A DNA stretch of 64,000 bases from Micromonospora tarapacensis (lineage in GTDB: Bacteria; Actinomycetota; Actinomycetes; Mycobacteriales; Micromonosporaceae): positions 4,513,324 to 4,577,323 of the forward strand of contig NZ_JAHCDI010000004.1 of the NCBI RefSeq assembly GCF_019697375.1. The letters run 5' to 3'. A model generated the notes under the pieces. It did no database searches. It was not told the origin of the DNA and was given only the letters and a program-made list of their open reading frames with translations. Below, piece after piece: positions 1 through 64,000 of the stretch. A program made the translations under genes and the position numbers. Numbering within the stretch: position 1 is the first letter of the stretch; each line of letters starts with the position of its first letter.

Positions 1-559
1 GGTGATGCCCCTCCCGGCGCATCTCGGTCAACGCGGCGAGCACCCGCTTGCTGGCCGGCAGGCGCTTGACCTCGCGGGCCAGCTGGCCGACCGTGACGCG
101 CGGATCCCGGTCCGGAGACAGCAGCAGGTCACGCAGGTGCACGACGCCGACCACGTCGTCGTGCGTGCCGTCGACCACCGGGTAGCGGGTGTGCGGGCCG
201 GCCCGCACCAGGGCCTCCACCTCGGCGAGGGTCAGCGCGGCGGAGAGGAAGACCACCTCGGTGCGGGGCATCATCACCTCGCGGACCAGGCGCGCGCCGG
301 CCACCAGCACCTCGTCGATGATGCGGCGGCCCACCGGATCGAGCACCGTGTTGGCGGCGACCAGGTCCCTCAGCTCCGCCTCGCTGATCCGTTCACGGCC
401 GGCGGCCGGGCCGGCACCGAGCAGGTCGGTGACGAGCCGCAGGGCGCCGTCGGCGGCCCGGACCACCACCCGGGCGACCGCTCGGGCCAGCGGCCCCGGC
501 TCGTGACGGGGCCCGTCCGACCCCTGCCGCCGGGGCCCGCGCCGACGCGCTGCCCGCAT
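1..559 (-). CDS. CBS-domain protein, CorC/HlyC (TlyC) family, C-terminus cut by window edge
   Basis: About 186 N-terminal residues are visible on the minus strand. After a basic, Pro/Gly-rich start comes the CorC/TlyC signature: an acidic ISEAELRDLV stretch, then IIDEVL and the conserved VMMPRTEVVFL segment, followed by a CBS repeat (TRYPVVDGTHDDVVGVVHLRDLLL). CBS pairs bind adenosyl ligands; the family is linked to divalent metal homeostasis. The N-terminal DUF21 membrane domain of most actinobacterial members does not precede the CBS region, so this looks like a soluble CorC-type protein. ATG at 557-559 is the start used; an in-frame GTG/ATG pair about 35 bases upstream is also possible, and neither has a clear ribosome binding site. 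The gene is divergent from galE. Confidence 0.7.
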   Translation of the reverse strand, partial: MRAARRRGPRRQGSDGPRHEPGPLARAVARVVVRAADGALRLVTDLLGAGPAAGRERISEAELRDLVAANTVLDPVGRRIIDEVLVAGARLVREVMMPRTEVVFLSAALTLAEVEALVRAGPHTRYPVVDGTHDDVVGVVHLRDLLLSPDRDPRVTVGQLAREVKRLPASKRVLAALTEMRREGHH

Positions 560-629
560 GGGAGTGATGGTAGTCAGTAGGGTGACCATCACGAGGTCCA
601 ATCCACGGGCCCGGTAGGAGGAACCCGAC

Positions 630-1613
630 GTGAAACTGCTCGTCACCGGCGGCGCCGGCTTCATCGGCAGCGTGGTGACCCGGATGCTGCTCGACGCCGG
701 GCACGAGGTGGTCGTCCTGGACGACCTGCGCACCGGTCACCGGGGGGCGCTCGCCCCCGACGCCACCCACGTGGCCGCCGGCATCCACGACGCGGCCGAG
801 GTGCTCACCGTGCGGGCCGGCTTCGACGGCGTGCTGCACCTGGCCGCGCTGATCGCCGCCGGCGAGTCGATGGTCGCCCCGGAGAAGTACTGGCACAACA
901 ACACCGTCGGCTCGCTGGCGCTGCTCGACGCGGTGCGGGCCGCCGGTGTGCCGCGGCTGGTCTTCTCCTCCACCGCCGCCGTCTACGGCAACCCGACCGA
1001 ACTGCCCATCCCCGAGACGGCCGTCAAGGCGCCGACCAACACCTACGGGGCGACCAAGCTCGCCGTCGACATGGCGCTCACCTCCGAAGCGATCGGGCAC
1101 GGCCTCGCCGCCGTCTCGCTTCGCTACTTCAACGTCGCCGGCGCCCATCTCGACGGCGACGTCGCCCTCGGCGAGCGACACGACCCCGAGACCCATCTCA
1201 TCCCGATCGCACTGGAGGTGGCCGCCGAACGGCGGGAGAAGCTCCAACTCTTCGGCGACGACTACCCCACCGCCGACGGCACCTGCATCCGCGACTACAT
1301 CCACGTCGCCGACCTGGCCCGCGCCCACCTGCTCGCCCTCGACGCGGCAACCGCCGGCCAGCACCGCATCTACAACCTGGGCAACGGCAACGGCTTCACC
1401 AACCGGCAGGTGGTCGAGGTCGTCCGCGAGGTCACCGGGCACCCGGTGCCGGTCGAGGTGGCGCCGCGCCGCGAGGGCGACCCGGCCGAACTGGTCGCCT
1501 CATCCGCGCTGGCCCGCGCCGAGCTGGGCTGGCAGCCGCGCAAGCCGACCCTGCACGACATGGTCACCGACGCCTGGGACTTCTACCGCACGCAGGTCCT
1601 GGACCGCCGGTGA
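630..1613 (+). CDS. galE: UDP-glucose 4-epimerase
   Basis: A 327-residue short-chain dehydrogenase fold protein that interconverts UDP-galactose and UDP-glucose in the Leloir pathway and sugar-nucleotide supply. The N-terminus carries the NAD-binding GGAGFIGS glycine motif (residues 7-14), the strand end VVLDDLRTG follows, and the catalytic YGATK (YxxxK) lies in mid-protein after a Ser/Thr-rich FSSTAAVYG segment. The C-terminal RREGDPAELVAS segment is typical of GalE. GTG at 630 follows the strong site TAGGAGGAA by six bases. The stop overlaps the galK start (GTGA), so the two are translationally coupled. Length is normal for the family. Confidence 0.95.
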   Translation: MKLLVTGGAGFIGSVVTRMLLDAGHEVVVLDDLRTGHRGALAPDATHVAAGIHDAAEVLTVRAGFDGVLHLAALIAAGESMVAPEKYWHNNTVGSLALLDAVRAAGVPRLVFSSTAAVYGNPTELPIPETAVKAPTNTYGATKLAVDMALTSEAIGHGLAAVSLRYFNVAGAHLDGDVALGERHDPETHLIPIALEVAAERREKLQLFGDDYPTADGTCIRDYIHVADLARAHLLALDAATAGQHRIYNLGNGNGFTNRQVVEVVREVTGHPVPVEVAPRREGDPAELVASSALARAELGWQPRKPTLHDMVTDAWDFYRTQVLDRR

Positions 1614-2779
1614 CCGGCCACCACCCCGACGTCGCCCACCGCGCCAGCGCCGGCTTCCAGACGGCGTACGGCGAAGCACCCGCCGGCCGCTGGGCCGCCC
1701 CCGGGCGGGTCAACCTGATCGGCGAGCACACCGACTACAACGACGGCTTCGTGCTGCCGTTCGCGCTCCCGCTGCGCACCGTCGTCGCCGCCGCACCACA
1801 GCCGGCCGGCAACTGGACCGTGTGGTCCGAGCTGACCGGCGAGACGATCGGTTTCGGCGCCGACGAGGTGGCCACCCCCGGCCGGGTCACCGGCTGGGGC
1901 GCTTACGTGGCCGGGGTGGTGTGGGCGCTGCGCGAGGCAGGCCACCCGGTGCCCGGTGCCCGGCTGGCCATCGCCTCCGACGTGCCGCTCGGCGCCGGGC
2001 TGTCCTCCTCCGCCGCGCTGGAGGCCGCCACGCTCACCGCCCTGGTCGACCTCGGCGGGCTGGAGGTGCCCGCCGAACACCAGCCCCGGCTGGCCCAGCG
2101 GGCCGAGAACCGTTACGTGGGCGCGCCCACCGGGGTGATGGACCAGTCGGCGGCGATCCGCTGCCTCGCCGGGCACGCACTCTTCCTCGACTGCCGCACC
2201 GAGCGGGTGGAGCACATCCCGTTCGACCTCGACCTCGCCGGTCTCGCCGTGCTGGTACTGGACAGCCGCGCCCCGCACCGGCACGCCGACGGCGAGTACG
2301 CGGCCCGCCGCGACACCTGCGAGAAGGCCGCAGCCCTGCTCGGCGTGCCCGCACTGCGGGACGTACCAACCGTCGGCCTCGACGACGCGCTGGCCCGGCT
2401 GCCCGACGACGAGACCCGCCGCCGGGTCCGACACGTGGTCACCGAGGACCAGCGGGTGCTGGACACGGTCGCGTTGCTGCGCGACGGTCGGGTCCGGCAC
2501 ATCGGCGGCCTGCTCACCGCCTCGCATGCCTCCATGCGCGACGACTTCGCCATCACCGTGCCCGAGGTGGACACCGCCGTCGACGCCGCACTGGCCGCCG
2601 GGGCGCTCGGCGCCAGGATGACCGGCGGCGGCTTCGGCGGCTGCGTGCTCGCGCTGGTCGACGCCGACGACGCCGAACGGGTGGCCGCGGCCGTCACGGC
2701 GGCGTACGCCGAACGCGGTTTCGCCGCACCCGGTCACGTCACGGTCACCCCGTCCGCGGGCGCCACCCGACTCGACTAG
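1610..2779 (+). CDS. galK: galactokinase
   Basis: A 389-residue GHMP kinase that phosphorylates galactose at C1 with ATP, feeding the Leloir pathway. Visible hallmarks are the galactose signature GRVNLIGEHTDYNDGFVLP near residues 29-47, the ATP-binding motif PLGAGLSSSAALEA around residue 125, and the C-terminal GHMP motif RMTGGGFGGCVLAL. The GTG start overlaps the galE stop by four bases. No galT is seen in the window; it may lie elsewhere. The gene ends 86 bases before the convergent cysN end. Confidence 0.95.
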   Translation: MTGHHPDVAHRASAGFQTAYGEAPAGRWAAPGRVNLIGEHTDYNDGFVLPFALPLRTVVAAAPQPAGNWTVWSELTGETIGFGADEVATPGRVTGWGAYVAGVVWALREAGHPVPGARLAIASDVPLGAGLSSSAALEAATLTALVDLGGLEVPAEHQPRLAQRAENRYVGAPTGVMDQSAAIRCLAGHALFLDCRTERVEHIPFDLDLAGLAVLVLDSRAPHRHADGEYAARRDTCEKAAALLGVPALRDVPTVGLDDALARLPDDETRRRVRHVVTEDQRVLDTVALLRDGRVRHIGGLLTASHASMRDDFAITVPEVDTAVDAALAAGALGARMTGGGFGGCVLALVDADDAERVAAAVTAAYAERGFAAPGHVTVTPSAGATRLD

Positions 2780-2865
2780 GGATCTCGTCGAGCCGAGACG
2801 TGGCCCAGGCGGCGATCCGGCAAGGCCCCCGCCACCGGCACGACCGGAGCGGAGCGAAGGAGCGG

Positions 2866-4170
2866 TCAGGCAGTCTCGACGATCATGCCGGCGCCGACGG
2901 TGCGGTTGGTGGTCTCGTCGATGATGACGAAACCACCAGTGGTGCGGTTACGGCGGTACTCGTCGGCCAGCAGCGGGACCGTGGTCCGCAACCGGACCCG
3001 GCCGATCTCGTTCAACCGCAGCTCGGCTGCGGCCTCGTCACGGTGCAGCGAGTTGATGTCGAAACGGTAGTGCAGGTCCCGGACGATCGCCCGCGCCACC
3101 CGGGTGGTGTGCTTGATCGCGTACTTGCCACCGACCTGCAACGGGCGGGTCTCGTCCATCCAGCAGACCATCGCCTCGACGTCCTGGGCGACCGCCGGCG
3201 CGTTGTTCGGCCGGCAGATCATGTCGCCCCGCGAGATGTCGATCTCGTCTTCCAGGCGCACCGTCACCGACATCGGCGGGAACGCCTCCGTGACCGGGCC
3301 GTCGGCGGTCTCCACCGCGGCGATCCGGCTGGTGAAGCCCGACGGCAGCACCATCACCTCGTCACCCGGCTTGAGCACACCCGAGGCGACCTGCCCGGCG
3401 TAGCCGCGGTAGTCGGTGACCACCCGCGACTGGGGCCGGATCACGTACTGCACCGGAAAGCGGACATCGACCAGGTTACGGTCACTGGCGATATGCACCC
3501 GCTCCAGGTGATGCAGCAGCGCCGGGCCGTCGTACCAGGGCATGTTCTCCGATCGGGAGACGATGTTGTCGCCCTTCAGCGCGGAGATCGGCACCACCGT
3601 CAGATCCGGGACGTCCAGCTTCGCGGCGAACGCGGTGAACTCGTCGGCGATCCGCTCGAAGACCTCCTGCGAGAAATCGACCAGGTCCATCTTGTTGACG
3701 CAGAGAACGAGGTGCGGCACCCGCAGCAGCGAGCAGAGGAAGGCGTGCCGGCGGGACTGCTCGACCAGCCCCTTGCGGGCATCCACCAGGATCAACGCCA
3801 GGTCCGCGGTGGAGGCCCCGGTGACCATGTTCCGGGTGTACTGGATGTGCCCGGGGGTGTCGGCGATGATGAACTTGCGCCGGGGCGTGGCGAAGTAGCG
3901 GTACGCCACGTCGATGGTGATGCCCTGCTCCCGTTCGGCCCGCAGACCATCCGTGAGCAGCGCCAGGTTGGTGTACTCGTCGCCCCGCGCCGCGCTGACC
4001 GCCTCCACCGCCTCCAACTGGTCGGTGAACAGCGACTTCGTGTCGTAGAGCAGCCGACCGATCAGGGTCGACTTGCCGTCGTCCACACTGCCGGCGGTGG
4101 CGAAGCGCAGCAGATCCATCGGCCGGGCCTCCGGCCCGGAGGCGGTCGGCGCGAGCGTCTCGGTCGTCAT
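2866..4170 (-). CDS. cysN: sulfate adenylyltransferase subunit 1 (GTPase)
   Basis: A 434-residue EF-Tu-like GTPase that couples GTP hydrolysis to adenosine 5'-phosphosulfate synthesis by CysD. The G1 loop GSVDDGKSTL (about residues 31-40), G3 DTPGH and G4 NKMD are all present, followed by EF-Tu-like beta-barrel domains 2 and 3. No APS-kinase (CysC) domain is fused; the protein ends at the normal CysN length. The ATG overlaps the last base of the cysD stop codon, so it is the last gene of a cysD-cysN unit. cysQ lies just upstream on the same strand. Confidence 0.95.
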   Translation of the reverse strand: MTTETLAPTASGPEARPMDLLRFATAGSVDDGKSTLIGRLLYDTKSLFTDQLEAVEAVSAARGDEYTNLALLTDGLRAEREQGITIDVAYRYFATPRRKFIIADTPGHIQYTRNMVTGASTADLALILVDARKGLVEQSRRHAFLCSLLRVPHLVLCVNKMDLVDFSQEVFERIADEFTAFAAKLDVPDLTVVPISALKGDNIVSRSENMPWYDGPALLHHLERVHIASDRNLVDVRFPVQYVIRPQSRVVTDYRGYAGQVASGVLKPGDEVMVLPSGFTSRIAAVETADGPVTEAFPPMSVTVRLEDEIDISRGDMICRPNNAPAVAQDVEAMVCWMDETRPLQVGGKYAIKHTTRVARAIVRDLHYRFDINSLHRDEAAAELRLNEIGRVRLRTTVPLLADEYRRNRTTGGFVIIDETTNRTVGAGMIVETA

Positions 4171-5081
4171 CAGAAGTAGCCCTCCCGCTTGCGGTCCTCC
4201 ATCGCGGCCTCGCTGACCCGGTCGTCACCCCGGGTCGCCCCGCGCTCCGTGATCCGGGTCGCGGCGACCTCCTCGATGACCTTCTCGACCGTGTCCGCGT
4301 CGGACCGGACCGCCGCCGTGCAGGAGGCGTCACCCACCGTGCGGTACCGCACCCGGGCCTTGAACCGCTCCTCGCCCGCCCGCGCCGGCAGGAACTCGTT
4401 GACCGCGTACAGCATCCCGTCGCGCTCGACCACCTCACGCTCGTGCGCGTAGTAGATCGACGGCAACCCGATCCGCTCCCGGGCGATGTAGTGCCACACG
4501 TCCAGCTCGGTCCAGTTGGACAGCGGGAAGACCCGGATCGACTCGCCCGGGTGGTGCCGGCCGTTGTAGAGCGCCCACAGCTCCGGCCGCTGGTTCTTCG
4601 GATCCCACTGGCCGAACTCGTCGCGGAAACTGAACATCCGCTCCTTGGCCCGCGCCTTCTCCTCGTCCCGCCGGGCACCGCCGAAGAGCGCGTTGAAGCG
4701 ATGCTTCTCCACCGCCTCCAGCAACACCGGCGTCTGGATCCGGTTGCGCGTCCCGTCGGCCGCCTCCCGCACCAACCCGCTGGCCAGGGCCTCCGGCACG
4801 CTGGCCACCACCAACTGCAGGCCCAGCTCGGTGACCCGCTGGTCGCGGTAGTCCAGCACCTCGGGGAAGTTGTGACCGGTGTCGACGTGCATCACCGGGA
4901 AGGGTATCTGGGCCGGAGCGAACGCCTTCTGCGCCAGCCGGAGCATGACGATCGAGTCCTTGCCGCCGGAGAAGAGCAGGACCGGCCGCTCCATCTCGGC
5001 GACCACCTCGCGCATCACGAAGACGCTCTCCGCCTCCAGTGCGTCGAGGTGAGTGACCTGGTAAGCCGCCGTCGCGGTCAT
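4170..5081 (-). CDS. cysD: sulfate adenylyltransferase subunit 2
   Basis: A 303-residue PP-loop ATP pyrophosphatase that makes APS from ATP and sulfate together with CysN. The PP-loop LLFSGGKDSIVMLRLA (about residues 36-51) and the downstream FGGARRDEEKARAKER and FPLSNWTELDVW segments are the CysD hallmarks. The ATG at 5081 gives the usual length. The 75 bases before it separate it from the cysQ stop, so it may be read from cysQ or from its own promoter in that gap. Confidence 0.95.
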   Translation of the reverse strand: MTATAAYQVTHLDALEAESVFVMREVVAEMERPVLLFSGGKDSIVMLRLAQKAFAPAQIPFPVMHVDTGHNFPEVLDYRDQRVTELGLQLVVASVPEALASGLVREAADGTRNRIQTPVLLEAVEKHRFNALFGGARRDEEKARAKERMFSFRDEFGQWDPKNQRPELWALYNGRHHPGESIRVFPLSNWTELDVWHYIARERIGLPSIYYAHEREVVERDGMLYAVNEFLPARAGEERFKARVRYRTVGDASCTAAVRSDADTVEKVIEEVAATRITERGATRGDDRVSEAAMEDRKREGYF

Positions 5082-5155
5082 GACACAGGCCCGATTCGCT
5101 CACTCATCCGCTTTCCAGACCTTTCCGGTCGGGGATGTCAGGAAGTAGCGCCAGG

Positions 5156-5989
5156 TTACCCGCAATGCCGCTGTAGCGCTGCAAGCAACCGGCTGGCGAG
5201 ATCCTTGCGGCACACCAGCAGGTCGGGCAGCCGCGGATCCGCCTCGTTGTATTTCAGCGCAGAACCGTCGATCCGGGAAGCATGCAGTCCGGTGGCCGTC
5301 GCCACAGCCACCGGGGCAGCCGAATCCCACTCGTACTGCCCGCCGGCATGGATGTAGGCGTCCACCTCACCGCTGACCACCGCGGCGATCTTCGCCCCGG
5401 CGGAACCCATCGGCACCAACTGCGCACCGGCCTCCTCCGCGAGGTCGGTCAGGAACACCGGCGGTCGGCTCCGGCTGGCCGCCAACCGAAGCCGCCGGGC
5501 CCCACCCGCGGTCGCCGCCTCCGGCGTCATCGGCGGATAGGCCGGCGGATGGTCCGTACCCAGCACCCGGTGCTGGGCCGGCAACCCGACCGCACCGGCC
5601 ACCAGACCATGCGAGGCCGGCGCGTTACGGGCCCAGAGCGCCACATGCACCGCCCAGTCCGCGCGCCCCTCCTCGCTGAACTCCCGGGTACCGTCCAACG
5701 GGTCGATGATCCAGACCCGGTCGGCGGTCAACCGGGAGACGGCCGCGGTGTTCACCTCGGCCGCCCACGCCAGCCGGGAACCCTCGTCCTCCTCGGACAG
5801 CACCGCGTCACCCGGGCGCCACTTCGCCAACTCGGTCCGGATCAGGTCATGCGAGACCTTGTCCCCCGCCGACTTCAACGCACCGGTGTCGGCGAACCCC
5901 ATCTCCGCCCGCAACGCCAACAGCGCCTGTCCGGCCCGATCCGCCAGCCACCGCGCGAACGCGCCGTCGATCATCGGTGGACCGCTCAT
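5156..5989 (-). CDS. cysQ: 3'(2'),5'-bisphosphate nucleotidase (CysQ family)
   Basis: A 277-residue inositol-monophosphatase-fold phosphatase that removes 3'-phosphoadenosine 5'-phosphate left over from sulfation and sulfate assimilation. Metal-binding motifs are visible: an early KSAGDKVSHDLI segment, SEEDEGS, and the IIDPLDGTREFSEEG signature. The C-terminal EWDSAAPVAVATATG motif completes the active site. ATG at 5989 follows GGGAGC; a longer in-frame ORF upstream lacks a ribosome binding site. Its place upstream of cysD-cysN suggests a sulfate-activation cluster. The short gap to cysD contains a GACC-TTTCC-GGTC inverted repeat of unknown meaning. Confidence 0.9.
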   Translation of the reverse strand: MSGPPMIDGAFARWLADRAGQALLALRAEMGFADTGALKSAGDKVSHDLIRTELAKWRPGDAVLSEEDEGSRLAWAAEVNTAAVSRLTADRVWIIDPLDGTREFSEEGRADWAVHVALWARNAPASHGLVAGAVGLPAQHRVLGTDHPPAYPPMTPEAATAGGARRLRLAASRSRPPVFLTDLAEEAGAQLVPMGSAGAKIAAVVSGEVDAYIHAGGQYEWDSAAPVAVATATGLHASRIDGSALKYNEADPRLPDLLVCRKDLASRLLAALQRHCG

Positions 5990-6106
5990 GCTCCCGCTCC
6001 CGTCGCCTCGCCACGATCCCGCGTACGCCGAGCGCCCGGCCCCCGCCCGGTCGCCGAATCCGCACACTACCGGGCCGCACCGCACCGCGCCGCCACCGCT
6101 ACCCTC

Positions 6107-6697
6107 TCAACCCCCGTGGTAGCGGTTCTGCGTCGGCTCCACACCCAAGGTGACCACGGATTCGACCACGTCCGCCGCCCGGTCCACCAGAAAATCCAAC
6201 TCCTTGCGCTCCACCGGGCTGAAATCCGACAGCACGTAGTCCGCCGGATCCTGCCGACCCGGCGGCCGGCCGATCCCGAACCGCACCCGCACGTAGTCCT
6301 TCGTACCCAGCGACTTCGACATCGACCGCAGGCCGTTGTGCCCACCCTCGCCCCCGCCGCACTTCACCCGCAGCTGGCCGTAGTCGATGTCCAACTCGTC
6401 GTGCACCGCGATCACCCGACCGGGCGACACCTTGTGGAACTGGGCCAGCCCGGCCACCGGCCCGCCGGAAAGATTCATGTAGGTCAACGGCTTCATCAGC
6501 ACCAACTTCGGCCCACCGAAGCCGAGCCGCCCCTGGGCGGCCTCCGCCATCGCCCGCTTGTGCCGGCCGAACCTGCCACCCACCCGGTCGGCCAGCAGGT
6601 CCGCGACCATGAACCCGACGTTGTGCCGGTTGTGCGCGTACTGCCGGCCCGGGTTACCCAGACCGACCACCAGCCACGGCCCGGTCTCGTCCGTCAC
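6107..6697 (-). CDS. pth: peptidyl-tRNA hydrolase
   Basis: A 196-residue Pth that frees peptides from prematurely released peptidyl-tRNA. The N-terminus shows [20 protein letters not shown], including the catalytic His of NRHNVG and the Asn residues that bind t[14 protein letters not shown] and DELD(I)DYGQLRVK follow, then GGHNGLRSM. It lies downstream of rplY on the same strand, the conserved actinobacterial rplY-pth arrangement. Confidence 0.95.
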
Positions 6698-6817
6698 CGC
6701 CCGCCCCTCCCGCTTCCGCCGGCGGCCAACACCGCACCGCGCCGCCGGTCCTCCGATACGCCGGCAGGCGCCCCCGAGGAACCGGGGACGCCTGCCGCAA
6801 ACTGAACCGCGAGACGA

Positions 6818-7510
6818 TCAGGCCTCGGCGCGGCCCTCGGTGCCGGCCTCGCCCTCGGCCGGAGCCTCGGTGACCTCGGTGACCTCGGTGACCTCGCCCA
6901 CCTCGGCCTCGGCCTCCTCGGTGGCCTCCTCGACCTCGGGCAGCGTCGCCTCCAACTGCTCCGCCGTCGGCGCGGCGGTGATGGTGGCCACCGTGAGCTC
7001 CGGGTCGACGGCCAGCTCGACGCCGGACGGCAGCTCGACATCGCCGGCGGTGACGTGGGCACCCGGCTGCACGCCCTCGATCGAGGCCTCCAGGTGGTCC
7101 GGCACCCTGGTGGCGTCCGCGGTCACCGAGAGGGTGTCGTGGTCGTGCACGATCAGGGTGTTCCTCGCGGCCTCACCGGTCAGGTGGATCGGCACGTCGA
7201 CGGTGACCTGCTCGCCCCGCCGCACCAGCAGCAGGTCGACGTGCTCGAACGTGTCCCTGATCGGGTCACGCTGAATCGCCTTCGGCAACGCCAACGCCTG
7301 GGTGCCGTCGCTGACGTCGATCGCGAAGAGTTGGTTCGCCCCGCCCTTGCGGATCGCGGCCGCGAACTCACGGGCCGGCAGTGCGATGTGCTTGGGCTTC
7401 TCGCCATGGCCGTACAGCACGGCGGGCACCTTGCCGGCCCGGCGGGTACGGCGGGCACCACCCTTGCCGAACTCGGTGCGGGGCTCGGCGCTGATCTTTA
7501 CCTCGGACAC
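6818..7510 (-). CDS. rplY: 50S ribosomal protein L25/general stress protein Ctc
   Basis: A 230-residue L25/TL5/Ctc-type protein that binds 5S rRNA. The N-terminal L25 domain begins SEVKISAEPRTEFGKGG with the ARRTRRAGKVPAVLYGHG motif. A TL5-type C-terminal beta domain follows, then an acidic Glu/Val/Thr-rich tail. The GTG start at 7510 is preceded by AGGAG at good spacing; the longer open frame upstream has no such site. The gene sits between prs and pth. Confidence 0.93.
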   Translation of the reverse strand: MSEVKISAEPRTEFGKGGARRTRRAGKVPAVLYGHGEKPKHIALPAREFAAAIRKGGANQLFAIDVSDGTQALALPKAIQRDPIRDTFEHVDLLLVRRGEQVTVDVPIHLTGEAARNTLIVHDHDTLSVTADATRVPDHLEASIEGVQPGAHVTAGDVELPSGVELAVDPELTVATITAAPTAEQLEATLPEVEEATEEAEAEVGEVTEVTEVTEAPAEGEAGTEGRAEA

Positions 7511-7824
7511 GGGGAAACTCCTGATGCTTCGCTGCGGCAGCTTGTCGTCTGGCGGTGCTGGGCGGGGGGCTCGCAGGGGCGCATGCGTCAGAAGACTGCC
7601 CGGAGCACCGCGTCGATCACGGTGCCTCCGTGCGGCGCTTCTCAGCGGCCCGCAGGGCACCCTCGCCGTGGCAACCGCACCAGTCTACCCGAGCGGTTTC
7701 CCCGACTTCCGGCAGTCCCCGCAACCGCCCGGCAGCACCCCAACGGCCGCCCCACCGAGGCACCCGGACGGGCCGGCCACCCCGGCCGACCCTCCCGCCG
7801 TCACCGCTCAGCGGCGCACCGCCG
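7511..7824. other. intergenic region between rplY and prs
   Basis: This 314-base gap holds no ORF with plausible protein sequence. On the minus strand a TAGACT hexamer at 7682-7687 could be the -10 element for rplY, which would give a leader of roughly 170 bases. No clear -35 or terminator was found. The promoter idea is a weak inference from one hexamer. Confidence 0.3.
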
Positions 7825-8805
7825 TCAGCTCAACCCACCGAACAGGGTGGTCACGGAACCGTCGTCGAACACCTCACGGATCGCCCGGGCCAACAGCGGT
7901 GCGATGGACAGCACGGTGATCTTGTCGAGCTGCTTCTCCGGCGGCAACGGAAGCGTGTTGGTCACCACGACCTCGCTGATCGGGCTGTTCTTCAACCGCT
8001 CCGTCGCCGGGTCGGAGAGCAGCGCGTGGGTGGACGCCACGATCACGTCCGCCGCACCCGACTCCCCCAGGATGTCCGCCGCCTTGCTGATCGTGCCACC
8101 CGTGTCGATCATGTCGTCGACGATCAGGCAGACCCGACCCTCGACCTCACCGACCACCCGGTTCGCCACCACCTGGTTCGGCTTCATCGGATCCCGGGTC
8201 TTGTGGATGAACGCCAGCGGACAACCGCCCAGCCGGTCGGTCCACCGCTCGGCCACCCGCACCCGCCCCGAGTCCGGCGCGACCACGGTCATCGGCCGGC
8301 CGGCGTACCTGCGCTCCACGTACTCGGCCAGGATGTCCATCGCGAAGAGGTGGTCCACCGGGCCGTCGAAGAAGCCCTGGATCTGCGCGGTGTGCAGGTC
8401 CACGGTGAGGATGCGGTTCGCCCCCGCCGTCTTCAACAGGTCGGCGACCAGCCGCGCCGAGATCGGCTCCCGGCCGCGGTGCTTCTTGTCCTGCCGGGAG
8501 TACGGATAGAACGGCAGCACGACCGTGATCCGCTTGGCCGAGCCACGCTTGAGCGCGTCGACCATGATCAGGGTCTCCATGACCCACCTGTTCACCCCGT
8601 GCGTGACCGACTGCACCACGAAGGCGTCCGAACCACGTACCGAGTCCTTGAACCGTACGAAGATCTCGCCGTTGGCGAACTCGTACGCGTCGGCCGGCGT
8701 CGGCGCGACGCCGAGCACCTCACCGATCTCCCTGGCCAACTCCGGAAAACCACGTCCGGAAAAGAGCATCAGGCTCTTGCGGTTTTCGGCGACGATGCTG
8801 CCCAT
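7825..8805 (-). CDS. prs: ribose-phosphate pyrophosphokinase (PRPP synthetase)
   Basis: A 326-residue enzyme that makes PRPP from ribose 5-phosphate and ATP for nucleotide, His and Trp synthesis. Visible motifs are FSGRGFPELA at the N-terminus, FANGEIFVRF, the RQDKKHRGREPISARLVADLL stretch with the catalytic His, the VDLHTAQIQGFF segment, and the PRPP-binding loop CLIVDDMIDTGGT. Length is normal. glmU ends 60 bases upstream on the same strand, giving a glmU-prs cluster. Confidence 0.96.
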   Translation of the reverse strand: MGSIVAENRKSLMLFSGRGFPELAREIGEVLGVAPTPADAYEFANGEIFVRFKDSVRGSDAFVVQSVTHGVNRWVMETLIMVDALKRGSAKRITVVLPFYPYSRQDKKHRGREPISARLVADLLKTAGANRILTVDLHTAQIQGFFDGPVDHLFAMDILAEYVERRYAGRPMTVVAPDSGRVRVAERWTDRLGGCPLAFIHKTRDPMKPNQVVANRVVGEVEGRVCLIVDDMIDTGGTISKAADILGESGAADVIVASTHALLSDPATERLKNSPISEVVVTNTLPLPPEKQLDKITVLSIAPLLARAIREVFDDGSVTTLFGGLS

Positions 8806-8865
8806 GGGCCCGTCTGCTCCCGTTTTGGTCGGTGGTACCCGGCCTACGGTGGTGGCGGCCGGGGA

Positions 8866-10401
8866 CTATTCGGTTGCAGTATCTCCCGCCCCGGGCGTGC
8901 CGCCCACCGACTCGGCGGTGCCGTGGATTGCCTCACCTTCACTTGCCGGCGCCGGCGACGCCGGCGCACCCTGGGCATCCCGCACGGCACGCTCGGCCGC
9001 CTGCGCGGAAGCGGTACCCGGCCGCTTACGGGCCACCCACCCCTCCACGTTGCGCTGCGGCGCCCGGGTCACCCCCAGCGCACCCGGCGGCACGTCGTTG
9101 CTGATCGCACTGCCCGCCGCCACGTACGCCCCGGCACCCACCTCGACCGGCGCGATCAGGCTCGTGTCGCAGCCCACGAACGCCGCCTCGCCGACCACCG
9201 TGCGGTTCTTGCGCACCCCGTCGTAGTTCACGAAGATCGTCGCCGCGCCGATGTTCGCCCGCGCCCCGATCGTCGCGTCACCCACGTACGACAGGTGCGG
9301 CACCTTGGCCCCGGCACCCAGCTCCGAGTTCTTCACCTCGACGAACGTGCCGACCTTCGACCGCTCCGCCAGCCGCGCGGCCGGCCGCAGGTACGCGTAC
9401 GGCCCGACGCTGGCACCAGAGCCCACCTCGGCGCCGATCGCGTGGCTGCGCAGGACCGTCGCGCCGGGCCCGACCACCGTGTCGATCAGCGTCACGTCCG
9501 GCCCGACCACCGCGCCGCTGCCGACCACCGAACCGCCCCGCAGCTGGGTGTTCTGATCCACCACCGCGTCCCGGTCCAGGGCCACCGTCACGTCGATCCA
9601 GGTCGTCTCCGGGTCGAGCAGGCTCACCCCGGCGCGCATCCAACGCTCGTTGACCCGGTCCCGCAGAAGTCGACGCAGCCCCGCCAACTCCACCCGGTCG
9701 TTGCAGCCGAGCGTCTCCGTGTGGTCGGACGCCAGGTGCACCCCCACCGGCTCGCCGGCCGAGACCAGCATCTTGAAGACGTCGGTCAGGTACTCCTCGC
9801 CCTGGTCGTTGTCGGTGGACAGCTTGCCCAACACGTCCCGCAGCCGGACCACGTCGAAGGCGTAGATGCCGGCGTTGATCTCCCGGACCGCCAACTGGGC
9901 CGGGGTGGCGTCGCGCTGCTCGACAATCCGCTCTAGGCGTCCCGCGACATCCCGCACGATGCGGCCCAGGCCGGTCGGATCCGGCACCTCGGCAGCCAGT
10001 ACGGTGGCCGCCGCGCCCGCCTTCTCGTGCGCCGTCACCAACTCGGCAACCGTCTCCGGCCGCAGCAGCGGCACGTCGCCGTTGAGCACCACCACGGTGC
10101 CGGTGACCTCCGGGGCGGCCTCCAGGGCCATCCGCACCGCGTGCCCGGTGCCGAGCTGCTCCGCCTGGTGGACCGCGATGGCCTCCGCGGCGACCTCGGC
10201 CAGGTGGGCACGGACCTGGTCCGCGCCGTGCCCGACCACCACCAACGTCCGCGCCGCGGCCAGCGGATCGGCCGCGTTGAGCACGTGACCGAGCAGTGTC
10301 CGGCCGAGCAGCGGATGCAGCACCTTCGGCAACGAGGACTTCATCCGCTTGCCCTCACCGGCGGCAAGCACGACGACGGTGCGGGGGTGGGGCTCGGACA
10401 C
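8866..10401 (-). CDS. glmU: bifunctional GlcNAc-1-phosphate uridyltransferase/glucosamine-1-phosphate acetyltransferase
   Basis: A 511-residue enzyme for the last two steps of UDP-GlcNAc synthesis, needed for peptidoglycan. The N-terminal pyrophosphorylase domain starts TVVVLAAGEGKRMKS with the LxxGxGxxM-K nucleotide-binding loop, and LNGDVPLL lies further on. The C-terminal half is a left-handed beta-helix of hexapeptide repeats (GSGAVVGPDVTLIDTVVGPGATV and on) with the acetyltransferase site in the GAATIFVNYDG region. GTG at 10401 follows GGGAG by about seven bases and is preferred to the upstream ATG at 10440, which has no site. A Pro/Ala/Gly-rich tail ends the protein. Confidence 0.95.
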   Translation of the reverse strand: MSEPHPRTVVVLAAGEGKRMKSSLPKVLHPLLGRTLLGHVLNAADPLAAARTLVVVGHGADQVRAHLAEVAAEAIAVHQAEQLGTGHAVRMALEAAPEVTGTVVVLNGDVPLLRPETVAELVTAHEKAGAAATVLAAEVPDPTGLGRIVRDVAGRLERIVEQRDATPAQLAVREINAGIYAFDVVRLRDVLGKLSTDNDQGEEYLTDVFKMLVSAGEPVGVHLASDHTETLGCNDRVELAGLRRLLRDRVNERWMRAGVSLLDPETTWIDVTVALDRDAVVDQNTQLRGGSVVGSGAVVGPDVTLIDTVVGPGATVLRSHAIGAEVGSGASVGPYAYLRPAARLAERSKVGTFVEVKNSELGAGAKVPHLSYVGDATIGARANIGAATIFVNYDGVRKNRTVVGEAAFVGCDTSLIAPVEVGAGAYVAAGSAISNDVPPGALGVTRAPQRNVEGWVARKRPGTASAQAAERAVRDAQGAPASPAPASEGEAIHGTAESVGGTPGAGDTATE

Positions 10402-10501
10402 GACGTGGCTCCCGTCGGACGCGGACAGTCTCGCGGCCATGCTAACCGGACAATCCGACCTGGTTGGCAAGGGCCGCGATGATCGGCAGTTGCGCCATCT
10501 G

Positions 10502-10573
10502 CTGGGGTGCCTGGATTCGAACCAGGAGCTCAAGGCTCCAAAGGCCTGCGGGTTGCCATTACCCCACACCCCA
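10502..10573 (-). tRNA. tRNA-Gln(UUG)
   Basis: A 72-nt cloverleaf on the minus strand. The acceptor arms TGGGGTG and CACCCCA pair fully with discriminator G, the U1-A72 style typical of glutamine tRNA. The D-stem is GGGT/ACCC, and the T-arm is a perfect CCTGG-TTCGAAT-CCAGG. The anticodon loop CTTTGGA gives TTG, which reads CAA. CCA is not encoded. The anticodon stem has one weak outer pair (C-U). Its 5' end lies 26 bases from the stop of the HTH protein next to it. Confidence 0.93.
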
Positions 10574-10599
10574 TTGCCATGTCAAGTGCGGTGCCCACA

Positions 10600-11454
10600 T
10601 CAATTCGTGCGAATGTGCCCTGCCGCAGCCCGGAACAGCTCGGCGATCATACCCTCTATTCGCCAGTAGAGCTCGCGGCTACGCGGCACGTTGATCACAA
10701 GGCAGCCGCGATAGTCCTCGCCGGTGTTGCGGCGAAGGGTGGCGGGGTTGTGCCTCTTCAGGGTCGCCCGTCGGAAGCGGTCCGGTGGCAGTCGTAGCTC
10801 GGTCGCCCACCATTCCGCCGCAGCGATCGCGTCGGCAGTCTCGTGGATGCTCACCCGGTAGGTCGGCACAGCGCGGTCGACTCCACAGGTTTCCAGGAAG
10901 CGTAGGAAGAGGGAGAGGAGACCAGGGTCGCTGTTGATGAACTGGACATGGTCGTAGCGACGCCACGGTTTCGACTTGGCGCCCTCGCACCAGTAGATCA
11001 CCGCCCCCACAAGCAGCAGATCCCGATCGTCGAGCTGCCCGACCACTTGAGCGGCCAAGGCGTGCGTCTGCCCTTGGGCTTCATCCCGCGCCCGGCGGTG
11101 GGCCGCCCAACGCGCTTCGGTCATGGTCTTCGAGTGAAGGTGCCGACGCTCCTGCCCACCTCCCGACTGCTGATCGAGTGGAAGGTGCCGGAGCCAGAGA
11201 TATGCCGTAGACCGACTCACTCCGAGCCGGCCCGCGATCTCCGGCACCGAATACCCCATCCTCCGGAACGCCACCGCCTCGGCACGCAGGTCATCCTTCG
11301 CGTTGGGGCGGCGGGTCCGCCCCGGCGCGGGAACACCTCGGAGCATGTCGTACACCCGGTTACGACCAAGGCCGGTGCGAGCGCGGATCTCGCGGACCGA
11401 GAGTTGTTCCTCGGTACGCAGTCGGCGCACTTCGGCGGCGTCGAATTCGGTCAC
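10600..11454 (-). CDS. HTH protein with LAGLIDADG-like C-terminal domain, function unknown
   Basis: A 284-residue protein. Residues 1-50 and about 60-100 look like two helix-turn-helix units (LSVREIRARTGLGRNRVYDML; YSVPEIAGRLGVSRSTAYLWL). The rest has LLVGAVIYWCEGAKSK, FINSDPGLLSLFLRFL and YRVSIHETAD, which by eye resemble the divergent LAGLIDADG-type fold seen in WhiA-like and endonuclease-like proteins. A GTG start at 11454 is chosen because TAACCT sits seven bases before it, the layout of a leaderless promoter. A TTG start 30 bases upstream has no ribosome binding site. It ends 26 bases from tRNA-Gln. It could be a regulator or a degenerate homing-type nuclease. Confidence 0.6.
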   Translation of the reverse strand: MTEFDAAEVRRLRTEEQLSVREIRARTGLGRNRVYDMLRGVPAPGRTRRPNAKDDLRAEAVAFRRMGYSVPEIAGRLGVSRSTAYLWLRHLPLDQQSGGGQERRHLHSKTMTEARWAAHRRARDEAQGQTHALAAQVVGQLDDRDLLLVGAVIYWCEGAKSKPWRRYDHVQFINSDPGLLSLFLRFLETCGVDRAVPTYRVSIHETADAIAAAEWWATELRLPPDRFRRATLKRHNPATLRRNTGEDYRGCLVINVPRSRELYWRIEGMIAELFRAAAGHIRTN

Positions 11455-11586
11455 GGGGTGCAGGTTAGGACGCGCGTACGACAATTCGGGCAGCCGCCCG
11501 CGTCGCTGCCGGTGCGATCTACCAGGGACTTAAGTTACGGTGACGTAGGCGTAGTTTCGTGATCCCACCGTCCCCTGCGAGGTGCC

Positions 11587-12558
11587 ATGTCCACCGCCCT
11601 GCTCGACCCGCACCCGACCGGCCCGAAACCGCTGACCCAGGGCACCCAGTCACGCGGCATCCTGATCGCCCTGTGGTCCTTCGTGGTGATCCCGTTCGCG
11701 GCGCTGGTCGCCGCCGTGCCGGTGGCCTGGGGCGGCTGGCTCAGCTGGGTCGACGTGGGGATCGCGGCCTTCTGGTACGTGGTGTCGGGGCTGGGCATCA
11801 CCGTCGGCTACCACCGCTACTTCACCCACGGCTCGTTCAAGGCGAAGCGGTGGTTGCGCGTCGGCATGGCCGCCACCGGCTCACTGGCGGTTCAGGGCGA
11901 GATCATCCAATGGGTGGCCGACCACCGGCGCCACCATGCTTTCTCCGACCTGGACGGGGATCCGCACTCGCCGTGGCGGTTCGGCACCAACCTACGCGGC
12001 CTGACCAAGGGGCTGTTCCACGCGCACATCGGCTGGCTGTTCGGCCGCGAGTTGTCCAACCGGGAGCGTTTCGCCCCGGATCTGTTGGCCGATCGGGACA
12101 TCAGGCGGATGGACCGCCTCTTTCCGGTGATGGTGATCGTCTCGGTGCTCGGACCGGCGCTGATGGGCGGACTGTTGACGTGGTCCTGGCAGGGTGCGTT
12201 GACCGCCCTGTTCTGGGCCGGGCTGGTCCGGATCTCGCTGCTGCACCACGTCACCTGGTCGATCAACTCGGTGTGCCACGTGTACGGCGAACGGCCGTTC
12301 ATGATGCGCCACGGGGACCGGGCTGCCAACTTCTGGCCGTTGGCCCTGATCTCCTTCGGGGAGAGCTGGCACAACCTGCACCACGCCGATCCGACGAGCG
12401 CGCGGCACGGGGTGCTGCGGGGCCAGATCGACATTTCGGCCCGGGTCATCTGGCTGTTCGAGAAGGTGGGTGCGGCCTGGGACGTCCGCTGGCCGAAGCC
12501 GGAGCGGATCGCGGCGAAGCTGGTGACGCCGGCGGAGCAACCGGCCGCCCAGCGGTAA
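11587..12558 (+). CDS. acyl-CoA/fatty acid desaturase
   Basis: A 323-residue membrane desaturase of the delta-9 type, which puts a double bond into acyl chains using a di-iron centre. The three histidine boxes are visible: HRYFTH, HRRHH (within WVADHRRHHAFSD) and HNLHH near the C-terminus. Hydrophobic segments lie at about residues 25-75 and 180-215. ATG at 11587 follows a GAGGT site. The redox partner is not next to it. The TetR gene downstream on the same strand may respond to membrane lipid state, but that is only a guess from position. Confidence 0.92.
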   Translation: MSTALLDPHPTGPKPLTQGTQSRGILIALWSFVVIPFAALVAAVPVAWGGWLSWVDVGIAAFWYVVSGLGITVGYHRYFTHGSFKAKRWLRVGMAATGSLAVQGEIIQWVADHRRHHAFSDLDGDPHSPWRFGTNLRGLTKGLFHAHIGWLFGRELSNRERFAPDLLADRDIRRMDRLFPVMVIVSVLGPALMGGLLTWSWQGALTALFWAGLVRISLLHHVTWSINSVCHVYGERPFMMRHGDRAANFWPLALISFGESWHNLHHADPTSARHGVLRGQIDISARVIWLFEKVGAAWDVRWPKPERIAAKLVTPAEQPAAQR

Positions 12559-12664
12559 CCGGGCCGCCGGCCACCAAGTTACCTGGCAGTATGCTCGGGT
12601 GACCGGGCAGAACGCAGGCAACATCCCACGACAGGGCGTCACCGCGCGCCGGCGAGGTGACGAG

Positions 12665-13354
12665 ATGGCCGAGGCTCCCAGCGACGAGGGCGGCAAACGC
12701 CGCCGGCGAACGGTTCCCGCCGCGCCGGCCAAGCCGGCGTCCCGGGTCCGCATGTCGGCGGCCCAGCGTCGGGAACAGTTGATCTCGATCGGTCGGCAGA
12801 TCTTCGCCGAACGCGGCTTCGACGCCACCTCCATCGAGGAGGTGGCGTCCCGCGCCAAGGTCTCCAAGCCGGTGGTCTACGAGCACTTCGGCGGCAAGGA
12901 GGGGCTCTACGCGGTGGTGGTGGACCGGGAGGTCCGGTCGCTGCTGGAGCGGATCACCACGGCGCTGACCGCGGGGCACCCGAGGGAGTTGTTGGAGCAG
13001 GCGGCGTTGGCCCTGCTCGGCTACATCGAGGAGGAGACCAGCGGGTTCCGGGTGCTGGTGCGGGAGTCTCCGGTGCTCTCCGCGACCGGCAACTTCAGCA
13101 GCGTGATGAATGACGTCGCACATCAGGTGGAGCACATCCTCGGCGCGGAGTTCTCCAGCCGGGGTTACGACCCGAAGCTCGCCGAGTTGTACGCGCAGGC
13201 GCTGGTGGGCATGGTCGCGCTGACCGGCCGTTGGTGGTTGGAGGTCCGCAAGCCGCGCAAGGAGACGGTGGCGGCGCACCTGGTGAACCTGTCCTGGAAC
13301 GGTCTGTCGCACCTGGAGGCGAAGCCGGGGCTGATCACCGTTCGCGGCCAGTGA
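12665..13354 (+). CDS. TetR/AcrR family transcriptional regulator
   Basis: A 229-residue regulator. After a basic tail comes a TetR HTH: AAQRREQLISIGRQIFAERGFDATSIEEVASRAKVSKPVVYEHFGGKEGLY (about residues 36-86). The C-terminal ligand domain is variable. ATG at 12665 follows GAGGTGA. A longer reading from GTG at 12599 is possible, but TATGCT at 12590-12595 looks like a -10 element that would place transcription start within it. Target and ligand are unknown; the desaturase upstream is a candidate target by position only. Confidence 0.85.
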   Translation: MAEAPSDEGGKRRRRTVPAAPAKPASRVRMSAAQRREQLISIGRQIFAERGFDATSIEEVASRAKVSKPVVYEHFGGKEGLYAVVVDREVRSLLERITTALTAGHPRELLEQAALALLGYIEEETSGFRVLVRESPVLSATGNFSSVMNDVAHQVEHILGAEFSSRGYDPKLAELYAQALVGMVALTGRWWLEVRKPRKETVAAHLVNLSWNGLSHLEAKPGLITVRGQ

Positions 13355-13376
13355 CCAGGTCGACCGGGTGCGGCGG

Positions 13377-13856
13377 TCAGCGACGGCGGTGGGCCTCGGC
13401 GACCGGGTGGTAGCGATGATTCCGCTCGGCCTCGGCGTCCTCGGGCGGGCCGACCTTGTCGTAGAGGCCGGTGCCGAGCAGGATCAGCCCGAAGAGCATC
13501 GAGACGATCACGGTCGACATGGAGAAGTTCAGGAAGTTGGCGTCCGTCTGGAGCACCGACATCATCAGGATGCTGGTGACCAGGAAGACCACCCCGGCGG
13601 TCAGGTTCATGTAGTGGCCGAGGTTGTTGCGCCGGGACGCGCCGACGATGAGCACGATCCCGAAGACGACGGAGGCCAGTGAGAAGGCCAGGTTGGTGCG
13701 CAGGCCGAGGGCCCAGTTCCCACCCCGGTGGAACAGCGGCTCGCCCCAGGTGAGTGCGGTGCCCCAGACGCCGAAGACCAGGATGTAGAGCCCGATCAGG
13801 CCGGACAGCGCCCGGTAGACCGGTCGGGCGGGGTGGTTCACCGGAAAGTGCGGCAC
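13377..13856 (-). CDS. DUF4383 membrane protein (copy 1)
   Basis: A 159-residue integral membrane protein with four hydrophobic segments: around LIGLYILVFGVWGTALTW, NLAFSLASVVFGIVLIVGA, YMNLTAGVVFLVTSILMM and STVIVSMLFGLILLGTGLY. It starts VPHFPVNHPARPVYR, the same opening as its neighbour, and ends with a charged tail. The GTG at 13856 follows AAGGAG closely. The function of DUF4383 proteins is unknown to me. Together with the next gene it forms a tandem duplicate pair. Confidence 0.8.
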   Translation of the reverse strand: MPHFPVNHPARPVYRALSGLIGLYILVFGVWGTALTWGEPLFHRGGNWALGLRTNLAFSLASVVFGIVLIVGASRRNNLGHYMNLTAGVVFLVTSILMMSVLQTDANFLNFSMSTVIVSMLFGLILLGTGLYDKVGPPEDAEAERNHRYHPVAEAHRRR

Positions 13857-13975
13857 ACGACTCCTTCCCACCAGTGAGAACACTCCCGACAATTGTCCCC
13901 CCGGGCGGGAGTGCGCGTCGGGCAAACGCTCGGACTGGGCGGAACCGCGGCAGATCTTCGCCGGCGGGCGTCCGG

Positions 13976-14431
13976 CTACAGCACGAGACGGGCCTTCTGC
14001 CAGTTCTCCTGCTCCTCGTCGGTGCCGACCTTGCCGTACATGCCGGCCATCAGCAGCACCAGGCTGAGGACCATGAGGACGATGACCGTGGCGACGCTCA
14101 GGTTGAAGATGTTGGCCTCGGTCCGGATGAGGGCGAGCCCGGCCAGGCTGACCACCATGATCAGGTAGGCCATCCACTGGTTGACCAGCACGTCGAGGTT
14201 GCGGCCGACGGCGGTGCCGACCAGCACGATCACGCCGGCCGCGACGCTGAACAGCGAGAGGCCGAGGTTGGTGCCCTGCCCGAGGACCTGGGCGTCGCTC
14301 CGGCCGAGGAAGGGGTCGCCGGTGCTGGCGAGGAAGCCGATCGCACCGAAGACCACCAGGTACAGGCCGGTCAGCCCGCCGATCGCCCGGTAGATCGGCC
14401 GCGCGGGGTGGTTGACGGGGGTGTGGGCCAT
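13976..14431 (-). CDS. DUF4383 membrane protein (copy 2)
   Basis: A 151-residue paralogue of the gene next to it, with the matching opening MAHTPVNHPARPIYRAIGG and four membrane segments in the same places. The final segment reads VIVLMVLSLVLLMAGMYGKVG. The two copies are clearly diverged, so the duplication is not recent. About 120 bases separate them on the same strand. No function can be given. Confidence 0.8.
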   Translation of the reverse strand: MAHTPVNHPARPIYRAIGGLTGLYLVVFGAIGFLASTGDPFLGRSDAQVLGQGTNLGLSLFSVAAGVIVLVGTAVGRNLDVLVNQWMAYLIMVVSLAGLALIRTEANIFNLSVATVIVLMVLSLVLLMAGMYGKVGTDEEQENWQKARLVL

Positions 14432-14517
14432 GGCTGTGTCTCCAACGCCGTTGAGTGAGGGTCGTCGGCGATTCTCCCGCATCCGGCAATGTGACGCCGC
14501 ACACGGGGTCGGCGGTC

Positions 14518-16332
<1,815 letters not shown>

Positions 16333-16676
16333 TACCCCACCTTCCATGATCAAGGCGTCCCGGTGCCGGCTGGCACCTGGGGACGCCTGGCCTTCCAGGG
16401 TACGCGGAGTGCCGCTCGCGCTTGGCGGCGAGCGTGCCTGGTCCGGTTGCGCCCGGGTCTGGGCTCGTGCCGCTGGTTCTCCGCCGGCCGGGGCGGGCCG
16501 CAACGACGCTGCCAGCACCTGCCGAGCTGAACCGCCAGCGCTATCACCGCGGTGCCGCGCCGATCGCCCGGCCGCGGTGATCCGTTGGTGCCATCAGCTC
16601 GACAGGGCGCACTCACCCACCAGACCACCCAGCCACACCCGTGATCGGGCGGTCAAGGCGGTGGGCCGGGCCCGGG
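16333..16676. other. intergenic region between ispE and the ABC-F gene
   Basis: This 344-base gap has no convincing ORF on either strand; the translations are low-complexity Arg/Ala/Pro sequence. Apart from the hairpin at 16354-16387 I see nothing definite. Confidence 0.4.
16354..16387 (-). promoter_or_regulatory. hairpin in the leader of the ABC-F gene
   Basis: On the minus strand the 34 bases can fold into a stem with arms 16374-16387 and 16354-16367: an outer 8-bp stem (GGCGTCCC with GGGACGCC), a two-base bulge, an inner GGTGCC/GGCACC stem and a four-base loop. It ends about 22 bases before the GTG. There is no U-run after it, so an attenuator is possible but unproven; a structured leader affecting translation is equally possible. 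Confidence 0.4.
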
Positions 16677-17623
16677 TCAGCTGATCCGGGCGCCGTGTAC
16701 CGGCCCGTGGGCGGTGCGGGCCTGCCGGCACACCTGGGCGGCTTCGAGTTCCGCGGCGACGCGTTCGGCGTCGGCGGCGTCGGCGGTCAGGAAGACGCAG
16801 GTCGGCCCGGAGCCGGAGACGATGCCGGCCAGCGCCCCGGCCGCCTCGCCGGCCTTGAGGGTGGCCGCCAACGACGGGCGCATGGCCAGGGCGGCGTCCT
16901 GGAGGTCGTTGCCGAGGGTCGGGGCGAGCACCCGGGGTCGCGCTGCCGGAGCGCGGCGAGCAGCCGGTCGGTGCTGCCGAGCGGCGGTCCGGCGGCACCG
17001 GCATCGCGGAGCCGGTCGAGTTCCTGGTAGGCCTGGGGAGTGGAGAGTCCGCCGTCGGCGATGGCGACCACCCAGTGCCAGGAGGTGGCGCGGGCCAGGA
17101 CCGGGCTGACCGCCTCACCGCGGCCGGTGCCCAGCGCGGTGCCGCCGTGGATCAGGAAGGGCACGTCCGAGCCGAGGTCGGCCGCGATGCCGGCCAGTTC
17201 GTCGCGGGACAGGCCGGTGCCCCAGAGCGCGTCGCAGGCGACCAGCGCGGCGGCACCGTCGGCGCTGCCGCCGGCGAGACCACCGGCGAGCGGGATCTGC
17301 TTGCGCAGGTGCAGGCGGGCGTGTGGCATCACGCCGGTGTAGCCGGCGAGGGCGTGGGCCGCCCGGATCACCAGGTTGGAGTCGTCGAGGGCGAGTTCTC
17401 CGGTGCCCTCGCCCTCCATGGTGAGGGTGAGCGTGTCGCCGCGCCGCGCGGTCAGCTCGTCGTAGATCGAGATGGCGTGGTAGACCGTGTTCAGCTCGTG
17501 GTAGCCGTCCCGGCGTAGCGGGCCGACACCCAGATGTAGGTTGATCTTGGCCGGTACCCGTACGCGGACCGGCCCGCTGGCCCCGCGCCGCTCCTCGTCG
17601 TCCGGTCGCCAGGCCTCGGTCAC
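16677..17623 (-). CDS. ispE: 4-diphosphocytidyl-2-C-methyl-D-erythritol kinase (frameshifted as sequenced)
   Basis: GHMP kinase of the MEP isoprenoid pathway, phosphorylating CDP-ME. RVPAKINLHLGVGPLRRDGYHEL is at the N-terminus and PLAGGLAGGSADGAAAL is the ATP motif. The frame breaks near 16931-16933: residues up to RQRDPG continue in the next frame as VLAPTLGNDLQDAAL and on through GIVSGSGPTCVFL to ARIS. One extra G in the GGG run restores a normal protein of about 315 residues. Since IspE is essential where MEP is the only isoprenoid route, a sequencing error is likelier than a pseudogene. GTG at 17623 is the start. Confidence 0.88.
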
Positions 17624-17700
17624 GGGGTGATGTCCCGGATGGGCGACCGGGCGTCGAACGGCTTGGTCACGATCAGCTCCTCGGCAGGCACGGCCTCAGC

Positions 17701-18572
17701 CTACTGCGCTTCCGTCGTACGGCTCGGGGCCGACGCGGCCACGGCGGCGAACTGCTCGACGGTGAGTGACTCGCCGCGTGCGCCGGGGTCGACCCCGCGG
17801 CGGTGAGCGCGGCGGCGGCCCGGTCGGCGCCGCCGGCCCAGCCCGCCAGGGCGGCGCGCAGGGTCTTGCGGCGCTGCGCGAAGGCGGCGTCCACCACCGA
17901 GAAGACCTCTTCCCGGGCTACGTCGGCGCGCGGCTGCTCGCGGCGGGTGAAGGCGACCAGTCCGGAATCGACGTTGGGCACCGGCCAGAACACGTTCGGC
18001 GGCACCTTCCCGGCGGCGCGGGAGCGGGCGTACCAGGCGAGCTTGACCGACGGTACGCCGTACACCTTGGAGCCGGGGCCGGCGACGAGCCGGTCGGCGA
18101 CCTCCTTCTGCACCATCACCAGGCCGTGGCGCAGGGTGGGCAGCTCGGCGAGCAGGTGCAGCACCACCGGCACGGCGACGTTGTAGGGCAGGTTCGCCAC
18201 GAGGGCGGTCGGCGCGGGGTCGGCCAGCTCGGCGGCGGTGACCCGGAGCGCGTCGGCATGGTGCACGGTGAGCCGGGCGGCGGCCGGGCCGGCGTGCCGG
18301 GCGGCGGTGTCGGGCAGCGCGCCGGCCAGGTTCCGGTCGATCTCGACGGCGTGCACGTGGGCGGCGGCGGGCAGCAGGGCGAGGGTGAGCGAGCCGAGTC
18401 CGGGGCCGACCTCCAGCGCCACGTCGTCGGGGCTGAGCCCGGCGGTGGTGACGATCCGGCGGACGGTGTTGGGGTCGTGCACGAAGTTCTGGCCGAGCCG
18501 CTTGGTGGGCGCCACGCCGAGCCGGGCGGCGAGTTCCCGGATCTCCGCCGGGCCGAGCAGGTCAGCGGCCAT
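17701..18572 (-). CDS. rsmA: 16S rRNA dimethyladenosine transferase (frameshifted as sequenced)
   Basis: RsmA/KsgA dimethylates two adjacent adenines in the 3' hairpin of 16S r[20 protein letters not shown], the SAM-binding [15 protein letters not shown], and [15 protein letters not shown] are visible. Near 17793-17796 (GGGG on the coding strand) the frame is lost. With one more G the protein continues [20 protein letters not shown] and ends at a TAG at 17701-17703, giving about 290 residues. As sequenced, the ORF runs to 17673 in a Pro/Ser/Arg-rich shadow frame. The gene lies between ispE and tatD, its usual neighbours. Confidence 0.88.
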
Positions 18573-18590
18573 AGCCCGACAGCGTACGGG

Positions 18591-19514
18591 TCAGCCGGCG
18601 GACTCCCGCGCGCCGGTGCGGACCGCCGGCCAGGGGCCGAAGGCGCGTTCACCGGTGGCCGAGATGGCCGCGCACAGCTCGTCGAGGTCGGCGCCGATGG
18701 TGGCGGCCAGGGCCCGCACGGTCAGCGGGATCAGGTACGAGGCGTTGGGGTGGCCCCGGTGCGGGACCGGGGTGAGGTACGGCGCATCGGTCTCCACCAG
18801 AATCTGGTCGAGCGGGGTCAGCGCGGCGGCCTCGCGCAGCGCCCCGGCGCTGGCGAAGGTGACGGTGCCGGCGAAGCTGAGCAGGTAGCCCCGGCGGACG
18901 CACTGCCGGGCGAACTCGGCGTCGCCGGAGAAGCAGTGCAGCACCACCGTGTCCGGCGCGCCCTCGTCGTCGAGGATGCGCAGCACGTCGGCGTGCGCGT
19001 CCCGGTCGTGCACGACCAGGGTCCGGCCGTACTGCTTGGCGATCGCGACGTGCGCCCGGAAGCTCTCCTCCTGTGCGGCGCGGCCCTCGTCGCCGGTGCG
19101 GTAGAAGTCCATCCCCGTCTCGCCGATGCCACGCACCCGATCGTGGGCGGCCAGCGCCTCGATCTGGCGCAGTGCGGCGTCGAGGTCGGCCAGCCGGGGC
19201 GCCTCGTTGGGGTGCAGCGCCACCGTGGCGACCAGCGCCGGGTGCCGGCCGGCCGCCTCGGCGCCCCAACGGGAGGACTCGACGTCGACCCCGACCTGCA
19301 CCAGCCGGTCCACTCCGACGGCGGCGGCGACGTCGATGGCCGCCGCGACCGGGTCGACGGCGGTGCTGCCGGGCGGCACGCCGACCTCGCTGACGGTGAT
19401 GTCGAGGTGGGTATGGCTGTCCAGCACCGGCCGGGGCAGCGGCTCGGGCGCGGGTGGGAACTCGCCGGCGCGGCGGGCGGCGCGCTGGCTGCGGGACTCG
19501 GTCGGCTCGCTCAT
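18591..19514 (-). CDS. tatD: TatD family metal-dependent hydrolase
   Basis: A 307-residue TIM-barrel hydrolase (TatD DNase family). Metal ligands are visible in VLDSHTHLD near residue 33, in the GIGETGMDFYR motif, in LVVHDRDAHAD, and in LVETDAPYLTP near the C-terminus. The ATG at 19514 is directly preceded by GAGGAG, which is unusually close; no better start lies downstream before the conserved region. The N-terminal 28 residues are basic and variable. It is linked with rsmA and metG, as in many actinobacteria. Confidence 0.9.
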   Translation of the reverse strand: MSEPTESRSQRAARRAGEFPPAPEPLPRPVLDSHTHLDITVSEVGVPPGSTAVDPVAAAIDVAAAVGVDRLVQVGVDVESSRWGAEAAGRHPALVATVALHPNEAPRLADLDAALRQIEALAAHDRVRGIGETGMDFYRTGDEGRAAQEESFRAHVAIAKQYGRTLVVHDRDAHADVLRILDDEGAPDTVVLHCFSGDAEFARQCVRRGYLLSFAGTVTFASAGALREAAALTPLDQILVETDAPYLTPVPHRGHPNASYLIPLTVRALAATIGADLDELCAAISATGERAFGPWPAVRTGARESAG

Positions 19515-19629
19515 CTCCTCGACAGCATCACACACCGCCCGAGTCCACCCGCCCGCCACCCGCAGTTCACCTGGCCTACGCCGGGTGCCCCTACCGTCGC
19601 CGGGTGACTGCGCGACGCGAGATGACGAC

Positions 19630-20876
19630 GTGAGTATCACTCCCCGGGCGCAAGACGCGGCGCAGGAGCGGACCGGCCTTCGGGTGGCGTACGGCGGCGC
19701 GCTCTATCCGGCCGAGGAGATCGCCCGCGGCGCGGCGTACGAGTTGTTCAGCGCCGACGAGGTGGCCGGTTTCGAGTGGGTGCCCCGGCCGCACTCGGCG
19801 CTGCCGTGGCGACGGTTCGTGCACGTCACCGAGGTCAGCGCCGTACACGGGGCGGGTGACCACGCCGAGGATCCGGAGTCGCCGCTGCTGGTGCCGCTGC
19901 ACCGGGAGCGGGGCTGGTCGGACGTGCACCGGCTCGCCCAACAGCCGGCCGCCGCGGACGACCCGCTGGTCACGGCGGTACGCGCGACGGCGGGCGTGCG
20001 ACGCGGCACCCGGATGATGAAGATCCTTTCCGCCCGGCAGCTCGCCGGCCACGTGCGGGGATGGCTGCCGCACGGCTTCTGCTACCGGGAGCACGACGTG
20101 GCGCACCTGCGCACCCCGGCGTCCACCACGGTGCTGCGGACCGACGGCGGGGGCGGCCGGGAGGGCGTGGACGTGACGTACGCGCTGCGGTGGCGCGCCG
20201 CCGACCCGGGTGACTACGACGTGCCCGCGGGCGCGGCGTACCGGGGCTGGCCGCGCTGGGTGCCCGCGACCGGTTGGGGCCGGCGGTGCTGGGCACCGGG
20301 TTCACGCCGAGCAGCAACCATCTGATCCCCGAGTTCGTCACCCGGGACTTCGCCGACCTGCCGATGCCGGCGAACGCCACGCTGCTGGCCTATCCGGCGG
20401 AGGGCGTGGAGGTGGTGCTCTACGCCTACCAGGCCGAGCAGCGTGGCTGGCTGCGGATGGTCGGGCCGCAGTGGCGGCACCTGCTCGCCGCGGTGCCGGG
20501 GCTGTCGCCGGACCAGGAGTACGTGCCGACCGGGGACGCACCCCGTTCCACCCGGCTGGTCGGCACGTACGCGGGCGGGGAGTACGAGGCGGTGGCCGAC
20601 CTGCCCGGCGACTTCCGGGTGCTGGCGCTGACCCGGGCGGCCCGCTACCCGGTCGACGGGGTGGGCCGACGGTTACGCCTGGCGTCCTGGCGGGGGGTTC
20701 CGTGCCTGGTGCTCCGGGAGGAGGCGGGCTGGTTGCGGTTGCGGCTGCGCCGCCCCGACCCGGACGTGGTCGCCACCATCGGGGCACAGTGCCACGAACG
20801 GGGCGTCTACGAGGCGTGGGCCCCGGGCGTCGAGGTCACCGACGACCAGGTGGTGGACCACCCGTACCTCCTCTGA
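19630..20876 (+). CDS. conserved protein of unknown function (frameshifted as sequenced)
   Basis: Two frames join into one product of about 415 residues: VAYGGALYPAEEIARGAAYELF near the start through DYDVPAGAAYRG, then LAALGARDRLGPAVLGTGFTP onward to DQVVDHPYLL. The break lies at the GGGG of 20243-20246; one extra G joins them. I do not recognise a family; no membrane segment or known catalytic motif is obvious, and the protein is rich in Trp, Arg and acidic residues. The GTG start at 19630 has no strong ribosome binding site; an in-frame GTG 57 bases later is an alternative. It is divergent from tatD. Confidence 0.65.
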
Positions 20877-20963
20877 CCTGGCCCCGCACGGGGTCGGGCG
20901 GTGCAGGAATAACGGTCCTCCGCCGGGGAAGGCTCGGTCTCCCACCCTGGACAGGAGGACGAG

Positions 20964-21815
20964 ATGCCCTTCATCACCGTCGGCACGGAGAACTCCGCGC
21001 CAATCGATCTGTACTACGAGGACCACGGCTCGGGCCAGCCGATCGTGCTGATCCACGGATTCCCCTTCAACGGGGCGACCTGGGAGAAGGTTTCCGGACC
21101 GCTGCTCGATGCCGGGTACCGGGTGATCACGTACGACCGGCGCGGCTACGGCAATTCGGCGCGACCGACGTTCGGGTACGACTACGACACCTTCGCCGCC
21201 GACCTCGACGTGCTGATGGCCGAACTGGACCTGCGTAACACGATCCTGGTCGGCCACTCGATGGGCACCGGTGAGGTGACCCGCTATCTCGGTGCGTACG
21301 GCTCGGAGCGGGTCGACCGCGCGGTGCTGCTGGCGCCCCTGGCGCCCTACCTACGGCAGGCGCCGGACAACCCGGAGGGCGTGGAGGCGAGCGTCTTCGA
21401 GGGGTTCAAGCAGGCGATCGCGCAGGACCGGTTCGCCTACATGACGCAATTCTGCAACACCTTCTTCAACTACAGCGAGAACAAGGGCAAGCTGGTCAGC
21501 GAGGAGGCGTACCGGGCGCACTGGGAGATCGGTGTGATGGCCTCGGCGAAGGCCACGTACGACTCGGTGGACTCCTGGGGCACCGACTTCCGGGCCGACG
21601 TGTCGCGGATCGACGTGCCGGTGCTGATCGTGCAGGGTGACAAGGACAACGTGCTGCCGTACCCGAAGACCGGCCAGCGGCTACAGCCGATGCTCGCCGA
21701 CAGTCGGCTGGTCACCCTGAAGGGTGCGCCGCACGGCACTCCCTGGACCAACGCCGACGAGGTCAACCAGGCGATCATGGAGTTCATCGGATCGCCGTCG
21801 ATGGCGCGGGCCTGA
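20964..21815 (+). CDS. alpha/beta hydrolase, non-haem chloroperoxidase-like
   Basis: A 283-residue alpha/beta hydrolase. The oxyanion strand VLIHGFPFNG, the nucleophile elbow LVGHSMGTGEV (Ser), the acid in VLIVQGDKDNVLP and the catalytic His in GAPHGTPW are all visible. YDRRGYGNSARP is typical of the cofactor-free haloperoxidase/esterase subgroup. ATG follows a strong AGGAGG site. The natural substrate is unknown. It ends 74 bases before the convergent metG end. Confidence 0.9.
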   Translation: MPFITVGTENSAPIDLYYEDHGSGQPIVLIHGFPFNGATWEKVSGPLLDAGYRVITYDRRGYGNSARPTFGYDYDTFAADLDVLMAELDLRNTILVGHSMGTGEVTRYLGAYGSERVDRAVLLAPLAPYLRQAPDNPEGVEASVFEGFKQAIAQDRFAYMTQFCNTFFNYSENKGKLVSEEAYRAHWEIGVMASAKATYDSVDSWGTDFRADVSRIDVPVLIVQGDKDNVLPYPKTGQRLQPMLADSRLVTLKGAPHGTPWTNADEVNQAIMEFIGSPSMARA

Positions 21816-21837
21816 CCCGCGGCACCGACTGACGCGC

Positions 21838-21869
21838 CGGGCGCGGCCCCGTGTCACGGGCCGCGCCCG
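21838..21869. terminator. bidirectional terminator-like hairpin
   Basis: Perfect 12-bp inverted repeat: CGGGCGCGGCCC (21838-21849) and GGGCCGCGCCCG (21858-21869) with an eight-base loop, lying between two convergent genes (hydrolase and metG). No U-run is present, as is common in high-GC actinobacteria. Confidence 0.65.
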
Positions 21870-21888
21870 CCGGGCGTAGGGCGTCGCC

Positions 21889-23691
21889 TCAGCCGCCGAG
21901 CCGGGCCAGTTCCTCGTCGACGATCTTCGGGTCGAGCTTGCGGAAGACCGGCTTGGGCGCCGCCAGTGGCCGACCCGCCTCCAGTGGCACCGACTCCCAG
22001 CGTGCGCCCTGCGTGTAGTCCCCGGTCAGCACCGGGTAGGCCGGGCCGCCGTCGAGGTCGGCCACCTCCTCGACGACCGGCATCGGTGCGTGCACCCCGG
22101 TGCCGCCGAGCAACTCGTGGACCTGCTGCGCGGAGTGCGGCAGGAACGGGGTGAGCAGCGTGTTGGCGTCGCTGACCACCTGGAGGGCGACGTGCAGGAC
22201 GGTGCCCATCCGGGGCTTGTCCGCTTCGCTCTTGAGTTTCCACGGGGCCTGGTCGGAGAGGTACTTGTTGGCCTCGGCGACCACCTTCATCGCCTCGCCG
22301 ATGGCCTGCTTCTGCCGGTGGCGGGCGATCAGGTCGCCGACCGCGCCGAAGCCGGCGCGCGCCACGGCCAGCAACTCCTCGTCGGCCTCCGTGAGCCCGT
22401 CCGGGCCGATCGGCGGGATCGCACCGAAGTTCTTCGCCGCCAGCGAGACGGACCGGTTGACCAGGTTGCCCCAGCCGGCGACCAGTTCGTCGTTGTTGCG
22501 GCGGAGGAACTCGGCCCAGGTGAAGTCGGTGTCGTTGCTCTCCGGCCCGGCCACCGAGATGAAGTAGCGCAGCGCGTCGGCGTCGTAGCGTTCGAGGAAG
22601 TCCCGGACGTAGATGACGACCCGGCGGGAGGAGGAGAACTTGCGCCCCTCCATGGTCAGGAATTCGCTGGAGACCACCTCGGTGGGCAGGTTGAGCCGCC
22701 CGAGTTGGCCCGGCTCGCCGTCGTGGCTGCCCTCGCCGGAGTAGCCGGCGAGCAGGGCGGGCCAGATCACCGAGTGGAAGACGATGTTGTCCTTACCCAT
22801 GAAGTAGTAGGACCGCGAGTCCTTACCCTCGCCGTCGGTGGACCACCACTTTCGCCACGCCTGCGGGTCGCCGGAGCGGCGGGCCCACTCGACGGACGCG
22901 GACAGGTAGCCGATCACGGCGTCGAACCAGACGTAGATCCGCTTGTCGGTGCGCTCGCGCCAGCCGTCGAGCGGGATCGGTACGCCCCACTCCAGGTCGC
23001 GGGTGATGGCCCGGGGCTGGAGGTCGTCCAGCAGGTTCCTGGAGAACCGCAGCACGTTGGGGCGCCAGCCGTCCCGGGTGTCCAGCCACTGCCGCAGCAC
23101 GTCGGCGAGCGCCGGCAGGTCGAGGAAGAAGTGTTCGGTCTCGACGAACTTCGGCGTCTCCCCGTTGATCTTCGACCGGGGGTCGATCAGGTCGATCGGG
23201 TCGAGCTGGTTGCCGCAGTTGTCGCACTGGTCGCCGCGGGCGCTGTCGTAGCCGCAGATCGGGCAGGTGCCCTCGATGTACCGGTCGGGCAGGGTGCGGC
23301 CGGTGGACGGCGAGATGGCACCCATCGCGGTCTTCGGCACGATGTAGCCGTTGCGGTGCATCCCCTCGAACAGCTCCTGCACCACCGCGTAGTGGTTGCC
23401 GGTGGTGGTACGGGTGAACAGGTCGTAGGACAGACCCAGCCCGTGCAGGTCCTTCACGATCACCCGGTTGTACCGGTCGGCCAGCTCGCGCGGGGTCGAC
23501 CCCTCGGCGTCGGCCTGCACCTGGATCGGGGTGCCGTGCTCGTCGGTGCCGGAGACCATGAGCACGTCGTGGCCGGCCATCCGCATGTATCGGGCGAAGA
23601 CGTCGGAGGGAACGCCGAAACCGGAGACGTGGCCGATGTGGCGTGGGCCGTTGGCGTACGGCCAGGCCACTGCCGCGAGAACGTGACTCAT
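21889..23691 (-). CDS. metG: methionyl-tRNA synthetase
   Basis: A 600-residue class I synthetase charging tRNA-Met. The HIGH-type motif is [11 protein letters not shown] at residues 16-26; the KMSKS-type loop is KFSSSR ([13 protein letters not shown]). A zinc-knuckle insert shows [18 protein letters not shown] with four Cys. The anticodon-binding helical domain has [12 protein letters not shown]. The C-terminal tRNA-binding (Trbp111) domain found in some MetRS is absent. The ATG at 23691 is divergent from the next gene by about 150 bases. Confidence 0.96.
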
Positions 23692-23840
23692 GGGCAGAAA
23701 GCCTAGTGACCCGTCGGGAGTGACCGCGAACCAATAGACCTCCCCGGCCGCCGGAGTGGCCCATCTGCCGCCGGCCGATAGTCCGATTTGTCGCCGACAC
23801 GCGTCTGAGCTGCCAGGTCAGTCGCCGTTGTCGGTGTCCA

Positions 23841-24803
23841 ATGAACCGCGTGACTGGCAGCCGAGCCACCCGAGACCACGACGACGGCCCGCCCACCGAC
23901 ACCCGGCCGGAGGCCACGGCGCCGCCGCGCACCCATCCGGTGGCACCGCAGCCCCGCACGGTGTCCCCGGCGGCGCCGGAGGGCGTGGCGCCGGCCGGGG
24001 CCGAGGCCGGCGACCCGGCCGCCGACGAGCTGGAACGGCGCGGTGTCGAGGCGGCGCGCGACGGCGTCGAGGTGGAGCCGACGACCGGCGCGCCGGCGGA
24101 CACGCTGCCGCGCCGGGTCCCGGTCCGGTCGGCGGGCCGCCGGGTCCGCCGGGGCTGGTCCTCCGGCGACGGTACGCCGGCGGAGGACACCTCCTGGGCG
24201 CCCATCGAGGAGGTGCACTGGGACGGCACACCGGTGCGGCAGGAGGCACCCGGCAACCCGTGGTGGCGCCGGGTCTGGCCGGTCCGCCGCCGCCGGGAAC
24301 GAGCCAGCCGCCCACCGGATCCGCTGCCGGGGCTGGCCGCGCTGATCGGGCTGAGCCTCGCGGCGGCGTTCTTCGCCTGGGTCAGCGCCGGCCCGTTCTG
24401 GCTCGCGGTCGGGCATGCCACGCCGGGCACGGTGGTCCTGACCGGGTGCAGCGGCGACGGCCTGAGCCAGCGGTGCCGGGGCATCTTCACCGCGGCGGAC
24501 GAGGAGTTCCGGACGCACGGCGTACGGGTCAGCGGGGTACCCGGGCACCGGACGGCGACCGGGACGGCCCTGCCGGCCCGGGTGACCGGCCCGGACGGCG
24601 GCATCGCGTACGCCGACCGGGGGGCCGGTGCCCAGTTGCGCTGGCTGCTCGGCCTGCTGACGGTGCTGGGCTGTGCGGTGGGCATCGCCCGGTGGACGGG
24701 CGCGACCCGGCTGCCCGACCCGGTCGCCCGACGCTGGGCGGTCACCGCATCGCTCGCCGGCCCGCTGCTGACCACCCTCGGCTTCCTCGCCGCCGCCTGG
24801 TAG
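23841..24803 (+). CDS. conserved membrane protein of unknown function
   Basis: A 320-residue protein with a long Pro/Ala/Glu/Arg-rich, probably disordered cytoplasmic part (residues 1-155) and three membrane segments: GLAALIGLSLAAAFFAWVS, LRWLLGLLTVLGCAVGIA and VTASLAGPLLTTLGFLAAAW. Between the first two lies a likely external loop with two Cys (LTGCSGDGLSQRCRG) that could form a disulfide. The ATG at 23841 lacks a clear ribosome binding site; a GTG four codons on is an alternative. I do not recognise the family. Confidence 0.7.
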   Translation: MNRVTGSRATRDHDDGPPTDTRPEATAPPRTHPVAPQPRTVSPAAPEGVAPAGAEAGDPAADELERRGVEAARDGVEVEPTTGAPADTLPRRVPVRSAGRRVRRGWSSGDGTPAEDTSWAPIEEVHWDGTPVRQEAPGNPWWRRVWPVRRRRERASRPPDPLPGLAALIGLSLAAAFFAWVSAGPFWLAVGHATPGTVVLTGCSGDGLSQRCRGIFTAADEEFRTHGVRVSGVPGHRTATGTALPARVTGPDGGIAYADRGAGAQLRWLLGLLTVLGCAVGIARWTGATRLPDPVARRWAVTASLAGPLLTTLGFLAAAW

Positions 24804-24839
24804 ACCCCGGTGGCGCTGCCGCGGCCCGGGGCCCCTTCG

Positions 24840-25681
24840 CTACCGCTGGTGCACCAGGGCGTAGACGTCGCGGCGGCGCAGCCCGTACCCGGTGGCGACG
24901 TCGGTGATCGCGTCCCGGCGGGTCTGCCCGGCCGCCTCCCGCTCGGCGACCGCGGCGCGCAGCGCGTCGTCGTCCGGGCGGGTCGCCGGCGTGGCGGGGG
25001 CGCCGGCCACCACGAGGGTGATCTCGCCGCGCGGGTCGCCCTCGGCGGCCCACCGGGCCAGTTCGCCGAGCGGGCGGCGCAGCACCTCCTCGTACGTCTT
25101 GGTCAGCTCGCGGCACAGCGCCGCGGGTCGGTCGGAGCCGAACGCGTCAGCCAGGTCGGTCAGCGCGGCGGCGATGCGGTGCGGCGCCTCGAAGAGGACC
25201 AGCGTCCGTTCCTCGGTGGCCAGCGCGCGTAGCCGGGCCCGGCGGGCGCCGGGGCCGCGCGGCAGGAACCCTCGAAGCAGAACCGGTCGCAGGGCAGGCC
25301 GGACAGGGCGAGGGCGGTGGTGACGGCACTGGGCCCGGGTGCCGCGGTGACCGGGATCCCGGCCTCCAGGGCCGCCCGGACCAGCCGGTATCCGGGGTCG
25401 GAGACGCTGGGCATGCCGCCGTCGGTGACCAGTGCGACGACGTATCCCGCGGCGAGGACGTCGACGAGTTCCGGGGTACGCCGCTCCTCGTTGCCCTCGA
25501 AGTAGGAGACGATCCGCCCGGGGATCGTCACGTCGAGGTCGCGGGCGAGCCGGCTGAGCCGGCGGGTGTCCTCGGCGGCGACCACGTCGGCGGCGGCCAG
25601 CAGCTGGCGCAGCCGGGTGGAGGCGTCGGCGGGGTTGCCGAGCGGCGCACCGAGCAACACCAGGCGGCCAGTTTCGGACAT
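24840..25681 (-). CDS. rsmI: 16S rRNA (cytidine1402-2'-O)-methyltransferase (frameshifted as sequenced)
   Basis: RsmI methylates the ribose of C1402 in the decoding centre. [40 protein letters not shown] and [14 protein letters not shown] are the family motifs. After CDRFCFEG the frame breaks at the GGG of 25269-25271; with one more G it continues [13 protein letters not shown] through [19 protein letters not shown] to DVYALVHQR and a stop at 24840. ATG at 25681 follows GGGTGA; a second ATG 27 bases upstream is less well placed. Divergent from pmt, a layout conserved in actinobacteria. Confidence 0.9.
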
Positions 25682-25774
25682 TTCACCCACGAGTGCGTAC
25701 TCCTTCATCGACGTGCGTTCCGGATTCGGGGACGACAGACGCCATCGACCCCCTCCGCAGCCTACGATCGCCGG

Positions 25775-27501
25775 GTGACGAGTGCGTCGACAGCGCAGAG
25801 CGCGGGCCCGGAGCAGCCGCGGCCGGAGCAGACAGCGACCACGGACACTTCCACCGACCCGGCGGGTGGTGGCGGGCGGCCGGGCGGTGACGTGCCGGCG
25901 GGCGATGGCCTGCCGGCGACGATCCGGCGTCGGCTTGCCACCGTCGAGGCCGGGCTGGACAGCCGTTCGTGGCTGGCCACCGCGGTGGTGGTCGCGATCG
26001 CGGCGGTTCTCCGGTTCGCCAACCTCAGCCGACCGTCCGGAAAGATCTTCGACGAGATCTACTACGCCCGGGACGGCTGGGCCCTGGTCGACAAGGGCGT
26101 GGAGTGGAACTACAAGGACGGCGGACCGTCGTACGTGGTCCACCCGCCGTTGGGCAAGTGGCTGATCGGCTTCGGCGAATGGGCCTTCGGCTACTCGGAC
26201 GCCGAGCACGGCATCTCGGTGCCCGGCCACCTGTTCACCACCTCGCCCGAATTCGGCTGGCGCTTCTCGGCGGCGCTGCTCGGCACCCTCTCGGTGCTGC
26301 TGCTGGTCCGCATCGGCCGCCGGATGTTCCACTCCACGGTGCTCGGCTGCGCAGCCGGCCTGCTGCTCGCGGTCGACGGCTTCCACCTGGTGCTGTCCCG
26401 CACCGCGCTGCTCGACATCTTCCTGCTCTTCTTCGTGCTGGCCGCCTTCGGCGCGCTGGTGCTCGACCGGGACGCGACCCGCCGGCGCTGGGCCCGGGCA
26501 CTGGAGGCCGGGCTGGATCCGACCGCCCGGGGACGCGCCGGCCGCCCGCCGACCGGCTGGCGGAACTGGCCCTGGTGGCGGCTGGCGACCGGGATGCTGC
26601 TCGGCTGCGCCTTCGCGGTGAAGTGGAGCGCGCTGTTCTTCGTTCCCGCCTTCGCGCTGCTGATGTTCCTCTGGGACGTCGGCGCCCGCCGCTCCGCGGG
26701 GTGCGCCGGCCCTGGCGCGCCACCCTGCTCGACGGGGTGCCCTGGATGGTGCTCGCCGGTGCCGTGCTGGTGGTCACCTACGTCGTGACGTGGTCCGGCT
26801 GGCTGCTCAGCCACGAGGGCTACTACCGGCTCGCCGAGCGGTACCCGGACGCCGGCCTCAGCGACACGCCGATCATCGGTCCGCTGTGGAACCTGGTTCA
26901 GTACCACCAGGCCGCGCTGGGCTTTCACAGCCAACTCGACGATCCGCACAAGTACCAGTCATGGCCGTGGCAGTGGCTGCTGCTGGGCAGGCCGGTGGCG
27001 TTCGCCTGGTCCGGCGACGGCCCCTGCGGCGCGGCGAGCTGTGCCTCCGAGGTGCTGTTGCTGGGCACCCCGCTGCTCTGGTGGTCGTTCCTGCCCGCCC
27101 TGGTGGCGGTGGTGTGGCTGGGTCTGGCGCGCCGCGACTGGCGGGCCGGTGCGATCCTGCTCGGCGCGGCGGCGGGGCTGCTGCCCTGGTTCTGGTTCGC
27201 CCTCGACGGCCGGACGATGTTCTCCTTCTACGCCGCTCCCGCGCTGCCGTTCCTCGTGCTCGCGGTGGTCTACGTGCTCGGCGCGATCGCCTCGCCGGCG
27301 GGACCGGACGGCACCCGCCCGGTGGGCGGCGCCGACGAGGAGGCGAGCCGGGACCGCCGGCTGGTCGGTGGCGTGATCGCCGGCGCCTACGTGGTGCTCG
27401 TCGTGCTCTGCTTCGCGTACTTCTATCCGATCTTCGTGGGCGAGGTGCTGCCGTACGAGGACTGGTCGGCGCGGATGTGGCTGGGCGGTCGCTGGATCTG
27501 A
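25775..27501 (+). CDS. pmt: polyprenyl-phosphate-mannose protein O-mannosyltransferase (frameshifted as sequenced)
   Basis: GT39-type membrane enzyme moving mannose from polyprenyl phosphate to Ser/Thr of secreted proteins. The first luminal loop has [11 protein letters not shown] with the conserved Asp-Glu, then [11 protein letters not shown]. About ten hydrophobic segments follow, ending [26 protein letters not shown]. Near 26697-26702 a GGGG run has lost a G: the frame turns from GARRSAG into the one reading [20 protein letters not shown]. Restored length is about 575 residues. GTG at 25775 follows TACGAT by six bases, which fits a leaderless promoter. Confidence 0.9.
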
Positions 27502-27506
27502 CACGA

Positions 27507-27539
27507 AGAGGGCCCGCACGCGCGGCGTGCGGGCCCTCT
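27507..27539 (+). terminator. terminator hairpin after pmt
   Basis: A perfect 14-bp inverted repeat (27507-27520 with 27526-27539) around a five-base loop, starting five bases after the pmt stop codon. It is very G+C rich and has no U-run. Confidence 0.8.
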
Positions 27540-27570
27540 CGGTGAACGGCGGCGCCCCTTGGGAAATAGG

Positions 27571-27618
27571 GCGCGCCCCGATCGCCTGCCACGGGGGAAG
27601 CGGGCGATTGGGGCGCGC
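27571..27618. repeat. second hairpin downstream of pmt
   Basis: Arms 27571-27586 and 27603-27618 pair in 15 of 16 positions (GCGCGCCCCGATCGCC against GGCGATTGGGGCGCGC) with a 16-base loop. It lies 32 bases beyond the first terminator and could act as a backup terminator for pmt or for the convergent gene ending at 27808. Confidence 0.5.
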
Positions 27619-27807
27619 ACCAGCAGCTTAACCACCGACGACGAGTGGCACAACGGGGCGGCGCAGGTCAGATTTCCGACGTAGGCCCCGACCGGTGAAG
27701 ATCCAGCCCACCGCGACCGCTGAGTGATCCTGCTCGGACTCTGCGCTGCGCCGGAACCTCTGTTCCTGGCGGCGCTGAATCGTTGCATCCAGGGACGACA
27801 GCGAGGT

Positions 27808-28113
27808 TCAGTGCCGCCTCGCGCGGCGGGGCAGCCAACCGAAGAAGCGGTCCTGCAACGACGTCGAGCCGCCGGCGTGCAGATCCTCGGCGGCTGCGGC
27901 GAGGCAGGCGCCCAGATAGACGCTGAGCATCGCCCGGTCGGCGCCGTACTCGGTCAGCAGCCGGTCCTGCTTCGGCGCACACGGCCAGTCGTCGCCACAG
28001 GTGCCACACGTCCAGTCGGGCGCCACCGGGGCATGCTCGCCCAGCCGCGTCAGCGGTGCGATTCCGTCCGCCTCGACCGTCGTGACACCCGAGCGATCCG
28101 CAACACCCGTCAT
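27808..28113 (-). CDS. small cysteine-containing protein, often labelled flavin reductase, function unknown
   Basis: A 101-residue protein with the conserved core PDWTCGTCGDDWPCAPKQDRLLTEY (Cys36, Cys39, Cys45) and a helical second half containing YLGACLAAAAEDL. Actinobacterial relatives are often annotated as flavin reductase without evidence; the three close Cys suggest metal or redox chemistry instead. It is not WhiB: the four-Cys pattern and the G[VI]WGG motif are missing. ATG at 28113 follows AAGGGAG. Divergent from the phosphopantetheinyl transferase. Confidence 0.7.
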   Translation of the reverse strand: MTGVADRSGVTTVEADGIAPLTRLGEHAPVAPDWTCGTCGDDWPCAPKQDRLLTEYGADRAMLSVYLGACLAAAAEDLHAGGSTSLQDRFFGWLPRRARRH

Positions 28114-28345
28114 CGCGCTCCCTTCCGTCTCCAGCTCGGGCGGCGGGTGGCACCCGCCGCCGGTCGGTACCTGCCCGTGCGCACCAACAGCGCTCGGGAG
28201 ACGCAACCGTGTTACACCGCTGCGGTACGTTGACCAACCATGGCCGCCGCGACCCGCCGTACGCATTGCACCAACCCAGAGCTTCAATCGTCGCCGGCCG
28301 ACGGTACCGGTAGCGCCGGCCGAAAGCACCACCGCGGAGCCGGCG

Positions 28346-29011
28346 GTGCGTGACCTGCTTCCGCCCGCCGTCGCGGTGGCCGTGGCCGAGCCGGACGACT
28401 GGATCGGGCAGTTGTACGCCACGGAGGCGGCCTGCCTCGGGGAGCGGGCGGTGCAGAGCCGCCGGCGTGACTTCACCGCCGGCCGGGTCTGCGCCCGACG
28501 CGCGATGGCCACGCTCGGTTTGCCGCCGGCCGCCGTACCGGCCGCCGCCGACCGCTCACCGGTCTGGCCGGCCGGGGTGGTCGGCACCATCACGCACACC
28601 CGCGACTACTGCGCCGCCGCCGTCGCCCGCAGCAGCGAGATCCGGGCGGTCGGCATGGACGCCGAGCGACACAAGGAACTCAGCCCGGGGGTACGCCGCC
28701 TGATCTGCCTGCCGGAGGAGGACGAGTGGTGCGCGCGGCTGCCACCGGGCATCTCCTGGTCGGCGGTGATCTTCAGCGCGAAGGAGACCGTCTACAAGGT
28801 CTGGCACCCGATCGTCGGCCACTGGCTCGACTTCCGCGACGCGCTGGTGCGGGTCGACCCCGACGCCGGGACGTTCACCGCGCGGATCGCGCCGGCCCGG
28901 GTGGCCGCCGCCACGGCCACCCACCCACCGTCGCTGGTCACCGGCCGCTTCGCGGTCGACGACGGCCTGGTACGCACCGCCGCCACGCTCCCGGCGACGT
29001 CCTCGGGCTGA
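28346..29011 (+). CDS. 4'-phosphopantetheinyl transferase (EntD/Sfp type)
   Basis: A 221-residue enzyme that loads phosphopantetheine from CoA onto carrier proteins of siderophore, polyketide or peptide synthesis. Motifs are FTAGRVCARRAMATLG, VGTITHTRDYCAAAVA, VGMDAERHKEL (metal-binding Asp/Glu) and FSAKETVYKVWHP (catalytic WxxKE-type region). GTG at 28346 follows GGAG by six bases and gives the usual EntD length; upstream in-frame sequence has no start codon nearby. No carrier-protein genes are in the window, so it probably serves clusters elsewhere. Confidence 0.9.
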   Translation: MRDLLPPAVAVAVAEPDDWIGQLYATEAACLGERAVQSRRRDFTAGRVCARRAMATLGLPPAAVPAAADRSPVWPAGVVGTITHTRDYCAAAVARSSEIRAVGMDAERHKELSPGVRRLICLPEEDEWCARLPPGISWSAVIFSAKETVYKVWHPIVGHWLDFRDALVRVDPDAGTFTARIAPARVAAATATHPPSLVTGRFAVDDGLVRTAATLPATSSG

Positions 29012-29072
29012 CGTCACTCCCGGCACCACTTAGCGACACCACCGCCGCCGACGTGGCTGTCACCTGCCCACA

Positions 29073-29116
29073 GGACTATTGACTAGACGGCAGTCATGAG
29101 AATGGACTACTGTCTA
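29073..29116. promoter_or_regulatory. repeat-rich operator-like region upstream of the lipoprotein gene
   Basis: AGACGGCAGTC (29085-29095) and GACTACTGTCT (29105-29115) form an imperfect inverted repeat (9 of 11). The same region also holds two direct copies of GGACTA-TTGACTA / GGACTA-CTGTCTA (29073 and 29104) 31 bases apart. It is unusually A+T rich and lies 70-110 bases before the start of the lipoprotein gene. A regulator-binding site is an inference; the protein that binds is unknown. Confidence 0.4.
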
Positions 29117-29184
29117 TCTAAATTGGTGGCGAGCTTGTCCGGCCGTCGCCCGTCGCCAACCCACACCCATCGGAAGGGCTGGTC

Positions 29185-29781
29185 ATGGCAGCACCTCGTA
29201 CCGCGGCGGCACCCGCGCGCCCCACCCGCTCGTTGACCCTGACCTGGCTGGCCGCCATCCTGTTCGCGGTCGCCGGATGCGGCGGTGACGCCAACCCGTT
29301 CCCGGCCGGGCAACCGGAGGGCGATCCACCCGCCGCCAGCAACCCGCTGACCGACGGCGACCCGCTGAGCGACGGCGGGCTGACGGCCGACACACCCACC
29401 GCGGCAGCCGCCCCGGCCGCCATCGACCCCTGCCTCCTGGTCTCGCGACAGGAGGCCGAACAACTGGCCGGCGTCCCCCTCGCCGAGCCGAGGAAGGTCA
29501 AGGCGACCTGCACCTACACCGCGCCACCGTCCGGGCCGACCGCCCAGGTGGAGGTCTTCGTCGGCGCCGGGGCGAAGAAGATCCTCGACGTCAACCGCAA
29601 CCTCGGTCACGAGCTGCGCGAGTTGCCGGGGATCGGCGACGAGGCCTACGCCGAGGACGACAGCGTCTACGTCCACAAGAGCGGCCAGTGGGTCACGGTC
29701 CGGTTGGTCCGGCTCAACGATCCGGCCGAGAACCGGCAGGGGCTGGAAGCCGTCGCCCGTCAGGTCGCCGACCGGCTCTGA
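29185..29781 (+). CDS. secreted lipoprotein, DUF3558-like
   Basis: A 198-residue lipoprotein. A signal peptide (TLTWLAAILFAVAG) ends in a lipobox VAGC with Cys32, so the mature protein should be anchored outside the membrane. A Pro/Gly/Asp-rich linker follows, then a domain starting IDPCLLVSRQEAEQLAG with CTYTAPP, which resembles the DUF3558 family of actinobacterial lipoproteins (paired Cys likely form a disulfide). ATG at 29185 follows GGAAGGG. Confidence 0.8.
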   Translation: MAAPRTAAAPARPTRSLTLTWLAAILFAVAGCGGDANPFPAGQPEGDPPAASNPLTDGDPLSDGGLTADTPTAAAAPAAIDPCLLVSRQEAEQLAGVPLAEPRKVKATCTYTAPPSGPTAQVEVFVGAGAKKILDVNRNLGHELRELPGIGDEAYAEDDSVYVHKSGQWVTVRLVRLNDPAENRQGLEAVARQVADRL

Positions 29782-29831
29782 GCCTCGACCCGAGCGGGCG
29801 TCCGGGCGTTGACCCGCGCGGCGTCCGGGCG

Positions 29832-30374
29832 TTGACCGGGGCGGCGGGCACACGGCACCCGACCGGAGTCTCTGTCCGGAATGGACCTCGCTACACTCCG
29901 CCCGGTGATCAACAAGAGATCGTCTCCGAGCACCGCTGGTACCGGGTGCCGGTGCGGCCGGGTCAGGAGCTACGCGCCTCGGTCAGCGTGGCGCTCGACC
30001 GGCCGGTCAACCGCGACCACGGCGTACTGCTGCGGGCCACCGCCACCGACGGCCGGGAACTCGTCCGGGGGGTGGACGCCGGCAGCGGGCGCACCGACGT
30101 CGTCTCGGCCGGCCTGCGCTGGTCGGCCGCCGAAAACGACGGCGACGCCGGCCGCGACGCCGACGCGACGCCGACTCCGGCGGCCAGCGCGCCTCCGGCC
30201 GTCACCACCGTCGGCCTCGTGGTCAGCAACATGTTCTCGCCCCGCGGCTGGCTGCCCGACGCCGGCTCCCGCTGGATCTGGACCACCGCCGGCGGCGTAC
30301 TGGCCGGGGTGGCCGGCGTGGTCGGCTTCGCCCTCACCCGCCGCCCTGCCACCCGGCGCGCCCCCATCGGGTGA
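29832..30374 (+). pseudogene. probable remnant of a membrane-anchored secreted protein
   Basis: The frame encodes a credible C-terminal half: RWYRVPVRPGQELRASVSVALDR resembles the binding-module region of secreted actinobacterial proteins, and a single membrane helix (WIWTTAGGVLAGVAGVVGFAL) followed by Arg-rich residues ends it. There is no ATG or GTG with a ribosome binding site; only a TTG at 29832 lies close, and no signal peptide is encoded. The first 50 bases after the lipoprotein stop hold two 17-bp direct copies of GCGTCCGGGCGTTGACC (29798 and 29821). I read this as a gene that has lost its 5' part. Confidence 0.45.
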
Positions 30375-30434
30375 GCTTCTGCATCAGGAGCGGGCGATCG
30401 CCAGGCCTCGCCGGCCACCGTACGGAAGCCCCGA

Positions 30435-30480
30435 ATCTTGGTACGAAACTGCCCCTGGAAGGGCCGTTCCGTACCAAGAT
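30435..30480. terminator. long terminator-like hairpin between convergent genes
   Basis: ATCTTGGTACG (30435-30445) and CGTACCAAGAT (30470-30480) pair perfectly; the inner 24 bases extend the stem with mismatches (GAA/TTC and CCC/GGG). It lies between the convergent remnant and DUF4132 genes. Confidence 0.6.
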
Positions 30481-30490
30481 CGCGGGAGCT

Positions 30491-32917
30491 TCATGCCACG
30501 GCGGACCTGATCTGTTGGTTGATCGTCGGGTCGGTGATCTCGGCGTCCTTCGCCAGCAGCATCGCCTTGCTGAGGATGACGGCGAGCATGCCGTCACCCT
30601 GGAACGGCAGGAACGGCTGCTCGCCCGTCCGGCCCGCGCCCCGGTCCGGCACGATGCAGAGATACTCGTCGTTCGGGCTCATCAGGATGTTGCCTGACCC
30701 CAGGTGGATCCGGTACGTCCGCAGGTCGCCGTCGACCACCAGGAACCGGCCGTCGATGCGGGCCCGCCGCCCCACCGCCAGCCGGGGCAACAGCCGGGCC
30801 AGCAGCTCGCGCCGGGTCTCGGCGGTCGCGGACAGCTCCCCGAAGCTGTACGACGCCCAGTAGTCCCGGAATCGGCCCTGCGGGCCCCCGTCCGACCAGG
30901 TCGGATCGTTGCCGACGCTGGCCACCCCGACGAACAGGTCCACGTCCCGCATGATCTCGCTGAACACCAGCGGCGGAATCCGGTCCAGCGGCAACGGGTC
31001 GGCCGGTGCGGTGCCCGTCCACCGCTGTGACGTGTAGCCGCCGCCGGAGGCGTGCGAGGTGTTCTGCGCGGCGGCGATCGGATAGAAGCGCACCTGGTCG
31101 GTGACCAGCCGCAGGTACGACCCGCTCTCGGTGGTGTCCGCGGCCCAGTCGTCGCCGATCCCCTCCACCCAGTACTCGGCGCGCAGGCCCCACCCGGGCA
31201 GCTCGCGCAGGGTGGGCGGGTAGGCGTCGTCGACCATCAGCCGGAGCCGGTCGGTCCAGCCCCGGATCGCGGCCAGCGCATGATACTGATGCTGGCGCAG
31301 GATGTGCCCGGCGAACCGGTTGGAGTACGTGCCGGTGGCCTCCTCGGCGGAGGTGAGCAGGTAGACCTCCCGATGCGCCTGCTTGAACGGCTGGACGACG
31401 TGGTGCCGCTCCAACCACTCTCGCCAGCCGACGACCTCCGGCACCGGCCGGCCGATCGGGTGCCAGATCCGCACCTCGGCGTCGTCGCCGGCGGTCACCG
31501 GAGTGTCGTCCATGGTCCACAGCGAGCCGTCGGCCCAGCCGCAGGGCACCCCGTCGACCAGCCAGACCAGCCGGCGGGCCAGCGCGCCGACCAGTGGGTG
31601 ATCCAGGTAGCGCTGCCGCCACGCGACGAGTGTCCAGTGCCGCTGGGCCAGGAAGAGCCGGTCCAGCCGGGCCGCCTGGGCGGCCAGCATGCCGGTGACC
31701 TCCTTGGCGAGGCCCTTCAGGTCGGCCAGCTGCGCCGCGTGCTCGCGGCGTACCGTCGCCGGTGGGCTCTTCACCTGCCGGCCGGACTCGTTGTGCCAGA
31801 CGACGGTGGGGCCGGTGGGGCCGACCAGCAGCTCGGCGCGGCAGCCGCCGAGGGTCACCTCGTGCCGGCCCACCCCGGTCAGGCCGTAGTCCGGGACGGC
31901 CAACTCCTCGATCTCGTCCCGGCTGATGCCGAGCGCGGTGGCGCGGGCGTCGAGCGCCTTGTCGATCTCGTTGCGGGTGCCCTTGTAGGTGACCCGGGCC
32001 GACAGCCGGGCGAGCTGCGCCAGCGCCGCCTCGCCGTCGAGCCGCCCGAGCACCCCGACCGCCGCGTTCGCCACCTTCGGGCAGGCCGGCCCGATGCCGG
32101 GCAGCCGGCGCAGCATCGCCTCGGCCAGGCCACCGATCCGGCGTACCTGCTCCGGCGCCGGTCCGGTCCGCGCGACCAGCCAGAGCAGGCCGCGCAGCAG
32201 ATCCGCGTTGACCGACGTCGGCGGCTCGTGCGGAGTACGGGTGGCGGCGGCAAGCCAGCGACCGAGGACCTCCCTCGTCTCGGCCGGGTCGATCGCGGTG
32301 AGCAGCCGGGACGCATCGGACGACCAGCGGACCGTCGGCCGGGCCGTGGCGGCGGTGCAGGCGTGGCCGACCAGCCGCCGCCACGCCGGGTCGAGGGTGG
32401 GCAGCTCGGTGCGGATCTGCCGGGCCCACGGGTCCTTCGGGTCGAGCTGCGGGCCGGAAGTTTCGAACATCAGCTGCCGCAGCCGTTGGCTCTCGTTGGC
32501 GCGGTCGACCAACACCTCCACCAGCTCGGCGGTGAGCGGACCGGCGGCGATCATCCCGCGCGCCACAATCTCCAGCGCGGTCGGCGACAACGAGTACGGC
32601 TCCTCGACGGCGTACGCGGCGAGATCCTGGAGTTGCTCCGGCGTCAGGTCGGCGGGCAGCCGGCGGGCCAACTGCCCGATCAGCTCCAGCGCCGGCCAGG
32701 TCCGGGTCCGGTCCCGGCGATGGACGGCGACCATGGCCTGCACCAGCCGGGCGACGTCGGGCCGGGACAGCGGGCGCAGCGCGGCGCGTACCTCCGGGTT
32801 GTCCCGGCACAGCCGGGCCTGCGCGTAGAGGTGACCGGCCAGTGCCGGCAAGTCGGCGGCGGCGACCAGGTCACGCACCCGGATGACGTGCCAGGTGGCG
32901 TCGGTGGTGGTGGTCAT
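30491..32917 (-). CDS. DUF4132 domain protein
   Basis: An 808-residue protein. The N-terminal two thirds are Leu/Ala/Arg-rich helices that look like a helical-repeat scaffold. Residues from about 590 on show the DUF4132 core, ending EYLCIVPDRGAGRTG, PFQGDGMLAVILSKAMLLA and ITDPTINQQI. DUF4132 occurs in MolR-like and WGR-linked proteins of unknown biochemical role. The ATG overlaps the stop of the upstream gene (TGATG), so it is translationally coupled to the small protein ending in Gly-Gly, and the two probably work together. No signal peptide or membrane helix is visible. Confidence 0.8.
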   Translation of the reverse strand: MTTTTDATWHVIRVRDLVAAADLPALAGHLYAQARLCRDNPEVRAALRPLSRPDVARLVQAMVAVHRRDRTRTWPALELIGQLARRLPADLTPEQLQDLAAYAVEEPYSLSPTALEIVARGMIAAGPLTAELVEVLVDRANESQRLRQLMFETSGPQLDPKDPWARQIRTELPTLDPAWRRLVGHACTAATARPTVRWSSDASRLLTAIDPAETREVLGRWLAAATRTPHEPPTSVNADLLRGLLWLVARTGPAPEQVRRIGGLAEAMLRRLPGIGPACPKVANAAVGVLGRLDGEAALAQLARLSARVTYKGTRNEIDKALDARATALGISRDEIEELAVPDYGLTGVGRHEVTLGGCRAELLVGPTGPTVVWHNESGRQVKSPPATVRREHAAQLADLKGLAKEVTGMLAAQAARLDRLFLAQRHWTLVAWRQRYLDHPLVGALARRLVWLVDGVPCGWADGSLWTMDDTPVTAGDDAEVRIWHPIGRPVPEVVGWREWLERHHVVQPFKQAHREVYLLTSAEEATGTYSNRFAGHILRQHQYHALAAIRGWTDRLRLMVDDAYPPTLRELPGWGLRAEYWVEGIGDDWAADTTESGSYLRLVTDQVRFYPIAAAQNTSHASGGGYTSQRWTGTAPADPLPLDRIPPLVFSEIMRDVDLFVGVASVGNDPTWSDGGPQGRFRDYWASYSFGELSATAETRRELLARLLPRLAVGRRARIDGRFLVVDGDLRTYRIHLGSGNILMSPNDEYLCIVPDRGAGRTGEQPFLPFQGDGMLAVILSKAMLLAKDAEITDPTINQQIRSAVA

Positions 32918-33312
32918 CAGCCACCGACCAGCGGGACGAGCTTGAGGAAGGTGACCTCGGTGTCGCGGCACAGGTCGACCTCGTCGTCCAGCTCCTCGAC
33001 CTGCCGGTCGCCGACCAGCACCACGAAGCCGTTGCGGCCGAACGCCTCCTCGGCGAGGGCCACCTGCCGCTCCGCGGAGACCCGGCGGCGCGGCTGCTCG
33101 GCCGGGTCACCGTTGAGCGCCCGCTCGGTCGAGGTGGGCTGCACCAGCAGCCGACGCGGCGCCGGAGTGGCGGCGTTGTACTCGGCCACCTCCTGGTGGA
33201 TCCGCCGCCGGATCAGCTCGCGCAGTGTCAGCCGCTCCTCGAAAATCCGCAGAGCCCACCCGGGGGTACGAGCACCAGCCGTGCTCTCGTCTACAAAGGT
33301 CACCGCCGCCAT
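32917..33312 (-). CDS. small protein with beta-grasp-like C-terminus ending in Gly-Gly (candidate ubiquitin-like protein)
   Basis: A 131-residue protein. Residues 1-60 have short strands and an amphipathic helix (TLRELIRRRIHQEVAEYN). The C-terminal part reads FVVLVGDRQVEELDDEV, then DTEVTFLKLVPLVGG, ending exactly at Gly-Gly. The hydrophobic strand followed by a terminal GG resembles the MoaD/ThiS/ubiquitin tail that E1-like enzymes activate. The assignment rests on pattern only. It is coupled to the DUF4132 gene by a one-base overlap. No E1, JAB or deubiquitinase-like gene lies nearby in the window. If the tail is not functional, it is simply a DUF4132 partner. Confidence 0.6.
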   Translation of the reverse strand: MAAVTFVDESTAGARTPGWALRIFEERLTLRELIRRRIHQEVAEYNAATPAPRRLLVQPTSTERALNGDPAEQPRRRVSAERQVALAEEAFGRNGFVVLVGDRQVEELDDEVDLCRDTEVTFLKLVPLVGG

Positions 33313-33350
33313 GCCGCGGGAGTCTAGGCATGCCCCCCGACACCCGCGCC

Positions 33351-34796
33351 CTAGTCCAGTGCGAAGGTCGCCGAGGCGCGCCCGGTAGCGTCCGGCACGG
33401 CTTCGAGGTAGAGCAGCCCTTCGCGGTGGCGGACGTACTGGCCGGGGAAGTTGACCGACTCCAGCGACACCTTCGCCGCGTCGGCCAGACCGGCCCGGCG
33501 GTTGAACGTCGCGTCCTGCCGGAACAGGCTGGACCCGTCGTTGCGCTCCACCCAGAGCTGGTGGTTACGGTGCCGCAGGTGGTAACCGGGATAGTTGGTC
33601 GACTCCAGCGAGATCGCCGAGGAGTTCGACAGGCCGGCGACGATCCGGAACTGCGAGTCGGCCAGGTTGGTGACGTTCGGCTCCAGCCGGACCCGGAACT
33701 CCCAGTGCCGCAGGTAGCGGTCCGGCTGGTCGTGCGAGCGCAGCCGGACCGGGGTGGCGCCGTCCGGCACCGGTACGCCGAAGTTCGGGGTGCCGTCGGC
33801 GTTCCAGTAGATCCGCTGGAGACGGGTCCGCCGGTTCGGGTCGCTGAGCGGGTCGTAGCCGTTGCCGAGGTACCGCTCGTAGTTGCGGGAGTGGTAGACG
33901 ATCACGTCGCTGCCGTCCTCGGCGACGGTGAACGAGTTGTGGCCGGGCCCGTACTGGCCGGTCCGGCCGTCGCTGGCCAGCACCGGCGTGGCGCGCTTGC
34001 TCCACGACGCCGGGTTGAGCAGGTTGCTGCCGGCCGCGGCGGTGAGTAGGCCGACGGCGTAGCTCGCATCGGTGGCGCTCGCCGAATAGGTCATGAAGAC
34101 CCGGCCGTTTCGGATCAGCACCGCCGGTCCCTCGTTCACCCGGTAACCCCGGGTCTCCCAGGCGTACGTGGGGGTGGCGATCAGCGCCGGGGTGCCTGCG
34201 TACGTCCACGGGTTGACCGCGCGGGCCAGGTAGATGTTCGAGTTGCTGCCGGCGTACTCCGCCCAGGCCAGATAACGCTGTCCGTTGTGGACGAAAGTGG
34301 TCGCGTCGAGCGAGAAGCTGCCGCGGGCCGGCTGGAGCTGCCCCTTCTCGACCCACGGCCCGTCGAGGGGGTTCGCGGCGCTGCTCTCCAGCACGTACGG
34401 CCGGATGGCCCAGATGTCCTCGGTCCGACCGGCGGCGAAGTAGACGTACCACCTGCCGTCGATACGGTGGATCTCCGGAGCCCAGATGTGTGCGCCCATC
34501 TCGCCGCTGCCGTGCCGGCGCCAGATCACCCGCTCGGTGGCGGTCGCGAGGCCCTGGAGGGTGGTGGCACGGCGCAGCACGATCCGGTCGTACTCCGGCA
34601 CCGTCGCGGTGAAGTAGTAGTAGCCGTCGGTGTGCCGGTAGATGTGCGGGTCGGCGCGCTGCTCGGCCAACGGGTTGGTGAACGTGACGGCGGCGGCCCA
34701 CGCCGGGGCGGCCGGTCCCACCAGGGCGGCGGTCGCCGCCATCATCAGGGCGGCGATCGCGGCCATCGGTCTCCTGCGGTGGAGCGTCAGTCGCAT
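33351..34796 (-). CDS. secreted GH43 exo-arabinofuranosidase with CBM42 domain
   Basis: A 481-residue secreted enzyme. A basic, hydrophobic signal peptide ends AWA-A near residue 34. The GH43 five-blade propeller starts FTNPLAEQRADPHIYRH (catalytic Asp49) and includes HIWAPEIHRIDGRWYVYF. The last 140 residues form an AbfB/CBM42 trefoil with three repeats (DRYLRHWEFRV; YPGYHLRHRNHQLWV; FPGQYVRHREGLLYL) that bind arabinose side chains. The same architecture is known for exo-1,5-alpha-L-arabinofuranosidases such as the Streptomyces avermitilis enzyme, so arabinan or arabinoxylan is the likely substrate. ATG follows AGGTGA. A LacI-type operator lies 46 bases upstream. Confidence 0.88.
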   Translation of the reverse strand: MRLTLHRRRPMAAIAALMMAATAALVGPAAPAWAAAVTFTNPLAEQRADPHIYRHTDGYYYFTATVPEYDRIVLRRATTLQGLATATERVIWRRHGSGEMGAHIWAPEIHRIDGRWYVYFAAGRTEDIWAIRPYVLESSAANPLDGPWVEKGQLQPARGSFSLDATTFVHNGQRYLAWAEYAGSNSNIYLARAVNPWTYAGTPALIATPTYAWETRGYRVNEGPAVLIRNGRVFMTYSASATDASYAVGLLTAAAGSNLLNPASWSKRATPVLASDGRTGQYGPGHNSFTVAEDGSDVIVYHSRNYERYLGNGYDPLSDPNRRTRLQRIYWNADGTPNFGVPVPDGATPVRLRSHDQPDRYLRHWEFRVRLEPNVTNLADSQFRIVAGLSNSSAISLESTNYPGYHLRHRNHQLWVERNDGSSLFRQDATFNRRAGLADAAKVSLESVNFPGQYVRHREGLLYLEAVPDATGRASATFALD

Positions 34797-35128
34797 GTCT
34801 CGTCACCTCTCGTCACCGCAGTCCGTACCGCGCTACCGAATTGATAGCGTTAACATCCCTGCACCGTCAAGAGATCGACACTTGAGAGTATTCAGCCGGT
34901 AACATCTTCGTCGGCCGATTCACGCTTCGTGGCTCGCGCCGAGGACGCCGCCTGAGGGCGCAATCACCTGATCGCAGTGCCGCTCGGATCCGCTCAGGCG
35001 GTCGCGCCGCCGTCGATGGCGATCGACGTCCGCCACGTGCCACCGGCTGAGCCTCGGACGCCTGATGGAAAAATGATCAAGGATGAATCCTGGATCATTC
35101 GAGAACCCACCCTTGACCTGCTGCTTTG
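34797..35128. other. intergenic region left of the integrated element
   Basis: Beyond the operator at 34842-34855 this 332-base stretch has no credible gene. It is the chromosomal DNA that lay just downstream of the tRNA-Ala 3' end before integration. Short open frames here contain only translated tRNA sequence. Confidence 0.5.
34842..34855. promoter_or_regulatory. LacI-family operator upstream of the arabinofuranosidase gene
   Basis: TGATAGCGTTAACA matches the near-palindromic, CG-centred operators bound by LacI-family sugar regulators in actinobacteria. It lies 46 bases before the ATG. Control by an arabinose- or arabinan-responsive LacI protein is inferred; no lacI gene is in the window. 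Confidence 0.6.
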
Positions 35129-35156
35129 TGGTGGAGCTGAGGGGATTTGAACCCCT
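35129..35156. repeat. attL core
   Basis: Twenty-eight bases identical to the 3' end of the tRNA-Ala gene (CCA, acceptor strand and T-arm, minus-strand sense). Identity to 47595-47622 stops exactly at both ends (35128 G against T; 35157 T against G). Confidence 0.93.
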
Positions 35157-35610
35157 TACACCCACGGTGACGAGCGAACATCATCAATCGGACCGATCGA
35201 CGCTCCGACCAGCGCGGGATCTGCTGACGCCTGCCAACGTTTGTCGCCGTTGGCTGCTCTCGGTTGTACCGGATCTGTACCGGATGATCTTGCCGCTCCC
35301 GACCGATCCGGCGCGTCCGGCGGCTACTCGAAGAGACCGACCACGCTGACCACGGCGCCAGACACACTTCCAGCGGTATTGATCTAGACCGGGGGCGTAA
35401 TCGATCAAACCGGACGGCTGCGGCTCCGAGCTGCTGCTACGCCTGAGATGGATGGTCAACGATGGTCGTCGTTGGCTCTCATTGAACGGCCTGGGCACGG
35501 CATGATCTTGCGAGCGCTAGCCACCAACCGACGACGAGATCCGAACCGTCGGGTGCACGATCGAGCCCGCATCATCCGTACCCTCAGTCTGGACCGCAGG
35601 AGGGAACGAC
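35157..35610. other. non-coding left end of the element
   Basis: No credible gene is seen in these 454 bases. They contain the long direct repeat shared with the right end (35265-35293) and, beyond it, a TTGATC/GATCAA inverted pair around 35387-35416. A promoter for the TIR gene should lie in the last 100 bases, but no clear -35/-10 pair was found. Confidence 0.45.
35265..35293 (+). repeat. left copy of end-proximal repeat (candidate integrase arm site)
   Basis: TGTACCGGATCTGTACC (35265-35281), then four bases, then GATCTTGC. The same 17-mer, spacing and octamer occur at 47536-47564. The 17-mer itself contains TGTACC twice, eleven bases apart, about one helical turn. It lies 108 bases inside attL. 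Confidence 0.6.
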
Positions 35611-36468
35611 TTGAAGATCTTTATCTCTTGGAGTGGCGAACCGAGCCGCCAGGTGGCTCGGGCATTGCGGGAGTGGCTCGGCGTGGTCGTCCAGCATGTT
35701 GAGCCCTGGATGTCCGACGAAGAGATCCAAAGCGGTACGAGATGGAACGATTCCATCGCTCACTCGCTCGACGCAACTAACTTCGGGATTGTTTGCGTGA
35801 CACGGATGAACCAAGCTGCCCCATGGCTGATGTTCGAAGCTGGCGCTCTTGCTAAGGGCTTAGAACGGGCGCGGGTCGTCCCTCTCTGCATTGACCTGGA
35901 ACCGTCGGACATTACCTCGCCGTTGCAGGCTTTCCAAGCACGAAAGCTGGACAAGGAGGGCTTGCGCCGTCTTGTTTACGAGCTGAGCGAGCTTGCCGAA
36001 CACCCGAGATTGCGGGAAAGCATCGATACCTTGTTCGAGGCAATGTGGCCACAGCTCGAACGGGCAGTATCCCAAGCATCGACTGCGGCGGTATCTCCGG
36101 GCAAACCTCGGCGCTCCTCAGAAGACATGCTTGCCGAGCTAGTAACCCGGGTGCGCAATATTGAACGAGATATCGAACACCGAGATTCGGCTGCACGGTC
36201 GGACGCTATTGCGTTAGCGCAACGCGCCGACCAGGCTTACCAGGCCATGGAGAGAGCACGACAGGAGGCGGCCACCGCTGCAGCACATGCTCATCACGCG
36301 CTAGATGCTAATAGGGATGCAGAGGCAAGAGCAGCCCTCCTTGAGAAGCAGTTCGCAGAGTCCCAAGCTTTGGCCAACGAACTGAAAGCGAGGCTGGCGC
36401 ATCACGAACAGCGCCTGAAGGAGGCGAAACGCAAAATGCACGAGGCCCAGGAAGAGGCGTCGAAGTAA
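35611..36468 (+). CDS. TIR-domain protein with C-terminal coiled coil
   Basis: A 285-residue protein. Residues 1-160 form a bacterial TIR domain: KIFISWSG at the first strand, VVVQHVEPWMSDEEIQSGTRW, then FGIVCVTRMNQAAPWLMFEAGAL, where Glu76 fits the catalytic Glu of TIR NADases. Residues 170-285 are a charged, Ala/Glu/Arg-rich coiled coil. TTG at 35611 is preceded by an ideal AGGAGG, seven bases away, so the rare start looks real. G+C is much lower than in neighbours, indicating separate acquisition. TIR proteins of this kind serve in anti-phage NAD depletion or signalling; a defence cargo role is inferred. No partner sensor gene is adjacent. Confidence 0.85.
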   Translation: MKIFISWSGEPSRQVARALREWLGVVVQHVEPWMSDEEIQSGTRWNDSIAHSLDATNFGIVCVTRMNQAAPWLMFEAGALAKGLERARVVPLCIDLEPSDITSPLQAFQARKLDKEGLRRLVYELSELAEHPRLRESIDTLFEAMWPQLERAVSQASTAAVSPGKPRRSSEDMLAELVTRVRNIERDIEHRDSAARSDAIALAQRADQAYQAMERARQEAATAAAHAHHALDANRDAEARAALLEKQFAESQALANELKARLAHHEQRLKEAKRKMHEAQEEASK

Positions 36469-36486
36469 CCGCCGCCCCAGCGCATT

Positions 36487-36633
36487 CTCGCCATCCCGTC
36501 GGCCTTCGTCCGCACACCGTGGAGTGGGTGGGGCCTGCCTGGTCAAGGTGGAGCACCCAGCGGCTGAACGACCTTGACCAGGCAGGCCCCACCCACTCGG
36601 CTCTGCCCGGACGAAGGTTGTCGGGATGGCGCC
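36487..36633. repeat. very long inverted repeat, 28-bp perfect inner stem
   Basis: Arms 36522-36549 and 36571-36598 are perfectly complementary over 28 bases around a 21-base loop. The pairing extends outward for another 35 bases on each side (36487-36521 with 36599-36633) with 24 of 35 matches, including CCATCCCG and CCTTCGTCCG. Total arm length is 63 with 52 pairs. It could be a single-strand origin for rolling-circle replication, a bidirectional terminator or a non-autonomous element; the sequence alone does not decide. Confidence 0.85.
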
Positions 36634-36692
36634 ACCATCCCAGAGCGCCCGAGCACCCCGCCGGAGGCACTGCTCTTGTGACTCTCCGACAG

Positions 36693-36734
36693 GAAGCCCC
36701 GGACCTGCCATCGACCATGGCGGCCCGGGGCTTC
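36693..36734 (-). terminator. terminator-like hairpin after the kinase gene
   Basis: GAAGCCCCGG (36693-36702) and CCGGGGCTTC (36725-36734) pair perfectly with a 22-base loop; read on the minus strand it lies downstream of the kinase stop. On the plus strand TTCG-rich sequence follows. Confidence 0.55.
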
Positions 36735-36885
36735 TTCGTATGTCGCGCCGCCGGCGGGCTGGAACCGACGACGCCGTGGCCGAAGGCCTAAGGCGTCGGC
36801 GGCGGCCGGCAGGCCCGGCCCTGGTTCGGCGGCGCGAGCGGCCTGCGAAGCGGGCCGCCTTGATCTCGTACAGAAAGTTCTCACA

Positions 36886-37446
36886 TCATCCGCGTGCTGC
36901 GCTGCGGCGACTCAGCTGCCGACTGGACACTGCCCTATGGATTAAACCCGCTGCGTCTGCTGGTGAGACAGCCGCTGTATCAATCGTCAGATCGGCGTTG
37001 TCCAGTCGTTCGGTCTCGTCCCATGCCCGAAGCCTGGCGGATGTGTCCCCTGTCGCTCGCTCGGCAATCCGTGTAGCGGCAGTCTGCCGGTCTGACCAGA
37101 GCTGCACGACCACCCAACTGATTTCTGGCGCTCCCCGTGTGACGGCATCCACCGCCGCCACCTGACCGAGGTGGACGACAGGGACCGTGCCTTCCTCAGT
37201 CCTCACGAGTGATGGGCGATCAACCACGTACACGGCACCGTACCGTGCGTTCTCCCAGAGAATCGAACCGGCTTCCTTGAGGCGTGCCAGGTGTTCGAGC
37301 GTCGTCATCCGATACCCGGTTACTCGCCCTGGGCCGACCTTCAAGCGCTGGAAGTGTCGATAGCGGGGATCTAACTCGCACAGAGCAGCGGTGACGGTGT
37401 CCTTCCCCGATGCGGGAGGCCCGTACAGCACGAGGCCGTAGCGCAT
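36886..37446 (-). CDS. guanylate-kinase-like P-loop nucleotide kinase
   Basis: A 186-residue protein starting MRYGLVLYGPPASGKDT with Walker A at residues 9-17. The FQRLKVGPGRVTGYRM segment and the ILWENARYGAVYVVDRP stretch resemble the GMP-binding region of guanylate kinases, though the classical two-Arg signature is altered. ATG at 37446 lies two bases after the GntR-kinase stop with GGTGAG just upstream, so the two genes form one operon. Substrate is unknown. Phosphorylation of a nucleotide, drug or signalling molecule is possible; a role in host metabolism seems unlikely given its mobile setting. Confidence 0.7.
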   Translation of the reverse strand: MRYGLVLYGPPASGKDTVTAALCELDPRYRHFQRLKVGPGRVTGYRMTTLEHLARLKEAGSILWENARYGAVYVVDRPSLVRTEEGTVPVVHLGQVAAVDAVTRGAPEISWVVVQLWSDRQTAATRIAERATGDTSARLRAWDETERLDNADLTIDTAAVSPADAAGLIHRAVSSRQLSRRSAARG

Positions 37447-37448
37447 GC

Positions 37449-38294
37449 TCACCCGCCAATGATGGTCTTGAGCAGCTCTCGGGCCTGACTTTGCAGCGGA
37501 CGACCCGACGCGCAATTGTCTACTTCGACGTGGTCGACCGGCGGACGGAACTCAATATCGATCGAAGTCAGGTACTGCGGCCAGTCAGCAAGCTTGGCTG
37601 CGTCACGGGCAGCTCCGCGATGTCGAACATAGGTCTGCATCGTATCGGCGTCACAGTAGACCCAAACAAGGGCGGTGCTAGCGCCCATATCTTTGTAGGC
37701 GGCCTGCCTGCGCTTGATCCAGGCTAGGTCGTGGAACTCCCGAATAAACGGGGCCGTGACAATCGCACTGTTCCCGCACTGCACGTTCTCGTCGGTAGCG
37801 GCAATGAGGGCCTCGTACTCTCGTGGCCGCACCAGGTCAAAATAGGTTGCTGATTCCCGGTCGTGCGGCGACTGGCCCAGCACTTGTAGCGCGGCCTCGA
37901 CAACGGGTCTAGTCAACGTGTCCTTATCCAGGATCGGCCAGCCGGTCTCCCTGGCAAGCATCCGGCCCAACTCAGTCTTGCCGCTGCCGGCGTAGCCGCC
38001 GATGAGGACCACTTGAGGCTGAGCTAGTCGTGCATCCGGCCGGCGTTCTGTGGCAGGCGCAACGACGACTCTCTTTGAGCGCGACTTGCTGGCGACTAGC
38101 CCTTCGGCCGCGAGCAGCTTCATGGCCTCGGTGATGGTGAAGACGCTGACGTCCCACTGTTCGGCTAGCTCTCGCGTCGAGGGCAAGACGTCACCATCCC
38201 GCAGTGCGCCGGCATCGATCTCGTTCCGGAGGTGCCTAGCGACCTGCTGGTGAAGCGCTTCTGTGCGCGTGAGGCGCTTGTCGGGCGATGACAT
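37449..38294 (-). CDS. GntR-type HTH fused to a P-loop kinase domain
   Basis: A 281-residue fusion. Residues 10-78 are a GntR winged helix (LHQQVARHLRNEIDAGAL, DVLPSTRELAEQWDVSVFTITEAMKLLAAEGLV). Instead of a usual effector domain, residues 93-281 form an AAA_33/zeta-like P-loop kinase with Walker A GGYAGSGKTE (99-108), LDKDTLTRPVVEAAL, and a lid with VRHRGAARD. It reads leftward, away from the transfer operon, in the position of KorSA of pSAM2. Repression of the operon gated by ATP or a phosphorylated ligand is inferred. Inverted repeats in the intergenic region are candidate operators. Confidence 0.8.
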   Translation of the reverse strand: MSSPDKRLTRTEALHQQVARHLRNEIDAGALRDGDVLPSTRELAEQWDVSVFTITEAMKLLAAEGLVASKSRSKRVVVAPATERRPDARLAQPQVVLIGGYAGSGKTELGRMLARETGWPILDKDTLTRPVVEAALQVLGQSPHDRESATYFDLVRPREYEALIAATDENVQCGNSAIVTAPFIREFHDLAWIKRRQAAYKDMGASTALVWVYCDADTMQTYVRHRGAARDAAKLADWPQYLTSIDIEFRPPVDHVEVDNCASGRPLQSQARELLKTIIGG

Positions 38295-38320
38295 CAGGGG
38301 TTCCCGTCGTTGACATGGCG

Positions 38321-38343
38321 CTGGTAGGCCCTGAGGCTACCAG
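38321..38343. promoter_or_regulatory. inverted repeat at the GntR-kinase promoter
   Basis: CTGGTAG (38321-38327) and CTACCAG (38337-38343) are a perfect inverted repeat with a nine-base spacer, 27 bases upstream of the GntR-kinase start. A site for autoregulation is plausible. Confidence 0.4.
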
Positions 38344-38418
38344 TTACCTATCAGAACGCCTGTGCGAGAAGGCGCAGGTCACGGCTAGATCGCCGGGACA
38401 CTCGAAAGAATCTTGGAC

Positions 38419-38452
38419 CTAACAGTTGCTCTGATCACATATCAACTGTTAG
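38419..38452. promoter_or_regulatory. perfect inverted repeat, candidate operator of the transfer operon
   Basis: CTAACAGTTG (38419-38428) and CAACTGTTAG (38443-38452) are perfect inverted copies with a 14-base spacer, in an A+T-rich patch 60-95 bases before the first plus-strand gene. TTGGAC at 38413-38418 could be the -35 of the promoter it covers. The divergent GntR-kinase is the obvious candidate to bind here; binding is inferred. Confidence 0.55.
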
Positions 38453-38512
38453 CTTCGTCTGCATCGGGCACTAGCCCAATGAGGGCAAGCCCCAGTTGAG
38501 AAGGAGTCAGTC

Positions 38513-38845
38513 ATGGGACGTCTGATGCTGGACACGTCGCGGGTGTCGTACGAGGTGTCGGTGAATCCGGTTCCGAAGCTGGACCAGAACGGTCAGCAGA
38601 AGTTCGACCGGGAGACGAAGCAGCCGATGTGGACGGTGCACCTGTACGCGTTGTCGGAGGGCAGTGCGGAGGTCATCAACGTGACGGTGGTGAGTCCGAC
38701 GGTGCCGCCGGTGGCGGTGCGTCAGCCGGTGCTGCCGCTGGACCTGGAGGCGCTGCCCTGGGTCAACGACCGGGACGGCAAGACCCGTCACGGTGTCGCG
38801 TTCAAGGCTGCGGGTCTGCGCCCGATCGAGACCGACACGAAGTAG
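38513..38845 (+). CDS. SCO3933-family regulatory protein (Pra-like)
   Basis: A 110-residue protein opening GRLMLDTSRVSYEVSVNPVPKLD, with FDRETKQPMWTVHLYAL and a C-terminal HGVAFKAAGLRP. This is the small beta-rich family that opens the transfer/replication operon in many AICEs. In pSAM2 the equivalent position is held by Pra, which activates replication, integration and excision. ATG at 38513 follows GAAGGAG. It is the first gene of the plus-strand block and lies next to the divergent GntR-kinase promoter region. Confidence 0.75.
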   Translation: MGRLMLDTSRVSYEVSVNPVPKLDQNGQQKFDRETKQPMWTVHLYALSEGSAEVINVTVVSPTVPPVAVRQPVLPLDLEALPWVNDRDGKTRHGVAFKAAGLRPIETDTK

Positions 38846-38975
38846 CACCCGGTCGTCCGTGACCGGCTCCGCACAGCATCGCTGATGGGTGGACACGGGG
38901 TCGCCGTTGATTGGCGTCGTCTGCGACCCCGCGTCCTGTCAACAAATCCGTTTCCCTGAGTTGGGAGGACTTGTC

Positions 38976-39908
38976 GTGCGCAAGTCTAGTTCGCGGTCCC
39001 CGTTCGGCTGGTCGAACCGTGGTGGGACTGTCACTGTCATCGAGGCTCCGATCGCCCGCTCGTACCGTCGTCGGGCCGTGATCGCGTTCTGGGTCACTTC
39101 CGCCGTGGTTGGCCTGCTCGCCGCGACGGTGTTGTCGCACTACCTGCACCCGATCCTGGGTGCCGTGGCCGGCGTCCTGCTCGGCGTCGTGCTGGGCGCG
39201 GTGGTGTTCGCGCTGATCGTGGCGTGGCCGGTGCTGCGCGTGTTCTGGCACTGGCTACCGGAGATCCTGGTCGGTCTGGCCGTGGTCTACGGCTGGGTGG
39301 CGTTGATGCAGTCGACACCCATGTGGCTGTCGCTGCTGATCGTCGCCCTGGTCGTGGGTGTGCCGGCCGCGATCGGTCCGGTCCGCCGCCGCATCGTGTC
39401 CTGGGCGTGGTGTCTGATCGTGCGGCATCGGCTGCGGTTGTGTTTCGCGGCGTTCCTCGCCACGAACCGGCACGGGTCGCTGCCGCTGATCCTGCTCGCC
39501 CGTCCGACCCCGGCCGGGGAACGGGTCTGGGTGTGGCTACGCCCCGGCCTCTCTCTCCGTGACTTGGAGCAGGACGGCCAGGTGCAGAAGCTGGCCGTGG
39601 CGTGTTGGGCCAACGAGGTCCGCGTGATGCGCGCCAACCGCAAGTACGCGGCGCTGGTCCGGGTGGACATCACCCGCCGTGAACCCCTCGCGCACACGAT
39701 CGTGTCGCCGCTGCCGGACTACGTACCGGCCGATATTCCGTCGAATGCTCCGACGTCTCCGGGCATGCCGCCTGTCGGCCTGGACCTGCCCGACGTGCCG
39801 GACCACCCGGCCCCTGTGCCGGCTGACACCGCCCGGCCGCGCAAACCGCGCAACACCTCGACCACCGAGACGAGCCCGTCCGGGTTCGACCCCTCCGACT
39901 ACGCCTAA
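38976..39908 (+). CDS. membrane protein, N-terminal part of a split TraB-like transfer protein
   Basis: A 310-residue protein. Four or five membrane helices lie between residues 35 and 155 (AVIAFWVTSAVVGLLAATVL; ILGAVAGVLLGVVLGAVVFALIVAWPVL; ILVGLAVVYGWVALM; LSLLIVALVVGVPAAIGPV). A soluble domain follows with LRPGLSLRDLEQDGQVQKLAVACWANEVRV, which resembles the region just before the ATPase in FtsK/TraB proteins, then a Pro-rich tail. GTG at 38976 follows GGGAGGA and is preferred to the upstream ATG at 38889. Together with the next ATPase gene it gives the parts of one TraB. Confidence 0.7.
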   Translation: MRKSSSRSPFGWSNRGGTVTVIEAPIARSYRRRAVIAFWVTSAVVGLLAATVLSHYLHPILGAVAGVLLGVVLGAVVFALIVAWPVLRVFWHWLPEILVGLAVVYGWVALMQSTPMWLSLLIVALVVGVPAAIGPVRRRIVSWAWCLIVRHRLRLCFAAFLATNRHGSLPLILLARPTPAGERVWVWLRPGLSLRDLEQDGQVQKLAVACWANEVRVMRANRKYAALVRVDITRREPLAHTIVSPLPDYVPADIPSNAPTSPGMPPVGLDLPDVPDHPAPVPADTARPRKPRNTSTTETSPSGFDPSDYA

Positions 39909-39981
39909 CCAACCGGGACGGCGCGGACCGAGCACCCACCTGCGGGTCAAGCGTCCGCGCCCCTCCCACCCTGCCCACCTG

Positions 39982-39997
39982 TGACACGTACGTGTCA
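39982..39997. promoter_or_regulatory. 16-bp palindrome, copy 1
   Basis: TGACACGTACGTGTCA, a perfect palindrome, lies in the 112-base gap before the FtsK-like gene, 24 bases from its start. Two more identical copies occur in the element and none was seen in the flanking chromosome. Confidence 0.75.
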
Positions 39998-40020
39998 ACC
40001 CCATCCTCGGGAGCATCGTC

Positions 40021-40884
40021 GTGGACCTCACCGACACCCTGGAACTACCCACCCACCGCGAGCCGCCGGACACGGTGCCGGTCGGCGCGGGCCTGTCCAT
40101 CTTCGATCCGGTGTTCCTCGGCATCGATGAGTTCGGTCAGCCGACGTACCTGCCGATGATCTACCGCAACATCCTCATCGGTGGCGAGCCCGGCGCGGGT
40201 AAGTCGTCGCTGTTGAACACCATCGTCGGGCACGCCGCTCTGTGCCCCGATGTGCGGCTGTGCCTGCTGGATGGCAAGCAGGTCGAACTCGGGTTGTGGA
40301 AGGACGTCGCCGACGTGTTCGTCGGCCCGGACATGGACCTCGCCATCCGCACCCTTCGCCGGGTGCAGGCGGTGATGGACAACCGGTACTCGTTCCTGCT
40401 GTCGCACCGCCGCCGGAAGATCGGCCCCAACGACCTGTTCGGTCAGATCCTCGTGGCCTGCGACGAGATCGCCTACTTCTCCGCCACCGCCGGAGACAAG
40501 AAGGACCAGGACCTGTTCGCCGCGCTGCTACGCGACATCGTCGCCCGTGGCCGCGCCGTCGGCATCATCGTCGCCGCCGCCACGCAACGCCCGTCGTCGG
40601 ACATCATCCCGCCGTCGCTGCGGGACCTGTTCGCCTGGCGGTTCGCTGGCCGCTGCACCAACGACGTGTCCTCCGACATCGTGCTCGGACACGGCTGGTA
40701 CGCCCGCGGCTTCTCCTCCAACAGCATCGACCCGAACAACCAGGGCGAGGGCTACCTCATCGCCGAAGGTGGCATCCCCAACCGCGTGAAGGCCGCCTAC
40801 ATGACCGACACCGACATCATCCGCGTCGCCGACTACGCCACCTGGACCCGCCGCACCAACCACACCCTCGGAGCGGCGGCATGA
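40021..40884 (+). CDS. FtsK/SpoIIIE-type DNA translocase (TraSA-like)
   Basis: A 287-residue ATPase. Walker A is GGEPGAGKSS (about residues 54-63), Walker B ILVACDEIAYF (about 143-153), followed by DIVARGRAVGIIVAAATQRPSSDIIP, typical of FtsK motors. It lacks membrane helices and is close to pSAM2 TraSA in length. In AICEs one such protein moves double-stranded DNA between hyphae. The GTG at 40021 is preceded by CGGGAG. It overlaps the next small gene by ATGA. Confidence 0.88.
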   Translation: MDLTDTLELPTHREPPDTVPVGAGLSIFDPVFLGIDEFGQPTYLPMIYRNILIGGEPGAGKSSLLNTIVGHAALCPDVRLCLLDGKQVELGLWKDVADVFVGPDMDLAIRTLRRVQAVMDNRYSFLLSHRRRKIGPNDLFGQILVACDEIAYFSATAGDKKDQDLFAALLRDIVARGRAVGIIVAAATQRPSSDIIPPSLRDLFAWRFAGRCTNDVSSDIVLGHGWYARGFSSNSIDPNNQGEGYLIAEGGIPNRVKAAYMTDTDIIRVADYATWTRRTNHTLGAAA

Positions 40885-41066
40885 AAACGCAGACGCCACC
40901 CGCTACCCGGGTCCTGGACCTGGTGCTCATCGGCGACAGCGAAGACATCGCCGCACTCACCGCCATCGCCCGCCGCGCGGGCTCACTGGTCTACCGCTCC
41001 GCACCCACCGCCACCGACGACGGACGGCAACGGGTGTTCTTCCGGCTCCACCTGCACCACCGATAG
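40881..41066 (+). CDS. small protein of unknown function
   Basis: A 61-residue protein (opening MKTQTPPATRVLDLVLIGD) with a predicted strand-helix-strand pattern: VLDLVLIGD, IAALTAIARRAG, and a C-terminal RVFFRLHLHHR. ATG overlaps the ATPase stop by four bases, so it is co-translated. Small ORFs at this place are common in AICEs. I do not recognise it. Confidence 0.6.
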   Translation: MKTQTPPATRVLDLVLIGDSEDIAALTAIARRAGSLVYRSAPTATDDGRQRVFFRLHLHHR

Positions 41067-41151
41067 AAGACGGCCGACAGACCGGCCAAAGCCCTGGAAA
41101 AGCTGCCCGGTCTGCCGACCTAACCACCGCCCACGAAAGGACGTGGCCGCC

Positions 41152-41673
41152 ATGAACCCTACCCAAAACCTACCCACCAGCGGTGCGCTGGCCGACCTGA
41201 CCCCGGCCGACATCCTGCGCTGCGCCGCCCGCTACCTCGAACTCCGAGGCTGGACGCAAGGCGTCTACTACGGCCTCACCACCAACACCCCGTTCCCGCC
41301 GGCCTGCGTGTCCGGCGCGATCGGCATGGCCACCTACGGCCACTGCATCCCTCTCCCGCACGACGAGAAAGCCGACCCCGGCGTCCGCGACTACCGGCGC
41401 GCCCTCGACGCCCTGTCCTACTACCTACTCGATCTCGGCCCCGACCCGGCCCGCCCCTACAGCGACGACGAGCCCAGCGGCGACCCGTTCGAGTGGAACG
41501 ACCGACCCGGCCGCACCGCCGCACAGGTCATCGGCACCCTGCGCGACGCGGCCGACGACTACGACTGGACCCACGCCACCGAGGACGACCTCGAAACCTA
41601 CGCCGACGCCTGCGCCTGGGCCGAGCGCCACCCCACCCGCGACGGGTTCCTCGCCTGGCGGGCCGCCCAATGA
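41152..41673 (+). CDS. DUF6197-like protein
   Basis: A 173-residue protein. Its core DILRCAARYLELRGWTQGVYYGL, PPACVSGAIGMATYG and DYRRALDALSYYLLD resembles the actinobacterial DUF6197 family of unknown function, which is common on phages and integrative elements. ATG at 41152 lies ten bases after AAAGGA; an in-frame GTG at 41143 is too close to it. It overlaps the next gene by ATGA. Confidence 0.65.
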   Translation: MNPTQNLPTSGALADLTPADILRCAARYLELRGWTQGVYYGLTTNTPFPPACVSGAIGMATYGHCIPLPHDEKADPGVRDYRRALDALSYYLLDLGPDPARPYSDDEPSGDPFEWNDRPGRTAAQVIGTLRDAADDYDWTHATEDDLETYADACAWAERHPTRDGFLAWRAAQ

Positions 41674-41969
41674 GCGCCCGCCTCGACCGCCGGCTGCTGA
41701 CCGCCGGTATGGGCGTCACCGTCGCCCAGCTCGTCACCCTCTGGGCCGAGCACACCCCGGCCCGTCTGCCCGTGCCGGTGGCCTGCCCTGGCTGCGGCCA
41801 CCCCTACAGCGACACAACGCCGCTGTGCCCGACCGCCGCCGTGGTGCGGCCTCTGCTGCGTCGCCGACGCCACGAGATCCCCGGCGCGATCGACGCTCTG
41901 ACCCCGAATCAGCTCGCCGACCTGACCGGCAAGCGGCTGTCCACCGCGCTTCCCGAGGTGACCCGATGA
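41670..41969 (+). CDS. small zinc-finger-like protein
   Basis: A 99-residue protein with an N-terminal HTH-like helix pair (TVAQLVTLWAEHTP), a CPGCGHPYSDTTPLC segment (three Cys; the fourth ligand is unclear) and a basic C-terminus. It overlaps both neighbours by four bases. Function unknown; nucleic-acid binding is possible. Confidence 0.6.
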   Translation: MSARLDRRLLTAGMGVTVAQLVTLWAEHTPARLPVPVACPGCGHPYSDTTPLCPTAAVVRPLLRRRRHEIPGAIDALTPNQLADLTGKRLSTALPEVTR

Positions 41970-43078
41970 CCTTCCCTGCCTCGATCACCGATGTGACACG
42001 TACGTGTCAAACCGACGTCTCCACTGCCGCGCTGATCACCGCGCTGGAATCCTGCTGGGCCGCGATCCGCGCCCAACACCCCGACGTTCCCGCCGCCGTC
42101 CTCGTGGTCGGCTCCGGCTCACCCACCAAAGCGAACCAGGGCATGACCTGGGGCCACTTCGCCGCCCTGCGCTGGCAAGCCGGCGACCAGCAACTCCCCG
42201 AAGTCCTCATCTCCGGTGAAGGGCTGTCCCGCGAACCGGAAGCCGTGTTCACCACCCTCCTCCACGAAGCCACCCACGCCCTCGCCGACGTGCGAGGCAT
42301 CCAGGACACCTCCCGACAGGGCCGCTGGCACAACAAGAAATTCGCCACCCTCGCCGCCGAACTCGGCCTGTCCACCACCAAGGACGACAAGCTCGGCTAC
42401 TCGCCCTGCACCCTCACCGACATCACCCGCGCCCGCTACAAGGCCACCATCGCGGGTCTCGCCGACGCCCTGCGGTTGCACCGGCACCCCGAGCCGACCG
42501 GGGAAGCCAAAACCCGCACGAACAACAACAACGGCATCTCGGCCGAGTGCGAATGCCCGCGCAAACTGCGCATCTCCCAAACCGCCTTCGAAGAGGCCCC
42601 GATCGTCTGCGCCGCCTGCGGCGCGGCGTTCCTGCCCGAGGACATCGACCGCGACACCTACGAACACCCCACCCTCACCACCGGCAGCGCTCCTGCCAGC
42701 GACGACCACGACCAGGACCAGGCCGACGACGACTCGGAGGACCCGATGGTGTTCTACGACCCGACCGGCGAGCGCTACGGCCTGCCGACCTACCCCTACA
42801 AATTCGCCCCCGGCGACCTACTGACCCGCCGGCAACTGCGTGCCCGCGACCTGCGGCCAGGCGGCCAGGAACCCGCCGCCCAAATCCTCTGGCGGCGCGG
42901 CAAGCGCATCGCCTACCTCTACCGACTCGACCTCGCGCTCCCCAAACGGACCGCCACCCCGGCACAACGTGCCGCCATCGACAAGGCGCTCATCGCGCGG
43001 CGCACCTGCCCCGACTGCCAGCAGGTCAAGCCCTACTACATCTCCCGCCGTACCGGCACCTGCCTCGACTGCCACTGA
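41966..43078 (+). CDS. SprT-like zinc metalloprotein with zinc-ribbon modules
   Basis: A 370-residue protein. The HEATH motif (H100-E101-x-x-H104) and a later His122 in RWHNKKF form a SprT/gluzincin-like zinc site. A zinc ribbon follows (CECPRKLRISQ, then CAACGAAF, about residues 191-215), and the C-terminus has a second set (TCPDCQQ, CLDCH). SprT-like proteins include DNA-protein crosslink proteases (Spartan), so removal of covalent relaxase-type adducts after rolling-circle replication is an attractive idea, but unproven. A palindrome copy lies inside codons 10-15. The gene overlaps its upstream neighbour by four bases. Confidence 0.7.
   Translation: MTFPASITDVTRTCQTDVSTAALITALESCWAAIRAQHPDVPAAVLVVGSGSPTKANQGMTWGHFAALRWQAGDQQLPEVLISGEGLSREPEAVFTTLLHEATHALADVRGIQDTSRQGRWHNKKFATLAAELGLSTTKDDKLGYSPCTLTDITRARYKATIAGLADALRLHRHPEPTGEAKTRTNNNNGISAECECPRKLRISQTAFEEAPIVCAACGAAFLPEDIDRDTYEHPTLTTGSAPASDDHDQDQADDDSEDPMVFYDPTGERYGLPTYPYKFAPGDLLTRRQLRARDLRPGGQEPAAQILWRRGKRIAYLYRLDLALPKRTATPAQRAAIDKALIARRTCPDCQQVKPYYISRRTGTCLDCH
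41994..42009. promoter_or_regulatory. 16-bp palindrome, copy 2
   Basis: TGACACGTACGTGTCA inside the 5' coding part of the SprT-like gene. Copy 1 is non-coding and copy 3 covers a stop codon, so identity cannot come from protein constraint. Confidence 0.75.
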
Positions 43079-43095
43079 GCCGAAAGGACACGACC

Positions 43096-43302
43096 ATGCG
43101 CTACTACGTCACCTTCACCCACACCACCGCCAACGGCGTCGCCTTCGAGTACTTCGAGTACCAGCCCGCCACCCCCATCGCCGGCTACGACGACATCGAC
43201 AACCTCACCACGATGATTCGCGGCTGGGGCCGCACCAACGTCACCGTCATCGCCTTCTCCCCGCTCGCTGACCCCACCCCCACCGCTCGGGCGGCGTCAT
43301 GA
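43096..43302 (+). CDS. small protein of unknown function
   Basis: A 68-residue protein opening MRYYVTFTHTTANGVAFEYFEY, with a beta-hairpin pattern and a helix DDIDNLTTMIRGWG. ATG at 43096 follows GAAAGGA; the stop overlaps the next start (ATGA). Conserved place in AICE operons, no known function. Confidence 0.6.
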   Translation: MRYYVTFTHTTANGVAFEYFEYQPATPIAGYDDIDNLTTMIRGWGRTNVTVIAFSPLADPTPTARAAS

Positions 43303-44186
43303 CCACGCCAACCAATCGATCCTCGCCCGGCTGGGCCTACCTCGGCCTCACCTTGGGCGGACTCGTATCCGTCGCCGCGAACATCGCCCATTCCTTCATT
43401 GCCCCGCCGGATGCTCCGGAGAACTGGAGCCCGGAACCCGGCAAAGTCATCTCGGCGATCGTGTGGCCGCTGTTCCTGTTCATCGCCATCGAGATCCTTG
43501 CCCGCACCCCCTGGCCGACCGGCCTGGGCTGGAACCTGCTCCGCTGGGTCGGTTTCCCGCCCGTGGCCCTGGTCGCCGCGTTCGTGTCCTACCGGCACCT
43601 GTCCGGACTACTCGACCACTACAACGAGGAAACCCTCGTCGTCTGGCTCGGTCCCCTCGCCGTCGATGGCCTGATGCTCAAGGCCACCGCCGCGCTACTC
43701 GCCAACAAACACGCCAACCGGCCCACCAACCCTGTCCCGGCACTGGTGCCGGCCACCCTCGCTGAGGCCCCGTCAACCGACATCCCGGCCTCACCGACGG
43801 TCCGCCCGGCCGCCGCGACCCCGGCCACCAACCCCGAACCCACCAACGAACCGACGCCCGAACCCATCAACCTGCCCACCTCTGGCGAGGCAACCGCACC
43901 CACGACGACGGTCGAACCCGGCCCGGACACCACCGTGACGGACCCGAGCACGGCAACCCCGGTACCCGCGACGGTCACCACCGGCCCACCGGCAGCACTG
44001 CTGCCCAACGCCCGGATCGTCGCCGCCGCACACGAGAAAGCCCACGGTGAGCCCATCACCGCCGGCCAACTCGCCGTCCGGCTGCGCGTACCCACCAGCA
44101 CGGCCGCTGACATCCTCACGGCCCTGATCGATCCGACTGTCAACAACCAACCGCACAACGGCACCGCTGTGGGAGCCACCGCGTGA
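43299..44186 (+). CDS. DUF2637 membrane protein (SpdB-like spread protein)
   Basis: A 295-residue protein with four membrane segments (LGLTLGGLVSVAANIAHSFI; VISAIVWPLFLFIAIEIL; FPPVALVAAFVSYRHLSGLL; WLGPLAVDGLMLKATAALLA), the DUF2637 pattern of plasmid spread proteins. Then comes a Pro/Thr-rich linker and a C-terminal helical part (AGQLAVRLRVPTSTAADIL) that resembles an HTH. Spd proteins help plasmid DNA move along the recipient mycelium. ATG overlaps the upstream stop, and its own stop overlaps the Rep start. Confidence 0.8.
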   Translation: MTTPTNRSSPGWAYLGLTLGGLVSVAANIAHSFIAPPDAPENWSPEPGKVISAIVWPLFLFIAIEILARTPWPTGLGWNLLRWVGFPPVALVAAFVSYRHLSGLLDHYNEETLVVWLGPLAVDGLMLKATAALLANKHANRPTNPVPALVPATLAEAPSTDIPASPTVRPAAATPATNPEPTNEPTPEPINLPTSGEATAPTTTVEPGPDTTVTDPSTATPVPATVTTGPPAALLPNARIVAAAHEKAHGEPITAGQLAVRLRVPTSTAADILTALIDPTVNNQPHNGTAVGATA

Positions 44187-45790
44187 CGTCCTCGACGCTG
44201 CCTCTCGCGCCCGAAACCACCACGGTTTCGGGCACGGGAGCCTGCGCCGACGCAGACACCGGCTACTGGCCCTGGGCCACCCCCACCCGCACCACCCGCA
44301 CCACCCGCAACCCCGCCGCCGACGGGTGGGTACGCGGCCACGACCCGCGCACCGTCGCCTCCGGACGCGCCCGCGCCCAGGACCCCGACTACCCCGACTG
44401 GCTGAACCACGTCAAAGCCGCCTCGGCGTGCAAGCACCCGATCCGGCTCGCCGGGCAGATCCACGTCACCGACGGCGACGGCAACCGGATGGCTACCGTC
44501 GACACCGATGACATGCCCGACGGGGCGATCTACACCCCCTGCGGCAACCGCCGCGCGTCGGTCTGCCCGTCCTGCGCGGAGCTGTACCGCCGCGACACGT
44601 TCCACCTGATCAAAGCCGGCCTGCAAGGCGACCGGTGGGGACTCCCACCCCTGCACGAACACATCGCCATCTTCCTCACCGCCACCGCACCGTCGTTCGG
44701 GCCGGTGCATCACCGGGTGGTCAAGGTCCACGCCGCCGACTGCCGACGTAAGGACGGCTGCACCTGCCGGCCCTCGGCATGCCACCCGTTCGGCCGCACC
44801 TGCCCCCACGGCGTAGAGCTGCGCTGCGGCCAACGTCACAAGGCCGGCGATCCGCACCTGGGTCAGCCGTTGTGTCTGGACTGCTACGACCACCACGGCC
44901 AGGTCGTGTGGAACCACGAAGCACCCGAACTGTGGCGCCGCACCATCCAACAAGTCGACCGCGAACTTCGCCGCCTCGGCCGCACCCACGGCGTCGAGCT
45001 ACGCCGCCGCTACATCAAGGTCTACGAATTCCAGGTACGCGGCGTCGTGCACTACCACGCCCTGATCCGCCTCGACGGCGAGAACCCCGACTGCCCCGGC
45101 GCGATCGTCCCACCCCCACGCGTCATCAGCCGGGACATGTTCGAAACCGCCGTGCGGGCCGCGTTCGTCAAGACCGCCTACACCTCGACCTCGCACCCCG
45201 CCAACAACAACCAGGGGTGGCGGATCGGCTGGGGGGACAAGGGCCTGGACATCAAGCACGTCAACGCCCCCGGCAGTGAGGTCAACCTCGCCCAGATCAC
45301 CGGCTACATCGCCAAGTACGTCACCAAAAGCACCGAGGTAACCGGCCTGAGCCTGCGCCGCGTCGACGACCTCACCGTGGAAATCCACGGCGACCCGACC
45401 ACCCACCTCGGCCGGCTCATCCGCGCCTGCTGGGACATCGGCGAGCACCCCGACTACCAGCGGCTACGCCGGTGGGCGCACCAGTTCGGCTACGGCGGCC
45501 ACATCACCACCAAAAGCCGTGCGTTCTCCGTGACGCTCGGCTTCCTGCGTCACCAGCGCACCATCTGGCGACGCACCGAAGGCCACCCCCACACCTGGGA
45601 CGACGAACAAGCCGAACGCGTCATCTACGAACTCGGCTACCAGGCCACCGGCTGGATCACCACCGGAGACGCCCTACTCGCCAACACCGCCGCCGCCCTC
45701 GCCCGCGCCCGACACCAAGCCGGCCTCGACGCCCTCGCCGACGAGCAGGCGGACCACCACCGGACCGCCGCCCAACCCCTGGCCGCTTGA
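44183..45790 (+). CDS. replication initiator, RepSA type
   Basis: A 535-residue rolling-circle initiator of the pSAM2 RepSA class. The N-terminal part has CGNRRASVCPSCAELYRRD (about residues 117-135), a zinc-binding signature of the family. RGVVHYHALIRLDG (about 284-297) supplies the metal-binding histidines of a HUH-like active site, and ITGYIAKYVTKSTE follows; a Tyr here is a candidate nucleophile. GTG at 44183 overlaps the SpdB-like stop. The stop codon lies inside copy 3 of the palindrome. Excised AICEs replicate by this protein before transfer. Confidence 0.88.
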   Translation: MTSSTLPLAPETTTVSGTGACADADTGYWPWATPTRTTRTTRNPAADGWVRGHDPRTVASGRARAQDPDYPDWLNHVKAASACKHPIRLAGQIHVTDGDGNRMATVDTDDMPDGAIYTPCGNRRASVCPSCAELYRRDTFHLIKAGLQGDRWGLPPLHEHIAIFLTATAPSFGPVHHRVVKVHAADCRRKDGCTCRPSACHPFGRTCPHGVELRCGQRHKAGDPHLGQPLCLDCYDHHGQVVWNHEAPELWRRTIQQVDRELRRLGRTHGVELRRRYIKVYEFQVRGVVHYHALIRLDGENPDCPGAIVPPPRVISRDMFETAVRAAFVKTAYTSTSHPANNNQGWRIGWGDKGLDIKHVNAPGSEVNLAQITGYIAKYVTKSTEVTGLSLRRVDDLTVEIHGDPTTHLGRLIRACWDIGEHPDYQRLRRWAHQFGYGGHITTKSRAFSVTLGFLRHQRTIWRRTEGHPHTWDDEQAERVIYELGYQATGWITTGDALLANTAAALARARHQAGLDALADEQADHHRTAAQPLAA

Positions 45791-45803
45791 CACGTACGTG
45801 TCA
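45788..45803. promoter_or_regulatory. 16-bp palindrome, copy 3 (18 bp here)
   Basis: TGACACGTACGTGTCA covers the rep stop codon; one more pair extends it to an 18-bp perfect palindrome, 45787-45804. Its position at the end of the initiator gene makes an origin or a regulatory site for xis/int possible. Confidence 0.75.
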
Positions 45804-45889
45804 ACGACCCGTGAAGCCGTTCCTTGACAACTCCACAGCGTGCAAGCCCGAACACCCCACCCCGGCAAGCACTACCAGGGAGGAAGCCG

Positions 45890-46093
45890 ATGGCTGACAG
45901 CCGTCCGACGCCACTCGTTCAGGTCCGGGTCATCGCCGACCCGGATCACGCCCAGGTCCTCATCGCCGATGTCGCTCAGCGGGCGCGGCAACTGCTGGGA
46001 CCTGGCGTCGACATCCGTACTCAAACCCGGTCCGCACGGCGGGCCGGATACGTCCGTCTGTACCTCACCGCTGCACGAAGGGAGAGCCCATGA
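45890..46093 (+). CDS. small protein of unknown function
   Basis: A 67-residue protein with a beta-alpha-beta pattern (LVQVRVIADPDHAQVLIADVAQRARQLLG, then YVRLYLTAARR). ATG at 45890 follows a very strong AGGGAGGAAG. Its stop overlaps the xis start by four bases. Similar small genes sit before xis in other AICEs. Confidence 0.6.
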   Translation: MADSRPTPLVQVRVIADPDHAQVLIADVAQRARQLLGPGVDIRTQTRSARRAGYVRLYLTAARRESP

Positions 46094-46290
46094 CCGTAGC
46101 CACCAACGAACCGCTGTGGACCATCGAGGATGTGTCCGCGTTCTTGCGCATCGAGGTGAACACCCTCTATCAGTGGCGCTCCCGCCGCACCGGCCCTCGC
46201 GCTTTCAAGGTCGGTCGGCACCTGCGCTACGACCCTTCCGATGTGCGATCCTGGCTCACCGATCAGGCGGACGACCATGGCGGTCGATGA
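46090..46290 (+). CDS. xis: excisionase (MerR/AlpA-type HTH)
   Basis: A 66-residue winged-helix protein: WTIEDVSAFLRIEVNTLYQWRSRRTGPRAFKVGRHLRYDPSDVRSWL. This is the HTH_17 excisionase fold that directs Int towards excision. It overlaps int by 14 bases and the small gene before it by four, so the three are co-expressed. Confidence 0.88.
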   Translation: MTVATNEPLWTIEDVSAFLRIEVNTLYQWRSRRTGPRAFKVGRHLRYDPSDVRSWLTDQADDHGGR

Positions 46291-47533
46291 CCTGTGGTAC
46301 CTGAGCAAGCGCGGTCCCCACGGCGAGAAGGTGAAGTCCCAGCGTTACGGCCGGGGGAAGCGCTGGCGCTGCCGCTACGAAGACGCTGGCGGCAACACCC
46401 GAACTCGCTTCTTCGACCGCAAGGTCGACGCTGACGCCTGGGACAAGAAGGCCAGCAGCGGCACGGCCGAGGAAACCCAGGTCGACCAGAGTGCCCGGCG
46501 AACGACCTTTCACGACTACGCGGAACGTTGGCGGCTGTCCCGCCAGATCGGGCAGGCGCTCGACTATCAACGTCACATCGAATCCCGGCTACGCCACCAC
46601 CACTACCCGTACTTCGGCGACCGGCCCATCCGGGCCATCACCGTCACGGACGTCCTGGAGTGGATCGCCAGGCTGCTACAGAACGAGGTCGCCCAATCGT
46701 CGGTGAAGACCTACTTCGACCTGCTCAACAACATCATGAATTCCGCGATGGTCGACAAGGTGATTCCCGACAACCCTTGCAAGTCGGTCCGGCTGTTCGC
46801 GATCCTGCGCGGCTTCTCCCGCGCGCCGAAATGGGTACCGACCGATGACGACGTGCTCGTCCTGGTCGACGTCGTACCGGACGAATTCCTGGCCGCCATC
46901 TGGGCCGGTGCCGGTGAGGGACTTCGGCTCGGGGAAGTCCTCGGCCTGGAGGACAGCGCCCGGTGCATCGACCCGGACCGGCAGGAACTCCACGTGGTGC
47001 AGCAACTGCGGTTCCACAAGTCCGGTTACGGCGGCTTCTACCTCGCCCCACCCAAAGCTGGCTCGGTCGGCGATGTCGACCTGGACGACCACGTCGCGGC
47101 GGTCTTCGCCGAACACGTCCGCACGTACCCGCCCGTCCTGGTCGAGCTGCCCGACGTCACCACCGGCACGCCCGACCCCGGCAAGGACCCGAAACGGCGG
47201 CTCGTGCCGCTACTGTTCACCGACGACCAGGGGCGGCCCATCCATGACCAGCGCTGGTCCGACATGTGGCAGACCTGGCGTAAAGCGGCCGAATGGCCCG
47301 ACGAAGGCACCTTCCACTCCCTGCGGCACTACTTCGCCACTCGCCTGATCACCTCGGGTGCCGACCCGACAGACGTGCAGAACGCGCTACGTCACTCCAG
47401 CCTGCGAATCACGCTCGAAACCTACGTGCACTGGTGGCCCAAGAAAGACCGCCGCCGCAACATCATCAGCAGCGCGCTACAGGACGCCCGAGCCAAGCGG
47501 CCGACCGGCCGGAAGTCCCAGAATCTCCGCTGA
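46277..47533 (+). CDS. int: tyrosine site-specific integrase
   Basis: A 418-residue tyrosine recombinase. The N-terminal arm-binding part starts MAVDDLWYLSKRG, a SAM-like core-binding domain spans about residues 75-180, and the catalytic domain has Arg in AGEGLRLGEVLGL (about 212), HSLRHYFATRL (about 348) and the nucleophile Tyr in LRITLETYVHW (about 381). ATG at 46277 overlaps xis. The stop lies 61 bases before the att core, the usual place for an integrase using a tRNA site. Confidence 0.95.
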   Translation: MAVDDLWYLSKRGPHGEKVKSQRYGRGKRWRCRYEDAGGNTRTRFFDRKVDADAWDKKASSGTAEETQVDQSARRTTFHDYAERWRLSRQIGQALDYQRHIESRLRHHHYPYFGDRPIRAITVTDVLEWIARLLQNEVAQSSVKTYFDLLNNIMNSAMVDKVIPDNPCKSVRLFAILRGFSRAPKWVPTDDDVLVLVDVVPDEFLAAIWAGAGEGLRLGEVLGLEDSARCIDPDRQELHVVQQLRFHKSGYGGFYLAPPKAGSVGDVDLDDHVAAVFAEHVRTYPPVLVELPDVTTGTPDPGKDPKRRLVPLLFTDDQGRPIHDQRWSDMWQTWRKAAEWPDEGTFHSLRHYFATRLITSGADPTDVQNALRHSSLRITLETYVHWWPKKDRRRNIISSALQDARAKRPTGRKSQNLR

Positions 47534-47535
47534 TC

Positions 47536-47564
47536 TGTACCGGATCTGTACCTAGCGATCTTGC
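47536..47564 (+). repeat. right copy of end-proximal repeat (candidate integrase arm site)
   Basis: TGTACCGGATCTGTACC (47536-47552), four bases, then GATCTTGC; matches the left copy at 25 or more of 29 positions with identical spacing. It begins two bases after the int stop and ends 30 bases before the att core. Confidence 0.6.
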
Positions 47565-47594
47565 TGGCAGCGTTTCCGCTGCTCAACGGTGTTA

Positions 47595-47622
47595 TTGGTG
47601 GAGCTGAGGGGATTTGAACCCC
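47595..47622. repeat. attR core (within intact tRNA-Ala)
   Basis: The 28-base core identical to attL, here forming the CCA end, acceptor strand and T-arm of the functional tRNA gene. Integration therefore leaves the tRNA intact. Confidence 0.93.
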
Positions 47623-47671
47623 TGACCCCCTCGATGCGAACGAGGTGCGCTACCAGTCTGCGCCACAGCCC
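47595..47671 (-). tRNA. tRNA-Ala(CGC)
   Basis: A 77-nt gene with encoded CCA. Acceptor GGGGCTG pairs with CAGCTCC and keeps the alanine identity pair G3-U70; discriminator is A. The anticodon stem CCTCG/CGAGG encloses TTCGCAT, anticodon CGC, reading GCG. The T-arm is AGGGG-TTCAAAT-CCCCT. It is the attachment gene of the AICE, whose DNA starts right at its 3' end. Confidence 0.96.
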
Positions 47672-47880
47672 CTCCGCCGGCTGACCGGCATCGGTCCCAC
47701 CCGGCTTTCACCGGGCGGGCCGGCGACAAGGCTAACAGGTCGGCTGCCCGCGCCGCGAACCGCCCCGCTCACCGGAGTCACGCAAGATCCGCGCAACGTC
47801 ACCGAAGGTGCGGCCGCCGACGGCCCCCGAGTCAGCGACTTCCCCGACATTGCCGCCTCGCCGGTCGGGCAGCGCCCGGG

Positions 47881-48735
47881 TCAGGCGCTGTGGGAGCCGC
47901 GGCCGGCCTCGTAGGGGCGACCGCGCAGGCCACCGGAGCGGCGGTACGACACCGAGCCGCCGCTGGCGGCCTGCGGGAGGTCGGACGGCCGGTCCAGGCC
48001 CATCGCGTTGCGCCGGACGGACTCCCGCTGGGCGGCCAGCCGGCGCTGCGCCTCCCGGCGGGCCGCGGCGCGGCGGGCCTGCTCGCGGCGCACCTCGGCC
48101 TGCCGGGCGGCCAGCCAGGCGGCCTCGCGGGCGCGCGCCCGGCGGCGTCGGCGGTTGGCCAGGGCGCGGGCGCGCAGGTGTACGACGTACACGATCAGCA
48201 GGGTGGCGGTGACCGCGAAGCTGATCCAGAAGCCGGGGCCGACCACCGCGACGCCGACCAGCTCGACGGCGTTGAGCAGCACCAGCGCGGCGAGCACTCG
48301 ACGACGGCGGTAGATGGCCGGGGTGTGCTGACGGCGGTCGGGGCGGCGGCGGGATCGGCCTCCGGCGGACGGCACGGCGCGCAGCCGGTTCGGCCGGCCG
48401 GAGCGACGGGACAGCGGTCGCTCGCCCGGCTCCCCGCCAGAGCGGCCGAGCCGTGACCGGTCGGCACGACGGGCGGCGGGCGGGCCGGAGACCGGGGCGG
48501 TGAGGATGCCCGAGTCGGTGTCCTCGCTGAGGGTGACCACCAGGGCGCGGGACGGGTTGACCGGTCGCCGGCCCGGGACAGTGCGGCGTCGGCGGCGGCG
48601 CTGGAGCACCCGCGCCGTCGTCTGCGCCCGCTCCGCCACCAGCCGCTCGGCGGCGTCGTACCGGCGGACCAGCGCCGGGGCGAGGGCGAGCAGACCGGCG
48701 GCGGCGAGGACGGCGAGGAGCACCGAGGTCGGCAC
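47881..48735 (-). CDS. SepX/GlpR-like membrane protein
   Basis: A 284-residue protein. Residues 1-20 form a membrane helix (SVLLAVLAAAGLLALAPALV); a basic cytoplasmic stretch follows; two more helices lie near residues 150-195 (VLAALVLLNAVELVGVAVV; FWISFAVTATLLIVYVVHL); then a long Arg/Ala-rich helix (RRRARAREAAWLAARQAEVR). This matches actinobacterial SepX (Streptomyces division/growth) and GlpR, the membrane receptor of gephyrin-like Glp in Corynebacterium. The glp gene is two genes upstream, supporting this. GTG at 48735 follows GGGAGGGG. Confidence 0.75.
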   Translation of the reverse strand: MPTSVLLAVLAAAGLLALAPALVRRYDAAERLVAERAQTTARVLQRRRRRRTVPGRRPVNPSRALVVTLSEDTDSGILTAPVSGPPAARRADRSRLGRSGGEPGERPLSRRSGRPNRLRAVPSAGGRSRRRPDRRQHTPAIYRRRRVLAALVLLNAVELVGVAVVGPGFWISFAVTATLLIVYVVHLRARALANRRRRRARAREAAWLAARQAEVRREQARRAAARREAQRRLAAQRESVRRNAMGLDRPSDLPQAASGGSVSYRRSGGLRGRPYEAGRGSHSA

Positions 48736-48919
48736 CCTCACCCCTCCCGTCACCGAATTCGGAGCAAGCGCCGACCGGCCGCAGGATCTTTCACCGATCG
48801 GCATCGGCGACGTGAATCGTGCGGGGCGGGCAGCGCCTGCCGCAGCTTGCAGTTACCTGAGGTTACGGGTCACCGTCACCGGAACCGCCGCGCCGCGCCG
48901 ATCCTGCACGTGGGACGCC

Positions 48920-49558
48920 TCACGGCGTACGTGCGCGTCGCCGCTGCCAGCGGGCCAGCAGGCCGCCCTCGGCGGCGATCTCCTCGCTGGTCATCGCGTA
49001 TCCGATGTGGTCGCGCCAGGCGCCGTCGATGTGCATGTAGCGCGCGTGGTACGCCTCCTCGCGGAAGCCCAGCTTCTCGACCACCCGGCGGGACGCCCGG
49101 TTCTCCGGGCGGATGTTGATCTCGATGCGGTGCAGCCCGCCGGGGCCGAAGGCATGGTCGACGGCGAGCGCCAGCGCGGTGGGGATCACTCCACGGCCGG
49201 CGACCCGGCGGTCCACCCAGTAGCCGATGTAGCCGGAGCAGAATGCCCGCCGCACGATGTTGCCCACGTTGATGTGGCCGACCAGCCGTTCCCCGCCGTC
49301 GTTCCGGAGGCAGACCGCGAACGGCATCCCCTCACCGGTACGCGCCGAACGCCGCTGGTCGCGGTACACCCAACGGAAGGTGGCCGGGGAGTTCAGCTCG
49401 TCCCAGTCGCCGGCCAGCGACGACTCCCAGGGCGCCAGCCAGTCCCGGTTGGCGCGGCGCACCTCGGACCAGGCCACCGCGTCGGAACGCCGGTAGGGCC
49501 GCAGCAGCACCGGGCCGTCGGAGAGCACCACCGGCCAACCGGGCGCCCGTCGGAACAC
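48920..49558 (-). CDS. GNAT family N-acetyltransferase (RimJ-like)
   Basis: A 212-residue acetyltransferase with VLLRPYRRSDAVAWSEVR near the start, GYIGYWVDRRVAGRGVIPTAL (the acetyl-CoA pyrophosphate loop, V-x-x-x-G-x-G type) and HRIEINIRPENRASRRVVEKLGF, all typical of RimJ/RimL enzymes that acetylate protein N-termini. GTG at 49558 is preceded by GGAGG; an ATG seven codons earlier has no such site. It sits between glp and the SepX/GlpR gene, a conserved order. Confidence 0.88.
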   Translation of the reverse strand: MFRRAPGWPVVLSDGPVLLRPYRRSDAVAWSEVRRANRDWLAPWESSLAGDWDELNSPATFRWVYRDQRRSARTGEGMPFAVCLRNDGGERLVGHINVGNIVRRAFCSGYIGYWVDRRVAGRGVIPTALALAVDHAFGPGGLHRIEINIRPENRASRRVVEKLGFREEAYHARYMHIDGAWRDHIGYAMTSEEIAAEGGLLARWQRRRARTP

Positions 49559-49589
49559 CGAACCTCCACTCCCGAGCATCACCGGCGAC

Positions 49590-50903
49590 TCACCGCCGGC
49601 GGTCCAGCAGCAGCACGTCCACGGTGGATCCGGCGGCGGCGGTCGTCACCCGTTCACCAAGAACGAGAAGGCCGTTCGCCTCCGCCAGGCCGGAGAGGGT
49701 GAACGGGCCGCCGTTGAGCGGTTGGACAGTGTAACCCCCGCCGCGCCGTTCGGCGACGTGCGCGGGCCGGAACTCCCGCAGCCCGGCCGGGGAGGAGAGG
49801 GTCTCCAGCAGGTGCGCGCGCACGCTCGGGCGGAACACCGGCTCGGCGCCGGCCAGCAGGTTGATCGCGGGACGGGCCAGCACCTCGAAACCGATCATCG
49901 CGGCACCGGGGTCGCCGGGCAGGCAGACCACCGGCACCTCCTCGGCGCCGACCGTGCCGAAGCCGAGCGCGGTGCCGGGATAGAGCGCCACGTCGGTGAA
50001 GGTGACCGGGCCGGCCCGGCTGCCCTCCCGGCGGGACAGGATCCGGCGGACCATGTCGCCCGGGCCGGTACCGGTGCCGCCCGTGGTGATGATCAGGTCG
50101 GCGTTCAGGGTCTGGTCCTCCAGCAGCCCGCGCAGCCCCTCCGGGTCGTCGTCGCAGATGCCCACCCGGTACGCGAGCGCGCCCACCTCCGCCGCCGCGG
50201 CGGTCAGGGCGTGCGAGTTGGCGTCGACCACCTGGCCGGGCTGGCTGCCCCGGCCCACGTCGACCAGTTCGTCGCCGGTGGCCACGATGACCACCCGGGG
50301 GCTCGGGCGTACCACGACGTGGCCGATGCCGGTGGCGGCCAGCACCGCCACCAGTGCCGGCGAGACGTACGTCCCGGAGGGCGCGAGCAGGGCACCGGCG
50401 GACACCTCCTCGCCGGCCCGGCGTACCCCGTAGCCCCGCTTCGGGACACGGAAGATCTCCACCGCCGCCATGCCCTGGTCGGTCCACTCCACCGGCACGA
50501 CCACCTCGGCGCCGATCGGCAGCGGCGCTCCGGCGGCTACCGAGAAGCACGAGCCGGGGGTGAGCCGGACCGGCCGCCAGCTCGCCGCACCGAGGTCACC
50601 GACGACGTTGAGCCGTACGGTGCGACCGCCCGGGCCGCCGGACTGGACCGGGACGTACGCCCCGCCCCGGCCACCGCCCGAGATGTCCTCCCAGCGCGCG
50701 GCGTACCCGTCCATGGCCGCCTGGTCGAAGGCCGGGAACGAGTGCGGCGCGACGACGTCCTCGGCGAGGACGTTGCCGTACGCCTGGGTGAGGTCGAGGT
50801 CGAGTGGCGGCAGCGCGCGTAACCTGCGCAGCACACTGCCCAGGTAGTCGGCGAGCGGCGTCAACCCGTTTTCGGCCGCCTCGGCGTCGGCCGTCGCGGT
50901 CAT
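49590..50903 (-). CDS. glp: gephyrin-like molybdotransferase (Glp/MoeA family)
   Basis: A 437-residue MoeA-type protein. FPAFDQAAMDGYAARWEDI is the substrate-loop region; VIVATGDELVDVGR and the TTGGTGTGPGDMV stretch belong to the MogA-like domain III; the C-terminal domain IV ends in VDVLLLDRR. Actinobacteria have several MoeA-like genes; the copy next to galU and SepX/GlpR is the gephyrin-like Glp, which in Corynebacterium binds FtsZ. Ability to insert molybdenum is not excluded. ATG at 50903 overlaps the galU stop by four bases. Confidence 0.85.
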   Translation of the reverse strand: MTATADAEAAENGLTPLADYLGSVLRRLRALPPLDLDLTQAYGNVLAEDVVAPHSFPAFDQAAMDGYAARWEDISGGGRGGAYVPVQSGGPGGRTVRLNVVGDLGAASWRPVRLTPGSCFSVAAGAPLPIGAEVVVPVEWTDQGMAAVEIFRVPKRGYGVRRAGEEVSAGALLAPSGTYVSPALVAVLAATGIGHVVVRPSPRVVIVATGDELVDVGRGSQPGQVVDANSHALTAAAAEVGALAYRVGICDDDPEGLRGLLEDQTLNADLIITTGGTGTGPGDMVRRILSRREGSRAGPVTFTDVALYPGTALGFGTVGAEEVPVVCLPGDPGAAMIGFEVLARPAINLLAGAEPVFRPSVRAHLLETLSSPAGLREFRPAHVAERRGGGYTVQPLNGGPFTLSGLAEANGLLVLGERVTTAAAGSTVDVLLLDRRR

Positions 50904-51856
50904 GTATTCGGACCGCCCGACGAGTCGGAGTTGACGAACTCCGCCAGCCACTTGCGGAACTCGCCGCCCAGGTCCTCACGCTCGGCGGCGATCTGGACCA
51001 CGGTCTGGAGGTAGCCCAGCGGCATGCCGGTGTCGTAGCGGATGCCCCGGTAGACGATCGCGTGCACCGGTGTCCCCTCGGTACGCAGCAGTTCCATCGC
51101 ATCGGTCAGCTGGATCTCCCCGCCGCTGCCGGGCTGCGTCCGGCGGATGGCGTCGAAGATCCTGCCGGGCAGCACGTACCGGCCGAGCACGGCGAGGTTG
51201 CTCGGCGCGTCCTCCGGCTTCGGCTTCTCCACCATGCCGGTCACCCGCACGACCTCACCGATGTCGGTCAGCTCGGCCTCCGCCGGCTCGACCGAGGCGA
51301 TCCCGTAGCGCTTCGTCTCGGCCGGGTCCACCTCGAAGAAGGCGAGCACCACCCCACCCGTACGCGCCTGAAGCTCCAGCATGGCCGGCAGCAGCGGCTC
51401 GGAGAGGTTCACGAACTCGTCACCGAGCAGCACCGCGAAGGGCTGGTCACCGACGTGCGACTCGGCGTACCCGACCGCGTGGCCGAGGCCCAGCTGTTCC
51501 GGCTGCCGGCAGGTGTAGATCGCCGCCAGTTCCTCGGTCCGCTTGACGGCGGCGAGCAGGTCAGGCTTCTCCGCGAGCCGCTCCTCCAGGTCGGGGCGGC
51601 GATCGAAGTGGTCCACCATCGACGTCTTGCCCCGACCGGTGATCAGCAGCACGTCACCGATGCCGGCCTGGGCGGCCTCCTCGACGATGTACTGCAACAC
51701 CGGCCGGTCGACGACCGGCAGCAGTTCCTTGGGGACCGCCTTGGTCGCCGGCAGGAACCGGGTGGCCAGGCCGGCGGCCGGGATGACGGCCTTGACGGCA
51801 CGGGGACGGCCGGCGGCGGTGGTGGTCGTTGAGGGGTTCGCTGAGTGCTCCGACAT
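50900..51856 (-). CDS. galU: UTP-glucose-1-phosphate uridylyltransferase
   Basis: A 318-residue enzyme making UDP-glucose. AVIPAAGLATRFLPATKAVPKELLPV is the nucleotide-binding motif; QLGLGHAVGYAES, VLLGDEFV, VEKPKPEDAPSNLAVLGRYVL and GGEIQLTDA are the GalU hallmarks. The stop overlaps the glp start. UDP-glucose feeds the epimerase encoded at the left of the window. Confidence 0.95.
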   Translation of the reverse strand: MSEHSANPSTTTTAAGRPRAVKAVIPAAGLATRFLPATKAVPKELLPVVDRPVLQYIVEEAAQAGIGDVLLITGRGKTSMVDHFDRRPDLEERLAEKPDLLAAVKRTEELAAIYTCRQPEQLGLGHAVGYAESHVGDQPFAVLLGDEFVNLSEPLLPAMLELQARTGGVVLAFFEVDPAETKRYGIASVEPAEAELTDIGEVVRVTGMVEKPKPEDAPSNLAVLGRYVLPGRIFDAIRRTQPGSGGEIQLTDAMELLRTEGTPVHAIVYRGIRYDTGMPLGYLQTVVQIAAEREDLGGEFRKWLAEFVNSDSSGGPNT

Positions 51857-51865
51857 GTCGCGAGA

Positions 51866-54108
51866 CTATCGGCCACGGCCATGCCCCGGCGGGTGAGGAC
51901 CAGAAGACGCGCCGCCCGCCCGCTCGGTTCTGCCGCTTGCGGGACTGACCGCGAGATCGCCGGTGGGATCGGCGGGGTGACCGGCGCGGGGCAGCCCGTC
52001 GGAGGGGCTGCGGGCCGCCGGGGTCACCGGAATCTCCCGGGTCGCCGACGCCTCCCGGGCCGCCGCCACCCGCCAGGTGTCCCGGCTGGCGGCCTTTGCC
52101 GCGTACAACGCCTCGTCGGCCGCCTGGAGCACCTGCGGGCCGTTGTCGGCGTGGTCCGGGTAGACGGCGATGCCGATGGAGACCGTCACCGGGATCGACT
52201 CACGGACCCCGGCATGCCCCACCACGGCCACCGGGGTGCCGCGGACGGCCGCCCCGAGCCGCTCGGCGACGGTCGTCGCGCCCCGGGCATCGGTCTCCGG
52301 CAGCAGCAGCACGAACTCCTCACCGCCCTGGCGGAAGGCGAGATCCACCTCGCGGATCTCGCCGCGTAACCGCCGGGCGAACTCGGCCAGGACCATGTCC
52401 CCGGCCGCGTGGCCGTACGTGTCGTTGACCCTCTTGAACCGGTCGAGGTCGAGGACGAGGACGCTCACCATCCGGCCGAACCGGCTGGCCCGCTCCACCT
52501 CCCGGCGCAGCGACTCGCGCAGGTGGCGGTAGTTCCACAGCCCGGTCAGCGGGTCGGTGAGCGACAGCCGCTGGTTCTCCTCGTGGACGCGTACGTTGTC
52601 GACCGCCACGGCCGCGTGCCCGGCGAAGGTGCGCAGGGTGATCAGGTCGTCGTCGTCGAACTCCTCCCCGCCCAGCCGGTCGTAGAGGGCCAGCACCCCC
52701 AGCGCCGGCTCTGCCGGGCCGCCTGCCGGGACGTCGCCGCCGATCGGGCGGGTCGAGCCGAGGTCCCCGCGCCCGCCGGGGGCGGCGAAGGGCACCGCGA
52801 TGTACGTCCGGCACGGCGGGTCGCCGGCTGCGGCCGGTGCCGGCCCGACCCGACCTCGGCGAGGCTGGCCGGTGGCCGCGACCGTACCGACCACACCAGC
52901 ACCCGGTGGCGTGGCCGGCGCACCCGCGCCGTCCTGCGGCGCGATCGACACGGCGGTGCCGGACCAGTGACCGTCCAACCCCTCGGTGCACTGGGCGACG
53001 AGCGCCCCACCCGGCTCGGTGAGCAGCACCGCTCCCGCCCGCGCCCCGGTCGCGGCGAGCGCGCTGTGCAGGATCACCCGCAGGATCCGTTGCAGGTCGT
53101 GGGTGCTGGCCAGGGTGTCGCCGAGCACGGCCAGATGCCCGCGCAACTGGTCCCGGCTGCTGGTCAGCGCCGCCAGGTAGCCGCCGGTCTCGCGGGTCAT
53201 CCGGTTGAAGGCGACGGCCAGCCGGCCGATCTCGTCGCCGCTGCGTACCGGCACCCGAGCGGCGAGATCGCCCGCGGCGACGCGGTCCGCCGCGCCGGCC
53301 AGTTCCACCAGCGGGCGGGTGGTCACCCGGGCCAGCCGCCCGGCGACGGCCACCCCAGCAGGGCGGCCAGCAGCACCACGGCGACCAGCACCGCGTGCAG
53401 GCCGGGTGGCTGGTCGCTGGGCACCGAGAGGACCAGCGGCAGGGGTTGCCCGGCGGTCGGGCCGGCGCGGCGTACGTAGCGGCCGTCGGGCGTGCCGGTG
53501 ACGCGTTCGTCGCGCAGCGACGCGACGGCGGCGAGCACCGCGTCGCGGCCACCGGCCGACTCTGTGGTGTGGGCCGCCTGGACGGGCGTGCCGGCGCCGT
53601 CGAGCAGCGTCACCGCGACGCCGGTCACCGCGGCGAGCCGCGCGACGAGCACGGGGTCGACCGGTTGGGCGGCGGCGACCGCACCCAGCACCGAGCCGGC
53701 GGCGTCGCGCAACTCCACCCGGACCGCCAGGGCGCCGACCGGCCCGCCGGGCGCCTCCGGCGCCGCGCAGTCCCGCCACGGCGCCGGTGGGGCGCCCGGG
53801 GTGGCGTGGCTGATCCGCCCGGCCACGTCGGTGACCAGCACGGCGGCGGCGAGGCCCCGGCTGACCACCTGGTCGGCGGCACCGGCGTGGTCGGTGCTGA
53901 GGCCGACCGCGTCCGCGGCGGCGCGCAGTTGCTGGCAGAGCGCGTCGATCGAGGTGCGCACGGCCGTGGCGGCCACGGCCAGCCGCTCGGTCGCCCGGCT
54001 GCGGTCCACCGCCGTCACGGTGGAGGCGACGAAGACGGCACCGAGCAGGACCGGGCCGAACGCCACCGCCAGGAAGGCTGCGGTCAACCGCCCGCGTAGC
54101 GTCAACAC
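51866..54108 (-). CDS. membrane diguanylate cyclase with HAMP, GAF and GGDEF domains (frameshifted as sequenced)
   Basis: A restored product of about 747 residues. The N-terminal helix (AAFLAVAFGPVLLGAVFVA) and a second one (HAVLVAVVLLAALLG) bracket a sensor domain of about 200 residues. HAMP follows (PLVELAGAADRVAAGDLAARVPV), then GAF (LQRILRVILHSALAATGARAGAVLL), then GGDEF with an intact RQGGEEFVLLLPETD active site, predicted to make c-di-GMP. The frame breaks at the GGGG of 53353-53356, inside the second helix. No EAL domain is present. GTG at 54108 is the start. Confidence 0.85.
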
Positions 54109-54217
54109 TTCCCCCCGGAAGTTGCGCGACCGTTGCCTGCGATGCTGACACAGAGCGACGGCAAGGAGCGCGTTGCGTGAGGAGTGTTGCGTGCCGGAAT
54201 TTGCTCAGGGAGCGGAA

Positions 54218-54856
54218 GTGACGAATGGCGCGAAGCGGGAGGCCCGGGTGGCGCTGCTCGCGCGCCGCCGGGCCCGCACCGCCGCCGAGCGTCAGGCCGC
54301 CGCGGTGCGCGTCCAGGCCGAGCTGACAGCAGTGGTACGCCGGCTGCGGCCGGGCCGGATCGCCGCGTACGTGCCGGTCGGTAGTGAGCCGGGCGGGCCG
54401 GACCTGCCGGCGGTGCTTGCCGACGCGCTGCCCGCCGGAGCGCAACTGTTGCTGCCGGTGCTCCGTGACGACCTGGATCTGGACTGGGCCGCCTGGGCCG
54501 GGCCGGAGGCGATGGTCGCCGCCGGGCGGGGCACCCGCGAGCCGGGTGGTCCACGGCTGGGCCGCACCGCGATAGCCGCAGCCGGGTTGGTCGTGGTGCC
54601 GGCGCTGGCCGTGGATCGCCGGGGCGTGCGCCTGGGTCGGGGCGGCGGCTCGTACGATCGCGCCCTCGCCCGGGTGCCGGCGGGCGTCCTCACCGTGGTG
54701 CCGCTGCACGACGGCGAACTGGTGGACGAGCTTCCCGCCGAGCCGCATGACCGGCCGGTACGCGCGGTGATCACTCCGGCCGGGGGGCTGCACCCGCTGG
54801 CGACCCCCTCCGGTGTCGTGCCCCACACTTCCGCTGGACGAACCGGGGGCCGATGA
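54218..54856 (+). CDS. 5-formyltetrahydrofolate cyclo-ligase
   Basis: A 212-residue enzyme converting 5-formyl-THF to methenyl-THF with ATP. NGAKREARVALLARRRAR at the start and LVVVPALAVDRRGVRLGRGGGSYDRALAR near residue 140 are the family motifs. GTG at 54218 follows AGGGAG; earlier in-frame GTGs lack a site. It is divergent from the GGDEF gene and next to the FmdB gene, as in other actinobacteria. Confidence 0.92.
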   Translation: MTNGAKREARVALLARRRARTAAERQAAAVRVQAELTAVVRRLRPGRIAAYVPVGSEPGGPDLPAVLADALPAGAQLLLPVLRDDLDLDWAAWAGPEAMVAAGRGTREPGGPRLGRTAIAAAGLVVVPALAVDRRGVRLGRGGGSYDRALARVPAGVLTVVPLHDGELVDELPAEPHDRPVRAVITPAGGLHPLATPSGVVPHTSAGRTGGR

Positions 54857-54863
54857 CGCACCA

Positions 54864-54890
54864 TTGGCACTCGAATACGTCGAGTGCCAA
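54864..54890. promoter_or_regulatory. CIRCE element (HrcA operator) upstream of the FmdB-like gene
   Basis: TTGGCACTC, nine bases, GAGTGCCAA: a perfect inverted repeat that matches CIRCE (TTAGCACTC-N9-GAGTGCTAA) with a compensated A-to-G and T-to-C pair, as in actinobacterial CIRCE. It lies 27 bases before the FmdB-like start. HrcA represses genes with this site until heat stress. Confidence 0.85.
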
Positions 54891-54917
54891 CCGGCCGTGC
54901 CAGATCCGGAGGAGAAC

Positions 54918-55310
54918 GTGCCCACGTACCAGTACGCTTGCACCGCGTGCGGTCACCAGCTCGAGGCGGTGCAGTCCTTCTCCGACGAGCCGCTGACCGA
55001 CTGCCCGGCGTGCGAGGGACGCCTGCGGAAGCTGTTCAACTCCGTCGGCATCGTCTTCAAGGGCTCGGGCTTCTACCGCACCGACTCCCGCTCCTCCGGC
55101 CCGGACACCGAGTCGAACGGCTCCACCACCAAGTCGGGCGCGTCGGAGTCGTCGGGCTCGGGCTCGGGTTCGAGCTCCTCGTCGAGCACCTCGCCGTCCT
55201 CCGGTTCCGGTTCGTCCAGTTCCGGTTCGTCCGGTTCCGGTAGTGGTTCGTCAGGGGGTTCCTCCGGCGGCGGCGCGAGCAAGGCGCCGGCCGCGGCCAG
55301 CACCTCCTGA
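54918..55310 (+). CDS. FmdB-family zinc-ribbon protein, Ruc-like chaperone candidate
   Basis: A 130-residue protein. The N-terminal zinc ribbon starts PTYQYACTACGHQLEAVQ and has DCPACEGRLRKLF, four Cys in two CxxC pairs. From about residue 60 the chain is a Ser/Gly-rich, disordered tail. Mycobacterium tuberculosis Rv0991c (Ruc), a redox-regulated chaperone under HrcA control, has the same zinc ribbon plus disordered tail. The CIRCE site just upstream supports that role here. GTG at 54918 follows GGAGGAGAAC. The long open frame from 54813 is not used. Confidence 0.85.
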   Translation: MPTYQYACTACGHQLEAVQSFSDEPLTDCPACEGRLRKLFNSVGIVFKGSGFYRTDSRSSGPDTESNGSTTKSGASESSGSGSGSSSSSSTSPSSGSGSSSSGSSGSGSGSSGGSSGGGASKAPAAASTS

Positions 55311-55335
55311 GTCCTCTCGCCGCAGCGAGCCTCCA

Positions 55336-55362
55336 CCTGGCCCGGGCCGGTTCCCGGCCAGG
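55336..55362. terminator. terminator-like hairpin between convergent genes
   Basis: CCTGGCCCGGG and CCCGGCCAGG pair with one bulged C around a six-base loop, 25 bases after the FmdB stop and 9 bases before the convergent small gene ends. Confidence 0.5.
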
Positions 55363-55371
55363 CTGGGGTGC

Positions 55372-55545
55372 TCAGTCCCAGTGCGGCGGGCGCTCGGCGA
55401 GCAGCCGGTCATCGTTGCCGCCGGCCTGCTCGCCCCAGCCCCGGTCGGTGTCATCGGCACTCTGCTCCGGTAGCGCGACGAGGTCGTCGCTGAGATCGAC
55501 CGCGCGATCGTCGTCGCCCAGGCCATCCGGGTCCTGAATCGTCAC
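55372..55545 (-). CDS. small acidic conserved protein
   Basis: A 57-residue acidic protein opening TIQDPDGLGDDD, with a conserved-looking tail LPEQSADDTDRGWGEQ and LLAERPPHWD, a pattern seen in small proteins of many actinobacteria. GTG at 55545 lies eight bases after TAACCT, so it could be leaderless. Function unknown. Confidence 0.65.
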   Translation of the reverse strand: MTIQDPDGLGDDDRAVDLSDDLVALPEQSADDTDRGWGEQAGGNDDRLLAERPPHWD

Positions 55546-55606
55546 GAGCGGCAAGGTTAACGCAGCGACCGGCACGGGCGGCGGGATGAGGTGTCCCTCG
55601 AGAGCT

Positions 55607-55644
55607 TGATTTCACAGAGAAATAAGTACGTCTCTGTGAAATCA
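55607..55644. repeat. A+T-rich perfect inverted repeat
   Basis: TGATTTCACAGAGA (55607-55620) and TCTCTGTGAAATCA (55631-55644) are perfect inverted copies with a ten-base spacer AATAAGTACG. Base composition differs sharply from the surroundings. It lies 62 bases upstream of the small acidic gene and 130 bases upstream of the Pro-rich protein gene, between divergent genes, so an operator is more likely than a terminator. Confidence 0.7.
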
Positions 55645-55776
55645 GACTTGAGCAGGTCATCGCCCCTGGCGCTGGCCCGGTCGATCAGCACGGGCTGCCC
55701 AGGCCAGTTGCGGGAAGCCGGATCGGCGGCGCGGCCTGACCGTGCGGCGGTGCAGTGGTTGGTAGCGTCGGACGCC

Positions 55777-56235
55777 GTGACCACCCCTCGGCCCGGCCCG
55801 GCCTCCGACGACCCTTGGCGCCGGCCCGACGCCGCCCACGACGGGTCCACCTCCGGAAACAACCCGCCGCAATCCCCGCAACCGCCCCCGTCCAACCCAG
55901 CCCCGCCAATCCCAATCGGCCCATCGATCCCAACCGGCCCGCAGATCCCAACCGGCCCGCAGATCCCAATCGGCCCACAGATCCCAATCGGCCCACCGAT
56001 CCCAACCGGCCCCGCCGGTTACAGCGGGCCGCCGCCGACCACCGCGCCGCCGCCGGGCTGGCGGCCGCCGGTGCACCTGCAGGCGGCGGCGCCCCGCCAG
56101 TTGCCCTACCAGGACATGGCCGCCCTGGACGGGCAGGAACAGCGTGCCCAGCGGGTGACCTGGGCCGTCGGCGCGGTCGCCGGTGCCGTCCTGGTGGTCC
56201 TTGGTTGCCTGCTCTGCACCCGGTTGCTCTTCTGA
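55777..56235 (+). CDS. Pro-rich repeat protein with one C-terminal membrane helix
   Basis: A 152-residue protein. Residues 1-45 are Asp/Pro/Ser-rich; residues 45-80 are six tandem hexapeptides of the form I-P-[IT]-G-P-x; then a Pro-rich linker and a terminal membrane helix (VTWAVGAVAGAVLVVLGCLLCTRLLF). It is probably tail-anchored with the repeats in the cytoplasm. GTG at 55777 lies eight bases after TAGCGT and has no ribosome binding site, so leaderless translation is possible. Confidence 0.65.
   Translation: MTTPRPGPASDDPWRRPDAAHDGSTSGNNPPQSPQPPPSNPAPPIPIGPSIPTGPQIPTGPQIPIGPQIPIGPPIPTGPAGYSGPPPTTAPPPGWRPPVHLQAAAPRQLPYQDMAALDGQEQRAQRVTWAVGAVAGAVLVVLGCLLCTRLLF
55909..56016 (+). repeat. six tandem 18-bp repeats in coding sequence
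   Basis: Six consecutive 18-base units encode I-P-[IT]-G-P-[SQPA]. They differ mainly at the Ile/Thr codon and the last codon, and some neighbours are identical at the DNA level, so copy number may vary between strains. Confidence 0.85.
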
Positions 56236-56263
56236 GGTCTCCCCCCGCCCGTCGGCGCGAGGC

Positions 56264-56749
56264 CTATTCGAAGGTGGTGCCCCAGACCATCTCGCTACCC
56301 GAGTGCCCGGTGAGCCAGACGTAGGCGAGAGCGGCGACACCCAGCGCCACCACCACGACGGACAGCACCGCGGACGTCCAGCGGGGCAGCTTCGGCGCCC
56401 GGGCGTGGCCGCTGGTCGCCACCAGCAGCAGGATCACGGCCAGGGCGAGTCCCAGCGTGAGCAGAAACAGCATCTGGCCGTACTCGGCATGTTCGTTGAT
56501 CTTGTCCAGGATCTCGCCGGAGAAGCCTCGCGCGATCTGCCGGGCCTGGAGCGCCTCGCCGGACTGCACGCCGACCCACGCCGTGACCGGCGCGACGACT
56601 GCCAGGATCGCCACCGCCCAGTCCAGCCGGGACCGAAACCGGGGCAGCACGATGTACGCGAGCGCGAGCAGCACCAGCAGCGGCACGAACACGACGACGG
56701 CGTGTACGACCAACACGTGCACGGGCAGGCCCAGCACCTTCTCGAACAT
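56264..56749 (-). CDS. DUF2231 membrane protein
   Basis: A 161-residue protein with four membrane segments: GLPVHVLVVHAVVVFVPLLVLLALAY (with the typical P-x-H-x-x-x-x-H start), VAILAVVAPVTAWVGV, MLFLLTLGLALAVILLLVA and AVLSVVVVALGVAALAYVW. DUF2231 proteins are of unknown function; the paired His suggest haem or metal binding. ATG at 56749 follows GGAGG by five bases. Confidence 0.8.
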   Translation of the reverse strand: MFEKVLGLPVHVLVVHAVVVFVPLLVLLALAYIVLPRFRSRLDWAVAILAVVAPVTAWVGVQSGEALQARQIARGFSGEILDKINEHAEYGQMLFLLTLGLALAVILLLVATSGHARAPKLPRWTSAVLSVVVVALGVAALAYVWLTGHSGSEMVWGTTFE

Positions 56750-56847
56750 CGGCACCTCCGGGGGAAGGATGATCGCGGGATGTCAGCGTACGGGGCATCG
56801 GTTGATCGGCCCAGCGCCCTTCGCCTCACCCGTGGCACCCTTGACTG

Positions 56848-57717
56848 GTGGATCCCGTCGACGTCGGCCTGTTCGGCCCCGGTTCGGTCACCTGGAAGCT
56901 GCACGAGGAGCCGATCCTGTTCGTCGCCGGGTTGCGCTCGCTCTATCTCCAGGCGCTGCACCCACGGGCGATGGCCGGGGTGGCACAGAACAGCAACTAC
57001 CGCCGGGACGCCTGGGGTCGGCTGATCCGCACCGCCGACTACGTGGGAACCACCGTCTACGGCACCACCGCGGAGGCGGCCGAGGCCGGACGGCGGCTGC
57101 GTCGGTTGCACGCCCGGATGACCGCCGTCGACCCGGCCACCGGCGAACGTTTCCGGGTCGACGACCCGGACCTGCTGCGCTGGGTGCACGTCACCGAGGT
57201 CGAGTCGTTCCTCGACACGGCACGCCGGGCCGGCGTGCGGCTGGGCGCCGCCGAGGTGGACCGCTACTACACCGAACAGCGCCGCTCCGCCGCCCTCGTC
57301 GGGCTGGCCCCGGAGACGGTTCCCGGCACCGCCGCCGAGGTGGCCGAGTACTACCAGCGGATCCGGCCCGAGTTGCGGATGACCCGGGAGGCCGCCGAGA
57401 CCGCCCTGTTCCTGACCGCCCCGCCGCTGCCCTGGAAGCTCGGCCTGCCCGCCCGGGTGGGGCTCAACCTCGGACCGCCCCGGTGGGCCTACCTGGGCAT
57501 CGCCGGCACCGCACTCGCCCTGCTGCCGGCGTGGGCGCGGCGGTTGTACGGCGGGTTGGGTCTGCCGGCCACCGCCCGCTCGGCGGACCTGACCGTACGC
57601 GCGCTGCGGCTCGCCCTCACCGCGCTGCCCCGCGACTGGCGGGAAGGCCCGATGCAGCGCGCGGCCAAGGAACGCGCTGCCCTGCTGGGCACCGCAAAGC
57701 CGACCACCGCCGGCTGA
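56848..57717 (+). CDS. DUF2236/MpaB-like oxygenase family protein
   Basis: A 289-residue mostly helical protein. LRSLYLQALHPRAMAGVAQNSNY (conserved His of the family), RLIRTADYVGTTVYGT and WVHVTEVESFLDTARR match the MpaB'/DUF2236 family of haem-dependent oxygenases such as latex-clearing proteins. The substrate is unknown. GTG at 56848 begins VDPVDVGLFGPGSVTWKLHEEP. Confidence 0.85.
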   Translation: MDPVDVGLFGPGSVTWKLHEEPILFVAGLRSLYLQALHPRAMAGVAQNSNYRRDAWGRLIRTADYVGTTVYGTTAEAAEAGRRLRRLHARMTAVDPATGERFRVDDPDLLRWVHVTEVESFLDTARRAGVRLGAAEVDRYYTEQRRSAALVGLAPETVPGTAAEVAEYYQRIRPELRMTREAAETALFLTAPPLPWKLGLPARVGLNLGPPRWAYLGIAGTALALLPAWARRLYGGLGLPATARSADLTVRALRLALTALPRDWREGPMQRAAKERAALLGTAKPTTAG

Positions 57718-57769
57718 CCGCTGCCCGGGCGCCGGTCCCGGTCTCCCGGAGGCCGACCGGGGTGGGCCG

Positions 57770-58705
57770 TCAGCCCTGCTCGGCGGGTGGGCCCGCGGAG
57801 CGTTCGACCGCTGCCCACGGTTCCTTGCCGGGTGTCGCGGAACCCGCCGGGCAGCTGCGCCGGTAGTCGCACCAGGCACAGCGAGGGCCGGGCATGACCG
57901 GAAAGGCGTCGTCCGGGTCGCCGCCGTCGGTGACCGACCGCTCGGCGGCCATGATGTCGCGGGCGGTCTCCTCGGCCCGGGTCACCTGGCGCGCCAGCGA
58001 CTCCACGGTGTGCTCGTGGGCGGCGACCGTGCCGCTGGGCAGGTGGTGCAACTCGACCCGGCGGCACGGTCGGCGGAACACCCGCTCGGCCGCGTACGCG
58101 TAGAGGGCCAACGCCTGCGAACCCCGCGCGTCGTCCCCGTCCAGCCCGCTGCGACCGGTCTTGTAGTCGACGATGACCAGCTCGGGGCCCTGCGGGCCGG
58201 GGCGGGAGTCGATCCGGTCGGTGCGGCCGTTGAACGCCAGCACCGCCGTCTTCACCGCCACCACCCGCTCCACCCCGACCGGCTCGTCGGCCGGATCCAG
58301 CCCGCCGACGTACGCCTCCAGCCAGCCCAGGGCCCGCCGGTAGGCGTCGCGTTCCTGCTCGTCGTCGCGGTAACCGTCGCGCACCCAGGTGCCCTTGAGC
58401 AGGGTGGGCAGCACCTCCGGGCGACGCCGTTCGGCGGGCAGGGCATACCAGTTCTTCAGGGCGGTGTGCACGCTGGCGCCGAGCGAGTTGTGCGCCCAGG
58501 GCGGGCCCTTCGGTGGCGCCGGACGGTCGACGTAGGAGTAGCGGTAGCGCCGGGGACAGTCGGCGTACGCGCCGAGTTTGCTCGGGGTACAGACGAACAG
58601 CCGCTCCGGCATGCCCTCGAAGCCGAGTTGCTCGGGCTGCGCGTCGCGGGGCCGGGGCGCGCGGCCACCGGCGGCGGGTCGTCCGGCTGGGGAGGCTCGT
58701 CGCAC
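57770..58705 (-). CDS. RecB-family PD-(D/E)XK exonuclease
   Basis: A 311-residue nuclease. SKLGAYADCPRRYRYSYVDRP has the first Cys of a 4Fe-4S cluster; the active site is FNGRTDRIDSR followed by LVIVDYKTGR (Asp, then DxK); the C-terminal CAWCDYRRSC gives the other three Cys. This is the AddB/Cas4-like type of RecB nuclease with an iron-sulfur staple. GTG at 58705 begins VRRASPAG. It is a standalone protein with no helicase or cas genes nearby; a DNA-repair role is inferred. Confidence 0.88.
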   Translation of the reverse strand: MRRASPAGRPAAGGRAPRPRDAQPEQLGFEGMPERLFVCTPSKLGAYADCPRRYRYSYVDRPAPPKGPPWAHNSLGASVHTALKNWYALPAERRRPEVLPTLLKGTWVRDGYRDDEQERDAYRRALGWLEAYVGGLDPADEPVGVERVVAVKTAVLAFNGRTDRIDSRPGPQGPELVIVDYKTGRSGLDGDDARGSQALALYAYAAERVFRRPCRRVELHHLPSGTVAAHEHTVESLARQVTRAEETARDIMAAERSVTDGGDPDDAFPVMPGPRCAWCDYRRSCPAGSATPGKEPWAAVERSAGPPAEQG

Positions 58706-58749
58706 GCCCCTGATCCTGCCATCCACCCCCGACAGTCCCGCCGGCCCGG

Positions 58750-59361
58750 TCAGCCGCCGCTGTACTGGACCACGAAGGCGGCGATCGCGTCCGCGATGAG
58801 CTGTACGGCGATCGCGGCCAGCAGCAGGCCGGCGATCCGGGTGAGCACCTCGATCCCGCCCGGACGCAGAACCTTCACGATCCCGCCGGAGAACCGCAGC
58901 ACGATCCACACCGACAGCATCACCGCGACGATCGCGGCGGCGATGGCGACGTAGTCCGCCGGCCCGCCGGCCCGCTGGACGAAGAGCATGGTGGCCACGA
59001 TCGCGCCGGGACCGGCCAGCAACGGCGTCCCGAGTGGCACCAGGGCGATGTTGGAGGTGGCCTGCTGGTTCGGGTCGTCGGCCTTGCCGGTCAGCAACTC
59101 CAGCGCGACCAGCACCAGCAGCAGCCCACCGGCCGCCTGCAACGCCGGCAGGTCGACGTGCAGGTAGGCGAGCAGCGTCTGACCCGCCACCGCGAAGACC
59201 ACGATCACGCCGAGGGCCAGCGCGACCGCCTGCCAGGCGGCCCGGTTGCGTTCCCGGGCCGCCAGCGGCCCGGTCAACGCGAGGAAGATGGGCATCATGC
59301 CCGGCGGGTCGACGATCACCAGCAGGGTCACGAAGACCTCACCGAAGAGCTTGAGATCCAC
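58750..59361 (-). CDS. MarC family membrane protein
   Basis: A 203-residue protein with six membrane helices and the UPF0056 pattern (FVTLLVIVDPPGMMPIFLALT near the start and PLGTPLLAGPGAIVATML in the middle). MarC proteins have no settled function. GTG at 59361 is the start. Downstream gene: the RecB-like nuclease, 45 bases away. Confidence 0.88.
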   Translation of the reverse strand: MDLKLFGEVFVTLLVIVDPPGMMPIFLALTGPLAARERNRAAWQAVALALGVIVVFAVAGQTLLAYLHVDLPALQAAGGLLLVLVALELLTGKADDPNQQATSNIALVPLGTPLLAGPGAIVATMLFVQRAGGPADYVAIAAAIVAVMLSVWIVLRFSGGIVKVLRPGGIEVLTRIAGLLLAAIAVQLIADAIAAFVVQYSGG

Positions 59362-59401
59362 CCGGTCACCGTAGCCGCGGGCGGCGGGGCCGAAACCCGG
59401 G

Positions 59402-60260
59402 TCAGCCCGAAGCGACCTCGATCACCCCGGAGGAGGCGGCGACGATCCGCTCGTAGGCCTCCGGAGCGGTGGTGAAGGCGCCCAGCCGGACCGTCTTGTG
59501 GGTGCCGTGGAAATCCGACGATCCGGTCACCAGCAGGCCCAGTTCGTCGGCGAGCCCGCGTACGTGTGCCCGCTCGGCGGGCGAATGGTCCTCGTGGTCG
59601 GCCTCCAGGCCGGCCAGCCCCGCCGCCGCCAGGTCAGCGATCAGCTCGTCCGGCACGATCCGGCCGCGCCGGCTGGCCCGGGGTGGGCGAACACCGGCAC
59701 GCCGCCGGCCGCCCGGACCAACCGCACGGCCCGGAAGACGTCGATGTCCTCCTTGGGCAGCCGGTACCGCTCCCCCAGCCAGTCCGGCCCGAACGCCTCG
59801 GTGGTGGTGGCGACCAGACCGGCCCGGATCAGCGCCTGGGCGATGTGCGGCCGGCCCACCGTCCCGCCGCCCGCCCCGGCCAGAATCTGCGGCCAACTCA
59901 CGTCGATGCCGTCGGCTCGCAGCCGAGCGACGATCCGCTCGCCACGATCCAGCCGGGCCGCCCGCACCCGGGTCAGCTCCGCCACCAGCTCGGGGGCGTC
60001 CGGATCGAAGAGGTACGCCAGCAGGTGCAGCGGCACCGGCTGCTGCTCGCCGTACCAGCGACAGGACAGCTCCGCCCCGCGGACCAGGCGCAGCCCGGCC
60101 GGCAGCGCCCGCAGCGCCGGCCCCAGCCGGCGGTGGTGTCGTGGTCGGTGATCGCCACCACGTCCAGGCCGGCCTCGACGGCGGCGCGGACCAACTCGGC
60201 GGGGCCGAGCGTGCCGTCGCTGGCGGTGGAATGGGTGTGTAGGTCGATCCGGGAAATCAT
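59402..60260 (-). CDS. PHP-domain phosphoesterase (two frameshifts as sequenced)
   Basis: Three frames join into one product of about 286 residues: SRIDLHTHSTASDGTL and AITDHDTTAG (metal-binding His/Asp of the PHP domain), then PLHLLAYLFDPDAPELV through VPVFAHPG, then ASRRGRIVPDELIADL and VTGSSDFHGTHK. Breaks fall at 60121-60124 (GGGG) and 59677-59679 (GGG) on the coding strand; one G added at each restores the protein. Family members include RNase AM and nucleoside bisphosphate phosphatases. ATG at 60260 is the start. Confidence 0.85.
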
Positions 60261-60284
60261 CGCCCGACGCCAGCGGGCAGCCGG

Positions 60285-61544
60285 TCAGCCACCGCTCACC
60301 ACCACCGGGATCTCCCCGCCGGAGAGACCGGGGAGCGCGGTCGGCCGGGCGGGCCGGTCGGCGACTGCCCGGTCGACGGCCACCCGGACCAGGCCGCCGG
60401 AGGAGTCGGCGTAGTAGGCGGTGTCCGGTGCGCTCCAGACCGCGGTGCCGACCATGGCCGGCCCGGCGCGCCGGACCTCGGCGGACGGATCGAGCCGCCC
60501 CAGGTCGACCAGCAGCGCCGCGTCCTGACCCCCGGAATGCCCGTTGACCAGCAGCCAGCGCCCGTCCGGCGACACCGTGCCCTGGCCGTCACCGCCCAGT
60601 CGGGGCCCGCAGTCCGGCTGGGCCGGGGCCAGATTCCGCGCCGGGTCGAGCACGGTCAGGCAGGCCGGCTGCCCGGGGCCTGCGGCGACCTCGCCCACCA
60701 GGCGCCCATCGGGCAGTGCATCGAAGACACGGAGGCTGGCCCGGTCGGTGCCCTGGTCCAGCGGCCCGGGACTCAGCCGCCACAGGACGTGTCCAGGGCG
60801 GTCGGACGCCAGCTTCACCAGCACGGCACCGTCGACGAACCGCAGCGGCATCGCCTCGGCCGGCGCCTCGGCGCGCACCGTTCCGGCCAGTTCACCGTTG
60901 ACGATCCCGGCGGCGGCCAGCACGGTGCCCTGCTTCCAGGCGACCTGCCGGCCCTCCCGATCCAGGACGATCTCGTCGGCCCCGGCCAGCAGCACCTGCG
61001 CCGTGCCGTCCGGCCCCACCGACCACAGGAACCGCCCGACCAGGGTCGGCGCCCCGACGGCCAACCAGCCATGGCCGTCGGTGAGACGGTGCGCGCGCTC
61101 CAGCACGCCGGTACCGTGCAGCGGCACCCGCCGGCCCTGCGCGGTGGCGATCGTCTCGCCGAACACCAGGTCGACCTCGGCGAGCGGAGTTTCGGTGTCC
61201 GGCCCGGGTGGGATGCTCCGGGTGCCGACCGGCGGTCGGTCCGGATCGCCGATCATCACCGCACCGCCCGCCGGTGGCTGGTTGGCGCGCAGTTGAATGC
61301 TGCCGGCGCCGACCAGCACGATCGCCACCGCGGCCAGGCTCACGCCGGCCAGGGTGCGGCGGCGCTGGATGCGGTTCGCCCGCCGGATCGCCGCACCGGC
61401 CGCATCGCCCGGAACCGCGCGCGCGATGGCCACCCGCCGGGACAACGCCTCGCGGACGGCACCTTCCAACTCGTCGGATGGCACGTTGACTGAACGATTC
61501 GGCAGGTCGCTCGGGTTGTCACGACCTCCGGAAACGTCGTTCAC
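60285..61544 (-). CDS. membrane-anchored protein coupled to the sigma factor, anti-sigma-like position
   Basis: A 419-residue protein. A cytoplasmic N-terminal part of about 80 residues (LEGAVREALSRRVAIARAVPGD) is followed by one membrane helix (LAGVSLAAVAIVLVGAGSIQL) and a large outside domain whose repeating Trp/Gly/Asp strands suggest a beta-propeller-like fold. GTG at 61544 overlaps the sigma stop (GTGA), so the two are co-translated. That layout matches sigma/anti-sigma pairs. No zinc anti-sigma motif (HxxxCxxC) is visible, so the anti-sigma role is inferred from context only. Confidence 0.7.
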   Translation of the reverse strand: MNDVSGGRDNPSDLPNRSVNVPSDELEGAVREALSRRVAIARAVPGDAAGAAIRRANRIQRRRTLAGVSLAAVAIVLVGAGSIQLRANQPPAGGAVMIGDPDRPPVGTRSIPPGPDTETPLAEVDLVFGETIATAQGRRVPLHGTGVLERAHRLTDGHGWLAVGAPTLVGRFLWSVGPDGTAQVLLAGADEIVLDREGRQVAWKQGTVLAAAGIVNGELAGTVRAEAPAEAMPLRFVDGAVLVKLASDRPGHVLWRLSPGPLDQGTDRASLRVFDALPDGRLVGEVAAGPGQPACLTVLDPARNLAPAQPDCGPRLGGDGQGTVSPDGRWLLVNGHSGGQDAALLVDLGRLDPSAEVRRAGPAMVGTAVWSAPDTAYYADSSGGLVRVAVDRAVADRPARPTALPGLSGGEIPVVVSGG

Positions 61545-62316
61545 CGCCGCTCTCCGACCAGGGTCTCGCCCGGCACGGTCGCCGGCGGCGCCTCGGTCCG
61601 GGCGGTCGGACCGCCGGGCAGGTCGTCGGACCGACCCGCACCGGCGGGGTGGTGCCGGCCGGATACGCGCCGGCCGGCGTACGGCCGGAAACGTCGCCCG
61701 GTGTGCTGCCCGGTCGCGCGGCGGCGGGTTGACGCCCGGTCGTCCCCGCGCCGTCCCGTCCGCCACCGCGACCCGCCGGCTGCTGGGCCCGGTCCGCTGC
61801 CGCGGCGGGCAACACGAAGGCGTCGTCCGCACCGATCCGCCGGCGCAGGGTGGCCAGCGCCCGGGAGGTCTGGCTCTTGACGGTGCCCGGCGAGATTTCG
61901 AGAATGGCGGCGGTCTGCGCCTCCGACATGTCCTCGTAGAAGCGCAGCACCAGCACCGCCCGCTGCCGGGCGGGCAGCGCCCGCAGGTGCCGCCACAGCA
62001 CGTCCCGGTCCAACTGCTGGTCGATCTCGTCGACGGCGGCCCGCTCGGGCAGCACCTCGGTCGGGCGCTCGCCGTGCCACCGGCGGCGCCACCAGCTCGT
62101 CGACGTGTTGACCATGACCCGTCGGGCGTACGGCTCGATCGCCTCGATCCCACCCAGGCGCTTCCAGGCCAGGTACGTCTTGGTCAACGCCGTCTGGAGC
62201 AGATCCTCCGCGATACCCCAGTCGCCGGTGAGCAGGTACGCGGTCCGCAGCAGGGCGGCGGAGCGGGACGTGACGAAGTCACGGAACTCCTCTTCCAGCG
62301 GGTTGCTGCTGGTCAC
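61541..62316 (-). CDS. SigE-type ECF RNA polymerase sigma factor (3' frame change as sequenced)
   Basis: Sigma region 2 is seen in FVTSRSAALLRTAYLLTGDWGIAEDLLQTALTKTYLAW, and region 4 in LPARQRAVLVLRFYEDMSEAQTAAILEISPGTVKSQTSRALATLRRRI. This is the SigE family common in Micromonosporaceae. After residue 170 a Pro/Gly-rich tail begins. Codon third-position G+C and the coupled downstream gene both favour a switch near 61625-61650 to the frame ending TVPGETLVGERR with a stop at 61541-61543. As sequenced the first frame runs on to 61519. GTG at 62316 follows GGAGG. Confidence 0.82.
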
Positions 62317-62416
62317 GCGCCACCTCCGAGCCTGATCCTGCCGCAGGGTGCCACAGCCGGGCCAGAAGGGCGGGGCCGAAAGGTGCGCAACGTCTCCGAT
62401 GCTCGGTCGAGACGTT

Positions 62417-63289
62417 TCAGGCCCCGTCGTCGGCCTTGGCCTCGTCCTGCTCCTTACCCAGCCGCGCCTCGACCGCCTGCGGCTCGTACATCTCCTCGAC
62501 CACGCGCAGGTACAGCTCGTTGGGGTTGGGCAGATTCTTGACCTCGCGCAGCGCCTGCTCCTGGCCGGCGGACTCCAGCACGAAGGTGCCGTAGTTGAGC
62601 GCCCGCCCGGCCGGCGTCTGTTCGTACTTCATGTCGGTGACGCGGACCAGGGGCATCATCGCGACCCGCCGGGTGATGATCCCGTTGACCACCATGACCC
62701 GCTTGTTGGTCAGGATGAACCGGTCGTACCACCAGTCGGCGACCCGCCACGCCACCCAGCCCATCACCGCGAACCAGAGCAGGACCGCGATCGTGGTGAG
62801 CGCGCCGACGTCCTGCCCGGCCAGGAAGCCGGAGAGGTAGCCGAGCACGAACGTGGCGGCGATGCCGACGACGATCGGGGTGGCGAGATGAATCCAGTGT
62901 CGCTTCCACTCGCCCCGGTACCGCTCGGTGGGGAACAGGTAGCGGGCGACCAGGGAACTGGGCTCGTCCTCCAGGGGCAGCACCCGCCGGGGGGCGGCAC
63001 CGCTGGCGTCGGCCCGGAGCCCGGCCAGCTCCTCCTCGGAGATCTGCGGCGGCGGGTAGCCGGCCTCCGGATCGCGCACCCAGGTCCGACCCGACCGGCC
63101 CTCACCGGCGTAGCCCGGCCCGTCGCCGTAGCCGGCGTCCTCGGAGAAGGACGGACCGTCGGAGAGGCGGGGACCGGAGCCGTAGCCCGGCCCCTCGGGA
63201 TCGATCCGGGGAATCGGTTCGGTGTCGCGTTCCCGCCGCGCCCGGTCGGGGTCGTCGGGATCGAAGGGCGGGCCGGAGGGGCTTCCCAT
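62417..63289 (-). CDS. PH-domain (bPH2) membrane protein
   Basis: A 290-residue protein. Residues 1-100 are Pro/Gly/Asp-rich and disordered; two membrane helices follow (LATPIVVGIAATFVLGYLSGF; LTTIAVLLWFAVMGWVAWRV); then a bacterial PH domain (WWYDRFILTNKRVMVVNGIITRRVAMMPLVRVTDMKYEQ) with the usual R-x-x-M-P-L pattern. Function unknown. ATG at 63289. Confidence 0.85.
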   Translation of the reverse strand: MGSPSGPPFDPDDPDRARRERDTEPIPRIDPEGPGYGSGPRLSDGPSFSEDAGYGDGPGYAGEGRSGRTWVRDPEAGYPPPQISEEELAGLRADASGAAPRRVLPLEDEPSSLVARYLFPTERYRGEWKRHWIHLATPIVVGIAATFVLGYLSGFLAGQDVGALTTIAVLLWFAVMGWVAWRVADWWYDRFILTNKRVMVVNGIITRRVAMMPLVRVTDMKYEQTPAGRALNYGTFVLESAGQEQALREVKNLPNPNELYLRVVEEMYEPQAVEARLGKEQDEAKADDGA

Positions 63290-63295
63290 CGGAGG

Positions 63296-63454
63296 CTAGG
63301 CGACCAGTGAGGTGAAGAAGTCGCCGAAGCCCTGGGCGATGTCCATCATGCCGCCGCCCAGCGACTTGAACACATCCGCCGCGGAATTTGGCCGGTACGC
63401 GACGAAGAAGATCAAGAATGCGATTCCGGCCCAGGTGAGGACCTTCTTGACCAT
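63296..63454 (-). CDS. small single-pass membrane protein
   Basis: A 52-residue protein opening MVKKVLTWAGIAFLIFFVAYR (one membrane helix), with an amphipathic tail containing FKSLGGGMMDIAQGFGDFF. Codon use fits a real gene, and similar tiny proteins are widespread in actinobacteria. It lies seven bases from the start of the PH-domain gene on the same strand, so they are probably co-transcribed. Confidence 0.75.
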   Translation of the reverse strand: MVKKVLTWAGIAFLIFFVAYRPNSAADVFKSLGGGMMDIAQGFGDFFTSLVA

Positions 63455-63571
63455 GGCGGGCCATCCTCTCGCGCGGCGCCGGGTCCCATTACCGCAGCGG
63501 CACCCAGAGTATCAGCGTGGTGTCTTACCGTGAATATCTGCGTCCGTTCTCCGACATTCCGGGGGGGCTTG

Positions 63572-63997
63572 TCAAGCCTCCCCGTGCAGGTACGGAGATG
63601 GTGCGCCGTACACGAGCTCGGGCGGCGTCGACTCGACCAGGTCGTGCAGCAGCACGTCCTCCGCGAGCAGATGCCCCGCACTCGCCGGCCAGGCTATCGC
63701 ATACAGCCACAATCCCCGAGCTTCGCCAGCGTACGCGCTTCGATCTGTCACCGAATTCACCAGCCACAGTGGAGTGGGGTGGCCGGCCACCTCGATCCCC
63801 GCGCGCCCCACATGGCCGGGATGCCCTGGTCCCGGGTCGGTCAGCGCCTCGGCCAACTCCGGCCCGGCGTCCGGCCCGGGAACCCCGGCGTATCGCGCAC
63901 CCAGGCCCACGCCCGGCTCCTCCGCCACGAAGACCAGATCCGCCGGCCCGCCGCCGAGCGGCGCGGGGCCGGCGCAGGCGACCGCCGTGGCGCGCAC
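63572..63997 (-). CDS. hypothetical protein, possibly truncated by the window edge
   Basis: A 141-residue open frame from a GTG at 63995-63997, three bases from the window end, so the true start may lie outside. The middle has PLWLVNSVTDRSAYAGEARGLWLYAIAWPASAGHLLAEDVLLHDLVE, ending in YGAPSPYLHGEA. Composition is protein-like with strong G+C in third positions, but I do not recognise a family. Confidence 0.55.
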   Translation of the reverse strand: MRATAVACAGPAPLGGGPADLVFVAEEPGVGLGARYAGVPGPDAGPELAEALTDPGPGHPGHVGRAGIEVAGHPTPLWLVNSVTDRSAYAGEARGLWLYAIAWPASAGHLLAEDVLLHDLVESTPPELVYGAPSPYLHGEA

Positions 63998-64000
63998 CCC

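Follow-up and report, generated by a model that had tools for sequence, protein, structure and literature searches.

In pSAM2, the KorSA-Pra circuit comprises KorSA, a GntR repressor, and Pra, which activates repSA-xis-int; in RK2, the operators of KorB, a ParB-family HTH protein, are short palindromes that recur both inside and between genes. The 64-kb stretch of Micromonospora tarapacensis DNA analyzed here (the window) contains a 12.5-kb AICE (35129-47623) that recalls both systems, with a Pra-family gene, few control sites over replication and excision, and a short palindrome, TGACACGTACGTGTCA, recurring through a mobile element. Unlike pSAM2, however, the cognate here does not appear to be a GntR protein, the co-occurring gene being sprT, and unlike RK2, the scanned AICE genes include nothing ParB-like. 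The locus also differs from ImmA/ImmR of ICEBs1 and from IrrE/DdrO in that no shared HTH partner was found and the protease gene itself bears and tracks the putative operator. To our knowledge, no sequence-specific operator has been assigned to the SPRTN/SprT DNA-dependent metalloproteases. In the excerpted text of PMC7826251, SPRTN is described as degrading DNA-crosslinked proteins promiscuously, and the SCO3932 footprint motif in the excerpt of PMC8584621, AC[TC]T[AG]TT[GC][TG][GT]ACG, is dissimilar to the TTGAC-N8-GTCAA of the AICE. Within the open-licence literature, searches by motif (the 16-mer and its cores) gave no paper on the subject among the matches listed, those on SprT with integrative/conjugative elements and actinobacteria no such site, including in the excerpt of PMC7143919, and those on Micromonospora AICEs and palindromes nothing relevant among the matches listed.

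Three copies of a palindrome in the AICE

The element encodes a RepSA-type initiator, an FtsK/TraB-like ATPase, Xis and a tyrosine integrase, and its att repeat lies over the 3' end of a tRNA-Ala gene, as expected of an AICE (Table 1). The initial annotation had described a 16-bp palindrome occurring three times within it, and all three positions were verified as exact copies. Matches with up to 3 mismatches numbered 3 in the window vs. 0.20 expected, a count reached in 0/100 shuffles. In agreement with the same annotation, which saw none in the flanking chromosome, no copy was found in the remainder of the 64-kb window outside the AICE; the whole 6.9-Mb genome has 3 exact copies, all in the AICE, and 2 more places at 2 mismatches. 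The copies were also correctly described as one non-coding, one coding and one over a stop codon: site 1 is non-coding, 23 bp upstream of the FtsK-like start, site 2 is within the SprT-like gene, and at site 3 the palindrome's own TGA supplies the rep stop codon, with the symmetry reaching 18 bp. Site 3 is the single exact occurrence of TTGAC-N8-GTCAA in this genome, from which sites 1 and 2 depart at the outermost base.

Table 1. Features of the AICE and positions of the palindrome (window coordinates)
Feature	Position	Strand	Remarks
att direct repeat, left end	35129..35156	.	28-bp repeat
SCO3933/Pra-family protein	38513..38845	+	71.6 bits vs. curated cut-off 80
ORF2, upstream of site 1	38976..39908	+	no Pfam match
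Site 1, between ORF2 and FtsK-like gene	39982..39997	.	exact copy of TGACACGTACGTGTCA
FtsK/SpoIIIE-like transfer ATPase, downstream of site 1	40021..40884	+	PF01580
SprT-like metalloprotease, C-terminal RRQRL zinc module	41966..43078	+	HExxH at residues 100-104, H122, zinc ribbon
Site 2, in codons 10-15 of SprT-like gene	41994..42009	.	exact copy of the 16-mer
RepSA-family replication initiator (rep)	44183..45790	+	PF20199
Site 3, before s67-xis-int genes	45787..45804	.	18-bp form TTGACACGTACGTGTCAA; exact 16-mer at 45788-45803; TGA = rep stop codon
Xis-like HTH_17 protein, downstream of site 3	46090..46290	+	
Tyrosine integrase	46277..47533	+	PF00589
att direct repeat, right end, in 3' end of tRNA-Ala	47596..47623	.	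28-bp repeat

The protein encoded around site 2 has the HExxH motif and a third zinc-ligand histidine, with H100, E101, H104 and H122 (the latter probably a zinc ligand) invariant in 68 sequences. Its PF10263 score of 15.8 bits is below the gathering cut-off of 25.6, and for this reason we name it only SprT-like. The AlphaFold2 model appears to have a SPRTN-like fold, in which a helix-turn-helix is not visible, and a profile search against solved structures yielded 0 matches.

Association of the site with sprT

Among 300 genomes of the family Micromonosporaceae, the 16-mer was present in 40 (reversed control, 0/300), tracking the SprT-like domain: 29/31 genomes with the domain carried an exact copy vs. 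11/269 without it (Fisher p 5e-29), and the two remaining SprT-domain genomes harbor variant sites. At the level of loci, a site with at most 1 mismatch was found in 33/33 SprT loci, compared with RepSA loci devoid of the SprT domain, 19/20 of which lacked an exact TTGAC-N8-GTCAA (12 of these 20 encode an FtsK-like homologue and 9 a DUF6197 homologue); no repeated palindromes were seen in the ten SprT-less loci examined. The positions themselves are also maintained within the family, site 1 being occupied (≤1 mismatch) in 24/33 SprT loci with FtsK, site 2 (≤1 mismatch) in 31/34 SprT loci and site 3 in 24/29 SprT loci with Rep. There are exceptions in both directions, as site 2 is absent from two loci with SprT (L071 and L072) and three small rep-int elements (L052, L069 and L277) have sites without sprT; a locus-level look at the 11 SprT-less genomes holding the 16-mer covered all except G021 and G185. 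Whatever its reader, TTGAC-N8-GTCAA can serve in practice to mark elements of this class.

Class-wide, 2/394 genomes hold the 16-mer itself (M. tarapacensis and one Nocardia). It is one form of an 18-bp site that, across actinobacteria, is mostly found at the sprT 5' end, with further occurrences elsewhere in the element. The Nocardia genome (8.35 Mb) has 4 copies of the 16-mer upstream of its 3 sprT genes, and TTGAC-N8-GTCAA occurs there 4 times, every one at sprT. In 80 sprT loci chosen by protein, there were 81 exact TTGAC-N8-GTCAA sites vs. 0.2 in shuffles, and 58 of the 80 had a site of this type near sprT (≤2 mismatches) vs. 5% of random windows; among the 22 sprT genes without a near site, some (Kineosporia, Agromyces, some Microbacterium) have sites elsewhere, and 6/80 loci had none at ≤1 mismatch. 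Relative to sprT, the site is either upstream of the start or coding in two frames, the codon analysis being that of 13 loci selected for holding an exact site. A complete Brachybacterium plasmid (L252) bears an 18-mer identical to that of the AICE, and SprT is the sole detectable protein that the two have in common; it is likewise the only protein found, within 9 kb, to be common to the seven groups compared. Plasmid records with a SprT-like match numbered 70, and 7 of the eight examined had an exact TTGAC-N8-GTCAA, an Iamia plasmid being the one without. These data suggest that the site is read by the SprT-like protein, and the palindrome has the appearance of a true control site traveling with sprT through mobile elements of many actinobacteria.

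Two side observations were made. In viral contigs, the 16-mer was present in twelve stretches, as a single copy each. Among ten more distant SprT genes (L123-L132), other palindromes precede four (L124, L127, L129 and L131).

Candidate readers of the site

The site precedes ftsK at one end, lies at the rep stop ahead of xis-int at the other and is present in the small rep-int elements, all of which would befit a DNA-processing site, be it for TraB/FtsK loading (clt), Rep binding at an origin, or integrase/excisionase arm binding. We consider this highly improbable as evidenced by: 1) 11 SprT-less loci with homologous FtsK (51-67%) and Rep (42-46%) do not have the site; 2) in Nocardia, Actinomadura and Brachybacterium loci, the site adjoins sprT, with no homologue of the AICE FtsK or Rep found; 3) the plasmid sites have promoter geometry (see below). 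Of the readings offered in the initial annotation, a set of operators serving multiple promoters of a single element is supported, and a TraB/clt or replication-origin site is not. FtsK and Rep were rejected as cognates, the latter also from the low frequency of the 16-mer in Rep-positive, SprT-negative family genomes (8/132), and DUF2637 was rejected alongside them.

The two other binders initially suggested are also disfavored. The SCO3933/Pra-type protein is present without the site in three loci (L273, L280 and L284), and the loci of Nocardia, Actinomadura and Brachybacterium yielded no homologue of it. As for the GntR-kinase beside the element, a clear GntR domain is found in 8/25 family loci and is missing in 17, with one weak match. 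The best candidate reader, the SprT-like protein, was absent from that earlier list. An HTH repressor encoded elsewhere could instead bind the operator and be cleaved by the SprT-like protease, in the manner of ImmA/ImmR or IrrE/DdrO; the intact HExxH motif is in keeping with this scheme, and metalloprotease-repressor pairs govern other elements and stress responses. However, no regulator common to the site-bearing elements was found (HTH/NUDIX genes occur in family loci other than those with GntR), blastp found no HTH protein shared among them, and among the genes of the complete Brachybacterium plasmid, many of them hypothetical, none is annotated as a regulator. We regard this scheme as unlikely, albeit the least unlikely of the alternatives to direct reading by SprT.

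A putative autoregulated operator

A -10-like TAnnnT is present at a spacing of 17-19 in 11/291 oriented sites vs. ≤1 at every other spacing from 8 to 29. All 11 cases come from six loci, mostly plasmids, in which a sigma-70-like promoter would have both its -35 region and its spacer within the site; no TAnnnT at this spacing was seen at the three sites of the M. tarapacensis window. The center of the site varies between SprT lineages and is concordant inside an element, the central 8 bp differing at 1.31 positions within one element vs. 2.35 (0/2000 shuffles, 7 near-copy loci left out). Since site and sprT are physically linked, part of their correlated descent is to be expected, and within Pseudonocardia and within Micromonospora the site-SprT correlation is about zero. 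Selection at the DNA level, as initially proposed, gains support from the co-occurrence with SprT, the reading in two frames, the promoter geometry and the agreement within elements.

It could be argued that a host transcription factor conserved in actinobacteria reads the operator, with the SprT-like gene merely a regular target, given that the same 18-mer is found in several orders and that the SprT model has no evident DNA-binding fold. Nevertheless, no other exact TTGAC-N8-GTCAA targets exist in the two genomes tested (M. tarapacensis and Nocardia), and SprT lineages in one host genus (SprT distance 0.45-0.55) differ at a mean of 5.2 site positions (41 pairs) vs. 3.4 between host genera (821 pairs). 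We thus deem a host factor improbable, marginally more so than a separate HTH repressor.

From the promoter geometry, the positions of the sites, their co-occurrence with sprT and their agreement inside an element, we surmise that the palindrome serves as operator for a mobile-element repressor that controls its own synthesis. Co-occurrence makes the SprT-like protein the most likely repressor, and we assign this reading a probability of about 60%. One element-encoded protein, probably a dimer of the SprT-like metalloprotease, would bind the 18-bp TTGAC-N8-GTCAA where three transcription units begin, namely those for transfer (ftsK), sprT-rep and xis-int, and hold all three off; as a guess, the promoters would be freed when the SprT-like protein is lost or cleaves itself, e.g. 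on single-stranded DNA. More tentatively, and with odds somewhat short of even, we speculate that a SPRTN-fold metalloprotease without a helix-turn-helix may itself be the sequence-specific autoregulated repressor of actinobacterial mobile elements, comprising a one-protein, LexA-like switch: the DNA-dependent protease would take itself off its operators, e.g. on single-stranded DNA, and thereby free the transfer and excision genes.

Across many actinobacterial families, AICEs and the plasmids related to them appear to share one recognizable control site, with a single gene indicated as its reader. If this proposal is true, sequence-specific regulation would be an unexpected function for SprT-fold proteases, and the decision of an element to move could be tested using a single protein and a single 18-mer.

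Repetition of the palindrome within the element

Three exact copies of the 16-mer TGACACGTACGTGTCA were recovered in the window, as the initial annotation had described, where 0.20 matches would be expected even with up to 3 mismatches. A count over the whole home genome (6.9 Mb), a check proposed there, yielded these three exact copies and 2 places with 2 mismatches, while the generalised 18-bp site, TTGAC-N8-GTCAA, occurs exactly once, as site 3. The 12.5-kb AICE carrying them includes RepSA, FtsK-like, Xis-like and integrase genes. The ATG of the SprT-like gene (sprT) overlaps the stop codon of the preceding gene; in the encoded protein an RRQRL-type zinc module is joined to the SprT-like domain, and this module also occurs without that domain at many other loci in the family and class.

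Coordinates of the features discussed
Feature	Position	Description
AICE	window 35129-47623	flanked by 28-bp direct repeats matching the 3' end of tRNA-Ala
GntR-kinase	window 37449-38294	GntR DNA-binding and AAA_33 kinase-like domains in one fused protein
Inverted repeat	window 38420-38451	TAACAGTTG-N14-CAACTGTTA, between GntR-kinase and SCO3933/Pra-type genes; possible operator of GntR-kinase
Site 1	window 39982-39997	
sprT	window 41966-43078 (+)	SprT-like gene
Site 2	window 41994-42009	codons 10-15 of sprT
Site 3	window 45788-45803	provides the rep stop codon
L286	G000:C3:70874-72376	second AICE-like locus of the home genome, SprT-less
L067 16-mer	L067 9703	single copy
L257 palindrome	L257 2134	sprT-like gene begins within it

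Association with SprT-like genes

The exact 16-mer was present in 40 of 300 family genomes (reversed control, 0/300), with at least three copies in 22. A protein query blind to the palindrome (SprT N-terminal domain, E <=1e-40) located SprT in 31 of the 300, at 34 places, and 29 of these 31 genomes carried the 16-mer vs. 11 of the 269 others (Fisher p 5e-29). Both remaining SprT genomes have variant sites, comprising a one-base central variant identical at three sites (L268) and TTGACAATTAATTGTCAA near sprT (L269, also numbered L254). RepSA-type Rep is much more frequent than SprT (161/300), and the 16-mer occurred in 8 of the 132 family genomes having Rep and no SprT. Allowing up to 1 mismatch, a sprT-proximal site was found at 31 of the 34 places, one upstream of ftsK in 24 of the 33 having FtsK, and one close to the rep end in 24 of the 29 having Rep, with the palindrome beginning at the rep stop codon in 18 of those 24 (stop extrapolated from alignment).

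The negative control comprised 20 RepSA loci lacking the SprT domain, 19 from genomes without an N-domain match plus L286, with Rep identity of 42-49% and homologues of FtsK in 12 (11 at 51-67%), ORF2 in 11, DUF6197 in 9 and DUF2637 in 7. Exact TTGAC-N8-GTCAA was absent from 19 of these 20 SprT-less loci, whereas all 33 fetched family SprT loci had at least one site at up to 1 mismatch. The exception, L277, has three exact sites. Ten SprT-less loci checked showed no other repeated palindromes, and L286 (Rep 43-47%, FtsK 67%) lacks the site. L277 (in G050), L052 (G274) and L069 (G263) are small rep-int loci without sprT, each with two or three sites, in tandem 3' of rep in L052 and L069; since G274 and G263 also have a full SprT-bearing AICE, these two might be satellites under a helper's repressor. 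The 16-mer in L067 lies ~150 bp 5' of an ORF reading like an ArsR regulator, and no AICE genes were recognised within its 20 kb.

Across the class, the 16-mer was found in 2 of 394 genomes, the home genome and Nocardia sp. NBC_01503 (8.35 Mb), where four copies, the only exact TTGAC-N8-GTCAA (reversed control, 1), lie immediately 5' of its three sprT genes. In a set chosen solely on the protein match (the best 80 of 124 sprT loci, all in named genomes), the exact 16-mer was 5' of sprT in 24, with hosts in Nocardia, Actinomadura, a Pseudonocardiales MAG, an Actinomycetota MAG and Micromonosporaceae. The distribution of this form over the SprT tree is patchy, interrupted by clades without it. 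These best 80 held 81 exact TTGAC-N8-GTCAA vs. 0.2 in shuffles (by base pairs of neighbours), and 170 vs. 16.6 at up to 1 mismatch, with no such site in 6. Near sites (within -160 to +60 of the sprT match, at most 2 of 10 fixed bases wrong) were present at 58 of them vs. 5% of random windows, and exact ones at 27 vs. 0.6%. Of 70 plasmid records with a SprT-like match, eight were fetched, and 7 carried exact TTGAC-N8-GTCAA; it is absent from the acidimicrobial Iamia plasmid (L257), whose palindrome TTGTCACGTACGTGACAA, a perfect 18-bp one, has TTGTC in place of TTGAC. Upstream of more distant SprT-like genes (L124, L127, L129, L131) lie different perfect palindromes of 16-26 bp, among them TGGCGTGTACACGCCA and ATTCTCGCGTCTTAAGACGCGAGAAT. 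Two site copies, mostly spaced 31-35 bp, accompany 9 of 11 sprT genes at Nocardia loci L142-L149 and L120-L122, one copy being slightly altered in L142 and L145, and most of these loci have a conserved GC-rich stretch further 5'. Single exact 16-mers were also seen on twelve IMG/VR viral contig stretches (L075-L086).

Selection on the sites and promoter geometry

The claim of DNA-level selection is supported. Half of the near sites (29/58) lie in an open frame with an upstream start and ribosome-site-like sequence, using two different frames (17 like LTRTCQ, 12 like VDAHVST), and the other 29 lie 5' of the start codon by a rough test. In 13 family genes with an exact site, the longest all-identical stretch outside it was 9 nt; as these rows were selected for holding the site, only the contrast of site with rest is informative.

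TAnnnT lies 3' of the TTGACA of the site at a spacing of 17-19 in 11 of 291 oriented sites; every other spacing between 8 and 29 gave one case at most. These 11 belong to six loci, on plasmids of Amycolatopsis (two), Prauserella, Natronoglycomyces and Microbacterium and in Pseudonocardia N23; sites 1-3 have no TAnnnT at that spacing. Because the palindrome spans the -35 and spacer, and sites range from well upstream to intragenic, a repressor fits better than an activator. Among the candidates first listed, this promoter geometry and site placement favor operators within one element, and we consider it likely, with a probability of about 0.85, that the palindrome is the operator of an element-encoded repressor. 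In pSAM2, KorSA represses pra, and Pra activates repSA-xis-int, according to PMC8584621, in which the SCO3932 motif is unlike our palindrome. Searching PMC3218068 for the terms "palindrom" and "SprT" gave no hits, and the open-licence papers listed in searches on the motif and on SprT in such elements included nothing relevant.

The candidate reader of the sites

SprT was the sole protein found common to all seven groups compared, two of them with near-exact site forms, within 9 kb of sprT (22 loci). A complete Brachybacterium plasmid (21.8 kb) carries, 57 bp 5' of its sprT, an 18-mer identical to that of the AICE, and SprT is the only protein the two share (ORFs of at least 40 aa, E <=1e-3). 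SprT distance correlated positively with site differences (Mantel r 0.47, 0/2000 permutations), strongly within Nocardia (0.87) and Kribbella (0.70) and about zero within Pseudonocardia and Micromonospora; part of this correlation is due to linkage. Loci with divergent SprT in one host genus had sites no more alike than those of different genera. Among 47 loci with at least two sites (7 near-copy loci left out), the central 8 bp differed by 1.31 within an element vs. 2.35 between elements (0/2000 shuffles), and by 1.66 vs. 3.02 without Micromonosporaceae and Nocardia A, the outcome expected if one element-encoded factor acts in trans. Taken from sequence comparison, these data point, with moderate confidence, to the SprT-like protein as the probable reader of the sites; a protease-coupled switch is speculation. 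As for the GntR-kinase, G274 has a copy (L071) at 97% identity and an Amycolatopsis plasmid (L255) encodes a relative at 54%, so that regulator modules may pass between elements.
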